A stretch of 64,000 bases of DNA from Verrucomicrobiota bacterium (GTDB lineage: Bacteria; Verrucomicrobiota; Verrucomicrobiia; Chthoniobacterales; Chthoniobacteraceae). The stretch spans positions 100,714 to 164,713 of the forward strand of contig VFJQ01000056.1 of the NCBI GenBank assembly GCA_009885995.1. Direction: 5' to 3'. The position numbers and the translations under genes are program-made. This document shows, piece by piece, positions 1 to 64,000 of this stretch. Within the stretch, counting starts at the first letter, position 1; every line of letters starts with the position of its first letter. The notes beneath the pieces were generated by a model that saw nothing but the letters and a program-made list of their open reading frames with translations, was not told the origin of the DNA and searched no databases.

Positions 1-159
1 CATCTTGCCCCCGTTGTATTGGCGCAGCGCCTCGATCTCGAAGCGGCGCACGCGGATCATCCCGCGCAGGAGCTTGAGCTTCTCCTCAGCGGTGAGCTTC
101 TGGTTGATGGGCGCTTTGGCGTAATCCTCGGTGTGCTTGGTTTTGGCGGCGGTTCCCAT
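1..159 (-). CDS. pdhA: pyruvate dehydrogenase E1 component alpha subunit, N-terminal part (runs off window start)
   Basis: Reverse strand from ATG at 159..157 reads MGTAAKTKHTEDYAKAPINQKLTAEEKLKLLRGMIRVRRFEIEALRQYNGGKM..., typical of the PDH E1-alpha N-terminus (MIRxRRFE...). Confidence 0.65.
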   Translation of the reverse strand, partial: MGTAAKTKHTEDYAKAPINQKLTAEEKLKLLRGMIRVRRFEIEALRQYNGGKM

Positions 160-234
160 GGCGAAAAAATTTCGGGCTCCCTCTAACCGGGCTGACCGGG
201 GCGCGCAACTGGCAAGCGTGGTTGACCCGGCAAC

Positions 235-2553
235 CTACGGTCCGAGCGAGTCGAGCAGCGCGCGCGCCTCGGGAAAGCCGGGCTGGATCTGGAGGGCGCG
301 CTGAGCCGCGGCGCGCGCTTCGTCGCGCTGGCCGCGCTGGGCGTGGATCGTGGCGCGGGCGTAGGGAAGACGCGGGTCGCCCGGGTCGGCGGCTTCGCCC
401 TGCTGGAGGGCGGCGATGGCGCCTTCGGGCTGGCCGATGGAGTTGCGGGCGAGGCCGAGATTATACCAGGCGCGAGCGTGGCGGCGGTCGAGTTCGACGG
501 CCTTTTCAAACTCCGGCACGGCGTTCGGAAGGTTGCCGGCTTCGTTCCAGGCGAGCGCGAGTTTGTAGTGCCACTCGGCGTTCTGCGGTTCGAGGCGCAC
601 GGCTTCCTGCATCTGCGCGAGCGCCTCCGGGGCGTGGCCGAGCTGGCTGAGCAGCACGCCGTATTCGTGCCGGAGGCCGCCGGAGCGCGTGTCCCACGAC
701 ACGGCTTTTGCGAAATGGGCGAGCGCGCCTGCAGAGTCGCCGCGGGCTTGGGCGAGCACGCCGAGCTGAAGCTGCCCCGCGGGCTGGTCGGCGCCGAGGT
801 CGAGCGTGTGCTTCAGCTCACGGCCGGCGCGGGAGTTCGCATCGACGGTCGCGCGGAGCCCCCACGCGGCAGCGACGCGCACGCTGCGGCTCGGATCATC
901 GAGCGTGCGCTGGAGCCAGCCGCGGGCTTGGGCGTTGCCGGCTTCCGCGAGCGGTTCGAGCTGCTGCGCGGCGGCGGTGCGGACGAGCGGATCGGGATGC
1001 ACGGTGCCTTCGCCGAGCGCATCTCGAACCGCCGGTTCGCCCGACCACGGCCCGAGCAGCTTCAGCAACGTCGCTTTCCACGACGGCGAGGTTTCCACCT
1101 TCCACGAATCGAGCAACGGCGCGCTGTTGCGCGCTTCGCCGGTCCGGGCGGCGGCGATGTGCTGCGCGCGTTCGCGGCTGGGACGCTGCATCTTCGCGCC
1201 CCACCACTTGTCCGCCGCAGCGAGCGCCCAGTCGGCGTCCTTGTCGGCGTGGCAGCGGTTGCAGGCGTTCGGGATGCCGTGCTGCTTCGTGAGCAGCGGA
1301 TCGGGGATCGTGAACCCGTGATCATGCCGCGGATGGCGCTGCATGTAGTTCGTGATCGGCATATGACACGCCGTGCATTCCGCGCCCGTGCTCCCGGCGG
1401 CGTGGAAGCTGTGCGCGATCGGATCGATCACGGGCGCGACCACGGTGCTGTCGGGGATTTGCCCCGGCGCGCCGGAGTGACAGCGCACGCACAGCGCGTT
1501 GCCCTCGAAGCGCCGCTTGCCCGTGTGCGGCTCGTGGCAATCGACGCAGCGCACGCCGGCCGCGTGCATCTTGCTGCTGCGGAAGGAGCCGTATTCGTAG
1601 AGCTCGTCGCGCACTTGCCCGTCGGCGAAATACAGGTCGCTCTCGTCCACGGTCGTGAGCTGGTAGTGCTCCGCGAAGTCGTCGCCCGGGACGAAGTCGC
1701 CCGTGAGCTCGCGCCGCCGCGCGTGGCAGCCGCCGCACGTGTCGAAAGTCTGGTCGCGCGTGAAGCGGCGCACCGTCGGGTCGGGCTCGGCCTTGTCCGG
1801 GTGCGCGGCGCGCCAATCGACGTGCGCCTTCATCGGCCCGTGGCAGGCTTCGCAAGCGACCGTCATCTCCGCCATCGCCGTGTGGAAGCTGTCGGTCGGC
1901 GCGTCGTAGTTTTTACGCAGCCGCGTGTTGTGGCAGCTCGCGCACATGGTGTTCCAAGTCATCCCGCGCCCCGTCCAGTGGCCCCACTCGCCGGGCACGC
2001 GGTCCTCGTCGCCATACACGTCGAACCACTCGACGCGGTGCGGATCGAAGGCGAGTTCCGAGCTCTGCACGCGGCCGTTCGGACGCTCGATGAGCACTTG
2101 CCGCAGTGGATCGTGCCCTATGATCCGCGCGACCGGATACGCCTCGCGCTTCCCGTCGAAACCAAGCGTCGTAAGCACATAACCCGCAGCGGATTTCGCC
2201 GCAGCGGATTCCTGCGTGCCGTGCTTGATCGCGTGCTCGGGCGCGAAAGCCGCGTCGTCGAGCGCGGCGGACGGCTTGCGCTCGGCGTGGAAGTGATCCG
2301 ATGTCGCCCACTTCGCGAACTGATCCGCATGACACGCGCGGCAGGACTCCGAGCCCGCGTATTCGGCGAAGACCTTCTCCTGCGGCGCGAGCAGCGGGGC
2401 CGGCGGAGGCGTCGGCGCGGTTTGCACCGGCGCTGGCGATCGATGCTTCCATACCACCACGCCGACCGCCCATAGCACACACACCGCTGCGACGATCCAC
2501 GCACGCCGCATCGAGCGAGGCGCGGCGCCGGGCTTTTGGCGTTTGCGACTCAC
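235..2553 (-). CDS. multiheme c-type cytochrome (8 CxxCH) with HEAT-like and TPR repeats
   Basis: Motifs CRACH, CASCH, CEACH, CGGCH, CVDCH, CVRCH, CTACH, CNRCH plus TPR C-terminus. GTG start at 2553 gives a GTGA overlap with the upstream gene stop; an alternative start is ATG at 2511. Confidence 0.85.
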   Translation of the reverse strand: MSRKRQKPGAAPRSMRRAWIVAAVCVLWAVGVVVWKHRSPAPVQTAPTPPPAPLLAPQEKVFAEYAGSESCRACHADQFAKWATSDHFHAERKPSAALDDAAFAPEHAIKHGTQESAAAKSAAGYVLTTLGFDGKREAYPVARIIGHDPLRQVLIERPNGRVQSSELAFDPHRVEWFDVYGDEDRVPGEWGHWTGRGMTWNTMCASCHNTRLRKNYDAPTDSFHTAMAEMTVACEACHGPMKAHVDWRAAHPDKAEPDPTVRRFTRDQTFDTCGGCHARRRELTGDFVPGDDFAEHYQLTTVDESDLYFADGQVRDELYEYGSFRSSKMHAAGVRCVDCHEPHTGKRRFEGNALCVRCHSGAPGQIPDSTVVAPVIDPIAHSFHAAGSTGAECTACHMPITNYMQRHPRHDHGFTIPDPLLTKQHGIPNACNRCHADKDADWALAAADKWWGAKMQRPSRERAQHIAAARTGEARNSAPLLDSWKVETSPSWKATLLKLLGPWSGEPAVRDALGEGTVHPDPLVRTAAAQQLEPLAEAGNAQARGWLQRTLDDPSRSVRVAAAWGLRATVDANSRAGRELKHTLDLGADQPAGQLQLGVLAQARGDSAGALAHFAKAVSWDTRSGGLRHEYGVLLSQLGHAPEALAQMQEAVRLEPQNAEWHYKLALAWNEAGNLPNAVPEFEKAVELDRRHARAWYNLGLARNSIGQPEGAIAALQQGEAADPGDPRLPYARATIHAQRGQRDEARAAAQRALQIQPGFPEARALLDSLGP

Positions 2554-3644
2554 AACACCGGATGCGTGTAAGACCAATACCACGCCACCGCGCGCGGCCC
2601 GTAAAAGACCCACAGCAGCGCGCCGAGCGAAAGATAAGGGCCGAAGGGAATCTTCGCGCTCCACTCGCGCCTGCCAATCGCGATCGTGAACAGCCCGATC
2701 ACCGCGCCGATCGTGGACGCGGCGACGAGCGTGAAGAGCACCGCCTTCCAGCCGAGAAACGCGCCGATGCACGCCATGAACTTCACATCGCCGAAGCCCA
2801 TCGCTTCACGCGGGATCACGATCTCCGTCACGGTGCCGCGGATTTCGTCGAGCTTGTCGAGCGGCCACTCGCGCTCGCCGATGCGCACGCGGTTGTAGTG
2901 AAACCCGGGCTCGGCGTTCTCGAAGCGCTCGCCCGCGATCGTGATCTCCGGACACTTCATCAGCAGGCGGTCGCTCTCTCGCGCGAAGAAGTCGCTCCAC
3001 AGTTGCTTCTCCTCGCCGCAAATGAAGTCCGCGTCGTCCTCGCGTCGCGTCCACGTGAAGGTCTCGGTCTTCTCGAGCACCACGCGCTTTTTGCCGAAGG
3101 CGAGCTTGCCCGCCTCGACCACGCCCCACAGCAGCAGGTAGCCGCCCGCGCCGCCGACGAGCGACCACATCGCGCCTTCGAGCGGAGAGCGCACGCCGTG
3201 GAGCAGCGGAATCGAGAGGCTGAGCACCACGCCCGCCGCGGCGCCGCCCCACGTGATTTCATCCGGGATGATGAAGTGCTCGAAGTCGATGAACGTCGCG
3301 ACGACGAGCAGCGCGACGAAGATCCACAGCGGCAGCGCGAGGATCCAAGATTGCGTGAGCCACACGGCGAGGAAGAGCAGCCCGGTGAGCAGCTCGACGC
3401 CGAAGTAACGGAACGCGATCCCCGCGCCGCAGTTCGCGCACTTGCCGCGCAGCGAGAGCCACGAGATGAGCGGCAGGTTGCGATACCACGGGATCTGGTA
3501 TTTGCAGCTCGGGCAGAACGACCGGCGCGGTTCGTTGACCGAAAGATCACGCGGCATCCGATAGATGCACACGTTCAGAAACGACCCGATGCACGCGCCG
3601 AGCACGAAGGCGAAGGCGGCGAAGACGAGGTCGTAGGAGACCAT
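2550..3644 (-). CDS. pilD: prepilin peptidase (A24 / type IV leader peptidase) with an internal insertion
   Basis: GSFLNVCIYRMP, two CxxC pairs (CPSC...CANC), DFEHFIIPDE, GFGDVKF active-site motif. Confidence 0.9.
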   Translation of the reverse strand: MVSYDLVFAAFAFVLGACIGSFLNVCIYRMPRDLSVNEPRRSFCPSCKYQIPWYRNLPLISWLSLRGKCANCGAGIAFRYFGVELLTGLLFLAVWLTQSWILALPLWIFVALLVVATFIDFEHFIIPDEITWGGAAAGVVLSLSIPLLHGVRSPLEGAMWSLVGGAGGYLLLWGVVEAGKLAFGKKRVVLEKTETFTWTRREDDADFICGEEKQLWSDFFARESDRLLMKCPEITIAGERFENAEPGFHYNRVRIGEREWPLDKLDEIRGTVTEIVIPREAMGFGDVKFMACIGAFLGWKAVLFTLVAASTIGAVIGLFTIAIGRREWSAKIPFGPYLSLGALLWVFYGPRAVAWYWSYTHPVL

Positions 3645-3647
3645 CGG

Positions 3648-4649
3648 CTAATCCACGAGGTGCAGCGGCTTGCCGTCGAGCAGCGCGAGGTCGGCATCGA
3701 CCATCAGCCGCGTGAGCGCGTCGAACTTCGTCGCCGGCTCCCAGCCGAGCTTCGCTTTCGCTTTGCCCGGATCGCCGATGAGCAGCTCGACCTCGGCGGG
3801 CCGCTCGTAGCGCGCGTCGAACTTCACATGCTTCTGCCAGTCGAGCCCCGCGTGCGCGAAGGCCACTTCGCAGAACTCGCGCACGCTGTGAGTCTCATTC
3901 GTCGCGAGCACGTAGTCGGCGGCCTCGGGCTGCTGGAGGATGCGCCACATGCCTTCCACGTATTCGCGCGCGTAGCCCCAGTCGCGCTTCGCATCGAGGT
4001 TGCCGAGGTAGAGCGCGTCCTGCTGGCCGCGTTTGATGGCGGCGACGGCGCGCGTGATCTTGCGCGTCACGAAGGTCTCACCGCGGCGCGGGCTCTCGTG
4101 GTTGAAGAGGATGCCGTTGCTCGCATGCATGCCGTAGCTCTCGCGGTAGTTCACCGTGGCCCAGTAGGCGTAAACTTTCGCCACCGCGTAGGGCGAGCGC
4201 GGCCAGAACGGCGTCGTCTCCGTCTGCGGCACCTGCTGCACTTTGCCGAACATTTCGCTCGAGCTGGCCTGGTAAAAACGCGCGGGCACCTTCGCCTCGC
4301 GGATGGCTTCGAGGATGCGGATCGTCCCGAGCGCGACGATGTCGCCGGTGTATTCCGGGATGTCGAAGCTCACACGCACGTGGCTCTGCGCGCCGAGATG
4401 GTAAATCTCGTCCGGCCCGATCCGGTCGATGAGCCGCGTGAGATTGAGCGCGTCGGCGAGGTCGCCGTAATGCAGGTGCAGCCGCACGCCGTTCACGTGC
4501 GGATCGCGATAGAGGTGATCGATGCGCGACGTGTTGAAGGTGCTCGCCCGGCGGATGATGCCGTGGACTTCGTAGTCCTTCGCGAGCAACAGATCGGCAA
4601 GGTAGCTGCCATCCTGGCCGGTGATGCCGGTGATGAGGGCTTTTTTCAT
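3648..4649 (-). CDS. gmd: GDP-mannose 4,6-dehydratase
   Basis: [47 protein letters not shown]; Rossmann SDR with YxxxK; strong family match by eye. Confidence 0.95.
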
Positions 4650-4847
4650 GTGGGGCGCGCAGTGGACGCAGGAACGCCGCGCGGGCAAAAGGAAAATGAC
4701 TCACCCCACCGCGAGCGGGTTGCGCCAGCATCGCCGGCATCCGCGCCCTTAAAGCGAGTGGCTTCAGCGTGAAACCGCTGCAGGAGTGGCACGGGCGCTG
4801 AGCGAGATTCTCGGTCTGCCCCCGCTCACTTGAGAGGCGTTGCGGCT

Positions 4848-5402
4848 TCAGCGATTAGATTCTGCATAAGTGAAGCGCGCTCGAAGAAACCAGTATTGAG
4901 GTGACTCTCTTTCGATCTCCGCATTGGTTTTGGAAACTTTGCGATAGTCGGTCCATGCGGCAGCTCGAAGGAACAGAACAATCTCCTCGCCTATTTTGGG
5001 CTGTTCAATTCGCTGACGCTGCTGTGTGACGTTCGCACCGTCTGCAAAGATGTTCTCGAGGAGATAGGTGATACTGTTGCCGTCCACGCCGTAAGTGAAC
5101 TGAACGTGCTTGGACGGCGTTGGTGCTAGCAAGTGCTGGTTGCGGACAGTGAATGAAAGTGTTGGCTTCATCGTCGGTCTCAGGCTCCTCGTAACTTGGG
5201 TCTTGTCGTCACCATCGGCGGTCTTGATGTCAATCCAGCATTCAGCAATTACAGGTCGGTCGAAAGTGAAGGTGACTCTTCGAGATTCGATACCCAACTC
5301 GGAAGCCAACTCTGCAACCGAAAGCTCGCCATCGACGGGATCTGCTGCGAGTGTCGATACGGAACAAGTATGCAAGATTAGCAGAGCAATCGCGGCATTC
5401 AC
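4848..5402 (-). CDS. hypothetical secreted protein (candidate integron gene-cassette product)
   Basis: GTG start at 5402 gives a signal peptide VNAAIALLILHTCSVSTLAADP. The longer ORF in the track (to 5516) would translate the attC-like site and is less likely. Confidence 0.6.
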   Translation of the reverse strand: MNAAIALLILHTCSVSTLAADPVDGELSVAELASELGIESRRVTFTFDRPVIAECWIDIKTADGDDKTQVTRSLRPTMKPTLSFTVRNQHLLAPTPSKHVQFTYGVDGNSITYLLENIFADGANVTQQRQRIEQPKIGEEIVLFLRAAAWTDYRKVSKTNAEIERESPQYWFLRARFTYAESNR

Positions 5403-5417
5403 GGTGCGTGTAGCAGC

Positions 5418-5497
5418 GTCTAACGACCCCAAGCTCAGCGACCGCGGAGTGCGGCGCGGCACCTGCATGGCGAGCGCCTGGTTATGTGTCGTTGGGT
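5418..5497 (-). other. attC-like recombination site
   Basis: + strand GTCTAAC (RYYYAAC) at 5418-5424 and GTTGGGT (GTTRRRY) at 5491-5497, 80 bp apart. The outer 10 nt GTCTAACGAC/GTCGTTGGGT pair fully if G-U is allowed. Lies between two same-strand ORFs, with the next start codon about 20 nt away. Confidence 0.55.
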
Positions 5498-6039
5498 TAC
5501 GGCTTGGTAGCTTCATTTGGAGCGTTGCTTGGCGTGGCGCTTTGATTCTGTTGAGCCTCTGCGCTTTTCAATTCGGGAACCTTTGGGGCTACCGGGTTGC
5601 CAGCGGTGACTTTAGGCTTCCGAGCGTCGTAGAAGTCATCCGCAGCCTTCCGTGAGACTCCGCCTATGAAACCGGATATGACCAAGGAGAGAATCCACAC
5701 GATAAATGCGCCAACAGCCAAAAGGGTCTTGGAGCGTTTCCATTTTGGTTTGCGGAGTTCAGCGATTGCCGACTCCCATTCGTGCGGCTTTGTCTGGTTG
5801 ATTCCATACGCCGTATATCCATTAGAGGCTACTGGGAAGACTAGCTTGAGGTCTTCAAGGTGTTTGAATACACCCTCCGCTTCGATTTGGGAAAGCGGTG
5901 GTTGGGGCAGGCTTTCGTCTTTGAGGTTGGACGCCGTTAACGTGTTTGGCATGAAGGCGAAATCAACGGCTCGCTTGGACCACAGCCACGCGACAAAATC
6001 CACAGCGGGTCGCTTGGGAGGGTCTTTATGGTTGCTCAT
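5497..6039 (-). CDS. hypothetical membrane protein (candidate integron gene-cassette product)
   Basis: ATG-started ORF with one clear TM segment (TLLAVGAFIVWILSLVISGFIGG); RYYYAAC motif 6063-6069 lies about 25-30 nt upstream of the start. Confidence 0.6.
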   Translation of the reverse strand: MSNHKDPPKRPAVDFVAWLWSKRAVDFAFMPNTLTASNLKDESLPQPPLSQIEAEGVFKHLEDLKLVFPVASNGYTAYGINQTKPHEWESAIAELRKPKWKRSKTLLAVGAFIVWILSLVISGFIGGVSRKAADDFYDARKPKVTAGNPVAPKVPELKSAEAQQNQSATPSNAPNEATKP

Positions 6040-6226
6040 ATTACTGATGACGTTCGCAAGTCGCCTAACATACAGATTGCGCCGAGCTTTTGCGGCGTAT
6101 GCCTCGAAGGTGAGTGCGGCATGGGCGGAGTTCAGTCACGATGGGTTACTCTGGCAAGCGCTTACTTCGGACTGGCATCGGTCGCAATCGTGCGGCACCA
6201 GCGCGGGATAGACCGCATTCTGCGAC

Positions 6227-6745
6227 TCAGCGCGACATGAACTGCCGGAACGACTCGACGTAGGCGGCGTAGGCGATCATCTCGCCTTGCGTCACGGGGT
6301 CACCGAAGGTGCCGGTGAAGGCGGGGAAGGTGGCGGGATTTTTGGCGGTGTCGGCGATGGCGGTGTCGAGTTGGGTGAGGGTGACTTCGCCGGGGGCGCC
6401 TCGCGGGATGGAGAAGGTGAAATGAACCAGCGTGCCGTCGAAGCTGACGGTCGCGGTCGCGGGGTCGTCGGGGTCGAGCGTGTTGACGGCATCGACGACG
6501 GCGTTGGCGAAGGGTTGACCGGGGGTGCCGGGCGCTCCGTCCGCGCCGCCGGCACCGGCGGGGCCGGGGTCGCCTTGATCGCCTTTGTCGCCCTTTTCAC
6601 CGGGGTCGCCCGGAAGGCCCTGAGGGCCGGCGGGGATGGCGGCGATGAGCGCGGTGGTTTCGCTGCGCAGGCCGTTGAATTGGTCGCGCAGTTCGTTGGC
6701 GTCGATTTCGGTCTGGGGAAGGGGTCGGGTGGGGTCGAAGGGCAT
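6227..6745 (-). CDS. collagen-like (Gly-X-Y) repeat protein
   Basis: GPQGLPGDPGEKGDKGDQGDPGPAGAGGADGAPGTPGQP followed by a non-collagenous C-terminal tail. Confidence 0.85.
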   Translation of the reverse strand: MPFDPTRPLPQTEIDANELRDQFNGLRSETTALIAAIPAGPQGLPGDPGEKGDKGDQGDPGPAGAGGADGAPGTPGQPFANAVVDAVNTLDPDDPATATVSFDGTLVHFTFSIPRGAPGEVTLTQLDTAIADTAKNPATFPAFTGTFGDPVTQGEMIAYAAYVESFRQFMSR

Positions 6746-6856
6746 GGTGGTTTCGGGTTGGATGGCGGTGGGTGATCAGTGGGCGGTGGTCTTGTGGAAC
6801 ATTGAGTGGCTGTTTTTGAGCAGCAGGCTTGTTTTGATCTGTAATATGCCTTGTGG

Positions 6857-7066
6857 AACGGACTGCGCGGAAGCGGCGCGCAGTCGCTCGCCGTGGGGGC
6901 GCAACTGCTCGGAACTGGGGCGCAACCGCCCGGCGGCGATGAGCAGTCGCGCGGGGTGGGCGAGCAGGTGCGCGGAGGCGGTGAGCAGGTGCGCGAAAGC
7001 GGGGCGCGGTCGCTCGGGCGGTCCGGGCAGGTGCGCGCGATTTTCGCGCGACCGCGCGGCGGCAGC
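6857..7066. repeat. degenerate 21-bp-period tandem array (about 9-10 units)
   Basis: Units start at 6878, 6899, 6920, 6941, 6962, 6983, 7004, 7025 and 7046, e.g. gcgcagtcgctcgccgtgggg / gcgcaactgctcggaactggg / gagcaggtgcgcggaggcggt. Confidence 0.75.
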
Positions 7067-7134
7067 GCTCACGGGGTCGGAGGCGGGGGCGTGCTGGCAT
7101 CGGGTCGGCGCCCGCGCAGTTTGCTGCGGATTTG

Positions 7135-7305
7135 CGAGGACCCTTACAACCCGGCGAACATGCAGATCGTCGGCACGCCGAGCGCGAGCCGCTTCACCAA
7201 GGCCGGGCTGCTGCTCGGCCACACGTATTGGTTCGAGGTGCGGCGCAGGGCAGCGGCGATGTGCTCGGGCCGTGGAGCGATCCGGCCAAGGGCACGGTGG
7301 GGTAA
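7135..7305 (+). pseudogene. C-terminal remnant of a fibronectin type III-like protein, frameshifted
   Basis: EDPYNPANMQIVGTPSASRFTKAGLLLGHTYWFEVR then, in another frame, GSGDVLGPWSDPAKGTVG*. Confidence 0.5.
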
Positions 7306-7409
7306 GCGGGCGGCGGACCCGCAACCACGCCGCGCGCGAAAGCAAAATGACTCGCGCCGCGGCGTGCGCCTCCTTAGTCTGGCGGTGATGAACTTCACCG
7401 CCTGACGCC

Positions 7410-7583
7410 ATGGGACTCGGCGAACACATCCGCAAAGTCGTCGGCCGCCCGCGTCACGCGAACGCACTGCGCGAGCTCGAAGCACTCAACGAAAACCTGC
7501 GCAGCCTCGGCGTGGAGCTGCCCGAACACGATGCCCGACACGTTCGAAAGTCTGTTGGTCAAGCTCGCCCGCGCCCGCGTTGA
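7410..7583 (+). CDS. small hypothetical protein upstream of a truncated nucleotidyltransferase-like gene
   Basis: ATG ORF MGLGEHIRKVVGRPRHANALRELEALNENLRSLGVELPEHDARHVRKSVGQARPRPR*. Confidence 0.4.
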   Translation: MGLGEHIRKVVGRPRHANALRELEALNENLRSLGVELPEHDARHVRKSVGQARPRPR

Positions 7584-7647
7584 GTTCCTCGTCGCCGGCG
7601 GCGTCGCCGTGTGTCTGAACGGTTTCGTCCGCACGACGCCGTGTCAT
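7531..7647 (+). pseudogene. 5' fragment of a nucleotidyltransferase (AbiEii-like) gene, truncated at the REP/RAYT element
   Basis: MPDTFESLLVKLARARVEFLVAGGVAVCLNGFVRTT then reads into the REP palindrome; the expected downstream DxD region is missing. Confidence 0.5.
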
Positions 7648-7696
7648 GGAGGGCACCGCGCCGTCGGTGCCGGGAAGCGACGGCGCGCTTCTCTCC
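7648..7696. repeat. REP-like paired-hairpin element (left of RAYT)
   Basis: GGAGG-GCACCGCGCCGTCGGTGC-CGG-GAAGCGACGGCGCGCTTC-TCTCC; two hairpins with conserved GCGCCGTC/GACGGCGC loops. Confidence 0.8.
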
Positions 7697-7725
7697 AGGT
7701 GCTGAAACTGATTTGATCGGCCAAT

Positions 7726-8193
7726 ATGAAAACTTGGCGCAAGCACCCGGCGCATCCGCCCGTTCTTCAGCGAGACCATCAGCCGGTGCTTGTTTTCGTC
7801 ACGGCTTGCACGCAAGAGCGCAGGCCGTTGCTCGCTCGAGAGGAATGTTGCGCATTGCTCAGACGCTCATGGGCGGAGGCGACGAGTTGGCGCGTCGGTC
7901 GGTTTCTCGTCATGCCCGATCATCTCCACTTGTTCTGCGTGCCCGGTGAGTTGCCAGTGCGCGCGTTGGGGCAGTGGGTTCGCTATTGGAAGACGCTGGT
8001 CTCACGTCGTTGGCCGTGGCCGGCGGAACAGCCGGTCTGGCAATTGGATTTCTGGGACACGCAGATGCGCGACCATCATCGATACGACGAGAAGTGGAGT
8101 TACGTGCGGATGAATCCGGTCCGCGCGGGGTTGGTGGGGGCGGCTGAGGATTGGCCGTTTCAAGGTGAACTGAACGGCTTGAGCTGGCATTGA
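7726..8193 (+). mobile_element. REP-associated tyrosine transposase (RAYT; Y1_Tnp/TnpA_REP family)
   Basis: HUH-type motif MPDHLHLF, C-terminal YDEKWSYVRMNPVRAGLV; flanked on both sides by related REP hairpins. Confidence 0.9.
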
Positions 8194-8197
8194 CGCT

Positions 8198-8246
8198 GGA
8201 GGGAAGCGCGCCGTCGCTTCCCGGCATCGACGGCGCGATGCCCTCC
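8198..8246. repeat. REP-like paired-hairpin element (right of RAYT)
   Basis: GGAGGGAAGCGCGCCGTCGCTTCCCGGCATCGACGGCGCGATGCCCTCC; same architecture as 7648-7696. Confidence 0.8.
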
Positions 8247-8269
8247 AGATGCCCTCCAGATGCCCTCCA
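8237..8269. repeat. 3 x 11-bp perfect tandem repeat (gatgccctcca)
   Basis: gatgccctcca gatgccctcca gatgccctcca, an extension of the REP right end. Confidence 0.9.
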
Positions 8270-8338
8270 CGCGGCCTGCGGCTGCGAACGGATTTCCTCT
8301 CGTCACACTGCGGCGCGGAGGCTAAGCACTCCGCCCCG

Positions 8339-9412
8339 ATGAGCAAACGCTTCCGCATCGCCGGGATCAACTTCGACCACTTCCACATGGGGGATCTCCT
8401 CCGCTACGCGCACGAGCATCCGGATGCGGAGATCGTGGGCATCTGCGACGAGCAACCGGAGCGGATGCGCGACGCGCAGCGGAACTTCGGCATCCCGCTC
8501 GACCACGTCTTCACCGACGTGGACGCGTGCATGGAGAAGACCAAGCCGGACCTCGTGATCCTCTGCCCCGCGGCGGCGCGGCATGGCGAGTGGACGCGGC
8601 GCGTGGCGGCGCATGGCGCGCACATCTTGATGGAGAAGCCGTTCGCCGGTTCGCTCGCGGAGGCGGACGCGATGGTCGCGGCGCAGGCGAAGAGCGGGAA
8701 GCTGCTCGCGATCAACTGGCCGTCGCGCTGGATGCCGGGCTACATCACGACGAAGCGGCTCATCGACGAAGGTGTGATCGGCACGGTGACGAGCGTGAAC
8801 TACTACGGCGGAAATCGCGGCCCGCTCTACCACGGCGCGGACAAGCTCGAGAAGATCCCGACGGCGGAGGAGAAGGCGGCGAGCTGGTTTTACCATCGCA
8901 GCGCGGGCGGTGGGTCGCTGCTCGACTATATGGGTTACGGGACGACGCTCGGGACGTGGTTCCACGGCGGACGCAAGCCGATCGAAGTCACCGCTGTGGT
9001 CGATGCGCCGGCGGGGCTGGAAGTGGATGAGCACAGCATCGCCGTGGCGCGCTACGACGTGGGGCTGTCGAAGTTCGAGACGCGCTGGGGCACTTTCACC
9101 GATCCGTGGACGATCCAGCCGCAACCGAAGTGCGGCTTCGTGGTGTGCGGGACCGATGGGACGATCGCGGCTTACGACTACGCCGAGCGCATCCGCGTGC
9201 AAACGCGCAACAACCCGAAGCGGAAGAAGTGGAACGTGGACAAGGTCGGCGCGCCGTTCGAGAACCCGATCCAATACATGCTGCACGTGCTCGAGGGCGG
9301 CGAGTTCTTGAAAGACCCGCTCCACCCGGAGACCGCGCGGATCGGGCAGCAGATCGTTGATTCCGCCGTGCTCAGCGCCCGCGAAAAACGCACCGTCCCA
9401 CTCGTCGCATGA
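8339..9412 (+). CDS. Gfo/Idh/MocA family oxidoreductase
   Basis: MSKRFRIAGINFDHFHMGDLLRYA...ILMEKPFAGSLAEADAMV (EKP motif). Confidence 0.85.
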   Translation: MSKRFRIAGINFDHFHMGDLLRYAHEHPDAEIVGICDEQPERMRDAQRNFGIPLDHVFTDVDACMEKTKPDLVILCPAAARHGEWTRRVAAHGAHILMEKPFAGSLAEADAMVAAQAKSGKLLAINWPSRWMPGYITTKRLIDEGVIGTVTSVNYYGGNRGPLYHGADKLEKIPTAEEKAASWFYHRSAGGGSLLDYMGYGTTLGTWFHGGRKPIEVTAVVDAPAGLEVDEHSIAVARYDVGLSKFETRWGTFTDPWTIQPQPKCGFVVCGTDGTIAAYDYAERIRVQTRNNPKRKKWNVDKVGAPFENPIQYMLHVLEGGEFLKDPLHPETARIGQQIVDSAVLSAREKRTVPLVA

Positions 9413-9846
9413 AGCCACTGCCTCTCGCTCCGTTCATCGCCATCCTGCTGTTCACCGGCTGCGTCTTGCCAATCCCGACCAGCAAAGTCGTCGCCCCGAG
9501 CATCCAGGGCCGCGTCGTCCACGCGAACACCGGAGCGCCCATCGACCTCGCCGGGGTGGTGGTCGAGGACCACAAAGAAGCTTCCGTCGTCACCGCGCGC
9601 GACGGCAGCTTCCACACCGACCAGATCACCCGCAGCCAGCCCTTCTGGGTGTGGTGGCCCTTTGGCGGCGACTCCGTGGAGGTGGTGAAACTCCGCGTCG
9701 CCCGGCCCGGCTTCGAGAAGCACAAGGAAAAGGTCCCGTGGCACCCGAAGACGCAGTCCGCCGTGTATCTCTCGCAGCCCATCGCCCTGAAACCGAAGAC
9801 AGCCGGAGACCTTATCGACGAAGCCCGTCAGCGCGTCGGACGCTGA
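9409..9846 (+). CDS. putative lipoprotein with carboxypeptidase-regulatory-like domain
   Basis: Lipobox FTGC, IQGRVVHANTGAPIDLAGVVVEDHKE...; ATGA overlap with previous gene. Confidence 0.65.
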   Translation: MKPLPLAPFIAILLFTGCVLPIPTSKVVAPSIQGRVVHANTGAPIDLAGVVVEDHKEASVVTARDGSFHTDQITRSQPFWVWWPFGGDSVEVVKLRVARPGFEKHKEKVPWHPKTQSAVYLSQPIALKPKTAGDLIDEARQRVGR

Positions 9847-9853
9847 TCGCTGA

Positions 9854-11335
9854 TTACGCGAAGAGGCTCTCGATCGGTTTCCCGAGTCCGTCCTTCGTGA
9901 CGTAGAACGGCCGCTCCTCGACGACGTAGGAGTGCTTCGGCGAGATGCCCATGGCGCGGTAGAGCGTGGCGTGGAGGTCTTCGATCACCACGCGATCCTT
10001 GATCGTCTTGCACGGGCGCTCATCGGCGGTGAGGCCGTGGAGGTGGCCGCGCTTCACACCGCCGCCCCACAGCAGCACGCAGCCGGCGTCGGTGAAGTGG
10101 CGGTGCATGCCGTAGTGCTTTTCCTCGCTGATGCGCTCAGGCACGCGCACCTGGTGCCGCACTTCGTTGCCGGGTTTGCCTTCGACCATCATGTCGCGGC
10201 TGAACTCGCTCGCGAGCACGATGAGCGTGCGGTCGAGCAGACCGCGCTCTTCAAGGTCGCGGATGAGCTGCGCGATCGGCGCGTCGATGGTTTCCTTCAT
10301 CGCTTCCATCCGCTCGTGGCCGTTCTCGTGCGTGTCCCAGTTGAGAAACGGGATGTATTCGGTGGTCACCTCGATGAATCGCGCGCCTGCTTCGCACAGC
10401 CGCCGCGCGAGCAGGCAGCCCATGCCGAAGCGTCCCACGACAGACTTCTCGTAGCTGCCATCGCGCTCCTGCTTCACGTCGTTGAACTTCGCCGGATCGA
10501 CGCCGGGCGGGAGATACTTCGCGACGTTTTCCTTCGGCTCGAGCGAGAGATCGAAGGCCTTCGCCGCGGGGGAGCTGAGCAGCCGGTGCGCGTTGTCGAG
10601 CGAGCGGAGGAAGGACTCCTTTTGATACGCGCTGCCGACCTGCCCGACCGGCGATGCGGCGAGCAGCTTTTTGTAGAACTTGTTCCTGTCTTCGAGGCGC
10701 CCCGGCGTCATGCCCGGCGGCGGGCGCACCGCGGCGGTGGCGTCCTGCGGATACGGGATGTTAAACGGGCCGTATTCGCTGCCGAGAAAGCCGGAGGTCG
10801 TGAATGACTTCAGCTCCTCGCCTTCGCCGAGATCGAAGCGCTGGCCGATGTTGATGAACGCAGGCATCGCCGGGTCGAGCGGCCCAAGCGTGCGCGAGAT
10901 AAACGCGCCGAGGTGCGGGCAGTGGACCGACTGCGGCGGCGCGTAGCCGGTGTGCCAGTGGAACTGATGCCGCGAGTGCAGGATGAAGCCGAGATCGCCC
11001 GCCGTGTAGCTGCGGATGAGCGCGCCGCGATCCATCACCGCCGCCATCTTCTCGAGCCCGGCGGAGAACTTGATGTGATCCACCGCGGTGTCGATCGCGG
11101 GGAAAGTGGAGAGCACCGAGTTCGGGTCCATGCCCGGCTCGAAGGGCGCGTAGCGTTTCGGGTCAAACGTCTCCGTATGCGCCATGCCGCCGCCCATCCA
11201 CAGCACGATGAGCCGATCCGCCGTCGGCTTGATCTTCTCCACCACGGACTCGGCGAGGACGCGCGGTGCGCCGCACGCGAGCGTGGCGAGCGTGGTAGCG
11301 GAAGCGGTGCGGAGGAAGTCGCGGCGGGTGTGCAT
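9854..11335 (-). CDS. DUF1501 domain-containing protein (Tat signal)
   Basis: MHTRRDFLRTASATTLATLACGAPR... DRLIVLWMGGGMAHTETFDPKRYAPFEPG... Confidence 0.9.
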   Translation of the reverse strand: MHTRRDFLRTASATTLATLACGAPRVLAESVVEKIKPTADRLIVLWMGGGMAHTETFDPKRYAPFEPGMDPNSVLSTFPAIDTAVDHIKFSAGLEKMAAVMDRGALIRSYTAGDLGFILHSRHQFHWHTGYAPPQSVHCPHLGAFISRTLGPLDPAMPAFINIGQRFDLGEGEELKSFTTSGFLGSEYGPFNIPYPQDATAAVRPPPGMTPGRLEDRNKFYKKLLAASPVGQVGSAYQKESFLRSLDNAHRLLSSPAAKAFDLSLEPKENVAKYLPPGVDPAKFNDVKQERDGSYEKSVVGRFGMGCLLARRLCEAGARFIEVTTEYIPFLNWDTHENGHERMEAMKETIDAPIAQLIRDLEERGLLDRTLIVLASEFSRDMMVEGKPGNEVRHQVRVPERISEEKHYGMHRHFTDAGCVLLWGGGVKRGHLHGLTADERPCKTIKDRVVIEDLHATLYRAMGISPKHSYVVEERPFYVTKDGLGKPIESLFA

Positions 11336-13932
11336 CAGTTGATGAGTTGGAAGTCGGGGAGCATCGCGAGCGACCAGAGTAGGTCGGCGAGATGATCTGG
11401 CGCGGGTTTGTCGCCGAGGAAGCCGAGCGCGGCGGTGCGCTCGGCTTCGCTCGGTTTGCGAGAGAGCAGGTGCGTGTAGGTGCGGTCGAGCCAGGCGCGC
11501 GGGTCTTCGCCGGCGGCTTTCGCGAGCACGGTCGCGGCGTGCTTCAGCTTCGCGTCGAGCGTGTCACCGTTGGTGAGTTCGAGCGCTTGCAGCGTGGTCG
11601 CGGCGGTGAGGCGCGAAGTGGCGACCTGCTCGCGGTTCGGACGATCGAGCGCGACGGCGAGCGGGTCGGCCGGGCGCAGCGACGCGCGGGTTCTGCCGGG
11701 AAAGCACGCGGTGCCGACTGCGGCGCTCAAGCGCGGGCCGAGTTCGATCTTTTCGTTCGCGTAGTCTTTGCGGCGGAGCGGCGGAAGCGTGGGGCCTTCA
11801 TCGACGGGCGCGACACCATCCGGCAGCGGCTGCGCGGCGGGCCACTCGGCGGCGTCGAAGGCCGCGGCGGCATATCCGGTCGCTGGCTCGCGGCGAACGC
11901 GCCACGTGTCGTCGGTGATGACTTCAGTTGCGCCGCAGCAGTCGAGCAGGCGCGCGTAGAAGGCGACGCCGGGGATCGCGTTGAGGTGATTCAGCGAGTT
12001 GGGAAACTGCTTCTTCTCCTCGTCGTTGAGCGCGCCCTTGTCGGTGTGGCTTTGCGCTTCGATCACGATCACGTTGTCGCCCACGCGGAGCAGCTTCGTG
12101 AGGTCCACGAGCACGATGCGGTTGCCGCGGCTCTGGTCGCCGACGGTGGTCTTCGGCCTTGCGCCGTTGATCGAGACGAACGCGCCCTGGCTCGCGAGCA
12201 GCACGGCCTGCGCGTCCTCGGGCACGACAGCGAGGTTGATGACTTTGCGGAAGACGACCTTGTGCTTGAGCGCGTCGGCGGGATTGCCGTCGGGCTTTTT
12301 GTCCTTCTTCGGCGGAGTCGCAGGCGGAGGCTCGGCGGCCTTGCGTGCGACGGCTTCGAGGCGGCGTGATTCGCCGACATCGTTCGGCTCAGGCGACCAG
12401 ATCCAGCGCGGCGATTTCGGCGGCTGCACGAGGCCGCACGCCGCGAAGTCGATATCCACGCTCGCGGGCATGCGCGGCCAGTCGTTCGTGAGCGCGGCGA
12501 TGCCGTCGGCGAATTGCTCCGCCGTGAGCCGGCGCGTGATCGGGCCGCGGAAGACGAACGCTTCCTTCTCGTCCTTCGGCCCTTCGACGCTCGGGAGCTG
12601 GTAGGCGCGCGAGGTGAGGATGAGTTCGATCGTGTGCTTCAAGTCGTAGCCGTGGGCGACGAGGTCCTCGGCGAGGAAGTCGATGATCTCCGGCGACCAC
12701 GCGGGGCGGTCCATGTCGTCGAGCGGCTCGACCAGGCCGCGGCCGAGCAGCTTCGCCCAGAGCCGGTTCACGATCGTGCGGGAGAGCCGGCCGTTTTGCG
12801 GGCCGGTCATCAGCTCGGCGAAGCGCGCCATGCGCGCGGGCTTCTCCAGCTTCGCATCGAGCGCGCCGAGCTGCGGGTAGAGCGCGCTCGGCGTCGCGGT
12901 TTTACCGGTCGGCTTGTCGCAATGGATGAGCTCGAGCGGGTCGTCGCTGTAGATCGCCGCGACGCCGTAGGCATCGGCGAGGGACCAGTCGTTAATGAAG
13001 CTGTCGTGGCAGCTCGCGCACTTGAGGTTCACGCCCATGAAGACCTGCGAGATATTCTGCGCGGCCTGCATCGGCTGGAGCATCGAGGCATTCACCACGC
13101 CGCGCCAGATGATGCCGCGCGTGAACGGCTCGCTCGTCTCGTCGCGCGGCGCGATCAGCTCGGCGACGAACTTGTCGTAGGGCTTGTTCGCGATGAGCGA
13201 TTGGTAAATCCAGCCCGTGAGCTGCCGGCGTCCGCCATCGATGAAGCCGGTGCCTTTGTAATCGTTGCGGAGCAGGTCGTTCCAAAACGTGAGCCAGTGC
13301 TCGGCGTAATTGCGCTTGTCGGCGAGCAGCGTGCGGACGAGCAGCGCGCGGTCGGGCTGGGCAAGGAAGGCGTCGAGTTGCTCGGGCGTCGGCAGCAAGC
13401 CGATCGTGTCGAGATACGCGCGGCGCGCGAAGGTGCGATCGTCCACCAGCGCCGGCAGCGCGCCTGCCCTTGTCGCGGAATATTCGGCGAGCAGCGCGTC
13501 GAGCGAAGTCAGCCCGACCGGGCGCGGCTTGAGATTCTGCGGCTCGGGCTTGGTGAAGGTGATGCCAGCCGGCCACTTCGCGCCCTGGTCGATCCATGCG
13601 CGCAGCAATCCGACCTGCTCCGCGGTCCAACGCGAGCCCTTCTTTGGCATGACTTCATCCGGATCGACGGCCGCGACGAGCTTCACAACATAGCTCTCCG
13701 CGCTCCGGCCCACGACCGCGCCCGCCTCGGTTTCGCCGCCCTTCATAAAAGCCTCACGCGTCTCGATGGAGAACTCGCCCTTCGCCTTACCCTTCGCGTG
13801 GCACTTCACGCACGCGGCCTCGAAGAGCGGCTGGATATCTTTCACGAAATCAACCTCGCGACCCGCGGGTGGCGGCAGGGGGGCGCTCCACGCGCAGGTA
13901 GCGGCGAGAAGGAGGGTGAGCGGGGATTTCAT
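11335..13932 (-). CDS. DUF1549/DUF1553 domain-containing planctomycete-type cytochrome protein (PSCyt)
   Basis: CVKCHAKGKAKGEF, CASCHDSFINDWSLADAYG, RTIVNRLWAKLLGRGLVEPLDDM; adjacent to DUF1501 as usual in PVC genomes. Confidence 0.9.
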   Translation of the reverse strand: MKSPLTLLLAATCAWSAPLPPPAGREVDFVKDIQPLFEAACVKCHAKGKAKGEFSIETREAFMKGGETEAGAVVGRSAESYVVKLVAAVDPDEVMPKKGSRWTAEQVGLLRAWIDQGAKWPAGITFTKPEPQNLKPRPVGLTSLDALLAEYSATRAGALPALVDDRTFARRAYLDTIGLLPTPEQLDAFLAQPDRALLVRTLLADKRNYAEHWLTFWNDLLRNDYKGTGFIDGGRRQLTGWIYQSLIANKPYDKFVAELIAPRDETSEPFTRGIIWRGVVNASMLQPMQAAQNISQVFMGVNLKCASCHDSFINDWSLADAYGVAAIYSDDPLELIHCDKPTGKTATPSALYPQLGALDAKLEKPARMARFAELMTGPQNGRLSRTIVNRLWAKLLGRGLVEPLDDMDRPAWSPEIIDFLAEDLVAHGYDLKHTIELILTSRAYQLPSVEGPKDEKEAFVFRGPITRRLTAEQFADGIAALTNDWPRMPASVDIDFAACGLVQPPKSPRWIWSPEPNDVGESRRLEAVARKAAEPPPATPPKKDKKPDGNPADALKHKVVFRKVINLAVVPEDAQAVLLASQGAFVSINGARPKTTVGDQSRGNRIVLVDLTKLLRVGDNVIVIEAQSHTDKGALNDEEKKQFPNSLNHLNAIPGVAFYARLLDCCGATEVITDDTWRVRREPATGYAAAAFDAAEWPAAQPLPDGVAPVDEGPTLPPLRRKDYANEKIELGPRLSAAVGTACFPGRTRASLRPADPLAVALDRPNREQVATSRLTAATTLQALELTNGDTLDAKLKHAATVLAKAAGEDPRAWLDRTYTHLLSRKPSEAERTAALGFLGDKPAPDHLADLLWSLAMLPDFQLIN

Positions 13933-14125
13933 GTTGCAGGATCATCCCGGCGCCCACAAAATCAACGGCTCGAAACGATGAACGATGCTGCCCGGAGCCA
14001 CCCATGACGGTAGGGCAGAAAACTTGAATGCTCGCGCTATTCCACGGTCAAATGCGCACTTCGAATCGCCCAAGGCATTCCCGCCCGGGTCTCGACGCAT
14101 CAAACAAAACCAAAACAAACAACAC

Positions 14126-14395
14126 ATGAAATCCCTCATCACCACCCTCGCCGCGCTCGCAGTGGCCAGCACCTTCGCCATCGGCGCCGACGACGCCAAG
14201 CCGAAGCCCGATCCGGCCGCGATGTTCGCGAAGAAAGATACCAACAGCGACAAGTCGCTGAGCCTCGATGAGTTCAAGGCCGGCGCCAAGGATCCCGCCA
14301 AATCCGAAGAGCAGTTCAAGAAGAAGGACAAGGACGGCGACGGCAAGCTGAGCCTCGAAGAGTTCTCCGCCGGCGGCAAAAAGAAGAACAAGTAA
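14126..14395 (+). CDS. secreted EF-hand domain protein
   Basis: Signal peptide MKSLITTLAALAVASTFAIG; EF loops DTNSDKSLSLDEF and DKDGDGKLSLEEF. Confidence 0.85.
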   Translation: MKSLITTLAALAVASTFAIGADDAKPKPDPAAMFAKKDTNSDKSLSLDEFKAGAKDPAKSEEQFKKKDKDGDGKLSLEEFSAGGKKKNK

Positions 14396-14431
14396 CTTCT
14401 GCCGCGCACCGCTTGCGGTGCCGTGAAATTC

Positions 14432-14472
14432 GCGCCGCGCCCGATTCACCTCGGGCGCGGCGCTTTCGTTTT
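14432..14472 (+). terminator. Rho-independent terminator after the EF-hand gene
   Basis: GCGCCGCGCCCGA-ttcacc-TCGGGCGCGGCGC followed by TTTCGTTTT. Confidence 0.8.
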
Positions 14473-14512
14473 CGGGCGTTGCGCAGCGGCGCGGCTCTGC
14501 TTTTCTGCGCGC

Positions 14513-14582
14513 GTGAACTTGCTGCTGACCAGCCGACTTAAGCTGCTCCCCGCCCGCGCCTAGCGCCCGGGGAGCCTTAATG
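14513..14582 (+). promoter_or_regulatory. candidate leuA leader peptide / attenuator
   Basis: GTG-started ORF 14513-14563 reads M-N-L-L-L-T-S-R-L-K-L-L-P-A-R-A-stop (6 Leu of 16). It overlaps inverted repeat TTAAGctGCTCCCCG...CGGGGAGCCTTAA (14538-14580), about 90 nt upstream of leuA. Confidence 0.55.
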
Positions 14583-14668
14583 CGTTTTCGGCTGGCGTCG
14601 TTTCGGGCTGGGTGGAAGGCGACGGCTGGCTTCTCTTCATCTCCTCCGCCCGCAACTTCACACTCTCC

Positions 14669-16330
14669 ATGTTCGCGAATCCTTCCGAAAAATACCGTCC
14701 CGCGCCGCCGGTCGATCTGCCCGACCGGCGCTGGCCCGCACGCACGCTGACGCAGCCGCCTATCTGGTGCTCCGTCGATCTGCGCGATGGCAACCAGGCG
14801 CTCGCCGTGCCGATGAACGTCTCGCAAAAGCTCGAACTGTTCGAGGCGCTCGTGCGCTGCGGCTTCAAGGAAATCGAGGTCGGCTTCCCCTCGGCGTCGA
14901 ATACCGAGTTCGCCTTCAACCGGCTACTGATCGAGAAGGGGCACGTGCCGGACGATGTGACGATCCAGGTGCTCGTGCAGGCGCGCGAAGACCTCATCGA
15001 GCGGACCTTCGAGTCGCTGGTCGGCGCGAAGAAAGTGATCATCCATCTCTACAACTCGACCTCGCCCGCGCAGCGCCGCGTCGTCTTCGGCAAGACGAAG
15101 GCCGAGATCCGCGACATCGCGGTGCAAGGCGCGCGCTGGATTCAGGAACGGCTGCCGCGCCTCGCTGGGACGGACGTGAAGCTGCAATACTCGCCCGAGA
15201 GCTTCAGCGCGACCGAGGTGGACTTCGCGAAGGAAGTTTCCGAGGCCGTGATGGACGTGTGGCAGCCGACGCCGCAGCGGAAGATGATCCTGAACCTGCC
15301 CGACACCGTCGAAGTCGCGATGCCGAACGTCTATGCCGACCAGATCGAATGGATGTGCCGCAACCTCCGCAACCGCGACTCGCTCATCGTGAGCCTGCAC
15401 ACGCACAACGACCGCGGCACCGGCATCGCCGCGACCGAATTAGGGATGCTCGCCGGCGCGGATCGGGTGGAAGGCACGCTCTTCGGCAATGGCGAGCGCA
15501 CCGGCAACCTCGACATCGTCGCCGTCGCGCTGAACTTCTACATGCACGGCTTCCATCCGGGCCTCGACTTCAGCGACCTGAATGCGCTGCGCGAAATCTA
15601 CGAGCGCTGCACCGGCATGACCGTCCCGCCGCGCCAGCCGTATGCGGGCGAGCTGGTCTTCACCGCGTTCAGCGGTTCGCACCAGGACGCGATCAAGAAA
15701 GGACTCGCCGAGTGGGAACGCGGCGGGCGCGAGCATTGGGACGTGCCGTATCTAAGCATCGATCCGCGCGATCTCGGCCGCGAGTATCGCGAGGTCATCC
15801 GCGTGAATAGCCAGAGCGGCAAAGGCGGCGTCGCTTATCTGCTCGAGAGCGAATTCGGCATCGAGCTGCCGAAGGATATGCAGCGCGAGTTTGGCCCGAT
15901 CGCGAATGACGCGGTGGACGCGCTCGGTCGCGAAGTCACCGGCGCGGAGCTGAAGGCGATGTTCCTGCGTGAATACGTCGAGCGCACCGAGCCGTGGGAG
16001 CTCGTTCACTTCCACGCCGATGGCGTCGATGGCCGCTTCGATTGCCGCGTCTCCGCCCGCCACGCCGGCAGCGAGGTGAAGCTGACTGGCGAAGGCAACG
16101 GCCCCATCGCGGCGTTCGTCCACGCGCTGCACCAGCACGGCGTCGCGCCATTTGAAGTCGCCAACTTCAAGCAACACGCCCTCAGCGCTGGCAGCGAAGC
16201 GAGCGCGATCACTTACATCCAGCTCCGCTTCGCAGATGGCCGCGTCCGCTGGGGCGCGGGCACGGATACGAACATCGAACTCGCCTCGATCAAAGCCGTG
16301 CTCAGCGGACTGAACCGCGCAGGCGCCTGA
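14669..16330 (+). CDS. leuA: 2-isopropylmalate synthase
   Basis: [45 protein letters not shown]...; [17 protein letters not shown] motifs. Confidence 0.97.
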
Positions 16331-16376
16331 GTTTGCGGATGGCATTCGGTGCGCGGGGCTGACATACCGCGCGCCG

Positions 16377-17111
16377 ATGTCGGCCGATCAAACCAGCAAT
16401 TCCTCCTTCCCGACCACGCACTGGACACTCGTCCAGATCGTGCAGGGCGGCTCGCCGGAAGACGCGGCGAAGGCGTTGGAAGCGATCTGCGCGCACTACT
16501 GGTATCCCATCTACGCCTTCCTCCGCCGCAGCGGGCACGGGCAGCAGGATGCGGAGGATCTTACGCAGGCGTTCTTCGCTCGGCTCGTGAGCGAAGAGGC
16601 GATCCACGCAGTGCGGCGCGAGCAGGGGAAGCTGCGCTCGTATCTGCTCGGCGTGCTCAAGCGCGTGCTCGCCGATCATCTCCGGCACGGCTCGGCAGAG
16701 AAGCGTGGCGGTGGGAAGACACACGTTTCGTTCGATCAGATGGCGGCGGAGGAACGCTACGCGCACGAACCGCAGGACACGCGCGATCCCGAGTGGCTGT
16801 TCACGCGAGCGTGGGCGCAGGAGTTGTTTGCGAGCGTGCGGGAGAAGTTGCGCGCGGCTTTCACCGAAACGGGGCGCGCGGAGGCGTTCGAGGCGTTGCT
16901 GCCATTCGTGACTTGCGACACCGCGCCGCCTTCGCAGCGCGAGCTGGCGGCAAAGCTCGGCACGAGCACCACGGCGGCCGGTGTGATGATCTTTCGGCTG
17001 CGGGAGAAGTTCCGCGCGTTGCTGCGCGAAGCGGTGAGCGACACGGTGCTCACGCCGGAGGAAGTGCCCGCGGAGATGGCGTGGCTGCAGTCGATGCTCA
17101 GCGCGAACTAG
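16377..17111 (+). CDS. ECF-type RNA polymerase sigma factor
   Basis: [14 protein letters not shown]...[30 protein letters not shown]. Confidence 0.9.
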
Positions 17112-19200
17112 CGGCGAGTTCGTCGCGCAGAGACTGCGCCCGGACAGGATCGCGCGTGGCGAAATATCCGGCCTGCTCTTTGAGCACCTTCGTGAGTTGC
17201 GCGGTGGCGGCGCGGACATCGCGCTTATCGGGCTCAGCGGGGCGCTTCACGGTGGCGAGGTGCTGGCGCGCATACTTGAGTTGCTGATCCCAGTCCTTGC
17301 GCTGCGCGGCGATGTTCAGCAGCGAGCCGTAGATGTGACCGTGGAGCGGCTTGTGGCCGGGAAAGAACTTCTCTTCCAGCCGCACCGCTTCGAGCAGCAG
17401 CGGCTCCGCTTCGTCGGGGCGTTTCAGCCCGGTGAGTTCGTAACCGAGATTGTCGAGAATGCCGATGAGCTGCGGGTGCTCGGGGCCAAAACGCTTCCTC
17501 ATCGCTTCGAGGTATTCGTAGAGGACCTGCACCGCTTCCTCGCTGCGGTGCGTGCGGTGAAGGACAAACCCGAGCGCCGCAGGGCCCGCGCTCAGGAGAT
17601 GTGGGTCCGGGGCGATGCGGAAAGCCGCCATCGCGAGGCGCGCAGATTTTTCCGCTTCCTCCGCGCGTCCCACTTTCATCAGGCACCAGGCGAGGTGCCC
17701 GTGAATCCGCGCGGTCAGTTCGTGCTCGGGGCCGAACACACGCTGCCGGATCGCCAGCCCCGGTTCCATGACCTCGATCGCTTCCTTGTCGCGTCCCATC
17801 GATTCCAGAATCCTTCCGCGATCCATCAAGGCCGAGGCCATCGCCACGTCGTCGCCGGGAAAGTAACGCCGTCGCAACCGTAGCACTTCATCCGCCTGCG
17901 CCAACGCGCGCGGTAGCTCGAACATCCGGTAGTAGGTATCGCAGAGAACGGTGCGCAGTTCGGTCTCCACCGCGGGCTGGCCGGCGAGTTCCTTGCCGAT
18001 GCGTTCCGCGGTCTTGTCCATGATCTCGCGCAGCATCGTGGCATCGCGACCGAGCGCCTTCGATGGGCCGGCCTCCTCGAGGATCTGCGTCATGAACTTC
18101 GACACCTGCTGGCTCTGCACGAGCGCGCGCTTCTCCTTGAAATACATCCACGTCGAAGTCGCCACACCCGCCAGCAGCACGAGCACGATCGCGCCGACGG
18201 CGCCGACGGCGAGCTTGTTGCGCTGCGTGAAGCGGCTGAGCAGATACCACGTCGTGGGCGGGCGCGCCCGCACCGGCTTCTGCTCGATGAAACACTGCAC
18301 GTCCTCCGCGAGCGCATTGGCCGATTCGTAGCGGCGCGCGCGGTCGGGTTCGAGCGCCTTCATCGCGATCCAGTCGAGATCGCCTTTCAGCTCGGCGCGG
18401 AGCTTCGATGGGCGCACGGCCTCGCGCTGCGGGAGCTGTCCCGTGAGTAGCTCGTAGAGCACCACACCGAGGCTGTAGACGTCCGAGCGCGTGTCGATGT
18501 CGAGCGTCCCATCCGCCTGTTCCGGGCTCATGTAGGCGGGCGTGCCCAGGCGCGAACCGGCGCGCGTGACGGTGCTGTCCGTCAGCCGCTCGTCGCCCGT
18601 CGCCTTCGCGATGCCGAAGTCGATCACCTTCGGCACCGGCTTCCCGTCCATTTCGGCGACGAGCAAATTCGACGGCTTGAGATCGCGATGGATGATCCCC
18701 TTTTGATGCGCGTGCTGCACCGCGCGGCACACCTCCGCGAACAGCTCCAGCCGCTGCGCCAGCGTCAGCTCGTGCTCCGCGCAGTAGCGCGTGATCGGCA
18801 CGCCGCGCACCAGCTCCATCACGAAGTAAGGCCGCCCCGCCAGCGTCGCGCCGGCATCGAAGACCTTCGCGATGTTCGTGTGCTCCAGCACCGCCAGCAC
18901 CTGCCGCTCCGCCTCGAAGCGCGCGATCACCTCGCGCGTATCCATGCCGAGCTTGATGATCTTCAGCGCCACCTCGCGCCGCACCGGCTTTGCCTGCTCC
19001 GCGCGCCAGACCGTGCCGAAGCCGCCCGCGCCGAGCGGTTCGAGCAGCTTGTAGCGCCCGACTTGATCGCCCGCCCTTTCCGCCGACGGCTCGGCGAGCG
19101 AGAGCGGCCCCGCGCACGAAGCGGCGGGCAGCTCCTGCGCGGAAGTTTCGCCCGGCTCGACGAAAAGCCCGTCCACGAATTGATGCAGCGAATCGCTCAT
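17098..19200 (-). CDS. serine/threonine protein kinase with TM segment and TPR C-terminus
   Basis: [51 protein letters not shown] then TPR-like repeats. Confidence 0.92.
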
Positions 19201-19311
19201 CGCAGCGCGCAGGATGGGGCTTCGCGCTCGACAATCAACCCTGCGTTCGCCTTCGCTGCCGGACATCTTTTCGTGAAATGATTTCCGACAAATTCCGAAA
19301 GTAGGGTGTGC

Positions 19312-21972
19312 ATGACTCCGCCCGACGACTCCGAGCCACAGCCGCCCACGATCATTGACCGGCCCGCGGAGGCGAGCGTCCCTTCCAACGGCACGCCGCC
19401 GTCGGCAGGCGCGGAGAACTACGTGCTCGGCGCGGAGATCGCGCGCGGTGGGATGGGCTACATCCTCGAAGCCGAGGACACGAAGCTGAAGCGCACCGTC
19501 GCGGCGAAGCTGATGATCTTCGACTCGGACACCGACGAAGGGATGAAGCAGCGCTTCCTGCGCGAGGCGGAGGTGCTCGCGCTGCTCTCGCATCCGAACG
19601 TCGTCCCCATCCACGACATCGTCTGGGAAAACGGTGTGCCGCTTTTCTACACGATGAAGCGCGTCAATGGACGCACGCTCCAAGCGATCCTCCACGACCT
19701 CCGCAAGGAAGACGCGGCGGCGGTGCGCGACTTCACGCTCGACCGGTTGCTGCTCGTCTTCCGCAAAGTCTGCGACGCGCTGGCCTGCGCGCACAGCAAG
19801 GGGATCATCCATCGCGACCTCAAGCCGGAGAACATCATGATCGGGGAGTTTGGCGAGGTGCTGGTGATGGATTGGGGGCTGGCGAAGACGCTTGGAGGGC
19901 ATCGCGCCGTCGATGCCCCGGCCCGCGGCACCGACGGCGCGGTGCCCTCCAGCGATCCGCTCGCCCGCGACTTCGGCTCCACCCTCCAAGGCTCCGTGAT
20001 GGGCACGCCGCAATACATGTCGCCGGAGCAGGCGCGCGGGGAGATCGATGCGCTCGACCAGCGCTCCGACATCTTCTCCCTCGGCGGCATCCTCTACGCC
20101 ATCCTCACCCTGCGTCCGCCGGTCGAGGGCGCGACGCTCGACGAGGTGCTCACGAAAGTGCGCAGCGCGCTGATCACGCCGCTCGATGGTGGAACGCGAC
20201 CTCCGGGCGCGTTGTCGAAGACCTCCGCCGAAGGCGTCACTTCGAGCGGGGACAAACGCGCCCGGAGGTCGCGTTCCACCGTCCCGCCCGCGCTCGCCGC
20301 CGTGGCGATGAAAGCGCTGCGGCTGGACAAGGCGCAGCGTTACCAGGACATCGCGGCGCTCAGCGCGGACATCGAGGCATATCAGGCCGGCTTCGCCACC
20401 AGCGCCGAGCAGGCGGGCGCGTGGAAGCAGCTCACCCTCCTCATCAAACGCCACAAGGCCGCCTCCCTCGGCGTCGCCGCCGTGCTGCTCGTGGGGACGA
20501 CGCTCGGGACCAAGGCCTTCATCGAAGGCAAACGCGCCGAGCGCGAGGCGGTCCGCGCCCGGAGTGAAGCGGCGCGCGCCGAGCGGGGCGAAGCCGCTGC
20601 GAAGGCCACGCTGGCCGACCTGCGCCGCACCGCGCCCATCTTCTTCGCGCAGGCGAAGATCGTGCTGGAGGAGGGCGACCTCGAGGACGCCCTCGAGAAG
20701 ATCGGCTACGCCATCCAGCTCGACGACGCGAATGCGGACTACCACCTCTTCCGCGCGCATCTGCGGCAATCCGCGCAGGAACTCGCCCCGGCGGCGGAGG
20801 GCTACCGCCGCGTGCTCGCGCTGCGCCCGGAGGATGCGTCGGCGAAGCTGAACCTCGCCCTCTGCGAAAAGCTGCTGCGGGAAAGCGGCGGCGGGGCCTT
20901 GCAGCTCGAGCAGCAGCGCGAGCTCCTCGCCGCCTTGCGCACGCAGAAGCGCCTCGTCGAAAGCGCCCCGCTTGCCGCGCTCATCGATCCGGACACCGCC
21001 ACCGCCAAGGCCGCCCTCCTCGTCCGCTTGCGCGAGTATCAGAAGCAGCCCGGATGGAAAGACCAACGGGTCGCTGCCCTGCCCGACGGCACGTTCCAGG
21101 TGCATCTCTATGTCTTGGCCATCGGTGATCTCTCCGTCCTCCTGGGCCAGCCGGTCTCGGAACTCGCCCTGAATAACAGCAACATCTCCGATCTGAGCAG
21201 CCTGGCCGGGTTGCCGCTCAAGGATTTGAATCTCCTCCTCACCAAGGTGAGCGATCTTTCGCCCTTGCGCGGGATGCCCTTGGAGAGCCTTAACCTTGGC
21301 CAGACGCTCGTCACCGACCTCTCCCCGCTGCGCGGCATGAAGCTGCGCAAGCTGACGATGGGGAGGACCGGCGTGAGTGATCTCAGCCCGCTGGCCGGGA
21401 TGCCACTCACCGACCTCGATTGCTTCGATGCCAAGTCCATCGCCGACCTGGCTCCTTTGAAGGGCGCGCCGCTGGTCTCGTTCCATATTCGCGGTGCTAC
21501 CCAGGTAACCAGTCTCGCCCCGCTGGCCGGCGCACCGTTGAAGATCTTGCACATCGAGGGCCTCTCCTCCGTCAGCGACCTCAGCCCGCTCGCGCAGTGC
21601 CCCGGATTGGAGGAGCTCACCCTCAAGGGCGTGCCAGTCACCGATCTCACCCCACTGGCCAGACTGCCGATCACCCGGCTGGACTGTGGCGGCAGCGGCA
21701 AGCTCGCCGATCTCAGCCCCTTGCGCGGGATGCCCCTGCGCTTCCTGCGGCTTGCCGGGACACCTGTCACCGACCTCCGCCCGCTGGCCGACTGTCCCGC
21801 GCTGGAGGAACTCATCCTGCCCGCAAGGCCGCTCGACCTGACGCCCCTGCGCCACCTGCCCAAGCTGCGCCGCCTCTCGACCCGCAGCGTTGGCGAAAAA
21901 ATGACCCCCGCCCAGACCGCCGAGGAATTCTGGAAGGCATACGACGCGCAGCCGAAGCCGGCGGGGAAGTAG
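19312..21972 (+). CDS. serine/threonine protein kinase with C-terminal leucine-rich repeats
   Basis: [48 protein letters not shown]; repeated (V/I)[16 protein letters not shown] units. Alternative start ATG at 19306. Confidence 0.92.
19894..19950. repeat. REP-like paired-hairpin element translated in frame inside the kinase gene
   Basis: GGAGGGCATCGCGCCGTCGATGCC-ccggcccgc-GGCACCGACGGCGCGGTGCCCTCC; same loops and flanks as the RAYT-flanking elements. Confidence 0.85.
20188..20280. repeat. long imperfect inverted repeat inside the kinase gene
   Basis: GGTGGAACGCGACCTCCGGGCGCGTTGTC ... GACAAACGCGCCCGGAGGTCGCGTTCCACC; the arms differ by one inserted A. Confidence 0.85.
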
Positions 21973-22137
21973 GCAACGAGCGGCCTACTTTTTCGGCGTC
22001 TTCGCCGGGCCCACGTATTTGCGAGCGAGGTTGGCAGCGGGCACCGAGACGACTTGAATTTCCGAACTGCGCTACTTCTTGGGTGTCGGGCCGACGTATT
22101 TGATGAAGAACTTCATCATCGCAGACTTTTTCACGCA

Positions 22138-22935
22138 TTACAGAGCCTCGCTCGGCGTCTTGTCCGAGAAAACTTTCGGTGTCATATAGAGCCAATTCAT
22201 GGTGGTGGGCCGCTCGCCCATAAATTCCAGATAATACATCGATGGATCAAACCACTTAGTTGAATAGGCGAGCGGGAAATCCTTCGGCTGCCGTAGCGTT
22301 GAGACGACGTCTTCGATGAAGTGGGAGTCGGCAAAGCGGCGTTTTAACAGGGCCGTGGTTCCAGGAAGAAAACAGTCGTGAACTTCCACGATGATCCAAG
22401 CCCGGGAAAGGGCGGGAACAACCAGCGGATCCAAAAGGACGCATTCACCGCCTTCAATATCCATCATCAGGCAGGCGCGAGTGGTTCCATCAAAGGCTTG
22501 TCGCAACGCCGTTGCGTCGCATAAGCCGTGGCCAGTGACCTTATTAGCCACTCCATTGGAAGCGGCCAGTTCGAGCAGCGCCTCGGGTCCATGCGCCTCA
22601 AATGCGATCACCGGCGCTTTGGCGGCGAGGGCAAAACCCACCGCATAATAACCCTCCGCGGCTCCCACATCGATGATGCAATCCAACTCCAAGGCGCAGA
22701 TGGTTCGGATGAGCGGCGCGAGTTCCTGCTCATAGGTGCCGAGCAGTTTGGGATAGTAGGCGCTGGCCTGGATGAGTCCTTTGGAGGAGGTTCGCTCTCC
22801 AAGGCGCATCCCTTGAAACGGGCCGCCCAATACGACTCCGGAAGAAAGTTCCTGATCGATCCAGCGCTGAATGAGCTTGGCGGGAAGATCGCCAAACATT
22901 CGTTTCCGCAAAAAAGATTTTAAGGTTCGCACCAT
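22138..22935 (-). CDS. FkbM-family methyltransferase
   Basis: DCIIDVGAAEGYYAVGFAL, IAFEAHG, CLMMDIEGGE. Confidence 0.75.
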   Translation of the reverse strand: MVRTLKSFLRKRMFGDLPAKLIQRWIDQELSSGVVLGGPFQGMRLGERTSSKGLIQASAYYPKLLGTYEQELAPLIRTICALELDCIIDVGAAEGYYAVGFALAAKAPVIAFEAHGPEALLELAASNGVANKVTGHGLCDATALRQAFDGTTRACLMMDIEGGECVLLDPLVVPALSRAWIIVEVHDCFLPGTTALLKRRFADSHFIEDVVSTLRQPKDFPLAYSTKWFDPSMYYLEFMGERPTTMNWLYMTPKVFSDKTPSEAL

Positions 22936-23290
22936 CTTTGAGGGGTGATCGGCATTGCTTCAATCAAGGCGTAAAGAGCATGGGGGGAAAGCTTCCCGCA
23001 ACAAAAACAACGCCTTGGGCGCAGCGAGCGATCGAGCCTCAACCAAGCTTTTGAACAAAGCGACGCCATCCCACTAAGACTGAGGCCCACCAGCAAGCCC
23101 CCCTTCGGACTGGCAGTCGTGGGGCCTCGATAAACGGGACCGTTTCGCCGCGTCCTGGATAACCCTTCCGCTGAGCGTATGTCTCTGCTAGAAATTGTTT
23201 CCGCGCCCGCCGCACCGGAAACGGTCAGAACGTGGACCGGCGTCGGGGAGTGAGGGGGTCTGGTTTAACCCTTTCCAGCCCCGTTTTTGG

Positions 23291-23542
23291 CATTTTTGAG
23301 CACCTTCGGATGATCCGAGCGTGCCCACGGACGATCCGAGCGTGCCCACGGAGGATCGGAAGGCACCTGCGGATGACCCGAACGTGCCGCCGGATGACCG
23401 GAACGTATGCACGGACGATCCGGGCGTGGCTTTGCTGCAAACAGGGAAGGCTTTGCCGCGAACGGGGGAGGCTTTGCCGCGAACAGGGAAGGCTTCGCCG
23501 CAAACGGGGAAGGCTTTGCCGCAAACGGGGAAGGCTTGGCAG
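23291..23542. repeat. 21-bp-period tandem array (about 11-12 units, two sub-families)
   Basis: Units from 23312: gatccgagcgtgcccacggac / gatccgagcgtgcccacggag / gacccgaacgtgccgccggat ... then caaacagggaaggctttgccg / cgaacgggggaggctttgccg / caaacggggaaggctttgccg. Confidence 0.9.
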
Positions 23543-23677
23543 GCGGGGCGGGGCGGCAAAAAAATATTGCCGGGCGCGTAATAAATCTGATTCGGTTCCG
23601 AAAGAAGGAAGTGCATGGAGCTGTCGGCACATCCGCCGGCGGCCCTGCCAAACAACAAAACCTCAGATCCACAGCCC

Positions 23678-25505
23678 ATGAAACCACTCCGTTCCATCCT
23701 CACCGCCGGCATTGCGCTGGCGCTGTTCAGCACTTCGGTGCGCGCCGAGACGTTCCCTATCTTTTGAAGATGCGTCCGGCTCCGTCACCGCCAACACCAT
23801 CTCCAAGGTCGCCGGCTCGGCGAAGACGCTCTCCGTCTCAGCCAAAAGCAACGTCTTCATCAACTTCGCCGTCAGCTCCGGCCAGGGCGATCCCGTCTTC
23901 AATATCGATCCCGCGACGGTCACCGCCGCGCGGCTCATCATCTTCACGCCGAAGGCCAGCACCACTGGCACGCTCTCGATCAAGGCGCTCACCTCGAGTT
24001 TCACCGAGACGATCCTCACGAAGACCATCCCCGCGCCCACGATCGGGGCGACGCTCGATACCATCCCGCTCGCGACGATCCCGGTGAAAGGCGACTTCTT
24101 CATCAGCGACATCACCACGCAGGTGAAGGCGTGGCTGACCACGCCGGCGAGCGAGTTCGGCATCGCCATCACCAGCGACGGTGTGGCCACGGCCACCCTC
24201 GCCAGCAAGGAAGGCGCGGGCAGCGGGCATCCGGCCATCATCGAGATCGATGTGAACCGCGGCGGCGGCACCGTCGCCGGCACCGCGGCCACGTTCGATT
24301 CGATTGGCGTCGGCACGACGACTCCGGCCAGTCCCATCACGGTCGTCTCCGGCACGGACGCCCGGGTCTTCGTCCAGGCCACCGGCACCAGCTTCGCCGG
24401 CTATCGCCAAGCCAATACGCTGCACGAGTATTTCACCGGCATCAATACCGGCACCGATCGGTGGGTGATCTTCGACAACACCATCGGGGCGGAGCGCTTC
24501 AGCCTGCTCGCCAATGGCAACATCGGCATCGGCACAAGCTCGCCGAGCCAAAGCTTGGATGTCGCCAGGAGCGCCCTGTTCGGATCAGCAGACAACGCTG
24601 CGTTCGCCGTGGATGGCACCGGTTTTGCGAGAATGGGCTTCATCAAGAAGTCGGGGTCAAATCCTGTGATCGCATCGGCTTCGGGAGCGCCGATCATCTT
24701 CTCCCAGACGAATCAGACCAATGTCTTCAACAACATTGGGACTTCGGTCCTCACCGAGCGGATGAGGATCGCAGCCGATGGCAACATCGGCATCGGGACC
24801 ACCGCGCCGGAGGATGCACTGCACGTGGCGCTGACCAGCACGAGCAACTCAACAGGCACCCGGATGCTCGTCTCCGCGGCCGACACAGGCTTCGCCGGCT
24901 ACCGCCAGCGCAATACCAACCGTGAGTATTTTACCGGCATCCTGACGAACGACAGCGCGTGGAGTATTTTCGATAATACCGCCCAAGCCACCCGGCTCAG
25001 CCTGGACGCAAACGGGAATCTCTTCCTCAACCAAGGCACCGCCTTCAAGCCCGGCGGCGGCTCCTGGGCCGTGCTCTCGGATCGGCGGCTGAAGAAGGAC
25101 ATCGAGCCGCTCAACGGCGCGCTCAATCACCTAATGAAGCTGCGTTCGGTCACCTACGAATACATCGACCCGGCCAAGAGCCACCAATTCGCCGGCACGC
25201 AGACCGGATTCATCGCGCAGGAAGTCGAGACGGTCTTCCCGGAATGGGTGACCGAGAATGCAGACGGCTACAAGACGGTGGCCATCCGCGGTTTTGAATC
25301 CCTGACCGTGCAGGCGCTCCGCGAACTGCGGCAGGAAAACGAAGCCGAGATCGCCGCGCTCAAGGCCGCCAACACCGCCCTCGCCGCGAAGCTCGCCACG
25401 CTCGAAGCCCGCGACCGCGACCGTGAAGCGCGCCTCGCCCGCATCGAGAGCGCCCTCGACGACCGCCCGGCCCGCACCGTGCGCGCTTCGCTCGACTTGA
25501 AGTAG
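23678..25505 (+). CDS. secreted DNRLRE-like / tail-fiber-type protein with C-terminal S74 (intramolecular chaperone) domain; apparent frameshift after the signal peptide
   Basis: ATG 23678 MKPLRSILTAGIALALFSTSVRAETFPIF* is in a different frame from LSFEDASGSVTANTISK...; C-terminus WAVLSDRRLKKDIEPLNGALNHLMKLRSVTYEYID...GFIAQEVETVFPEWV. Confidence 0.75.
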
Positions 25506-25529
25506 GCATCATCCAAACAACGCCACCTC

Positions 25530-26030
25530 ATGAAACCGCACCTCCTCATCGCCCTCGCTGCGATCCTCGGTTTGCTCAGTGCCGCCAGCCCGGCCTTTGC
25601 GCAATCGCGGGACACCGAGGTCAAAGTCGAACGCCGCACGCTCGACCGGCAGGACAAAATCGCGAAGCCAAGACAGAACGCCCACGAGCTGACGCGCGGC
25701 CTGCGCATCACCGTGAAAAACCTCGGCGGCAGCGCGGCCGCCGAGGGTGAAGTCGAATGGGCCATCCTCGTCGCGCGGCCCGGCATGCAGAAAGCGCTGC
25801 TCAGCACCGGGAAGGAAAAGCTGCAGCCGCTCAAAGCCGCCGAGGTGGCGGCCTTCGACGTCGGTGCTGTGCCCGTGCAGGACAGCGGCAACAAGAAGCA
25901 GGACATGGAATACCAGGTCATCGTCCGCCGCGCCGGCGCCGAGGTGGCGAAAGTCGAAAGCGAAGCCAGCTTTTCCCAGCAGGCCGAGTCGGCGCGCGGC
26001 GCCGAAAAGAAACGCAAGAAGGGGAAATAG
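25530..26030 (+). CDS. hypothetical secreted protein
   Basis: Signal peptide MKPHLLIALAAILGLLSAASPAFAQ; intact ORF. Confidence 0.7.
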   Translation: MKPHLLIALAAILGLLSAASPAFAQSRDTEVKVERRTLDRQDKIAKPRQNAHELTRGLRITVKNLGGSAAAEGEVEWAILVARPGMQKALLSTGKEKLQPLKAAEVAAFDVGAVPVQDSGNKKQDMEYQVIVRRAGAEVAKVESEASFSQQAESARGAEKKRKKGK

Positions 26031-26064
26031 GCCCGCACTTCCCACCTGCGGTGGAAAATCAACC

Positions 26065-26111
26065 CCGCCGCGTCGTGCCCCACCGGGTGCGGCGCGGCGG
26101 TGGCGTTTTTG
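26065..26111 (+). terminator. putative Rho-independent terminator
   Basis: CCGCCGCGTCGTGCCCCaccGGGTGCGGCGCGGCGG followed by TGGCGTTTTT. Confidence 0.6.
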
Positions 26112-26299
26112 GGGCGAGCTACGCGAGCGCTTCGCGCAGCGAACCGCTCCGTGCGTCACAGCCCATGCTCCCGCTGCCTGTAAGCGCCCGGGGTTGGTTC
26201 GCCATTTTTCGGTCTTGTCGGCGGGGGCACTGCGATGTGCGGCGCGCGCGGCAGGATTTGCCGCTCGCGAGGCGGCAGACGGGATGGTAGCGTGCCGGC

Positions 26300-26521
26300 A
26301 TGACACTCGAAGAGCTTCACGGCATCATCCATTCCGATCCGGAGATCATGGGTGGCACGCCGGTCTTTGTCGGCACGCGGGTGCCGCTGCAAAACCTGAT
26401 CGATGCCCTGGAAGGTGGCGAGTCCATCGACGACTTTCTCGAGGGCTTCCCGACCGTGCAGCATGCACAGGTCATCGCTGTTATCGAAGCGGGTCGGCTG
26501 AAGATGTTGGAACTGGTGTGA
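26300..26521 (+). CDS. DUF433 domain-containing protein (antitoxin-like)
   Basis: SDPEIMGGTPVFVGTRVPLQNLIDALEGGESIDDFLEGFPTV. Confidence 0.9.
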   Translation: MTLEELHGIIHSDPEIMGGTPVFVGTRVPLQNLIDALEGGESIDDFLEGFPTVQHAQVIAVIEAGRLKMLELV

Positions 26522-26528
26522 GCTGCGG

Positions 26529-26843
26529 GTGCTGATCGATGAGTGTCTCGATTGGCGCCTCGCGAAAGGTTTGCCGGGGCACACAGTGACTTCGGTGCAG
26601 CGAATGGGCTGGGCCGGAATCAAAAACGGCCGACTGCTCGCGCTCGCCGAACAGCAATTCGATGTGTTCGCTACCGGAGACCGTAACTTGAGCTTTCAGC
26701 AGGATATTCCGCGGTGCCGCATGGCAGTTGTCATCCTCGCCGCCGCAAGCCTGCAACTCAAAGACACTCTGCCCCTGATGGCGTCGTTACTCGCGAGGCT
26801 TCCTCAACTCCATCCCGGGACGGTCACCGTCTTGACGCAGTAG
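26529..26843 (+). CDS. DUF5615 family PIN-like protein (toxin-like)
   Basis: (V)LIDECLDWRLAKGLPGHTVTSVQRMGWAGIKNGRLLALAEQQFDVFATGDRNLSFQQD; paired with DUF433. Confidence 0.85.
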   Translation: MLIDECLDWRLAKGLPGHTVTSVQRMGWAGIKNGRLLALAEQQFDVFATGDRNLSFQQDIPRCRMAVVILAAASLQLKDTLPLMASLLARLPQLHPGTVTVLTQ

Positions 26844-26874
26844 GCAAACGACGGCGAGGGAGCGGGTCGCGCCG

Positions 26875-28002
26875 CTACTTCAGCACTTCGAGCAGCGCGG
26901 CGAGGACGAGATCGACGTTCCGCTGCGTGGCGCCGTGGCCCATGAGGCCGATGCGCCAGGCTTTGCCGGCCATCGGGCCGAGGCCGCTGCCGATTTCGAT
27001 GCCGTATTCCTCGAGCAAGCGGCGGCGCACCGTGGCGTCGTCCGCACCGGCGGGGATGTGGATGCAGTTGAGCGTGTGGAGCGAGTGCGTGGGGATGTAT
27101 GCGATGCCCATCTCTTTCAGCCCCGCGCGCAGGCGGCGGTGCATGATCGCGTGGCGCTCGATGCGGTTTTCGATCCCTTCCTCGAGCACGATCGCGAGCG
27201 CTTCGCGCAGCGCGTAGGTCATATTGATCGGCGCGGTGTGGTGATACACGCGGCCGCCGCCGGCGCCGGGGTTCGTGTAGTATTTCCGCAGCATCGACAC
27301 ATCGAGATACCAGCTCTGCACCTTCGTCTTCCGCCCATCCATCGCCGCGAGTGCGCGCTCGCCGAAGCTCACGGGCGCAAGGCCGGGCGGGCACGAGAGG
27401 CATTTCTGCGTGCCGCTGTAGATCGCGTCGATGCCCCAGTCGTCCACGTGCAACTCGTGGCCGGCGAGCGAAGTGACCGCATCCACGATGAGCATCGCGC
27501 CCTTGGCGTGGCAGAGGTCGGCGAAGCCGGTGAGTGACTGGTGCGCGCCGGTGCTCGTCTCGGCGTGGACGATGCCGAGCAGCTTCGCCTTCGGATGCGC
27601 GTCGAGCGCGGCGCCGATCTGCTCTTTGCTAATCGTCTCGCCCCACGGAGCCTCGATCGCGTGGACGGTCGCGCCGCAGCGCTCCATCACGTCTTTCATG
27701 CGCGTGCCGAAGACGCCGTTGACGCACACGATCGCTTCGTCGCCGGGCTCGAGCAGGTTCACGGCGATGCACTCCATGCCGGCCATGCCGGTGCCGCTCA
27801 CGGGGAAGGTGAGCGCGTTCTTCGTGTGGAAGACGCGGCGCAGCATCTCGCACGTCTCGTCCATGATCGCGAGATACTGCGGGTCGAGGTGGCCGAGCGT
27901 CGGGCACGACAGCGCGCGCAACACGCGGTGCGGCACGGTGCTCGGGCCCGGGCCCATGAGGATGCGTTCGGCGGGGTTGGTTTGCGGAGCAGAGGTAGTC
28001 AT
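26875..28002 (-). CDS. class V aminotransferase (alanine-glyoxylate / serine-pyruvate aminotransferase-like)
   Basis: LMGPGPSTVPHRVLRA...HAETSTG...VDAVTSLAGHELHVDDWGIDAIYSGTQKCLSCPPGLAP. Confidence 0.92.
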   Translation of the reverse strand: MTTSAPQTNPAERILMGPGPSTVPHRVLRALSCPTLGHLDPQYLAIMDETCEMLRRVFHTKNALTFPVSGTGMAGMECIAVNLLEPGDEAIVCVNGVFGTRMKDVMERCGATVHAIEAPWGETISKEQIGAALDAHPKAKLLGIVHAETSTGAHQSLTGFADLCHAKGAMLIVDAVTSLAGHELHVDDWGIDAIYSGTQKCLSCPPGLAPVSFGERALAAMDGRKTKVQSWYLDVSMLRKYYTNPGAGGGRVYHHTAPINMTYALREALAIVLEEGIENRIERHAIMHRRLRAGLKEMGIAYIPTHSLHTLNCIHIPAGADDATVRRRLLEEYGIEIGSGLGPMAGKAWRIGLMGHGATQRNVDLVLAALLEVLK

Positions 28003-28131
28003 GTGCGAGGGCGACGCGTAGCAGCGCGGCGCGGGTTTGGGAAGGCATGCCTGTGCGCGCGAAGTCCAGGCCCCGCCTACTCGCAAAGTGGAATTGCCAT
28101 TCCTCACGTTCACTTTCACCATCCCAGCGCT

Positions 28132-28581
28132 ATGAAACTACACCTCATCACCACCGCCCTCCTCGCCGCCTTCAGCCTCGCCGCGCACGCCGTGACGCCG
28201 GAGCAGGAGAAGGCCTTCGTCGAGAGCTACAAGAAAGCTCTCGAAAGCAACGACGCGAAGGCGCTCGTCGCCTTCCTCTACACCGATGGCGCCACGAAGG
28301 AGACCATCGAGTTTTTCACCATGATGCAGACGATGGAGGCGGGGAAAAAGGTCGCGAGCATCGAGCTCGTCACGCCCAGCGCGGCGGACATGGCAAAATA
28401 TAACAAGCCGGTGGAGATGCCCGACGGGAAGAAATACGTGATGCCCTTCGCGCCGACGAAGCAGCTCGTCGTGGTGATCGAGGAAAAGAACGGCGACAAC
28501 ACGAGCAAGAGCACCACCAAAAATCCCATCGGCGAAAAGAACGGCAAGCTCGTGATCCCCGTGCCGGTGCCGGCGAAATAA
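28132..28581 (+). CDS. hypothetical secreted protein
   Basis: MKLHLITTALLAAFSLAAHAVTPEQEKAFVESYKK... Confidence 0.7.
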   Translation: MKLHLITTALLAAFSLAAHAVTPEQEKAFVESYKKALESNDAKALVAFLYTDGATKETIEFFTMMQTMEAGKKVASIELVTPSAADMAKYNKPVEMPDGKKYVMPFAPTKQLVVVIEEKNGDNTSKSTTKNPIGEKNGKLVIPVPVPAK

Positions 28582-28596
28582 CTCACAACTCAAACT

Positions 28597-28980
28597 ATGA
28601 AACCCATCCTCCTCACCCTCCTCGCCACGAGCCTCCTCGCGCTGCGCGCCTTCGCGGGCGACTCGCTGCCCTTCCCCGTGACCGTGGGCGGACAGACGGC
28701 GAAGGAAGGCGTGCCCTTCGCAAAGCTCGACGAACCCGTCGCGGCGAATGCAGCGATCGAAATCGGCGCGAAGTCGGACCTCATCATCATCAACGTCCAC
28801 AAGGCCAAAGCCGACGGCTCGCCCGACAGCGGCGGCCAGCCCGCGATCATCCTGCTGCAAGGCACGACGAAAGGCGCGCTCGACCAGACGATGGACAAGC
28901 AGAAGCTCGCGCCGGGGAAATATTTTCTCAGCGTCACCGCCGGCGAGCGCTCGGCGAGCATCCAGTTCACCATCAAGTAA
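28597..28980 (+). CDS. hypothetical secreted protein
   Basis: MKPILLTLLATSLLALRAFAGDSLPFPVTVGGQTAKEG... Confidence 0.7.
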   Translation: MKPILLTLLATSLLALRAFAGDSLPFPVTVGGQTAKEGVPFAKLDEPVAANAAIEIGAKSDLIIINVHKAKADGSPDSGGQPAIILLQGTTKGALDQTMDKQKLAPGKYFLSVTAGERSASIQFTIK

Positions 28981-28987
28981 CCGCCAC

Positions 28988-29275
28988 ATGAAAACACTCC
29001 GCCTCTTCGCCCTCGTCACCACCCTCACCGCCGCGGCGTTCGCCGACAGCAAAGTCGGCTTCGAGCCCGGCGACACCGCAGCCAGCGTGCTCAAGCGCCA
29101 GGTCGGCCAGCGCGTCGAGCTGCGGCTGAAAGCCGGCGAAAAGCTCGCCGGAAAAGTCGAGGCCGTCGGCGACAAAACCGTGCATCTCTCCGCGCTCACC
29201 GGGCAGGATTTCTACGACGCCGTCGTCGTGCTCGACGACATCAGCGCCGTGATCATCCGCACCGGCGGGAAATAG
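28988..29275 (+). CDS. hypothetical secreted protein (SM-like beta-rich)
   Basis: MKTLRLFALVTTLTAAAFADSKVGFEPGDTAASVLKRQVGQRVELRLKAGEKLAGKVEAV. Confidence 0.65.
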   Translation: MKTLRLFALVTTLTAAAFADSKVGFEPGDTAASVLKRQVGQRVELRLKAGEKLAGKVEAVGDKTVHLSALTGQDFYDAVVVLDDISAVIIRTGGK

Positions 29276-29299
29276 GCGCGGCGCGCCATCACGCGCAGC

Positions 29300-29848
29300 A
29301 TGTTCCGCCCTGGCAGGCCGGCTGGATTCCGCTACCGCAGCCACACCAGCCCGGACTGGTGGAAGCCGATCGTCTTCATCGGCATCGTCGGCATGGCGAT
29401 CGTCTTCGGGCAGATGTTCTACGCCCGCTCGAAGCTGCCCGAGATCGCCGCCGAAGTGGCGGCGGCGAACGCTGAAATCGCGAGCGTCTTCGACGAACTC
29501 ACCCCGCCCGCGGGTGCGCAGCCGGACGAGCCGGTGGAAAAACGCCCGCTCATCGGCGGGCGGCGCGGGAAGTGGCAGGGCGTGACGACAGGCGTGCGGT
29601 GGACGGGCGCCTATATGGTGCCGGGCGACTTCGGGCCGATCGCCGAGGCGTATCGCAAGCGGCTGCAAGGGAAGGGCTGGGTCCCTTTCGACTCCACGCC
29701 CCCGAGCGAAATCCAGCGCGTCTTTAAGCGCGGGAAATGGATCACGACGATCAGCGGCGGCGAGTGGTGGGACCACCCACGGCGCACGCGCGTGCGCGTC
29801 CGGCTGGAGTGGGATTTCCTCCACCGCACGGACTATTCGACACTCTGA
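29300..29848 (+). CDS. hypothetical membrane-anchored protein
   Basis: TM segment PIVFIGIVGMAIVFGQMFYA; intact ORF. Confidence 0.6.
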   Translation: MFRPGRPAGFRYRSHTSPDWWKPIVFIGIVGMAIVFGQMFYARSKLPEIAAEVAAANAEIASVFDELTPPAGAQPDEPVEKRPLIGGRRGKWQGVTTGVRWTGAYMVPGDFGPIAEAYRKRLQGKGWVPFDSTPPSEIQRVFKRGKWITTISGGEWWDHPRRTRVRVRLEWDFLHRTDYSTL

Positions 29849-29853
29849 ATCCC

Positions 29854-31152
29854 ATGCCCTGGCTCCTCTCCTTCCTCGTCGCCGCGCTGAGCGGCATCCT
29901 CGGCCTGTTCAGCTCGGGCTTCGTCGCCGCGGCGTATGCGAATTGGTATCACGTTTCGACACGCGAAGGCGCGGCGGGTTTCTTCGTCGTCGGCATGGCC
30001 TTGCTCGGCGGGATCGCGGGATTCATCGTCGGCCTCGTCAGCTCGCGGGTCGTCGCTGCTCCGAGTTTTGGGAAAGTGATCGCGTGTTCGTCCGGCGTGG
30101 TGCTCGGCATCGCGGGACTGGCGGCGCTGCTGCTTTACGTGCTCGCCGACATTCCGCCGAGGATCGATGGCGATGAACTCCGGCTCGAGGTCGAGATCCG
30201 CTTGCCCGCAGGCTACGCGAAGCCGGACGGAAAGCCGGAGTTCACGCTCGGGTCGGTGATCAATCACACGCAGCGCGCCTCAGAAAGCGGTGAGCTGAAA
30301 GTGAACGCCGCACGTTTGGAAAACGGTCGCTGGATCATCACCGCGGAGGTCCAGCTCTTCACGACACGCGGGCTGCGCTCGATCGGTGCGCGGCTGGATG
30401 AAAAGGACATCGCGGGCTTCATAGTGCCGCTGCCCGCGCGCCCCGGCAAAGCCCATGAGCAATGGAGCGAGTGGGGCCCGCGACCACCCGCGGGCAGCCC
30501 GCCGTGGCCGGACACCGAGCCTTCGTATCGCTTCCGCGTGCAGCGCATCCCGCCACCACCACCGCCGCCGACGATGGGGGAAATCGAGGCGCGGGAGGAA
30601 GCCGAGACACAGGCGGAGTTCGATGCCATCGCGCCCGACGCTCCTCTCGCCGTTTGGATTCCCTACACGCCGCCGTGGCAAAACGAAACGCGCAGGCTCG
30701 CCGCGATCCAGCGCGTCGCGAGCCGGCCCGGCCTTGTCGATGAGATCGGCGCACTGGCCCTCGATCCCGATCCGCGGCAGGCCGAAGCAGCCCTGCGTCT
30801 CATCAGCCACTTGCCGCAACCTTCCGCTGACCTGATCCCGAGCGTGATCGCCGCGGGGCGCGACATCATCGCGCGGATTCGCAAATTCAACGCCACCACC
30901 CCCGAGCAGGACCCGGGCTTCGAAGGCGCAGCCGACGTGTCGATCCGCTTCAGCTCCTGGATGGAAGCCGTGCGCACGCTTCGCGAAAAGTGCGGCGGCG
31001 ATTTCACCCCCGAGCTGCGCGAGATCCTCGAGCTTTCCCGCGTGCGCACCAACAGCCACGCCATGAGGGCCGATGTGCTCCGCGTGGCGAGCTATTACAT
31101 GAAGACATGGACCGGCCTCGAACCGTTGCCCGGCGACCCTCCGCCGCGATGA
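29854..31152 (+). CDS. hypothetical membrane protein
   Basis: N-terminal TM helices, long soluble C-terminal domain; co-oriented and tightly spaced with neighbours. Confidence 0.65.
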   Translation: MPWLLSFLVAALSGILGLFSSGFVAAAYANWYHVSTREGAAGFFVVGMALLGGIAGFIVGLVSSRVVAAPSFGKVIACSSGVVLGIAGLAALLLYVLADIPPRIDGDELRLEVEIRLPAGYAKPDGKPEFTLGSVINHTQRASESGELKVNAARLENGRWIITAEVQLFTTRGLRSIGARLDEKDIAGFIVPLPARPGKAHEQWSEWGPRPPAGSPPWPDTEPSYRFRVQRIPPPPPPPTMGEIEAREEAETQAEFDAIAPDAPLAVWIPYTPPWQNETRRLAAIQRVASRPGLVDEIGALALDPDPRQAEAALRLISHLPQPSADLIPSVIAAGRDIIARIRKFNATTPEQDPGFEGAADVSIRFSSWMEAVRTLREKCGGDFTPELREILELSRVRTNSHAMRADVLRVASYYMKTWTGLEPLPGDPPPR

Positions 31153-32183
31153 ACCGCGCAGACCTCGCCGAGTTCCCGCAGGCGTTGCAGGACTTGATCA
31201 AGGCCGAACTCCTGGCGGGAAACAGCATCGTCGAAGTCTGCGGCGGCTTTCCCGCACCGCCCGTGGGCGCATGTGTGAAGCTGGCGCGCTGCGTCACCAC
31301 GCGAGCGCGCGAGTCCGATCCGTGCATCGACTTTTACGAGCGCAACAACTCCGACTACTCCGGCGAGTTCACTGACGCGAAGCGCTTCTACTTCGTGCTC
31401 GAACCGCCGCGGCCGCCGGACCCTGAACCCGACATGGATGCCATCCGCGCCGAACGCGAAGACCGTCAGCGCGCCGCCGACGCCGCGCTCCAGGCAGAAG
31501 CCGAGCGCGAAGCGAAGCAACTCCGCAACCGCCGCGCAGCCGCGCCTGTCGCAGCCGCGCCGCAAACAACGCCGCGGTCGCCCTTGGTGGAGCGGTTTCG
31601 CGAGAGCATGGAGATGAATTACGAGCGCTGGCACGACGGCACCGGCTACGCGCTCGATCTTCTCCAGTCCGCGACGCCGGACGAACGAGCGCAGATCGAA
31701 GCGCTGCTCATCAGCGGCGGCGTGAAGGACTGGCGCGATGTCGAAGCTCTCGCCGCGCTCGATTCGCCGCGCACGCGGGCCGTGCTGCGTCGCGCTTTCG
31801 AGCGCGCCGATGATCGGCTGAAGGTCGCGCTGATTTCCGATGCTCCCGAGCTTTTCAACGAAGACGAGCGAACCGCGGCGCTCGTGTCGGCGCTCGAGAA
31901 TGCCGAGGCCCATGGCGGGCTGACGCAGGCGCTGCTGCTGGCGGAGAGCTTCCATCCATCGCGAGTCATCGACGCCCTGCTGCGAGGCGTGCTCGCCCGC
32001 GATGGCGGCACCGCCGGCCACTTCGCCGCGATGCTGCTGTTCCTCCACGGCGAGGCGTCGTCGTCCTACGACATGAAGCAGCGGCCGTTCTTCCTGAAGT
32101 TTCAGGACGGAGATCGCCGCGTGCTTTTCCGTGAGCTGTGCGAACGCATCGGTGTGGACCCCGCTCACTCCCGCGGCTGCTGA
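31149..32183 (+). CDS. hypothetical protein with HEAT-like helical C-terminus
   Basis: ATGA overlap with upstream gene; helical repeat-like C-terminus. Confidence 0.6.
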   Translation: MNRADLAEFPQALQDLIKAELLAGNSIVEVCGGFPAPPVGACVKLARCVTTRARESDPCIDFYERNNSDYSGEFTDAKRFYFVLEPPRPPDPEPDMDAIRAEREDRQRAADAALQAEAEREAKQLRNRRAAAPVAAAPQTTPRSPLVERFRESMEMNYERWHDGTGYALDLLQSATPDERAQIEALLISGGVKDWRDVEALAALDSPRTRAVLRRAFERADDRLKVALISDAPELFNEDERTAALVSALENAEAHGGLTQALLLAESFHPSRVIDALLRGVLARDGGTAGHFAAMLLFLHGEASSSYDMKQRPFFLKFQDGDRRVLFRELCERIGVDPAHSRGC

Positions 32184-33523
32184 GGCACGATTCGCACCTT
32201 GCTGCTCTTGAGCACCGCGGGCGCTTCGCCGATGCCGGGTGAGAACACACCCTCGACGATCGCCTCGTAGGATCCGCCCGGCGCATCGTCTTTCGGGATC
32301 TGGCCGATGACGCGTGCTTCCACGCGCCCGTCGTCTTCCACGAGCAGGCTCGTCACGGAAAAAGCAAACCCGTCGTCGCTATCACGCAGGCGCTTGGCGG
32401 CGGGATCCTTGGATTTCTTCACGGCCGCTTCCGCCGCCGTCTTGAGCGGCTTCAGGATGTCGAAGGTGGCCTCGCACCGGCCGTCCTTGATCCAGCCGAT
32501 GCCTGCGGCGTCGTCCGACCATTTCCCCGTCTCCCGCACCCCGAAACACGCGGACGACGGCGACCAGCGGACGATGATTTCATCGTGGTTAAAGCGCTGT
32601 CGTTCGCCAGGGTGATAGAGCCCGAGATTGCCCGCGGGTTTGCCGGCGGCGTTGAGCAGGAAATTCGAGTCCTGGTCCAGGGGCGGCTTCAGTTCGCCCA
32701 TCGCGAGTTTCGTGGAAAAATAAACCGCGCCGAAGGCGGAGTGTGCGTGATCGGAGGCGAGCCGCGCCCAGTCCACCGGCCCTTTCGCGTATCCCCAGCC
32801 GACAGCGAAAAGCCCGTCCGGGCTCTGCGTCCCGGGAATAGGCAGCACGAGCGTGCCCTCCGGTGGCGTCCAGTCTTCGCCCCGCGGCGGCGTCTCGCCG
32901 GTGCCCGCGGGTGGCGCGTCTTTGAGCAGCCACTGGTCCCAGTCGGCGAAGACGTGGCGACCGACGTGCGGTCGGAAACTGCGCGCGATGGCGAATGCAC
33001 GCGCGGTGAGTTGGTCGCCCCAGCCATTGAGGCCCGGAGGGAGTGGCACTTCCGTTTCCCGAGCCTTGGAAAGATCGGGCTCCTTTTCCGCCCGAGGCAC
33101 GCGGACCGTGACGCCGGTGCGGTAGATCGGCGCGCCCTTCTCGAAGAAAAAGCTGCTTTGCGAGACGCGCACGGTTTTCCCATCGAGACACGGCACCCGC
33201 TGCGAGACGCGGTGCGCGTAAACCTTGCTCTCGTGCAGGAAGTAATCCTTTCGCACGAGCTCGCCCTCCTCCTCGTGGCTCTCGGTGACGACCTGGATGG
33301 GGCCATTCAGCCGCACGATGAACTCGTGTCCCTCGCGGATGCCCCTCTCGCGCGCGGCGGTCGCGTAGCTCGCGCGCAGCGTCTCCATGTCGCCGAAGCC
33401 GCTCACCTGCTGGGAGAGGCGGTCGCGGAGCTGTGGTAGCACCGCCGGTTGCGCCTGTGCGCAGGGCCGGGCGATGGCGAAAACCGCGAGCAGCAGGAGG
33501 CAGAGTCTTGGAGTGATGTTCAT
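32165..33523 (-). CDS. hypothetical secreted protein
   Basis: Signal peptide MNITPRLCLLLLAVFAIARPCAQA; intact ORF, convergent overlap with the previous gene. Confidence 0.65.
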   Translation of the reverse strand: MNITPRLCLLLLAVFAIARPCAQAQPAVLPQLRDRLSQQVSGFGDMETLRASYATAARERGIREGHEFIVRLNGPIQVVTESHEEEGELVRKDYFLHESKVYAHRVSQRVPCLDGKTVRVSQSSFFFEKGAPIYRTGVTVRVPRAEKEPDLSKARETEVPLPPGLNGWGDQLTARAFAIARSFRPHVGRHVFADWDQWLLKDAPPAGTGETPPRGEDWTPPEGTLVLPIPGTQSPDGLFAVGWGYAKGPVDWARLASDHAHSAFGAVYFSTKLAMGELKPPLDQDSNFLLNAAGKPAGNLGLYHPGERQRFNHDEIIVRWSPSSACFGVRETGKWSDDAAGIGWIKDGRCEATFDILKPLKTAAEAAVKKSKDPAAKRLRDSDDGFAFSVTSLLVEDDGRVEARVIGQIPKDDAPGGSYEAIVEGVFSPGIGEAPAVLKSSKVRIVPQQPRE

Positions 33524-33602
33524 GCAAAAACCTAGCCTGAAGGCTGGGCTTCGTTGGAAAACCAAGCGTTCCATCGACCCGGCGACGCGGTCTTCCCGCT
33601 GC

Positions 33603-34184
33603 CTATCGCGCGGCGGCTTCGCGCACCTTTTGCACGGCGGGCAAAAGCAGCGCCGTGCCGCCGATGTCGAGCTGCGCGCTGAGGAAGAGTTGCTTTGGCA
33701 GCGGGAAGGGGGTCGCCGGGGCGCCAGTGGCGCGCACGTCGTAGCCGACCACGGCGACGATGAGGCGCGCGCTGTTGTCCGAAGCGATGAGGTAGGGTGC
33801 CACCCGAGCGAATGAGTAGTCGACCATGCTCACCGTTCCCGCTGCGGCGCTCCCGGCGGCTGCGGTGGGCGTCGTTGGGATCACATACTGATCCTGGGGC
33901 AATATGCCGGAGTTGTCGGGCTTCACGCCAAAATAGAAGACGTTCACCCCCTGCTCGCCGCCACTCGGGCGTGCAGGGATCGGGGCGCTGGTCATGCAGT
34001 GGATGGCGACACTCCCGCCCGACTTGATGCGCGCGGTAGTGAAAACGACAGCACGGCCCTTCGGCAGCGCGAGGATGTCATCAAAACTCAGATTGAGTAG
34101 CCCAGGAGGCTGCTGCGCTTGCACCGGGACCAGCATGGCGGCAAAGACGGCGAGGAGGGCGAGCAGGGGGCGGATGGTTTTCAT
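33603..34184 (-). CDS. hypothetical secreted protein
   Basis: Signal peptide MKTIRPLLALLAVFAAMLVPVQAQ. Confidence 0.65.
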   Translation of the reverse strand: MKTIRPLLALLAVFAAMLVPVQAQQPPGLLNLSFDDILALPKGRAVVFTTARIKSGGSVAIHCMTSAPIPARPSGGEQGVNVFYFGVKPDNSGILPQDQYVIPTTPTAAAGSAAAGTVSMVDYSFARVAPYLIASDNSARLIVAVVGYDVRATGAPATPFPLPKQLFLSAQLDIGGTALLLPAVQKVREAAAR

Positions 34185-34217
34185 AGAAACCTGTAATTAG
34201 CGTCCGGCGGTGGGTCG

Positions 34218-34600
34218 TCAAACCACACGCACCGTCACGTCGTCGCTGATGAGGCTCAGCTCGATCGGTGCAGCGCCGGGCGTGTAGGCGATGCCGCCGA
34301 CTTTCACTGCGCCGATGCTCTGCGCGACGAAGCCGAAGTGATCGCCCGCCACGGCGCTGCCCAAGACCTGGCCCTTGATCGTGATCGCCGCGATGCGCGA
34401 GAGCGCAGGCGTGGCATTGGCGATCACGAGATCGTCCATCGTGCCGAAGTCCATGTCGGTCCCGCGTGTCGCGCTGGCGATGATCGACGACGCGGACCAG
34501 TCGCGCCCGACGGTGACAGGGCCGAGCACGGCGTCGGCATTCAGTCCCGTAAGGTCGGCGCGCAGGCCGCCGAGGATGAGCGCGGCGCAGGAGCTCCTCG
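34218..34600 (-). pseudogene. C-terminal fragment of a beta-strand-repeat surface protein
   Basis: LGGLRADLTGLNADAVLGPVTVGRDWSASSIIASATRG... parallels the C-terminus of the 38329-41910 protein (ILAGYDTTGAALNADVQIGAVTVGTNWIASNLVAG). Confidence 0.6.
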
Positions 34601-34643
34601 ATCCCGTCGAGTTCCTCGTGAGCTTAAAGAAGTAGCGCCAACG

Positions 34644-34994
34644 CTACACCTTCGCGAGCTGCAGGTTGATGAATACGATCCCGAGCGAGAGCACGAGGAG
34701 TGTCACGCACGGCAGGAACTTGATGGGCGGATTCTTCACGCGCAGGTGACAGACGAACGCGCAGGCCATCAGCAAGGCGATGCCGGAACCGCCCAGCACT
34801 GCGAACGGTTGCCGGTTGATTCCGATGAGCAGCAGCAGCGCGAAAGTGAGCTTTAGAATTCCGACCAGGTCGCGGACTGAATCCGGCAGGCCGTAGTTTT
34901 TGAATTCCTGGATGATGTTGTCGTAGCGGACGACCCACACGAAGAAGATCGATGCGGCAACGAGTGCCTGAATGAATACGGACAGGTCATGCAT
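34644..34994 (-). CDS. small integral membrane protein (DoxX-like)
   Basis: MHDLSVFIQALVAASIFFVWVVRYDNIIQEFKNYGLPDSVRDLVGILKLTFALLLLIG. Confidence 0.7.
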   Translation of the reverse strand: MHDLSVFIQALVAASIFFVWVVRYDNIIQEFKNYGLPDSVRDLVGILKLTFALLLLIGINRQPFAVLGGSGIALLMACAFVCHLRVKNPPIKFLPCVTLLVLSLGIVFINLQLAKV

Positions 34995-35121
34995 GAGTTG
35001 CCGTATAGCAAACCTGCGCGAAACTCGTGAACCGAAAATTCGATCACGAGTGCGAGGGCCGCTGCCTCCGCAGTATCGCGTGAAATCGCGCAGACCTTTA
35101 GTCGGAATCCAAAACCACCAT

Positions 35122-35718
35122 ATGAGACGCTCCAAAACGGCCATCATCGCCGCCTTCGCAGTGCCGCTCGGCATCGCCGCGTTCTGGCTCGTCAGCAATT
35201 CGCGCGCGGCCACGGAAACTCCCAACTACAAGGTGATCCGCAGCGACGGGAAAGTGGAGATCCGCGACTACCCGGCGCTGACCGTCGCGACGACAACGAT
35301 GCGCGAAGGCGGGATGGACGGCAGCTTCGGCCAGTTGTTTCGCTTCATCAGCGGCGGGAACGAAGGTTCCGAGAAAATCGCGATGACTTCGCCGGTGCTG
35401 ATCGACACCGCGCAGGACAAGAAGACGATGAGCTTCATCATGCCGGGAAGGGCCGTGGAAAAGGGCGTGCCCAAACCGAAGGGAGACAGCGTGACGGTGG
35501 GCAAAGTCAAAGCCGCACGATTCGCCGTGTTGCGATTTGGCGGCGGTCGCTCGGCGGAGAATGAGAAGGCGGCCATCCAGGCGCTTCAGTCCTGGCTCGC
35601 CGCCCAGAAAATCGGAGGCAAGGGCGCCCCGATGTTTGCCTACTACGATCCGCCTTGGACGCCCGTCTTCCTCCGCCGCAATGAAGTGATGATCGCAATC
35701 GAAACGAAGCATGAATAA
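35122..35718 (+). CDS. SOUL family heme-binding protein
   Basis: YKVIRSDGKVEIRDYPALTVATT...FRFISGGNEGSEKIAMTSPVL. Confidence 0.92.
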   Translation: MRRSKTAIIAAFAVPLGIAAFWLVSNSRAATETPNYKVIRSDGKVEIRDYPALTVATTTMREGGMDGSFGQLFRFISGGNEGSEKIAMTSPVLIDTAQDKKTMSFIMPGRAVEKGVPKPKGDSVTVGKVKAARFAVLRFGGGRSAENEKAAIQALQSWLAAQKIGGKGAPMFAYYDPPWTPVFLRRNEVMIAIETKHE

Positions 35719-36532
35719 TCCCGCCAATCGTTGCCTGCTCGCCGCGCTGGCCAGCCTCGCAGCCGGATGCGCGACGCCGCAAATCTCGACGCGCGAAATC
35801 AAGAAATCTGACCCGGGCTCCACGCGACTCGTCGCCGCCGCCCAGCGCGCACACGGCGGCGATGCCTTCGCGAAAGTGCATGAGGTGAGCGTGCGCTACG
35901 AGGGGCGCTGGGCCGCGATCGGGCCGCGTTTTCAGCCCGTGCTTTCGGATCGGAAATTTCGCCGCGATTCCGAGGAACGCGTCCTGATCGCCGCCAGGAA
36001 GATCGCCCAAGAGCACACAGGTCCGGCGGGTAAAAAGCTCGTCGTCCGCAGCCCCGGCAAGATCTCCGTCGCCTACAACGGCGTCCCCTCGGCCGATACT
36101 GAGGTCGAGCACGCCGCCGCGCTCGTGGCCGATGCCTACACGATGTTCCTGCTCGGGCCGTTCTACTTCGACCGTCCGGGCGTGACTTTCGCGCCAGCCG
36201 CGGAGGCAGTCGTGGACAGGCACCTGTGCGATGGTGTGCTCGCGGTCTTGCAGCCGGGATTCGGAATCGCCAAGGAGGATCGCGTCATCCTTTTCATCGA
36301 CCGCGTCACCAAGCATCTCCGGCGCGTGCGGATGACGCTGAACGGCCTCGAGAGCACGCGCGGCGCGGAGGTCGATGTCACCTTCCGCGATTTCCGCACG
36401 ATCGACGGCATTGTCTGGCCGACGGATTTCGACGAGCGGATTCGCGTGCCGTTCGACCTGCACGCTCACCATTGGCGGCTGCGCGGATTGGAGATCAACC
36501 GGGGCAGTCGCGTCGCACCGCTCCATCGCTAA
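35711..36532 (+). CDS. hypothetical lipoprotein
   Basis: Lipobox LAAGC; overlaps end of SOUL gene. Confidence 0.65.
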   Translation: MNNPANRCLLAALASLAAGCATPQISTREIKKSDPGSTRLVAAAQRAHGGDAFAKVHEVSVRYEGRWAAIGPRFQPVLSDRKFRRDSEERVLIAARKIAQEHTGPAGKKLVVRSPGKISVAYNGVPSADTEVEHAAALVADAYTMFLLGPFYFDRPGVTFAPAAEAVVDRHLCDGVLAVLQPGFGIAKEDRVILFIDRVTKHLRRVRMTLNGLESTRGAEVDVTFRDFRTIDGIVWPTDFDERIRVPFDLHAHHWRLRGLEINRGSRVAPLHR

Positions 36533-36540
36533 TTGCCGGA

Positions 36541-36996
36541 ATGGTTCACGTTTTTGAGGCATCGCAAATCATCCCGGCCAGTATCGAGAGCGCGTGGGAC
36601 TTCTTTTCCAATCCACGCAACCTCTCGCGGATCACGCCCCCGGCGCTGGACTTCACGATCCTCACCGAGCTGCCGGAGCGCATCTACGCGGGCATGATGA
36701 TCGAGTATCGCGTGCGGCCGCTGCTCGGCATCCCGGCGCGTTGGGTCACGGAGATCACGCACGTCGAGCCGGGCAAATACTTCGTCGATGAACAGCGCAT
36801 CGGCCCCTACCGCATCTGGCATCACGAGCATCACTTCGCGGAGATCGAAGGCGGGCGCATCGAGGTTAAGGACCGCGTGACTTATGTGCTGCCATTCGGA
36901 CCGCTCGGAGACCTTGCGCATCCCGTCCTCGTGAAGCCGCAGCTCGCAAAGATCTTCGCCTTCCGCGAGAAAGCGGTGAGCGAAATCTTCCGCTGA
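36541..36996 (+). CDS. SRPBCC family protein
   Basis: VFEASQIIPASIESAWDFFSNPRNLSRITPPALDFTIL. Confidence 0.85.
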   Translation: MVHVFEASQIIPASIESAWDFFSNPRNLSRITPPALDFTILTELPERIYAGMMIEYRVRPLLGIPARWVTEITHVEPGKYFVDEQRIGPYRIWHHEHHFAEIEGGRIEVKDRVTYVLPFGPLGDLAHPVLVKPQLAKIFAFREKAVSEIFR

Positions 36997-37049
36997 GCGC
37001 ACGGTCGAAGAAATCACTAACGCCTGCGCCCCGCGCGCATTCACTCGGC

Positions 37050-38315
37050 GTGAAATCCTCGCGCCCCATTCTCACTGCCGGTTCCCTCCTCGCTGTCGAA
37101 CGCTTCGCCCACGCGGCGGGTAGCGACCGGCTCAAGCTCGCGCTCGTCGGCTGCGGCGGCCGCGGCGCAGGCGCGGCGAACCAGTCGCTCACGGCAGACA
37201 GCAATCTGCATCTCGCTGCGGTGGCGGACATGTTTCCCGACAAGCTGGAGGTCGGGCTCAAGAACCTCAAGGCCGCGCATCCCGAGCGCGCGAACGTGCC
37301 GCCGGATGCGCAGTTCACCGGCTTCGATGCTTACAAAAAAGCCATCGCCGCGGCGGACGTGGTGATCCTCGCGACGCCGTGCGCGTTTCGGCCGATGCAC
37401 TTCGAGGAAGCGGTGCGACAGGGGAAGCACGTCTTTCTCGAAAAGCCCGTGGCCGTCGATGCGCCGGGCGTGCGGCGCGTGCTCGCGGCGGGCGAGGAGG
37501 CGAAGAAGAAGGGGCTGAAGGTCGCGGTCGGTTTTCAGCGTCGGCACAAGACGGGGTATCGCGAGCTGGTGAAGCGCATCCACGACGGGAAGATCGGCGC
37601 GGTGCAGACGACGCGCGCTTACGCAAACACGCCGCTGCGCACCGGCCTCGTGCGCAAGCCGGAGATGAGCGAGCTCGAATACCAGCTTCGCAATTGGTAT
37701 TACTTCTCGTGGCTATCGGCGGACTTCATCGTGGATAACCTCGTCCACGGCATCGACATCTCGAACTGGGTCGTGGGCAGCTATCCCGTGCGCGCGCAAG
37801 GCTTCGGCGGACTCACCGAGCCGGATCGCAATTACGGCAATCTCTTCGACCACTTCGCGATCGAGTTTGAATACGAAAACGGCGCGCGGCTCATGGGCCA
37901 GTGCAGCCGCATCACCGGCTGCTGGACCGCGGTGAGCGAACACGCGAGCGGCAGCAAAGGCAGCGCGGATTTCCTGAGCGGACGCGAGATGTTCATCGTG
38001 AAAGGCGCGAACCCCGAGACGATCCGCAAGACGCCGCCGGACAATCCGTATCAGACCGAGCACGACGACTTCTTTTGGGCGATCCGCAACAACCTGCCTT
38101 ACAACGAAGTGGACTACGGCGCGAAGAGCACGATGACCGCGATCATGGGCCGCATGGCCGGCTACTCGGGCAAGATGGTCGAGTGGGACGACGCGTTTAA
38201 TTCGCAGCTCAAGCTCGCGCCGGACATCACGAGCATGGACGACAAACCGCCAGTCGTGCCCGGGCCCGATGGCTTCTACGAGCGCGCGGTGCCCGGGAAG
38301 ACGATCGCGCTCTAG
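37050..38315 (+). CDS. Gfo/Idh/MocA family oxidoreductase (secreted type)
   Basis: KLALVGCGGRGAGAANQSL...VFLEKPVAVDAPGVRRVLAAGEEAKKK. Confidence 0.92.
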   Translation: MKSSRPILTAGSLLAVERFAHAAGSDRLKLALVGCGGRGAGAANQSLTADSNLHLAAVADMFPDKLEVGLKNLKAAHPERANVPPDAQFTGFDAYKKAIAAADVVILATPCAFRPMHFEEAVRQGKHVFLEKPVAVDAPGVRRVLAAGEEAKKKGLKVAVGFQRRHKTGYRELVKRIHDGKIGAVQTTRAYANTPLRTGLVRKPEMSELEYQLRNWYYFSWLSADFIVDNLVHGIDISNWVVGSYPVRAQGFGGLTEPDRNYGNLFDHFAIEFEYENGARLMGQCSRITGCWTAVSEHASGSKGSADFLSGREMFIVKGANPETIRKTPPDNPYQTEHDDFFWAIRNNLPYNEVDYGAKSTMTAIMGRMAGYSGKMVEWDDAFNSQLKLAPDITSMDDKPPVVPGPDGFYERAVPGKTIAL

Positions 38316-38328
38316 CGCCAGCCGCAGG

Positions 38329-41300
38329 TTACGCCACCTCGCGCACGCGCACGTCGAAGGTCGAGCCGAGGGCGAAGCCGGCGAGATTGTTGCTCGGGCC
38401 GACAGTGAGCGGGAGCATGGTGGCGCTGGCGGTGAAGGCTTTCACTTCCTGCGCGGCGAAGCCGAACCCATCCGTGTCGCCCGCCGTCCCTCGAACGTGG
38501 CCGGCAATGATGACGGACGCGATCCGGCTCACCACCGAGTTGCCCCCGGCGATCACCGCATCGTCGGCGGTGGCGAACTTGCCATCGACTCCGGCATCCA
38601 CGCCGGCGACGAGGTTGCTGGCGATCCAGTTCGTCCCCACGGTCACGGCGCCGATCTGCACGTCGGCATTCAAGGCGGCACCGGTCGTGTCGTAGCCTGC
38701 GAGGATGCTGGAATTCAGCACCCGGCCTGCGATGGCCACGCTGCCGATGGTGGCGGCGGCGACGTCGTCCGCTGGGGCCAAGGCCCCGCGCGCGCTCACG
38801 GTGCTGCCGTCCATGCGCTGACGCACGGTCAGCTTCGCGAGGTCGCCGTCGGTTTTGATGCTGCTGTCCACCAGCGCACCGCCGACGGTGAAGCCACCGG
38901 TGATTTTCACGCTGCCCGCGGTGGTCCCGGCGGTGAGCGTGCCGATGCCCCCGGTCGCGCTGAAGCTGCTGCTGAGCATGCTGTAGGTGACGCTCGCCGT
39001 GGCGACGCTGCCTGCCGCGGTGAAGGTCAGCTCGTTCACGCTGCGGCCAAACTTCACCGTGCCCGCATCGTGGTCGAGCGCGATCGTTGACGCGTCCACC
39101 CGCCCGAGGACGGAGAGCACGGAGACATCCGTGGCGGCAGTGGTGCTGATGGTCGAATCGAGCAGACCGCCGGTGATGAACAGCCCGCCATTGAGCTTCA
39201 CGCTGCCGGGCGTGGCCCCGGCGGCGATGCTGCCGATGCCACCGTTGGCCGTCAGGGTCAGCACGCTGGCGTCGCCGCCGATGCTCAGGAGCGCGACGTT
39301 GCCGCCGGTCGTGAGCGTGGAGCTTTCCACGTCGCCCAGCACCTTGAAGCCGCCCGCGACCGTGTAGCTGCCCGCCGTGCTGCCGGCGGTGATGCTGCCG
39401 ATGCGGCCGGTGGTGATCACGGTGCTGCTCACGAAGTCGCGGGAGAAGGTCGCGGTCCCTTCGATATCGACCGCCGATATGCTCAGGTTCTTCACCGAAC
39501 GCGCGAAGGTGGCATTGCCCAGGTCGGCGACGGTGACCACGCTCAGGCCCTGGACCCGCCCGCCTACGGCTAGATTCGCGAGGGACCCGCCGACGTTGAT
39601 ATTCGAATCCTGGCCCACGCTGCCCTTCACCGTCAGCCCGCCGTTGAACTTCAGGCTGCCCGGCGTCGCACCGGCGGCGATGCTGCCGATGGAGGCGGAG
39701 CTGTTCACCGTTCCGTGATGCACGTCGCCCGCGACGGCGAAGGTCGAGTAGAAAGCCGCGCCGAAGGAGGAGCTCTCCAAGTCCCCGCCCACGCTCACGC
39801 CGGCGGCGACCACGTAGGTGCCCGCCGTCGCACCGGGGACGATCGAGCCGAAGGCGCCCGTCGAAACGATGCTCGACGCATTCGTCACATCCCCGGCGAC
39901 GCTGAAGGTCGTGACATCGGCGAGGTTGAAGGCGCACCCATCCAGATCGCCGCTGAACTTCAGCGACGCCGAGAGCGCGCCGGTGACGAGCGAAGAGCTG
40001 AGCACATCCCCCGTCACGGTCAGCGCCGTGATGCCGCCGGTGAGGTCGATCGTCGCCCCCGTCACCGTGCCGCCGATCTTCGCCGTGCCGAGGCTCGTGC
40101 CGTGGAAGACCACCGCGCCCACATCGTGCGTCACCGTCAGCAGCGGCAGCGCGCCGAGCACATGGCTGCTAAAGATCGGAGTGATGCCCACCTGCGTGCT
40201 GGTGCCATACACCCCGAGCGAGCTGACGGTGAGCGAAGTGGCCGACGGCCCCGTGCCGTCGCCGAGTTCCACGCGCCCGAGGTCGCCCTTGAGCGAAAAG
40301 ACGCCGAGGTCCACGCCGGTCGCATCGAGGAAGCCGAGGTTCACCAGCCCGTCGCCGCCGAGCGCGCCACGCTTGGCGGTGATCGTGATATTCGCCCCGG
40401 CGAACTCCGCCTCGCTCACATCGAGCCGGCTGAACTGCCCACCTCCGGGCGCGCCGCCGGGCACCACAAAGACGTTGAAGTTCGTCGCGTCGAAAGTGCC
40501 AATCGTCGTCTTCACCGTCACGAGGTCGCCGTCCACGTCAGTAAAGGTGACCGTCTTGTGGTCGGTGCTGAAGGTGGGCGTCAACGGCACCTCCGGCGCT
40601 GCATTAGCCTGGCCGAAGACCACGTAGCTCGCCTTGGAGATGGAGCCGAACGGGTGGTCACTGAAAGCGCCGACGATGAGGTCATCGATCCCGTCGCCAT
40701 TCACATCGCCCGCCCCGCTCACCGAAAAGCCGGATCGGTCGTAGATCGCGGCGCCGTTGAGCTTGAAGCCGTTTGCGCCCGTCAGCCCCGAGAGATTCAC
40801 ATTCGCCGCAAAGCCCACGCTGCTCCCGAAGACCACGTAGCTCGCCCCGGATTGGGAGCCGTTCGGGGAGGCACTGAAAGCGTTCACATCGCCAGCCGCG
40901 CTCACCGAGGTGCCGGCATAGTCACCGGCCGTTGCGCCGCTGAGCTTGAAGCCATTCGCGCCCGTGAGCCCCGAGAGATTCACATTCGCCGCAAAGCCCA
41001 CGCTGCTCCCGAAGACCACGTAGCTCGCCCCAGATTGGGAGCCGTTCGGGTCGGCACGGTAAGCGCCGACGATGAGGTCGTCGATCCCGTCTCCATTGAT
41101 GTCGCCCGCTCCACTCACCGAAATGCCGGATCGGTCGTAGATCGCTTCGCCGATAAGCTTGAAGCCGTTCGTGCCCGTCAGCCCCGAGAGATTCACATTC
41201 GCCGCAAAGCCCACGCTGCTCCCGAAGACCACGTAACTCGCCCCGGAGGCGTCGCCGTTCGGGTCGGCACTGTCAGCGCCGACGATGAGGTCATCGATCC

Positions 41301-41910
41301 CGTCGCCATTGATGTCGCCCGCTCCGCTCACCGAAAAGCCGGATCGGTCGTAGCTCGCTTCGCCGCTGAGCTTGAAACCGTTCGCGCCCGTCAGCCCCGA
41401 AAGATTCACATTCGCCGCAAAGCCCACGCTGCTCCCGAAGACCACGTAACTTGCCCCGGAGGCGTCGCCGTTCGGGTCGGCAAAAGGGGCGCCGACGATG
41501 AGGTCATCGATCCCGTCGCCATTGATGTCGCCCGCCCCGCTCACCGAAACGCCGGAGTAGTCGGAGGCCGCTTCGCCGCTGATCTTGAAGCCGTTCGCGC
41601 CCGTGAGCCCCGAGAGATTCACATTCGCCGCAAAGCCCCCGCTGCTCCCGAAGACCACGTAGCTCGCCCCGGAGTTGCCGCCGTTCGGGTCGGCACTGCG
41701 AACGCCGATGATGAGGTCATCAATCCCGTCGCCATTGATGTCGCCCGCCCCGCTCACCGAGAACCCGGAGTAGTCGTCCACCGCCTCGCCGCTGAGCTTA
41801 AAGCCGTTGGTGCCCGTGAGCGCGGAGAGTTCGATGACGGCGGCGAAAGCCGGCGCGATGCGGCTCTCGAGGATTTCGACGGTGGAGGTGCGGACAGGTG
41901 CGAGTTTCAT
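38329..41910 (-). CDS. FG-GAP repeat surface protein with C-terminal beta-strand repeats
   Basis: N-terminus VEILESRIAPAF; tandem FG-GAP units (FSVSGAGDINGDGIDDLIVGA); C-terminal VTVGTNWIASNLVAGVD-type repeats. Confidence 0.9.
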   Translation of the reverse strand: MKLAPVRTSTVEILESRIAPAFAAVIELSALTGTNGFKLSGEAVDDYSGFSVSGAGDINGDGIDDLIIGVRSADPNGGNSGASYVVFGSSGGFAANVNLSGLTGANGFKISGEAASDYSGVSVSGAGDINGDGIDDLIVGAPFADPNGDASGASYVVFGSSVGFAANVNLSGLTGANGFKLSGEASYDRSGFSVSGAGDINGDGIDDLIVGADSADPNGDASGASYVVFGSSVGFAANVNLSGLTGTNGFKLIGEAIYDRSGISVSGAGDINGDGIDDLIVGAYRADPNGSQSGASYVVFGSSVGFAANVNLSGLTGANGFKLSGATAGDYAGTSVSAAGDVNAFSASPNGSQSGASYVVFGSSVGFAANVNLSGLTGANGFKLNGAAIYDRSGFSVSGAGDVNGDGIDDLIVGAFSDHPFGSISKASYVVFGQANAAPEVPLTPTFSTDHKTVTFTDVDGDLVTVKTTIGTFDATNFNVFVVPGGAPGGGQFSRLDVSEAEFAGANITITAKRGALGGDGLVNLGFLDATGVDLGVFSLKGDLGRVELGDGTGPSATSLTVSSLGVYGTSTQVGITPIFSSHVLGALPLLTVTHDVGAVVFHGTSLGTAKIGGTVTGATIDLTGGITALTVTGDVLSSSLVTGALSASLKFSGDLDGCAFNLADVTTFSVAGDVTNASSIVSTGAFGSIVPGATAGTYVVAAGVSVGGDLESSSFGAAFYSTFAVAGDVHHGTVNSSASIGSIAAGATPGSLKFNGGLTVKGSVGQDSNINVGGSLANLAVGGRVQGLSVVTVADLGNATFARSVKNLSISAVDIEGTATFSRDFVSSTVITTGRIGSITAGSTAGSYTVAGGFKVLGDVESSTLTTGGNVALLSIGGDASVLTLTANGGIGSIAAGATPGSVKLNGGLFITGGLLDSTISTTAATDVSVLSVLGRVDASTIALDHDAGTVKFGRSVNELTFTAAGSVATASVTYSMLSSSFSATGGIGTLTAGTTAGSVKITGGFTVGGALVDSSIKTDGDLAKLTVRQRMDGSTVSARGALAPADDVAAATIGSVAIAGRVLNSSILAGYDTTGAALNADVQIGAVTVGTNWIASNLVAGVDAGVDGKFATADDAVIAGGNSVVSRIASVIIAGHVRGTAGDTDGFGFAAQEVKAFTASATMLPLTVGPSNNLAGFALGSTFDVRVREVA

Positions 41911-42081
41911 AGTGTGGAGACCGGTGGTGGTGAAGTGCCCCGATCACCGCGGCCACACGGGCCGAACTGCGATTCGGAGCGGAAGACCGCTCTTCCACCC
42001 ACTCCGCGACGCGTGGCAAAAAAAAAACGCGCCTCCATCCGCCCAGCTCGCGCGCGAGATTTTCGAACCGGGCGCCTACTC

Positions 42082-42750
42082 CTAGATCGTGATCGTGCGG
42101 CGGATTTCCTCGGTCTTGAAACCGAGCGCGCTGGGCATGATCGCGCCGGGGAGGATCGCCACGTCGTAAAGCTCGCGGACGACGCCTTCGATGGTGAGCG
42201 AGTGCGCGATGTCGCCGGTGCGCAGGTCCACCACGAGCAGGCCGCAGCGCGGCTGCACGTCCTTCGCCGCGAGCGCGTCGTCAAGCGGCAGGCCGGAGAA
42301 GGTGCGGTTCTCGCGGCAGGTGCTCAGGCCGATGACGGCGAAGTGTCCGCTGATCGCGAGGCCGCGCGCGTAGCCGGGGCAAAAGCAGATCGGCTCGAAC
42401 TTCCCGCTCGCGAGATCGACCGTGCCGAACTCACCCGCGCCGCTGTTGAGCACGTAGAGTTTCCCATCGTGCCAGCGCGGCGAGTGCGGCATCGAGAGGC
42501 TGCGGCAGATGATTTCGTTTGCCTGCACATCCACGATCACGCCGCCGTCGCGCCGCTTCTCGCGCCAGCCTTCGTGGACATCCGTCGTGCTCACGGCGGT
42601 GACGAACGCGGGCGCGCCGTCGCGCAGCGCGAGGCCGTTGAGATGGCAGCGATCCTCGGCAGCGAGCTTGGTGATGAAGGGCGGCCGCCACACGGGCCGG
42701 AAGCTATGCGTCTCGCTCGGCCCGGCGATGCAGGAGAAAAGCGTATTCAC
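42082..42750 (-). pseudogene. TIGR03032-like protein, C-terminal part (split gene)
   Basis: NTLFSCIAGPSETHSFRPVWRPPFITKLAAEDRCHLNGLALRDG. Confidence 0.6.
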
Positions 42751-43040
42751 GAAGACCGGCCGGCCGGCGGCGCCGCACCTGCCGGCAGCGCATTTTCAAA
42801 CCGCCAGAGCTGATAGACCGAACTCATCCAAAGCGTCTGCGCGTCGGGCGAGATAGAGAGGCCCATGCAGCGCTCGAAGGTGCGCTCGAAGACGCTCAGC
42901 TTCCCGTCCGGCTTCGTGCCGATGAGGAAGAGCTTGCCGCTCTGATAGGTCGTGAAGGCGAGCGAGGCGCGCTGCGCGCGCAGCCAGGAGGTAAAGTTGC
43001 GCGAGCCGGCGATTTCGAGTTGGGGAGCGCTTGTGGACAT
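42747..43040 (-). pseudogene. TIGR03032-like protein, N-terminal part (split gene)
   Basis: FTSWLRAQRASLAFTTYQSGKLFLIGTKPDGKLSVFERTFERCMGLSISPDAQTLWMSSVYQLWRFENAL. Confidence 0.6.
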
Positions 43041-43116
43041 GCCGCGTCGCTAGCAGGTCGGATCGAAAATCACACCGCTCTTTCGCGGTGCGCGGCGCCG
43101 GCGCCCGACGCGCGCG

Positions 43117-46100
43117 CTATGGAAAGATCGGCGTGGTCCTGTCGATCGAGCGCAGGAAGGCGATGAGGTCCGCGCGTTGGGAGCCACTCGACACGAAGTG
43201 GACGCGGACGCCGCCATTGCTGTCGCGGCTGCCGTTGAGCACCTCCTCGAGCGTCTGCGCGAGGCCGTTGTAGTAATACGGCGCCGTCTCATTCACGCTC
43301 AGCAGCGAGGGGAAGTTGAAGCCATTCGCGCCGAGCGGATTGATCGCCTGCGAGATGTCGGCGCCGTTGAAGCGCAGTTCGTTCGTCCGCCCGCCGGCGA
43401 GGGTGAAGGTGCCGACGTTGACCAGCACGCCCGGAATTTGCCCGGCGACCGGACCCTGGGTGAAGGTCTCCCGCAGTTCGGCACCGATGATCTTCTCGTC
43501 GCCGAGCGCCAGTAGCGGGTCATTCGTCGGCGAAGGCGCCCCCGGGAAATCCACCACCGAGCGGCTCCAGCGTTTGCCGCCGTGGCAGGTCGCGCAGCTC
43601 TGCTCGGCGATGACGAGGCCCACCTGGCCGAAAAGCGCGCGCCCGCTTACCACCGCAGCGCTCGTGGGATCGCCCACGCCACGCACCGACCGCACTTTGC
43701 GGGCGACCCACGTTTCGATCGCGTCCTGCCGCGGGTCGCGCTTGAAGTTCACGACCGGCAGGAAGTTCCCGACGGGGATGACGGTGTTCACTCCGAGTTG
43801 CCGCCGGGCGCTGGGGAGATTGCCGCGCGTGACCCAGGTGCCGCTCGGTGTCCCGCCCGGGCCCGCCGGGGAGCCGTTGATGTTGATGGTGTATTCGAAG
43901 ACCGTCGTCTGGTCCGCGCCCACGCCATCGACACCGCCGATGACGTAGATCTGGTTCGTCGTCGGCGAGCCGCCGATGCCGAACTGCGCCCGCGCCGCCG
44001 GCATCGAGGTGTGGATGGTCAAGATGGGATCCACCGTTTGCGCCAGGTATTCCCGGACGTCGCTTTGCACCACGCCCGCCTCATTCACGCCACCGATCAC
44101 GAAGATGCGCGAGCTGGCCCCGCGCTGCGCCGCGGCGGCGCCGTGGTGGCGCAGCCCGATGAAGCCCACGGGTGAAAAGGCGGTCCACGTCCCCGGCCCG
44201 CGCGGGTCGGCCTGGAAGCGCTGCACCCCGGCGGAGAGGCTCGGGCTCGCGACGCCCTCGGCGCTCGTATTTCCGGCGACGACGTGGACGAGCTGGAGCG
44301 GTTCCGCCGTATTGCCCCCGCCGGCCACGGCGGTGCCGAATTGCGCCACCGCCGTCAGCAGCGGAGCGACGGTCCGCCAATGGTTGGTCGCCGGGTTGAA
44401 CTCCTGCACGAGCGCCGACGGAGCGGTGGCCGGGTCGGTGCTCGTGTAGCCGCCGATGGCGTAGATACGCAGCCCTTTGGCCGTCTGCACCGCCGCCGCA
44501 CCGAGCGAATGCCGCGAGGTGAACCCTGCGTGGCTGCGCGGGATGAGCTTGTTCGTGCGCACGTTGAACTCCTGCACCGTGGCGGAATTTTTCACGAGGT
44601 CGCCCGCGCCGCTGTTCGTCGCGGCAGAGCGTCCGCCGATGATGAGAATGCGCTCGTCGGTGAGTTGCACGGTGGCGAAGTCGCGCCGGTCGAACGGGAG
44701 CGTCGGCAGCGCTTTGCCGGGCTTGAAGAAACTGTCCGCGCTGACCGCCCCGGTGACTTGGTTGAACACTTCGATCTTCGTCTGCCCGGTCGGGCTGCTG
44801 GCCGAGCCGCTCGCGCCGCCGATGGCGTAGAAGAGCCGGTCGTCGTCGATGAGGCCGCGTCCGCCGAAGACGTTCCGCGTGTTCAGCTCGAAGTCCTGGT
44901 TCTCATCGCGCACGGCGCTCCAGTTCAGGATGCGCTGCTGGAAGCCGTGCGCCGTTTTGCTGAAGGTGCCGTCGAGCGAGATCGTCTGCCGCGGGCCGCC
45001 GTCGAACATCCACGTCACCCCGTCGGCGCGTCCGCCCGGGTGGCAGACGACGCAGCCGCCCCACCCCTCGCTCGACATGCGGTCTTCCGGGCCGCGGCCG
45101 GTGAAGAAGAGCTCCGCGCCGAGCTGTGCCTTCCCCTCCGCGCTCATAGCCGGAGGCAACGATGCGCTCTTCACGACCGCGACGACGCTCGGCGCGGTGC
45201 CGTTCGTGATGTCCACGACCGAGACGTTGCGCGTGATGAAGTTCGAGACGTAAGCACGCGTGCCGGTGCTGTTGATCACGACCCCGCGCGGCGCTTTGCC
45301 GGCAGCGAGGGTGGTGCCGGGATTTTCCAAGTCCACGCGGACGATCTGGCTCGGCCCGGCGACCAGCGGCGCGCCGATGGTCGGGATGGTCTGCCCATCC
45401 ACGGTCAACCGCACGAGGAGGTTGCTGTTCTGGATCGCGACCCACGCATCGGCGCCATTCGGCCGCCACGCCATGGCCACTGGATTGGTCATGAAAAGGC
45501 GCGGCGCCGGCGTCGTGGCGAGGTTGATGCCCTGGTTGAGATTCAGCGGCGCGGTCCGCCGCACGGTCGGGTCGGTCTGGCCGGCCATCACTTCCCCGCG
45601 ACTCACGACTTCAAAGACCGACACCAGCCCCTGCGCCATCTGGTTGAACCGCAGCGGCCCATTCGGCGACGCGCCGGTGCTGATGACGAGCGCCCGGCCA
45701 CTGGTCGGGTGGATGGCGATCGCGGCGAGCTGGTTCGGGTAGGCGCCGGTCGGCGTGGTGAAGGTCTGCGGATTGGTCGAGGCGATGTTCGGAACCTGCC
45801 CCGGCCCCGGCGCGAGCTTGCCGTTGGAGTTGAAGCCGGTGTTCGCGAGCGGCGCGAGCCGGATCGGGTTCGCGGTCGCGAGCGGCTGGAAACCGGCGGT
45901 GTCGAACGCCACGACGCGCCCCTCCCGCTGGTCGTCCTGGCCTTCCTCGTTGAAGGTCTTCCCCGCCCGGAGCTGCCCGAAAAACATCGCCACGAAGACG
46001 GTCTCATCCGCGTCGTCCGCGTCGCCGTCGTTCGTGATCGCGATCGACCGCGGCGACGTGCCGAAGGCGCTCAGGTCATACGGCTGTCCGATGACCACCG

Positions 46101-46533
46101 GCGGATCAGCCTGCACGTCCACGACCACCAGCGTGTTGTTCGTGGCATTGACCACGACCAGCCGCGAGCTGTTCGGCGTCAGCGCCACCGCGGTCGGCTC
46201 ACCGCCCACCTTGATCGGTCGATGCGCGCGCTTCCTCACCAGGTCCACGGGCGTCACCGTGCCCGCAAACGCATTCGCGACGTAGGCCGTCTCGCCCCCG
46301 AGTGTGATCGCCACGCTCACCGGTTCATCGCCGGTTTTGATTGTGGCGAGCTTCTTCGGCGGAGTGAGCAACGCGTCGAAGATGGTGATCGAGTCGTTGT
46401 CGGGATTGCAGACCACGAGCCGCTTGTCGTCGCTCGATAAGGCGATCGGGGTGGACTGGATCGGCTGACCAACGCCGGCCAAGGCTCCGGCGATGGCGGC
46501 ACAAAAGGCCGCGAGGATGGAGGTGAGTTTCAT
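43117..46533 (-). CDS. secreted beta-propeller (YVTN/Kelch) protein with cytochrome c motifs
   Basis: YVTN-type repeats (SDDKRLVVCNPDNDSITIFDAL), Kelch-like IYVIGGVDG units, CVVCH and CATCH heme motifs. Confidence 0.85.
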   Translation of the reverse strand: MKLTSILAAFCAAIAGALAGVGQPIQSTPIALSSDDKRLVVCNPDNDSITIFDALLTPPKKLATIKTGDEPVSVAITLGGETAYVANAFAGTVTPVDLVRKRAHRPIKVGGEPTAVALTPNSSRLVVVNATNNTLVVVDVQADPPVVIGQPYDLSAFGTSPRSIAITNDGDADDADETVFVAMFFGQLRAGKTFNEEGQDDQREGRVVAFDTAGFQPLATANPIRLAPLANTGFNSNGKLAPGPGQVPNIASTNPQTFTTPTGAYPNQLAAIAIHPTSGRALVISTGASPNGPLRFNQMAQGLVSVFEVVSRGEVMAGQTDPTVRRTAPLNLNQGINLATTPAPRLFMTNPVAMAWRPNGADAWVAIQNSNLLVRLTVDGQTIPTIGAPLVAGPSQIVRVDLENPGTTLAAGKAPRGVVINSTGTRAYVSNFITRNVSVVDITNGTAPSVVAVVKSASLPPAMSAEGKAQLGAELFFTGRGPEDRMSSEGWGGCVVCHPGGRADGVTWMFDGGPRQTISLDGTFSKTAHGFQQRILNWSAVRDENQDFELNTRNVFGGRGLIDDDRLFYAIGGASGSASSPTGQTKIEVFNQVTGAVSADSFFKPGKALPTLPFDRRDFATVQLTDERILIIGGRSAATNSGAGDLVKNSATVQEFNVRTNKLIPRSHAGFTSRHSLGAAAVQTAKGLRIYAIGGYTSTDPATAPSALVQEFNPATNHWRTVAPLLTAVAQFGTAVAGGGNTAEPLQLVHVVAGNTSAEGVASPSLSAGVQRFQADPRGPGTWTAFSPVGFIGLRHHGAAAAQRGASSRIFVIGGVNEAGVVQSDVREYLAQTVDPILTIHTSMPAARAQFGIGGSPTTNQIYVIGGVDGVGADQTTVFEYTININGSPAGPGGTPSGTWVTRGNLPSARRQLGVNTVIPVGNFLPVVNFKRDPRQDAIETWVARKVRSVRGVGDPTSAAVVSGRALFGQVGLVIAEQSCATCHGGKRWSRSVVDFPGAPSPTNDPLLALGDEKIIGAELRETFTQGPVAGQIPGVLVNVGTFTLAGGRTNELRFNGADISQAINPLGANGFNFPSLLSVNETAPYYYNGLAQTLEEVLNGSRDSNGGVRVHFVSSGSQRADLIAFLRSIDRTTPIFP

Positions 46534-46700
46534 GGAGATGTTCCGGGTGTGTGTTTGAGGCCGCTCCCGGAGCCGAGTGCCCCACCCGCGGGTTTCTCCT
46601 TTGGCCAGCGCTCGCCCCCGAGCGCGGCAACTCGATACGTCGCCGACGGACCCATCGCCGAACTCACCAAGAACCACGGACGTGCCGGCTTGTATCGACC

Positions 46701-49562
46701 ATGAAGCCCCTCCGTCTTCTCCTCCTCGCCGGCGCATCCGCCCTCGCCGCCACTCCCGACGCCAGCCTGCCCGATGGCTTCGAGCTCGTTCCCGTCGCAA
46801 CGGCGCCGCTCGTGCAACATCCGATCATGGCCGGGCTCGGCGAGCCAGGCGTGCTCTATGTGGCGGAGAATGCGGGGCTGAACCTCAACAAGGCCGAGTT
46901 GGAAAAGCAGTTGCCCAACTACGTCACACGACTCGTCGATTCGGACGGCGACGGCATTTACGACAAGAAGACGGTCTTCGCCGACAAGATGACGTTCCCG
47001 CAAGGCGCGCTGTGGCTCGACGGATCGCTCTTCGTGATGTCGCCGCCGGGGCTGTGGAAATTCACCGACGGAGACGGAGACGGCGTGGCCGAAAAGCGAG
47101 AGATGCTCGTAAGCGGTTTCGACTACACGGGCAACGCCGCAGACGTTCACGGCCCGTTTTTGCACCCGAATGGCCGGCTCTACTGGTGCCACGGGCGCAA
47201 GGGGACAAAGGTCATCGGCAAGGAAGGCAAGCTGGTCCACGAGGGCCTCTCGAGCGGCATCTGGTCGGCGAATCGCGACGGCTCCGACGTGCGCTGGCAC
47301 TCGCTCGCCTGCGGCGACAACCCGGTCGAGATCGACTTCACGCCCGAGGGCGAAATCCTCGGCACGCAGAACATTTTCTACACGAACCCGCGCGGCGACA
47401 CGATCGTGCACTGGCTGCGCGGCGGCGTGTATCCGCGGCCCGATCAGCTCAAGGCGATCGTGGGCCTGCCGCGCACGCTCGACACGATGCCGGTCGTCCA
47501 CAATTACGGCCACGTCGCGGTGAGCGGTTTCACGTTTTACCGCAGCGGGGCGTTCGATGCGGAGTGGCGCGGGAATATGTTCGTGACGCACTTCAACACG
47601 CAGCGGCTCACGCGCATGGAAGTGGCGCGCGACGGCGCGAGCTACAAGGTGACCGAGCGCGAATTCCTCAAGCTGCACAACTCCGACGTGCATCTCACCG
47701 ACGTGCTCGAAGACCGCGACGGCTCGCTGCTCGTGCTCGATACCGGCGGGTGGTTTCGCATCGGCTGCCCGTCGTCGCTCATGGCCAAGCCGGACATCGC
47801 CGGCGCGATCTGGCGCGTGCGGAAAAAGGGCGCGCCGGTGAAGTGCGAGCCGTGGGGCGCGAGCGTGGCGGACGTTTGGAACAAGGACGCGAAGGGACTC
47901 ATCGCCGCGCTCGGATCGAAGAACGCGAGCGTCGCACACACCGCGGCGAATGCGCTCGCGATGAAGCCGACGCCCGAAGCGATCACTGCGCTGCTGAAAG
48001 CGCTGGATCGCGATGAACCCGGCGGGCAGCTCGCCGCGGCGCACGCGCTCGGCGCGATGCCGAAGCTTGATGCGAAGGCGACGCGCGCGCTGCTGCGTTC
48101 CATCGAGGGCGAGGTGGACCGCTCGGTCGCGCACCAGGCGATGTTCGCGCTCTTCACCGGCGGGCAGTCGAAGCTTATCGCCGACGCCCTCGCAGAATCC
48201 GGCAAGCCCGCGCTCCAGCGCCGCGCGCTCACGCTGCTCGATCAACTCTCCCCTTCCCCGCTCACCGCCGAGACGGTGGTCCCGCTGCTCGATGCGAGCG
48301 ACCCGCTGCTCGCGCGCAAGGCAGCGGAGATCGTCGTGCGTCACGACGACTGGACGGAGCCTGCCGCCGCGCGCTTTGCCAGTTGGATGAGCGGCCGCGC
48401 CCTCACGTTGGCGAAGCTCGAGTTGATCGAACTCGTCGCCAGCGCGCGCGTGGCGCAGCCAGCGATGGCGGAAGTGGTCACGACACTCCTCGAGCGCGGC
48501 GCACCCGCGGCCTGGCGCATCGTCGCCGCCGGGGACAGCTCGAAAGGTCCCGCAGTGTGGACGCCCGCGCTGCGCAAGGCGCTCGGCACCGCAACGCCCG
48601 CCGATCTCCCGCTCGTGCTCGCCGCGGCGGCGAAGGTCGGCACGCCCGACTTGCGCGCGGCGCTGCGCGAGTTTTCGGACGACGCGAAGCAGCCGCTCGC
48701 CTTCCGCCTCAAAGCGCTCGGCGCGTCGATCGACCGCAGCAAGCCGCTCGCGGCAGAGTCGTTCGAGTTGCTCCAGCGCGCGCTCGGCGATGCGTCGTCG
48801 TCCGCACGGCTGGAAGCCGCGCGCATCCTCGTGAGCGCGCGGCTCGCGAAGGAGCAGGTGCTCGCGCTCGCGCCGGTGATCCCGACACTCGGCCCGCTCG
48901 AACTGCGCGAATTTCTCAAGGCCTTCCGCGGCTGGCTGAAGACGGAGAATGCTGTGGCGCTCGCGCAGGCGCTGAAGAATTCAGTCGCACTAGCCAGCGT
49001 GCAGGAGAGCGAGATCCGCACGGTCTTCTCCGACGCGAAGCCGGAGATCTTCGCGGAGATCGCGCCCGCACTCGCGGCGCTCGCGTCGGATGATGCGGCG
49101 CGGCGGCGACTGCTCGAAACGCTGCCCGCGCGTGTGGCGAAGGAGGGGCGCGCGGCGGAAGGGCGGAAACTTTTTGAGGCCGGCATGGGCGCGTGCGCGA
49201 CGTGTCACCGTGTCGGCGAGGTGGGCAATCTTGTCGGGCCGAATCTGAGCACGATCGGGAACATCCGCGTCGAGCGCGACCTGCTCGAGTCGATCCTCTT
49301 CCCGAGCAACTCGCTCGCTCGCGACTACGAAGCGCACGCGATCGAGACGGCGGATGGTGGGAGCTTTATCGGTGTCGTGCGCGGCAGCCTGCCGGACGTG
49401 CTCGTCTTCGCCGATGCGGGCGCGCAGGAGCACCGCATCCCGCACACGCAGATCACCGCCAACACGACGCTGCCGGCTTCGCTCATGCCCGCGGGGCTCG
49501 ACAAAGCGCTCACGGAAGCACAACTGCTCGACCTCGTCGCTTACCTCCGCAGCCGGAAATAA
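46701..49562 (+). CDS. PVC-type heme-binding CxxCH protein (membrane-bound dehydrogenase-like) with HEAT-like region
   Basis: DGFELVPVATAPLVQHPIMAGLGEPGVLYVAE...GMGACATCHRVGEVGNLVGPNLSTIGNI. Confidence 0.9.
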   Translation: MKPLRLLLLAGASALAATPDASLPDGFELVPVATAPLVQHPIMAGLGEPGVLYVAENAGLNLNKAELEKQLPNYVTRLVDSDGDGIYDKKTVFADKMTFPQGALWLDGSLFVMSPPGLWKFTDGDGDGVAEKREMLVSGFDYTGNAADVHGPFLHPNGRLYWCHGRKGTKVIGKEGKLVHEGLSSGIWSANRDGSDVRWHSLACGDNPVEIDFTPEGEILGTQNIFYTNPRGDTIVHWLRGGVYPRPDQLKAIVGLPRTLDTMPVVHNYGHVAVSGFTFYRSGAFDAEWRGNMFVTHFNTQRLTRMEVARDGASYKVTEREFLKLHNSDVHLTDVLEDRDGSLLVLDTGGWFRIGCPSSLMAKPDIAGAIWRVRKKGAPVKCEPWGASVADVWNKDAKGLIAALGSKNASVAHTAANALAMKPTPEAITALLKALDRDEPGGQLAAAHALGAMPKLDAKATRALLRSIEGEVDRSVAHQAMFALFTGGQSKLIADALAESGKPALQRRALTLLDQLSPSPLTAETVVPLLDASDPLLARKAAEIVVRHDDWTEPAAARFASWMSGRALTLAKLELIELVASARVAQPAMAEVVTTLLERGAPAAWRIVAAGDSSKGPAVWTPALRKALGTATPADLPLVLAAAAKVGTPDLRAALREFSDDAKQPLAFRLKALGASIDRSKPLAAESFELLQRALGDASSSARLEAARILVSARLAKEQVLALAPVIPTLGPLELREFLKAFRGWLKTENAVALAQALKNSVALASVQESEIRTVFSDAKPEIFAEIAPALAALASDDAARRRLLETLPARVAKEGRAAEGRKLFEAGMGACATCHRVGEVGNLVGPNLSTIGNIRVERDLLESILFPSNSLARDYEAHAIETADGGSFIGVVRGSLPDVLVFADAGAQEHRIPHTQITANTTLPASLMPAGLDKALTEAQLLDLVAYLRSRK

Positions 49563-49565
49563 CTC

Positions 49566-50300
49566 ATGAAAACCTCCCTCGCTCTCCTCGCTCTCGTCTC
49601 TTCGGCATTCGCCGCGGACAATGTCGCGCCCGACGGTTTCGTCGCGCTGTTCAATGGAAAGGATTTCTCCGGCTGGAAAGTGCCCGCGGGCGACAACGGA
49701 CACTGGAAGGTGGTCGATGGCGTGATCGATTACGACGCTCGCAGCGAGGCGACCGGCGAGAAGAGCCTGTGGACCGAGCGCGAGTTCAGCGACTACACGC
49801 TGCTCGTGGATTGGCGCATCAAGGAGACGCCCTACATCAATCCGCGGGTGCGTTATCTCCTGCCCGACGGCTCCGAGGCGCGCGATACGAAGGGCCAGCC
49901 GCTCGCGCTCGCGCTGCCGGATTCCGACTCGGGTCTGCTGCTCTGCGGGAGCGCGAAGTATCAGCTCAATATCTGGTGCTGGCCGGCCGGCTCGGGAGAG
50001 ATGTATGGCGTGCGCCGCGATCCCGCGATGCCGCCGGAAGTGCGCGCCGGCGTGACGCCGCGCATGCAGGCCGACAAGCCGGTGGGCGAGTGGAATCGCT
50101 ACGAGGTCACCGTGCGCAAAGGCAGCGTGAGCGTGATGCTCAACAGCCAGCCCGTGCTCCCCGGCGTGAAGATCCCCGGCTTGCCCGAGCGCGGTGCGAT
50201 CGGGCTCCAGCACCACGGCGCGGAGAAGAACGGGCAATGGACGAGCCCGCCGGCGCTGGTGCAGTTCAAGAACGTGTTCATCAAGGAGCTGAATCCTTGA
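49566..50300 (+). CDS. DUF1080 (3-keto-disaccharide hydrolase-like) protein
   Basis: DGFVALFNGKDFSGWKVPAGDNGHWKVVDGVIDY. Confidence 0.92.
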   Translation: MKTSLALLALVSSAFAADNVAPDGFVALFNGKDFSGWKVPAGDNGHWKVVDGVIDYDARSEATGEKSLWTEREFSDYTLLVDWRIKETPYINPRVRYLLPDGSEARDTKGQPLALALPDSDSGLLLCGSAKYQLNIWCWPAGSGEMYGVRRDPAMPPEVRAGVTPRMQADKPVGEWNRYEVTVRKGSVSVMLNSQPVLPGVKIPGLPERGAIGLQHHGAEKNGQWTSPPALVQFKNVFIKELNP

Positions 50301-50328
50301 GGCGGACGGCGCGGCGCGGCGCGCCTAC

Positions 50329-50370
50329 CAAAAAACGAACCGGCGCCGCTCCACTCGGAACGGCGCCGGT
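50329..50370 (-). terminator. Rho-independent terminator of the P-II gene
   Basis: On the minus strand ACCGGCGCCG-loop-CGGCGCCGGT followed by TCGTTTTTT. Confidence 0.75.
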
Positions 50371-50394
50371 CGATACCAGGACTAACTTAACAAA

Positions 50395-52439
<2,045 letters not shown>

Positions 52440-52723
52440 CAGGTTGATTTCGGTGGTGTGTTTGTTTTTGGACTACTGCACCCCAGCCGGGTTCCCGGTG
52501 GGCGGCGCGGAGCGCGCGGCGCACTTTAGCAACGGCTGTGCCAGCGGTTGAATCGCGGTGATTTACAGAAGGAATCACCGGCATCACCCCGGCCCGCTGA
52601 ATTGGGTGGTGCGTGTTTTGCGCCATTCGCCTCGGTGTGTGTCCAAATCTCACCACCCCTCGATTCGAGCCCTCGCGAACGATCGCGTTGCAGCACCCGC
52701 GGCCCTCGACCTACGCTGCGCGG

Positions 52724-54403
52724 GTGCGCTGGATCTTTCCCCAACCACTCGATGAGTCCGCTGTCGCCGCCCTGGCGGAACACCTCCGCGTGCCGGCACT
52801 GACTGCCCGGTTGCTCGTGAGGCGCGGGCTCGCCGATGCGGATGCCGCCACCCACTTCCTCGATCCGCGGCTGAAGGCGCTGCGTGATCCATTTTTGCTG
52901 CCCGACATGGATCGGGCGATTGAGCGCGTCCTGGTCGCGTTCGATCGACGGGAACGGATCGCCTTCTACGGTGACTACGATGTTGATGGCGTCTCGTCGC
53001 TGGCGCTGCTGACGCGCGTCTTCCGAGCCTGCGGTGTGGAGCCGGCGTGCTTCCTCCCGAACCGGATCGATGAAGGCTATGGCCTGAGCGCAGACGGTCT
53101 GACGCGCTGCCTCGAGGAGCACCGACCGAACCTGCTCATCGCGATCGATTGCGGCACGACCTCGGTTGCGGAGATCGCGCGGCTGCGGGGGGAAGGCGTC
53201 GATGTCATCGTGCTCGATCATCACGAGTGTGCGGCGACGCTGCCGGAGTGCGTCGCGCTGGTGAATCCCAAGCGCGGCGAGTCCGACCGCCACCTCTGCA
53301 GCGCGGGCCTGGCTTTCAAGTTCGCCCACGCGCTGCTCAAACGGCGGCCCGTGCCGGATTTCGACCTGCGCTGCGTGCTCGACCTCGTGGCGCTCGGCAC
53401 CGTCGCGGACCTCGTCCCCTTGATCGACGAGAACCGCACCCTCGTGAAGCACGGCTTGCTGCGGCTCGCCGACTCGCGCTGGCCCGGTGTGCGCGCGCTG
53501 ATCGATGCCGCCGGTCTGCGTGCCCCCTTCACCGCGACTCACATCGGCTTCGGCCTCGGCCCGCGGCTGAACGCGGCCGGCCGGCTCGGCACCGCCCTCG
53601 ATGCGCTCGAACTTCTCCTCACCGACGACCCGGCCCGCGCCCACACCCTCGCGCAAGGTCTCGACGCCCAGAATCGCGAGCGCCGGGCGGTCGAAGAGCG
53701 AGTCTGCATCGAAGCCGAGGAGCAGGTCGCCTCCTGGTTCCAGCCGCAGGAGCACGCCGCTATCGTCGCCGGAGCACCGGCCTGGCATCCGGGCGTAATC
53801 GGCATCGTCGCTTCGCGGATCTCGCGCCGCCACCATCGCCCGACGATCGTCGTGGCGTTCGATGAAGCCGGTTCCGGCAAAGGCAGCGGTCGGAGCATCG
53901 TGGGCTTTTCCCTCGTCGCTGCGCTCGGCAAGTGCGCAGCGCATCTGGCAGCGTTCGGTGGCCATGAAGCCGCCGCCGGCCTCTCCCTGTCGGAAGACCG
54001 GTTCGCCGCCTTTCGAGACGCGTTTCTAGCCGTCGCGAAGGCGGATCTCACCGCCGACCAGCTCCAGCCCCGCATCCACCTCGACGCGGAACTGCCGCTG
54101 CGCCAAATCGACCTCTCCCTCCTCGGCCACATCGAAACGCTCGCGCCCTTCGGCAACGGCCACCGCCAGCCAGTCTTCTTTGCCCTGCGCGTGATACCGG
54201 CGGACGAGCCCCGCGTGCTCAAGGAGAAGCACCTGAGTCTTTCGCTCACCCAAAACGGACGGGAAGCCCGGGCGATCTGGTTTGGCGCGACGGAAGTGCC
54301 GCCCCCGCCGTGGGACATCGCTTTCGAGCTGACGCGCAACGAATACCAAGGCCGCGTTTCCGCCCAGATCCAGATCGTCGCTCTGCGCTCTTCAGAAGGG
54401 TGA
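52724..54403 (+). CDS. recJ: single-stranded-DNA-specific exonuclease RecJ
   Basis: YGDYDVDGVSSLALL, LIAIDCGTTS, VLDHHE motifs; GTG start at 52724. Confidence 0.93.
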   Translation: MRWIFPQPLDESAVAALAEHLRVPALTARLLVRRGLADADAATHFLDPRLKALRDPFLLPDMDRAIERVLVAFDRRERIAFYGDYDVDGVSSLALLTRVFRACGVEPACFLPNRIDEGYGLSADGLTRCLEEHRPNLLIAIDCGTTSVAEIARLRGEGVDVIVLDHHECAATLPECVALVNPKRGESDRHLCSAGLAFKFAHALLKRRPVPDFDLRCVLDLVALGTVADLVPLIDENRTLVKHGLLRLADSRWPGVRALIDAAGLRAPFTATHIGFGLGPRLNAAGRLGTALDALELLLTDDPARAHTLAQGLDAQNRERRAVEERVCIEAEEQVASWFQPQEHAAIVAGAPAWHPGVIGIVASRISRRHHRPTIVVAFDEAGSGKGSGRSIVGFSLVAALGKCAAHLAAFGGHEAAAGLSLSEDRFAAFRDAFLAVAKADLTADQLQPRIHLDAELPLRQIDLSLLGHIETLAPFGNGHRQPVFFALRVIPADEPRVLKEKHLSLSLTQNGREARAIWFGATEVPPPPWDIAFELTRNEYQGRVSAQIQIVALRSSEG

Positions 54404-54597
54404 ACGGCAACTTGTTCACACGCTGAATATAGAAGCTCCTATCTAATCTATATATCCCTTCATCTTCATAAGGGTGCGAATAACTCTCCAGCGGAGCGTT
54501 CGTCACCCACGGCTACAGTGTTCCACACCTAAAAAAGGCCACGAATAACCGCCCGGCGGTTCCGCGCGATGATCCAACAACCCGCCGACGCAATATC

Positions 54598-55392
54598 TTA
54601 ATCAGCGCTGTTGGCGGCAGCGGGCGGGTTATTCACAGATTGTTCAGACCCGGGATTTGCCTGTTCGGCGCCCGCTGATTCCGCCGTCTTGGCTCCACCC
54701 CCGGCCCACGCCTTCCGGACCAGCGCATCTCTCGCCGCAGCCACTTCCGCCTCCTTCTTACTCCGGCCATCGCCACCGCCCAGCCACGTCCCACACCACG
54801 TGACGTCGGAGCTGAATCGCTTGTCATGCTCCGGGCCGGAATGGCTCTTGATGACATACTTAGGGCTCACGGGTGAAAGGCCTTGGAGGATCTCCTGCAG
54901 CTCGCCTTTCGGATTGACGTCGTCGGTGCTGGCGCAGATCTGCGCGAGGAATGCCCGCGAGGTATGCAGTAACACCCGCCGCGCGGTGGTGTAATCGCTG
55001 TCGAGATAGATCGCGCCCAGGAGCGCCTCAAAAGCATCCGAAAGCAGCCCCGGCCGCTCCCGCCCACCCGCCGCTTCCTCGCCGCGCCCGAGCATCATGA
55101 ACCGCCCGATTTCGAGAGCTTCGGCGAGCTCCCGCAGCCCCTCCCGCGAGACGAGCCGCGCCCGCAACTTCGTCAGCACCCCCTCGGCGTTATCCGGGAA
55201 CTGCTCGAACAGATACTCGGTGAAGACGAGCTGGAGCACCGCGTCACCGAGGAATTCGAGTCGCTGATTATCGAAATGATGCCGCTGCGTCTCGTGGCCG
55301 AGGCTCGGATGGGTGAGCGCCTCGGCGAGCAGCAGCGGGTTTCTGAATTTGTAGCGCAGCCGCGCTTCGAGTGGATTCATCGACACCGGCAC
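54598..55392 (-). CDS. rnc: ribonuclease III
   Basis: NQRLEFLGDAVLQLVFTEYLFE; DAFEALLGAIYLDSDY; dsRBD. Confidence 0.95.
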   Translation of the reverse strand: MPVSMNPLEARLRYKFRNPLLLAEALTHPSLGHETQRHHFDNQRLEFLGDAVLQLVFTEYLFEQFPDNAEGVLTKLRARLVSREGLRELAEALEIGRFMMLGRGEEAAGGRERPGLLSDAFEALLGAIYLDSDYTTARRVLLHTSRAFLAQICASTDDVNPKGELQEILQGLSPVSPKYVIKSHSGPEHDKRFSSDVTWCGTWLGGGDGRSKKEAEVAAARDALVRKAWAGGGAKTAESAGAEQANPGSEQSVNNPPAAANSAD

Positions 55393-55428
55393 ACGTTAGC
55401 AGCCCTTCATTTTGAGGCCCACAGAAAA

Positions 55429-56409
55429 TCAGGCCAGCCAGCGCATGAGGTCGCGCGCCCAGTAGGTCACGATCAGGTCAGCCCCGGCGCGCCGGAAGCC
55501 GGTCATCATCTCCAGCACCGTCGCGCGCTCATCGAGCCAGCCGTTCGCCGCGGCGGCCTTGATCATCGCGTATTCGCCGCTCACACAATACACCGCCGTC
55601 GGCAGCCCGAACCGCTCTTTGATTCGCCACACCAGATCCAGATACGCCAGCCCCGGCTTCACCATCACCAGGTCCGCGCCCTCAGCCACGTCGAGTTCGA
55701 CTTCGCGCAGCGCCTCCAGCGCGTTCGCGCTGTCCATTTGGTAAGACCGGCGGTCCCCCGCTTTCGGCGCGCTCTCCGCCGCATCGCGGAACGGCCCATA
55801 GAACGCCGACGCGAACTTCGCCGCGTAGCTCATGATCGGCGTCTCGGTGAAGCCGCCCGCATCCAGCCCCGCCCGGATCGCCCCGATCCGCCCATCCATC
55901 ATGTCGCTCGGCGCCACCAGATCCGCGCCCGCCGCCGCGTGCGACACCGCCGTCTTCACGAGCAACTCGACCGACGCATCGTTCTCCACATGCGCGTGAT
56001 CCCCGGCGAAGCGCGTCACCCCGCAATGCCCGTGGCTCATGTATTCGCACAGACACACATCCGTCATCACCACCAGCCCTGGCACCTCCTTTTTCAAGGC
56101 GCGCACCGCCCGCTGCACCACGCCGTCCTCCGCGAAGGCCTGCGTCGCCCGCTCATCCTTCACCGCCGGGATGCCAAAGAGAATCACGCTCGCCACCCCA
56201 TCCGCGTGCGCCGCCTTCGCCTCCTCGACCAGCGCCTTTTCCGAAAGCTGCGCCACCCCCGGCATCGACGCCACCGCCTCGCGATCCGCGACCTTTTCCG
56301 ACACAAAGAGCGGCAGGATGAAGTCCTCCCGCCCGAGCGAAGTCTCGCGCACGAGCGCGCGCAGTTCGGGCGTGGCGCGGAGGCGGCGAGGGCGGCGGAG
56401 CAGGTTCAT
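55429..56409 (-). CDS. hemB: porphobilinogen synthase (delta-aminolevulinic acid dehydratase)
   Basis: MNLLRRPRRLRATPELRALVRET...APSDMMDGRIGAIR...VKPGLAYLDLV. Confidence 0.96.
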   Translation of the reverse strand: MNLLRRPRRLRATPELRALVRETSLGREDFILPLFVSEKVADREAVASMPGVAQLSEKALVEEAKAAHADGVASVILFGIPAVKDERATQAFAEDGVVQRAVRALKKEVPGLVVMTDVCLCEYMSHGHCGVTRFAGDHAHVENDASVELLVKTAVSHAAAGADLVAPSDMMDGRIGAIRAGLDAGGFTETPIMSYAAKFASAFYGPFRDAAESAPKAGDRRSYQMDSANALEALREVELDVAEGADLVMVKPGLAYLDLVWRIKERFGLPTAVYCVSGEYAMIKAAAANGWLDERATVLEMMTGFRRAGADLIVTYWARDLMRWLA

Positions 56410-56496
56410 TCGGTGCCCAGCGATAGCGGACGCCCCCGCCGGGCGCCAGCCCGCACTACACCCCAGCGGCGATGCCCGCGCCGGCTGGGTGCAGGG

Positions 56497-56679
56497 CACG
56501 CCCCGAGCCCCCCCGGCGAAGTCAGCGCGCAACAACTCACCGACGCCATAGCCACCACCGCGCAAAACCCAGCGAGCTTCCCCGCCTACACCGGCGATTT
56601 CAGCGACCCGACCACGCAGGGCGAGATGATAGACTTCAAAGCCTACGTCGAGTCGATGCGGCAGGCGCTGGTGCGCTGA
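56497..56679 (+). pseudogene. C-terminal tail fragment of a collagen-like protein (paralogous to 6227-6745)
   Basis: PPGEVSAQQLTDAIATTAQNPASFPAYTGDFSDPTTQGEMIDFKAYVESMRQALVR* versus APGEVTLTQLDTAIADTAKNPATFPAFTGTFGDPVTQGEMIAYAAYVESFRQFMSR*. Confidence 0.8.
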
Positions 56680-56692
56680 GGGCGCGCAGCGC

Positions 56693-56908
56693 CTAGTCCA
56701 GCGGCGAGCGCACCCCCAGCCCCGGCTTATTGAGCACGTGCAGATAGATCTGCCTCGTCGCCACATCCCGATGCCCCAAAAGCTCCTGCACCGTGCGCAC
56801 GTCGTAACCCGCCTCGAGCAGATGCGTCGCAAAACAGTGCCGCAGCACGTGCGGCCCGACTCGCTTGGCGATACCCACTTTCCGCGCCGCCTCCGCTTCC
56901 GCGACAAG
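56693..56908 (-). pseudogene. integron integrase (IntI-type tyrosine recombinase) C-terminal remnant
   Basis: [70 protein letters not shown]; HxxR...LLGH...Y core and IntI-like [14 protein letters not shown] ending; no N-terminal or central region present. Confidence 0.75.
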
Positions 56909-57050
56909 TCACCGCCTTCGCGCCTCGAATCAAAAGTCGCACTCTACTGGCGTTCGTTCGGCGGACCGGAACTGGAGCGTGAGTTTCGATTTCACGCCGA
57001 GCGCAAGTGGCGCGCGGACTTCGCCCACATCGAGAGCCGGACGGCCGCCG
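56909..57050 (+). pseudogene. N-terminal remnant of a small endonuclease-like gene
   Basis: SPPSRLESKVALYWRSFGGPELEREFRFHAERKWRADFAHIES resembles the N-terminus of small phage/integron endonuclease-like proteins (WR..GGP.L..EYRFHP.R.WRFDFA). Confidence 0.45.
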
Positions 57051-57910
57051 CGCGCACTCTGCTCCCCACGCCCGATTTCTGCCCCCTCGTCGCGCAACGA
57101 ACGCCGACTCCGCAACGCCGAACGCGTGGCAACGGAGGCAAGCGGCAACTCTCCCGAGAGCATCTGCACCAGCGCGCTCTCCGGGAACAATCGCACTCCC
57201 ATTTTCTCGAACGCCACGAGCCACTCCTTGCGTGGATGCACATCGTCTGGAATGACCACGATGCAGTCTTCACCGGCCAGAACTTTGTAGATCCAGCTTT
57301 GGCCAAGAGCCTTGTTCATCGCCGCTGTCGTCACGTCCGACTTGCACTCCACCAGCGTCCGAAAGATGCGGAAGTCGGCGCGGCATAGCGCTGCCTTCAC
57401 ACCAGGCTCCCGCTCGTAGGCGATGCCGAAACCGGTGAATACCTCCGCGATATGATCCGCGAAAGCGCGCTCCGACGAATAGGTCCGGCTGACCCATTCG
57501 TAGCGCCGGTGATTCACCCGATTCTGTGGATACTTGACCTCCAGCCGTCCCTTGAGCCGCCAATACGACTGGCGGGTCCGCAAATCGTTCCAGATGGATT
57601 TGCGATTCCAGCCCTGCCGCCGGCAGGTCGTCTCCACCCCGACTCCATTTCTCAACTGCCAAAGACAAACGGCCATGCGCTGACGGCGCTCCTTCTCGTC
57701 CCTGACCACTTGGTCGCGACGTTCGCGCACCATCTGCATGGGCCGTTCAATTCCCTCATACACACCGGACTCGACCAAAATGCTCCGAATATTCGCCAGC
57801 GTGATACCATCGCTCATATAACGGCAAATCGCCTTGAGACCGAGTTTTTCAGTCGTGTAGAGCCGGATGATCTCCGCACGGCGCTGTGTCCCGATTTGCT
57901 CGATCTTCAT
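56930..57910 (-). CDS. putative DNA-binding protein with two HTH-like segments and a PD-(D/E)XK-type nuclease motif
   Basis: EIIRLYTTEKLGLKAICRYMSDG (HTH-like), ETTCRRQGWNRKSIWNDLR (HTH-like), ADFRIFRTLVECKSD...GQSWIYKVLAGEDCIVVIPD. The last 60 or so residues overlap gene fragments and may be spurious. Confidence 0.6.
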   Translation of the reverse strand: MKIEQIGTQRRAEIIRLYTTEKLGLKAICRYMSDGITLANIRSILVESGVYEGIERPMQMVRERRDQVVRDEKERRQRMAVCLWQLRNGVGVETTCRRQGWNRKSIWNDLRTRQSYWRLKGRLEVKYPQNRVNHRRYEWVSRTYSSERAFADHIAEVFTGFGIAYEREPGVKAALCRADFRIFRTLVECKSDVTTAAMNKALGQSWIYKVLAGEDCIVVIPDDVHPRKEWLVAFEKMGVRLFPESALVQMLSGELPLASVATRSALRSRRSLRDEGAEIGRGEQSARGGRPALDVGEVRAPLALGVKSKLTLQFRSAERTPVECDF

Positions 57911-58072
57911 TCCCCGGCCCGCGCGTCAACACCGCCGCCGCGCGCTTGACCACGACACCCTCGGAGAAATCGCAGCCTGACGTGCAGTTGGCAGTCGTCG
58001 CATTTTGGCTGCCTAAGCATCGGCTCCCGCGACAGATTCATCCTGTCTCCCGTGAATCTGAAATCTGCGCCG

Positions 58073-59629
58073 ATGAAATACGCACTCACACTCCTCACCG
58101 CCCTGCTGCTGGTGCCGCTGGCCGCCCTCCACGCCGCCGAGCTAACCCTGACCTCGCCGCGTGATTACCAAGTCGTGCAGCGTAGCACGCCGATGAGAGG
58201 GATGTTGAAGCTCGATGGCCGGCTTTCGGAGGAGGTGGCGGGTGATGCGATCGTGGAGACGCGGTTTGTCGGAGCGGCGTTGGAGGCAGGCTGGCAGAGG
58301 CTGAATGCGAAGATTGCCAATCGCGCGATTGCCAGCGCGATCGAGGTGCCAGCAGGCGGTTGGTGGAAGCTGGAGGTGCGCGTTTCGCTCGCGGGGAAGG
58401 TGCTGGCGTCCAGCGAAGTCGAGCATGTCGGCGTGGGTGAGGTTTTCGTCATCGCGGGGCAATCGAACTCGGGGAACCACGGCGCGGAGAAGCAGAAGCC
58501 GCAGAGCGGGCGCGTGGCCACGTTTGATGGGACGAACTGGCGGCTCGCGGATGATCCGCAGCCGGGCGCAAACGGCGGTGGCGGCAGTTTCATCCCACCA
58601 TTCGCCGATGCCGTGGTCGCGAAACAAAATGTGCCGGTGGGCATCATCGCCTGCGGCATCGGCGCGACGAGTGTGCGCGAGTGGTTGCCGAAAGGGACGG
58701 CGTTTCCGAATCCTCCCACGATCGAGAGCCGCCTGGAGAAACTCGCCAACGGCACCTGGGCCAGCAAGGGGGTGGCATTTGACGCGTTCGTCGCGCGGAT
58801 GAAGTCGCTCGGGCCGCAGGGCTTCCGCGCGGTGCTGTGGCATCAGGGTGAAAGCGATGCGAACCAAAAGGACTCAACGCGCACGTTGCCGGGCAAACTT
58901 TACCGTGAGTATTTGGAAAAACTCATCCGCGGCTCGCGACGTGCGATTGGCTGGGACGCGCCGTGGTTCGTGGCGCAGGCGAGCTATCATGTGCCCGGCG
59001 ACGAAGGCAGCGAGGACATCCGCGCGGCGCAGGCATCGCTATGGAAACACGGCATCGGGCTCGAAGGGCCGGACAGCGATGCACTGAAGGGCGAGCTGCG
59101 GGAACGCAACGGCCAAGGCGTTCACTTCAGCGGCCAGGGCCTGCGTGAGCATGGAGCGAAGTGGGCGGAGAAAGTCATTCCCTGGCTTGATAAACAATGG
59201 ACCGCGCCGAGACGTGCGGATGGCGGCACGGAATGGAGCACCTATGAGCAGCTCCCCGAGTGCCACAGCATCGGCTGGGTGAATGCGAACGTGCAGTCGA
59301 AGGACACGAAGAGCTGGAACGGCGTGCTCGACGAAGCAAAGTGGGGCACACCCGATCCTCAGCAGGTGGTAGGTCGAAATTTGGACTGGAAAATCAGCGA
59401 TGCGCAGTGGGCCGAAGCCGTGAAGCTGTTTGAAGGCATGGATTTCTCCAAGGTCGAGAACACCAACGCCCGAGGCCAGCTCCTCGAAGCCTCCGCCCGC
59501 GCCCTCCTCGCCGCCGGCAAGAAAATCAAAGCCGTCGAGACCTTCGACACCCTCCTCCAAAGCGGCATCCCAGACACCTGGAAGGATCGCATCAACAAGG
59601 AACTCGACCAGATGGCCGAGGATTTCTAG
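58073..59629 (+). CDS. sialate O-acetylesterase-like protein
   Basis: Signal peptide MKYALTLLTALLLVPLAALHAAE; VFVIAGQSNSGNHG; VLWHQGESDA. Confidence 0.85.
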   Translation: MKYALTLLTALLLVPLAALHAAELTLTSPRDYQVVQRSTPMRGMLKLDGRLSEEVAGDAIVETRFVGAALEAGWQRLNAKIANRAIASAIEVPAGGWWKLEVRVSLAGKVLASSEVEHVGVGEVFVIAGQSNSGNHGAEKQKPQSGRVATFDGTNWRLADDPQPGANGGGGSFIPPFADAVVAKQNVPVGIIACGIGATSVREWLPKGTAFPNPPTIESRLEKLANGTWASKGVAFDAFVARMKSLGPQGFRAVLWHQGESDANQKDSTRTLPGKLYREYLEKLIRGSRRAIGWDAPWFVAQASYHVPGDEGSEDIRAAQASLWKHGIGLEGPDSDALKGELRERNGQGVHFSGQGLREHGAKWAEKVIPWLDKQWTAPRRADGGTEWSTYEQLPECHSIGWVNANVQSKDTKSWNGVLDEAKWGTPDPQQVVGRNLDWKISDAQWAEAVKLFEGMDFSKVENTNARGQLLEASARALLAAGKKIKAVETFDTLLQSGIPDTWKDRINKELDQMAEDF

Positions 59630-59668
59630 CCCTGAAACACAACCTCACCCACCACCAACGCAAACACC

Positions 59669-60583
59669 ATGAAACTCAGTTCACTCCTCAGCTACGTCAC
59701 CGCTCTCCTGTCTCTCACCCTCATGCTTCCTTCGATGGCCCGAGCCGAGGGCGACGATGGCAAGCTGCGCATCATCGTCTTCGGCGCGCATCCTGATGAT
59801 GCTCAATACACCTCCGGCGGCACGGCAGCGAAGTGGATAAGACTCGGCCATCACGTGAAGCTCGTGTCGGTGACCAATGGCGACATCGGCCACTGGCAGT
59901 CGGCGGGTGGACCGCTGGCGCAGCGGCGGCTCGCCGAGGTGAAGAAGGCGGATGCCCTCATCGGCGCAGAGACGCAGGTGCTCGACATCCACGATGGCGA
60001 ACTGATGCCCTCGCTGGAGAACCGGCAGAAGATCATCCGCATGATCCGCGAGTGGCGGGCAGACATCGTCATCGCGCATCGTCCGTGGGACTATCATCCC
60101 GACCATCGCTATGTCGGTGTTCTCATCCAGGATGCCGCCTTCATGGTCACCGTGCCATTCGTGTGCAGCGATGTGCCACCCTTGAAGAAGAACCCGCTCT
60201 TTCTGTATTCGAGCGATGGCTTCCAGAAGCCCTATCCCTTCAAGGCAGACATCATCGTCTCGGTGGATGATGTCTTTGATCAAAAGCTCACCGCCATTCA
60301 CGAGATGCCTTCGCAGCACTACGAAGGTGGAGCCAGTGGTGGCGAAGCCCATGTAGCCAAAGTCCCGCCAGCCACCGACGAAACAGCCCGCAAGGCATGG
60401 CTGCGCGAGCGCTGGGTCAGGCGTCAAGGCGGCGAGGCAAATCGGTTCCGTGATAGCCTCATCAAATGGTATGGCCCCGAGAAAGGTGCGGCGGTAAAAG
60501 TCGCCGAGGCCTTTGAGATCTGCGAATACGGACGCCAGCCAAAGCCAGAGGAGATCAAAGTGCTGTTCCCGTTCTTCCCCTGA
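59669..60583 (+). CDS. PIG-L family deacetylase
   Basis: IIVFGAHPDDAQYTSGGTAAKWIRLGHHVKLVSVTNGD; HRPWDYHPDHRYVG. Confidence 0.93.
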   Translation: MKLSSLLSYVTALLSLTLMLPSMARAEGDDGKLRIIVFGAHPDDAQYTSGGTAAKWIRLGHHVKLVSVTNGDIGHWQSAGGPLAQRRLAEVKKADALIGAETQVLDIHDGELMPSLENRQKIIRMIREWRADIVIAHRPWDYHPDHRYVGVLIQDAAFMVTVPFVCSDVPPLKKNPLFLYSSDGFQKPYPFKADIIVSVDDVFDQKLTAIHEMPSQHYEGGASGGEAHVAKVPPATDETARKAWLRERWVRRQGGEANRFRDSLIKWYGPEKGAAVKVAEAFEICEYGRQPKPEEIKVLFPFFP

Positions 60584-60645
60584 ACAGCGTCCGCGTTCTC
60601 GATTGCATCCCTCGCCAAAAAGCTTCACGTCACCAGGAGACGCCC

Positions 60646-61698
60646 ATGCCGAAAAAGAAATCACCGAACAGCGTGCGCCTCCGCAACAGCACGGCGGAGT
60701 TTCTCGCCTTCGCCTACCAGACCGGCGGCGACGGCGTGGAGGTGCGGGTGCAGGACGGCACGATCTGGCTTTCGCAAAAAAACATCGGGCTGCTCTTTGA
60801 AACGACGCCGGAAAACGCACTGACGCACCTGAAGAACATCTACGCCGAGAACGAGCTGCCTGAGGAGGCAACTGCTAAGGAATTCTTAGCAGTTCAAACC
60901 GAAGGGAAGCGCCAGGTGCAGCGCAGCATCCTGCATTACAATCTGGATGCGATCATCGCGGTGGGCTACCGCGTGAATTCCAAGCGCGCCACATCCTTCA
61001 GGCAATGGGCCACGGGAGTGCTGCGGGATTACACGCTCCGGGGCTATGTGATGGACCGAAAGCGCATGGAGAACGGTGCCTTCCTGGGCGATGACTACTT
61101 CGAGCGCCTGCTGGAGGAGATCCGCGAGATCCGACTGTCCGAGCGGCGCTTTTACCAGAAGATCACCGACATCTATGCCACGGCGATGGATTACGACCGA
61201 GACGCGCCGATCACCCAGGCATTCTTTGCCAAGGTGCAAAACAAGATGCACTACGCCGTGCACGGCCACACCGCCGCCGAGCTGATCGTCAAGCGTGCGG
61301 ACCACCAGAAAGAACGCATGGGGCTGACGACTTGGGCCAAAGCCCCCGACGGCAAGATTCTGAAAGGCGACGTGGTGGTGGCCAAAAACTACCTGACGGA
61401 GGCGGAGCTGGAGGACCTGGGGCGCATCGTGAATGCTTACCTCGAACTGGCGGAAGGCCGCGCCAAACGCCGCGTGCCGATGACGATGGAAGACTGGGCC
61501 AAGCGGCTGGACATCTTCCTCTCGGCGGATGATCGGGAAGTGCTGCAAGACGCCGGGCGCATCAGCGCCGAAATCGCCAAGGAGCACGCCGAGGGTGAGT
61601 TTGAGAAATACCGCGTGACCCAGGACAGACTATTCCAGAGTGATTTCGACAGCTTCGCGGCATTGGAGAAAGGTGAAGATGGCCAAGGCAATGAGTGA
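60646..61698 (+). CDS. RhuM family virulence-like protein
   Basis: DGTIWLSQKNIGLLFETTPENALTHLKNIY...VQRSILHYNLDAIIAVGYRVNSKRATSFRQWATGVLRDYTLRGYVMD. Confidence 0.9.
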   Translation: MPKKKSPNSVRLRNSTAEFLAFAYQTGGDGVEVRVQDGTIWLSQKNIGLLFETTPENALTHLKNIYAENELPEEATAKEFLAVQTEGKRQVQRSILHYNLDAIIAVGYRVNSKRATSFRQWATGVLRDYTLRGYVMDRKRMENGAFLGDDYFERLLEEIREIRLSERRFYQKITDIYATAMDYDRDAPITQAFFAKVQNKMHYAVHGHTAAELIVKRADHQKERMGLTTWAKAPDGKILKGDVVVAKNYLTEAELEDLGRIVNAYLELAEGRAKRRVPMTMEDWAKRLDIFLSADDREVLQDAGRISAEIAKEHAEGEFEKYRVTQDRLFQSDFDSFAALEKGEDGQGNE

Positions 61699-61795
61699 GA
61701 CCCGCGAAGACATCCTCCCACCGTTGAGGCAACTCGTCGTCCTCACGAATCTCGAGAGCTTTAATGCTGTGCCCATCCGCCAAGAACTGCCCTAG
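61679..61795 (+). pseudogene. short truncated ORF overlapping the RhuM gene end
   Basis: MAKAMSETREDILPPLRQLVVLTNLESFNAVPIRQELP*; followed by sequence with no continuing frame. Confidence 0.3.
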
Positions 61796-62013
61796 CAGCT
61801 GTTTGCCGACCCTTTTGTGAGAAGCTTCGTCGGCTATTTGCCTCCGGTTATCTCCGCTGCGCTCCGGTTCCGCTGCGCTCGGCTCTCGCCGCCGCGCTGC
61901 TGGCACCGCTGGGTGACATCCGGCTTTAGCCTCCGCGTAAACCCTGTTACGTAAATAGTCGGCGGAAGCTCGCGCAAAGGCGGGGGCTACGGGTGTATTC
62001 ATCTGCGACACTC

Positions 62014-64000
62014 ATGAAACACACGCTCACACTCCTCACCGCCCTGCTGCTGGCTCCACTCGCCGCACTCCACGCCGCTGACACCTTCCTCGTCGAGGAC
62101 GGCCAGCCGCGCGCTGAAATTGTCATCAGTGACACGCCTCAGCGCTCCACACGACTCGCGGCGCAGGAGTTGCAGGATCAGATCGTGAAGATCAGCGGCG
62201 GACGGTTGCCTATCGTCACGCAGCCGACTTCGGGAGCGGTGCATGTGTTCGTGGGGCAGAGCGAGCACACGGAGCGGCTCAAAGTCACGGCGGAGGGCCT
62301 GAAGCAGGGCGCGTTTCGCATGGTTTCGGGCGCGGACTGGCTGGCGCTCATTGGCGATGACACGGAGTTCACGCCCATTGAACCATGGGCGAAGCATAAT
62401 GGGGAGATCGTGATCGGCAAAGCGCAGGCCGAGTGGGAAAAAATCACCGGTGCGACATGGGGCCTGCCGAATATCCTGATGTATAAGAGCCGCTTTTCCC
62501 TACCGGGCGAGACCGGCAGACCGACGGTCCAGGCGGCGGAGAAGGCGGTGCCGCTTCAGCTATGGGATTATGATGAGCGTGGCTCATTTAACGCGGTGAC
62601 TGGCTTCCTGTCCCGTCTCGGCGCACGCTGGTATCTGCCGGGTGAATTGGGCGAGGTGCTGCCGGATTTGAAAACGATCTCGCTGCCGAAACTGGACGAA
62701 ACTGTGCGGCCCGACTTTGAGCAGCGCCGCTTTAACTATCACGGCGGGGTGCAAAGCCGCGATGCATCGATGTGGTTCATGCGGCTCGGCGTGCGCGATC
62801 CGTATGGCATTCAGGATGCCCACGGGCTCGATACCATGACGCGACGAGAGGAAGTCTTCGCCGCGCATCCCGAGTGGTTCGCGATGTATGGTGGCAAACG
62901 GCGCTTCAACATGAGGGAGGTCAACCAACTGTGCTACTCCAACGAGGAACTCTTCCAGGAGACGGTGCGCTATGTCCGCGCCCAGTTTGATCACTTTAAG
63001 ATGAGCATGGTCTCGGTGATGCCGCCCGACGCCTACACCGCCATCTGCCAGTGCCCCTTGTGCGCAGGCAAAGACTCACCCGAGCGTGAGCAGCGCGGTC
63101 GCGCATCGGATCATGTGTGGGGCTTCGTCAATCGTGTGGCCAAGGAGGTCGGCAAGACGCACCCCAATGGCAAGGTGCTCACCTGCGCCTACGGCATCTA
63201 TAAGCTGCCGCCGCTGAAGATCGACAAGCTGGAGCCGAATGTCGTCGTCTCCATCGTCGGCGCTCGGATGCCGAGGAATAACAAGCCGGAGCAGCAGGAG
63301 GAACTGCGCATACTGCGTGAGGCCTGGGTGGCGAAGACGCACAACCCGATCATCAACTTCGAGAACTATCCTTTCACCGACCGCGGCTGGTATCTGCCCG
63401 CGTTCACCCCGCACGCGATGGGCGAGAGCATCAACGCGATCAAGGGCATCTCGTCGGGTGAAGACATCTGGCTCACCCTGCGCCAGGACTTCGACAAGGT
63501 CGGCATCGGCTTCAATCACTTCATGGTCTATTTCAACGCACGCATGTATTGGGGCGGGAAGGATGCGGACGTGGATGCGATGTTCCGCGAATACTGCCGG
63601 CTGTTTTATGGACACGCCGAGCAGGAGATGCGCGCCTTCTTTGAATACGGCGAAGCCAACTGGCAGGAGATGGAGAAGGACAAAACGAAAGCGGACCGTG
63701 CGCTCGAACTCTTCGCCATCGCGAAGACGAAGGCCGATGCCAAGAGCTTGTATGGCAGACGCATCGCCCTCATTGACGACTTCCTGAAGGGCCTGCGCAA
63801 CAAGAGCCAGCAGCTCGGCAAAGTGCGCGGCCCCGTGCCCGTGCTGCGCCTTGTGGGCAACGCGCCGAGCAAGATCGTGATTGATGGCAAGCTCGACGAG
63901 GAAGCGTGGACGAACGCCTTCCCTTCCGCCACCGTCCGACTGCGCGAACTTCAAACCGGTCGCCAGCCCACTTTTGGCACGACCGTGAAGTCAGCGTGGC
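62014..64000 (+). CDS. DUF4838 domain-containing secreted protein (runs off window end)
   Basis: Signal peptide MKHTLTLLTALLLAPLAALHAAD; open to the window end; TRLAAQELQDQIVKISGGRLPIV; absent from the ORF track because it has no stop in the window. Confidence 0.8.
   Translation, partial: MKHTLTLLTALLLAPLAALHAADTFLVEDGQPRAEIVISDTPQRSTRLAAQELQDQIVKISGGRLPIVTQPTSGAVHVFVGQSEHTERLKVTAEGLKQGAFRMVSGADWLALIGDDTEFTPIEPWAKHNGEIVIGKAQAEWEKITGATWGLPNILMYKSRFSLPGETGRPTVQAAEKAVPLQLWDYDERGSFNAVTGFLSRLGARWYLPGELGEVLPDLKTISLPKLDETVRPDFEQRRFNYHGGVQSRDASMWFMRLGVRDPYGIQDAHGLDTMTRREEVFAAHPEWFAMYGGKRRFNMREVNQLCYSNEELFQETVRYVRAQFDHFKMSMVSVMPPDAYTAICQCPLCAGKDSPEREQRGRASDHVWGFVNRVAKEVGKTHPNGKVLTCAYGIYKLPPLKIDKLEPNVVVSIVGARMPRNNKPEQQEELRILREAWVAKTHNPIINFENYPFTDRGWYLPAFTPHAMGESINAIKGISSGEDIWLTLRQDFDKVGIGFNHFMVYFNARMYWGGKDADVDAMFREYCRLFYGHAEQEMRAFFEYGEANWQEMEKDKTKADRALELFAIAKTKADAKSLYGRRIALIDDFLKGLRNKSQQLGKVRGPVPVLRLVGNAPSKIVIDGKLDEEAWTNAFPSATVRLRELQTGRQPTFGTTVKSAW

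Follow-up and report, generated by a model that had tools for sequence, protein, structure and literature searches.

The question raised by this locus is whether two hypothetical ORFs, which lie side by side within a 64,000-nucleotide stretch of a Verrucomicrobiota genome (the window), are integron gene cassettes and, if so, in what state the cluster survives. A sequence-only reading had proposed integron-type cassettes separated by an 80-bp attC-like site, with no integrase adjacent. The analysis reported here leads us to regard the region, with high confidence, as a decayed integron-derived cassette cluster. Read along the minus strand, its anatomy is best described as an attI-like leader, cassette 1 (ORF A), a broken attC and cassette 2 (ORF B), whose attC appears to be lost. 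The features concerned, together with the gene upstream of them, are the following:

6227-6745, minus strand: collagen-like gene (Pfam Collagen), ending with a stop codon 158 bp before the first R box
6063-6225, minus strand: putative attI-like leader, ending in the R box GTTAGGC (6069-6063) and homologous to the leaders of contigs C71 and C132
5497-6039, minus strand: ORF A, gene of cassette 1, 180 aa with a hydrophobic segment, starting 23 nt after the R box GTTAGGC
5418-5487, minus strand: damaged attC, with R'' ACATAAC at 5487-5481, an R' arm intact to GTTAGAC (5424-5418) and the L''/stem arm deleted
4848-5402, minus strand: ORF B, gene of cassette 2, 184 aa from a GTG at 5402, starting 15 nt after GTTAGAC

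Both ORFs are on the minus strand, and the earlier impression of a lower GC content is borne out, since the block 4850-6070 has 53-55% GC against about 64-70% in the flanks. The ORF starts, 15-23 nt past the R boxes, have the spacing typical of cassettes, and the start codon that had been placed about 20 nt from the site is the GTG of ORF B, which opens with a signal-peptide-like segment. Neither ORF matched Pfam or NCBIfam, neither has a relative among 39 family genomes, and none was found for ORF B in the genome_contigs collection. Orphan ORFs are usual for cassette genes. Judging from their length, spacing and placement of start and stop codons, ORF A and ORF B are probably coding. A gene cassette carries an accessory ORF between recombination sites that varies between genomes, and both the spacing and the lack of relatives agree with this description.

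The site between the two ORFs is recognised as an attC by homology. When 5380-5520 was compared by BLAST with all 181 contigs of the genome (5.94 Mb), four further matches emerged, on contigs C77 (87% over 66 bp, E 3e-15), C51 (83%, E 2e-13), C174 and C71, all of them with cassette-like surroundings; over 66-69 bp, the R' arm of the window site is 83-87% identical to other sites of its own genome. With up to three mismatches allowed, the 25-mer GTCGCTGAGCTTGGGGTCGTTAGAC from this arm has a single occurrence in the window and none in 100 shuffles, and it is matched at four further places of the genome. Beside intI in several relatives, arrays of GCCTAACCATGCGCTGCAGCGAAC...GTCGCTGAGCTTGGGGTCGTTAGGC sites alternate with ORFs. 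That an ordinary inverted repeat between two genes mimics attC ends by chance is a reading to which we give almost no weight: R-box-like heptamers are common (41 on the plus strand of the window) and the site folds poorly, but the length of the homology, the lack of the 25-mer in shuffles and the matching arrays that adjoin integrases in relatives all speak against it.

A strict regular expression (RYYYAAC...GTTRRRY with at least five Watson-Crick pairs) missed the window site and most real sites, and was therefore abandoned for a covariance model. This model, of the bottom strand, was built from 14 attC sites taken from arrays beside integrases in relatives and none from the own genome; it comprises 31 pairs, 11 of which show compensatory changes, and two single unpaired bases, in one arm and six pairs apart. 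It matched at 5418-5522 with 26 bits (E 1.2e-4 in 118 kb and 0.006 genome-wide, both from a short calibration), so that the site at 5418-5497 is the only credible match in the window. The score is weak compared with those of intact sites, which reach 122 bits, and comes almost entirely from the R' arm. Two further window matches were set aside, one at 8550-8664 (17.6 bits) which is weak and lies inside an oxidoreductase-like ORF, and one at 45834-45891 (12.4 bits) which is weak. No match was obtained after ORF B. Outside the window, six matches in the own genome correspond to intact or half-intact sites, on C51 (114 bits), C77 (93), the left end of C51 (74), C71 (68), C174 (48) and the contig end of C77 (45). 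Homologous sites, a model trained on integrase-linked arrays and orphan ORFs together support the proposal of integron-type cassettes with an attC.

Comparison with intact sites also reveals the damage. The alignment places the R'' box at ACATAAC (5487-5481), followed by CAGGCGCT (family version GCCTAACCATGCGCTGCAGCG), and finds the R' arm complete from about GCCATGCAGGTGCC to GTTAGAC; on the opposite side ATAACCAGGCGCT corresponds to R''-CATGCGCT, and the L''/stem arm between is absent. The best local match on the R'' side exceeds 500 of 500 shuffles. The ends first proposed, ACCCAAC...GTTAGAC at 5497-5418, are both present and R' was rightly identified, but ACCCAAC (5497-5491) shares bases with the ORF A stop codon and precedes R''; it fits the RYYYAAC...GTTRRRY consensus but is not the homologous box. 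Of the two boxes defined by homology, GTTAGAC conforms to this consensus and ACATAAC departs from it. The pairing claimed for the outer 10 nt is likewise partly right, as 10 of 10 pair on the plus (bottom) strand, there only with G.T wobbles, but only 7 of 10 on the minus strand. The bottom strand of cassettes is the one expected to fold. With mononucleotide shuffles as reference, the bottom-strand fold of the window site is no better than random (z +0.1); the same test gives z -3.9 to -6.4 for five intact sites. The site is thus homologous to the attC of integrase-linked arrays but internally deleted, and we read 5418-5497 as a real attC by descent which is damaged and no longer a working one. 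Because the L''/stem arm is deleted and the fold is no better than that of shuffles, it is predicted not to be efficiently recombinable.

The second R box that had been reported, GTTAGGC at 6069-6063, is present before ORF A, but it ends an attI-like leader rather than an attC, and its assignment to a second attC was rejected on the ground that this leader is homologous to leaders elsewhere in the genome. Indeed, the 176 nt ending at this box match contigs C71 and C132 of the own genome. Window and C71 leaders are 72% identical from -89 to +11, the similarity stopping just past the R box, and the cassettes beyond differ. A short inverted repeat (CGCCG..CGGCG) stands just before the box. The leader is weakly similar to the integrase-adjacent attI of a relative, G028 (shuffle z 3.7), and its layout is similar to that of other leaders of the family. 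A simple attI-like motif (CTAAT, 2-8 nt, GTTAG) reaches four or five of five matches in 11 of 17 leaders and at 6% of 300 background GTTRG positions, a count which is descriptive and no test, the motif having been chosen by eye from the same leaders before counting. The window leader has three of the five matches, and its own L box is degenerate. With moderate confidence, we consider from these similarities that 6063-6225 is attI-like.

Alternatively, an integrase encoded elsewhere could have inserted the cassettes off-target, at a chromosomal secondary site of attG type, and the leader would then be ordinary DNA with a G/TT target. Off-target insertion is an accepted origin of integrase-less clusters (PMC8618304), attG insertion has been reported according to passages of PMC12444791 and PMC12901181 that cite it, and the clusters do sit in unrelated surroundings. 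We nevertheless hold this to be very unlikely. Random secondary sites would not have 50-230 bp in common ending at the R box, and here the leader is common to the window and C71 up to that box, and partly to C132. Moreover, the integrase-less leaders of relatives resemble integrase-adjacent attI (G026_C100 and G027) or follow truncated 3' ends of intI.

The lack of an adjacent integrase, noted from the outset, holds for the site; a C-terminal fragment of an integron integrase (IntI) is nevertheless found in the same window, 51 kb from the cassettes, facing part of a second collagen-like gene:

56518-56679, plus strand: collagen-like gene, C-terminal part, converging with the IntI remnant across a gap of 13 nt
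56693-56899, minus strand: 5'-truncated integron integrase, C-terminal 68 aa only (TIGR02249 match)

The remnant scores 103.5 bits over positions 248-314 of TIGR02249 (106 bits in another scan), keeps the second catalytic box and the tyrosine, and is 78% identical to the IntI of G028. The own draft genome yielded no complete IntI, and apart from Xer-like proteins this remnant is the only IntI piece in it. The collagen fragment that faces it is 64% identical to the collagen C-terminus at 6230-6388, and in the window, as at the C51 and C132 clusters, a collagen-like paralogue stops some 135-165 bp short of the first R box. The collagen gene was nevertheless rejected as a strict integron partner, as the genome has nine copies and the one at C115 is without visible integron feature downstream. 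An ancestral order of collagen gene, intI, attI and cassettes, copied to several places before the loss of intI, may be suggested; it stays a suggestion because the intact order was not found in relatives, no collagen gene being present downstream of intI in G017, G023 or G028.

Two other features near the cassettes are worth recording. A 21-bp unit is repeated in tandem 3.4 times at 6931-7002, just before the start of the collagen-like gene, and ORFs of short-period repeats resembling these occur near the integrons of G023 and G028 (loci L038 and L044). On the plus strand, the ORF at 7726-8193 gave a weak match to Y1_Tnp (IS200/REP-associated transposase) with an E-value of 0.054, under the cut-off.

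The history that we propose for the cluster can be stated briefly. As is known for integrons, the substrate of IntI is the bottom strand of attC in its folded form, and the joint is made at the G/TT of the R box. An integron integrase would have acted on the attI-like site at 6063-6225, placing the cassette ORFs beside it, so that cassette 1 (ORF A and its attC) adjoins the leader and cassette 2 (ORF B) comes next. Later, the intI next to the leader would have disappeared, a deletion would have removed the L''/stem arm of the attC that separates the cassettes, and cassette 2 would have been left with an unrecognisable attC. Since the integrase is gone, one attC damaged and the other unrecognisable, the cluster should now be fixed in place. 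Both this past insertion by IntI and the present inactivity of the cluster are what we infer.

Compared with sedentary chromosomal integrons, the locus shares the R''/L''/L'/R' layout, the single ORF per cassette and the distance of 15-23 nt between R box and start codon, and the intact sites of the family are bottom-strand hairpins with two unpaired bases; it differs in that the window site is without its L''/stem arm, cassette 2 without attC and the array without a neighbouring integrase. With no full-length intI beside the array, the locus does not qualify as a complete integron. Like a CALIN, it has cassettes without intI, but a CALIN has at least two attC without nearby intI and the covariance model recognises one in the window cluster, which is below the default threshold of two attC of IntegronFinder (as stated in PMC12444791); the cluster also has an attI-like leader. 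This leader resembles an attI in preceding the first cassette directly, and in much of the family CTAAT, which is L-like, stands a few nucleotides from GTTAGGC, in some cases beside intI. It departs from an attI in that several copies exist per genome, most of them without intI, and in the degenerate L box of the window copy. Cassettes of the Delta-attI type (PMC12901181) likewise have attI-derived sequence away from its integrase; there, however, the setting is mobile integrons, with the attI fragment downstream of the cassette gene (PMC12901181), whereas here it heads chromosomal clusters.

The family of this genome provides the wider setting. IntI was detected in 12 of 40 family genomes at E <= 1e-60 (in 11 of 40 above the curated cut-off of TIGR02249), and attC sites of the window type were found with the covariance model at E <= 0.001 in 30 of the 40, that is in 12/12 genomes with a strong IntI and in 18/28 others. 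In genome G013 a leader of about 229 nt is present five times, with 80-88% identity between copies, and in the best pair the match stops precisely at the R box. This leader matches the DNA directly past the intI stop codon in G002, where intI is co-directional with the cassettes, and the last 20-45 intI codons are retained beside the leader in two G013 copies and one G014 copy. G002 itself has three 5'-shortened intI copies. The leader of G026 on contig C100 and the integrase-adjacent attI of G027 are 78% identical from -43 to +10. In this family, integrase-less clusters thus often seem to be headed by an attI-like leader of their own; there are several such leaders per genome, and some have a 5'-truncated intI adjacent. 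A 23-mer of the R' arm recurs in named genomes, in 65 stretches belonging mostly to Verrucomicrobiota (Chthoniobacter, Spartobacteria, Akkermansiaceae, Terrimicrobiaceae, Pedosphaera and Opitutus), with a few other carriers (Cyanobacteria, Nitrospiraceae, Gallionella, Acidobacteriaceae and others), and in four contigs of a viral collection.

Several attI-like leaders per genome could also mean that the clusters are not relics, a functional IntI acting in trans on several attI copies and the whole forming one distributed integron with many landing sites. Some leaders do head well-preserved arrays with no nearby integrase (contig C25 of G002, 110 bits; C51 of the own genome, 114 bits). We judge this quite unlikely for want of a complete IntI in the own genome, and with the window attC broken; in G017, furthermore, integrase-free arrays reach at most 78 bits against up to 116 for the integrase-linked array. 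A broader form, in which scattered attI-like landing sites, each with a short array, are served in trans by one integrase, present or lost, is tentatively considered but rather unlikely; if true, the window cluster would be one decayed platform among them. These comparisons concern draft genomes whose contigs often break at integron repeats. The own genome is a 181-contig draft, 91% complete, in which five of the six better-scoring sites are at most 650 bp from contig ends, and an intact integrase or longer arrays may for this reason be absent from the assembly. Sites close to contig ends are found on C51 (both ends), C77 (end) and C174 (start), where longer arrays were probably lost in assembly gaps.

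Taken alone, the decayed cluster of the window is an ordinary relic of a known kind, since integrons have already been recorded in Verrucomicrobiota (PMC8618304), and it matters mainly as a view on integrons outside Proteobacteria. Loss of intI, rearrangement and off-target insertion have been proposed as origins of CALIN (PMC8618304), and intI pseudogenes are common, with a survey putting them at about one third of intI genes (PMC2426708). The mildly new part, worth specialist attention, is the family-wide pattern of multiple leaders, for which we found no paper describing several attI sites per genome in Verrucomicrobiota within a partial coverage of the literature; the main taxon-specific attC study makes no mention of Verrucomicrobia (PMC8352920). 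As attI is poorly described outside class 1 integrons and undetected by IntegronFinder (PMC9024848), repeated attI-like leaders at integrase-less clusters could easily be missed. If confirmed in closed genomes, they would allow the copying of platforms to be tested against random off-target insertion as the origin of such clusters.

Two recurrent sequences of the family arrays were noted in addition. The 5'-truncated intI copies (L072 321-632 and 3690-3976, L099 3893-3759, L046 9488-10057, L047 3350-4024) retain the 3' end together with the leader and attI-like site, and are truncated at different points. In G013, C3:3-824 and C8:3-467 (L050 and L101) begin inside intI at the same codon, which suggests that intI is present in more than one copy and that the assembly broke at the 3' end they share. 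The other sequence, CGCCTAACCCCTATGaAAGgtGTCAAG, is conserved directly past the last ORF of clusters in several genera (L004 715-745, L080 5167, L028 150, L113 5236 and 4438, L157 1929, L171 14069, L115 3423), and consists of an R''-like box followed by an end sequence that these clusters share and that is apparently non-coding; the four loci scanned gave no Rfam match for this array-end sequence. At L113 5236, an attC arm lies about 85 nt past CGCCTAACCCCTATGaAAGgtGTCAAG, as if an element had inserted into an attC.
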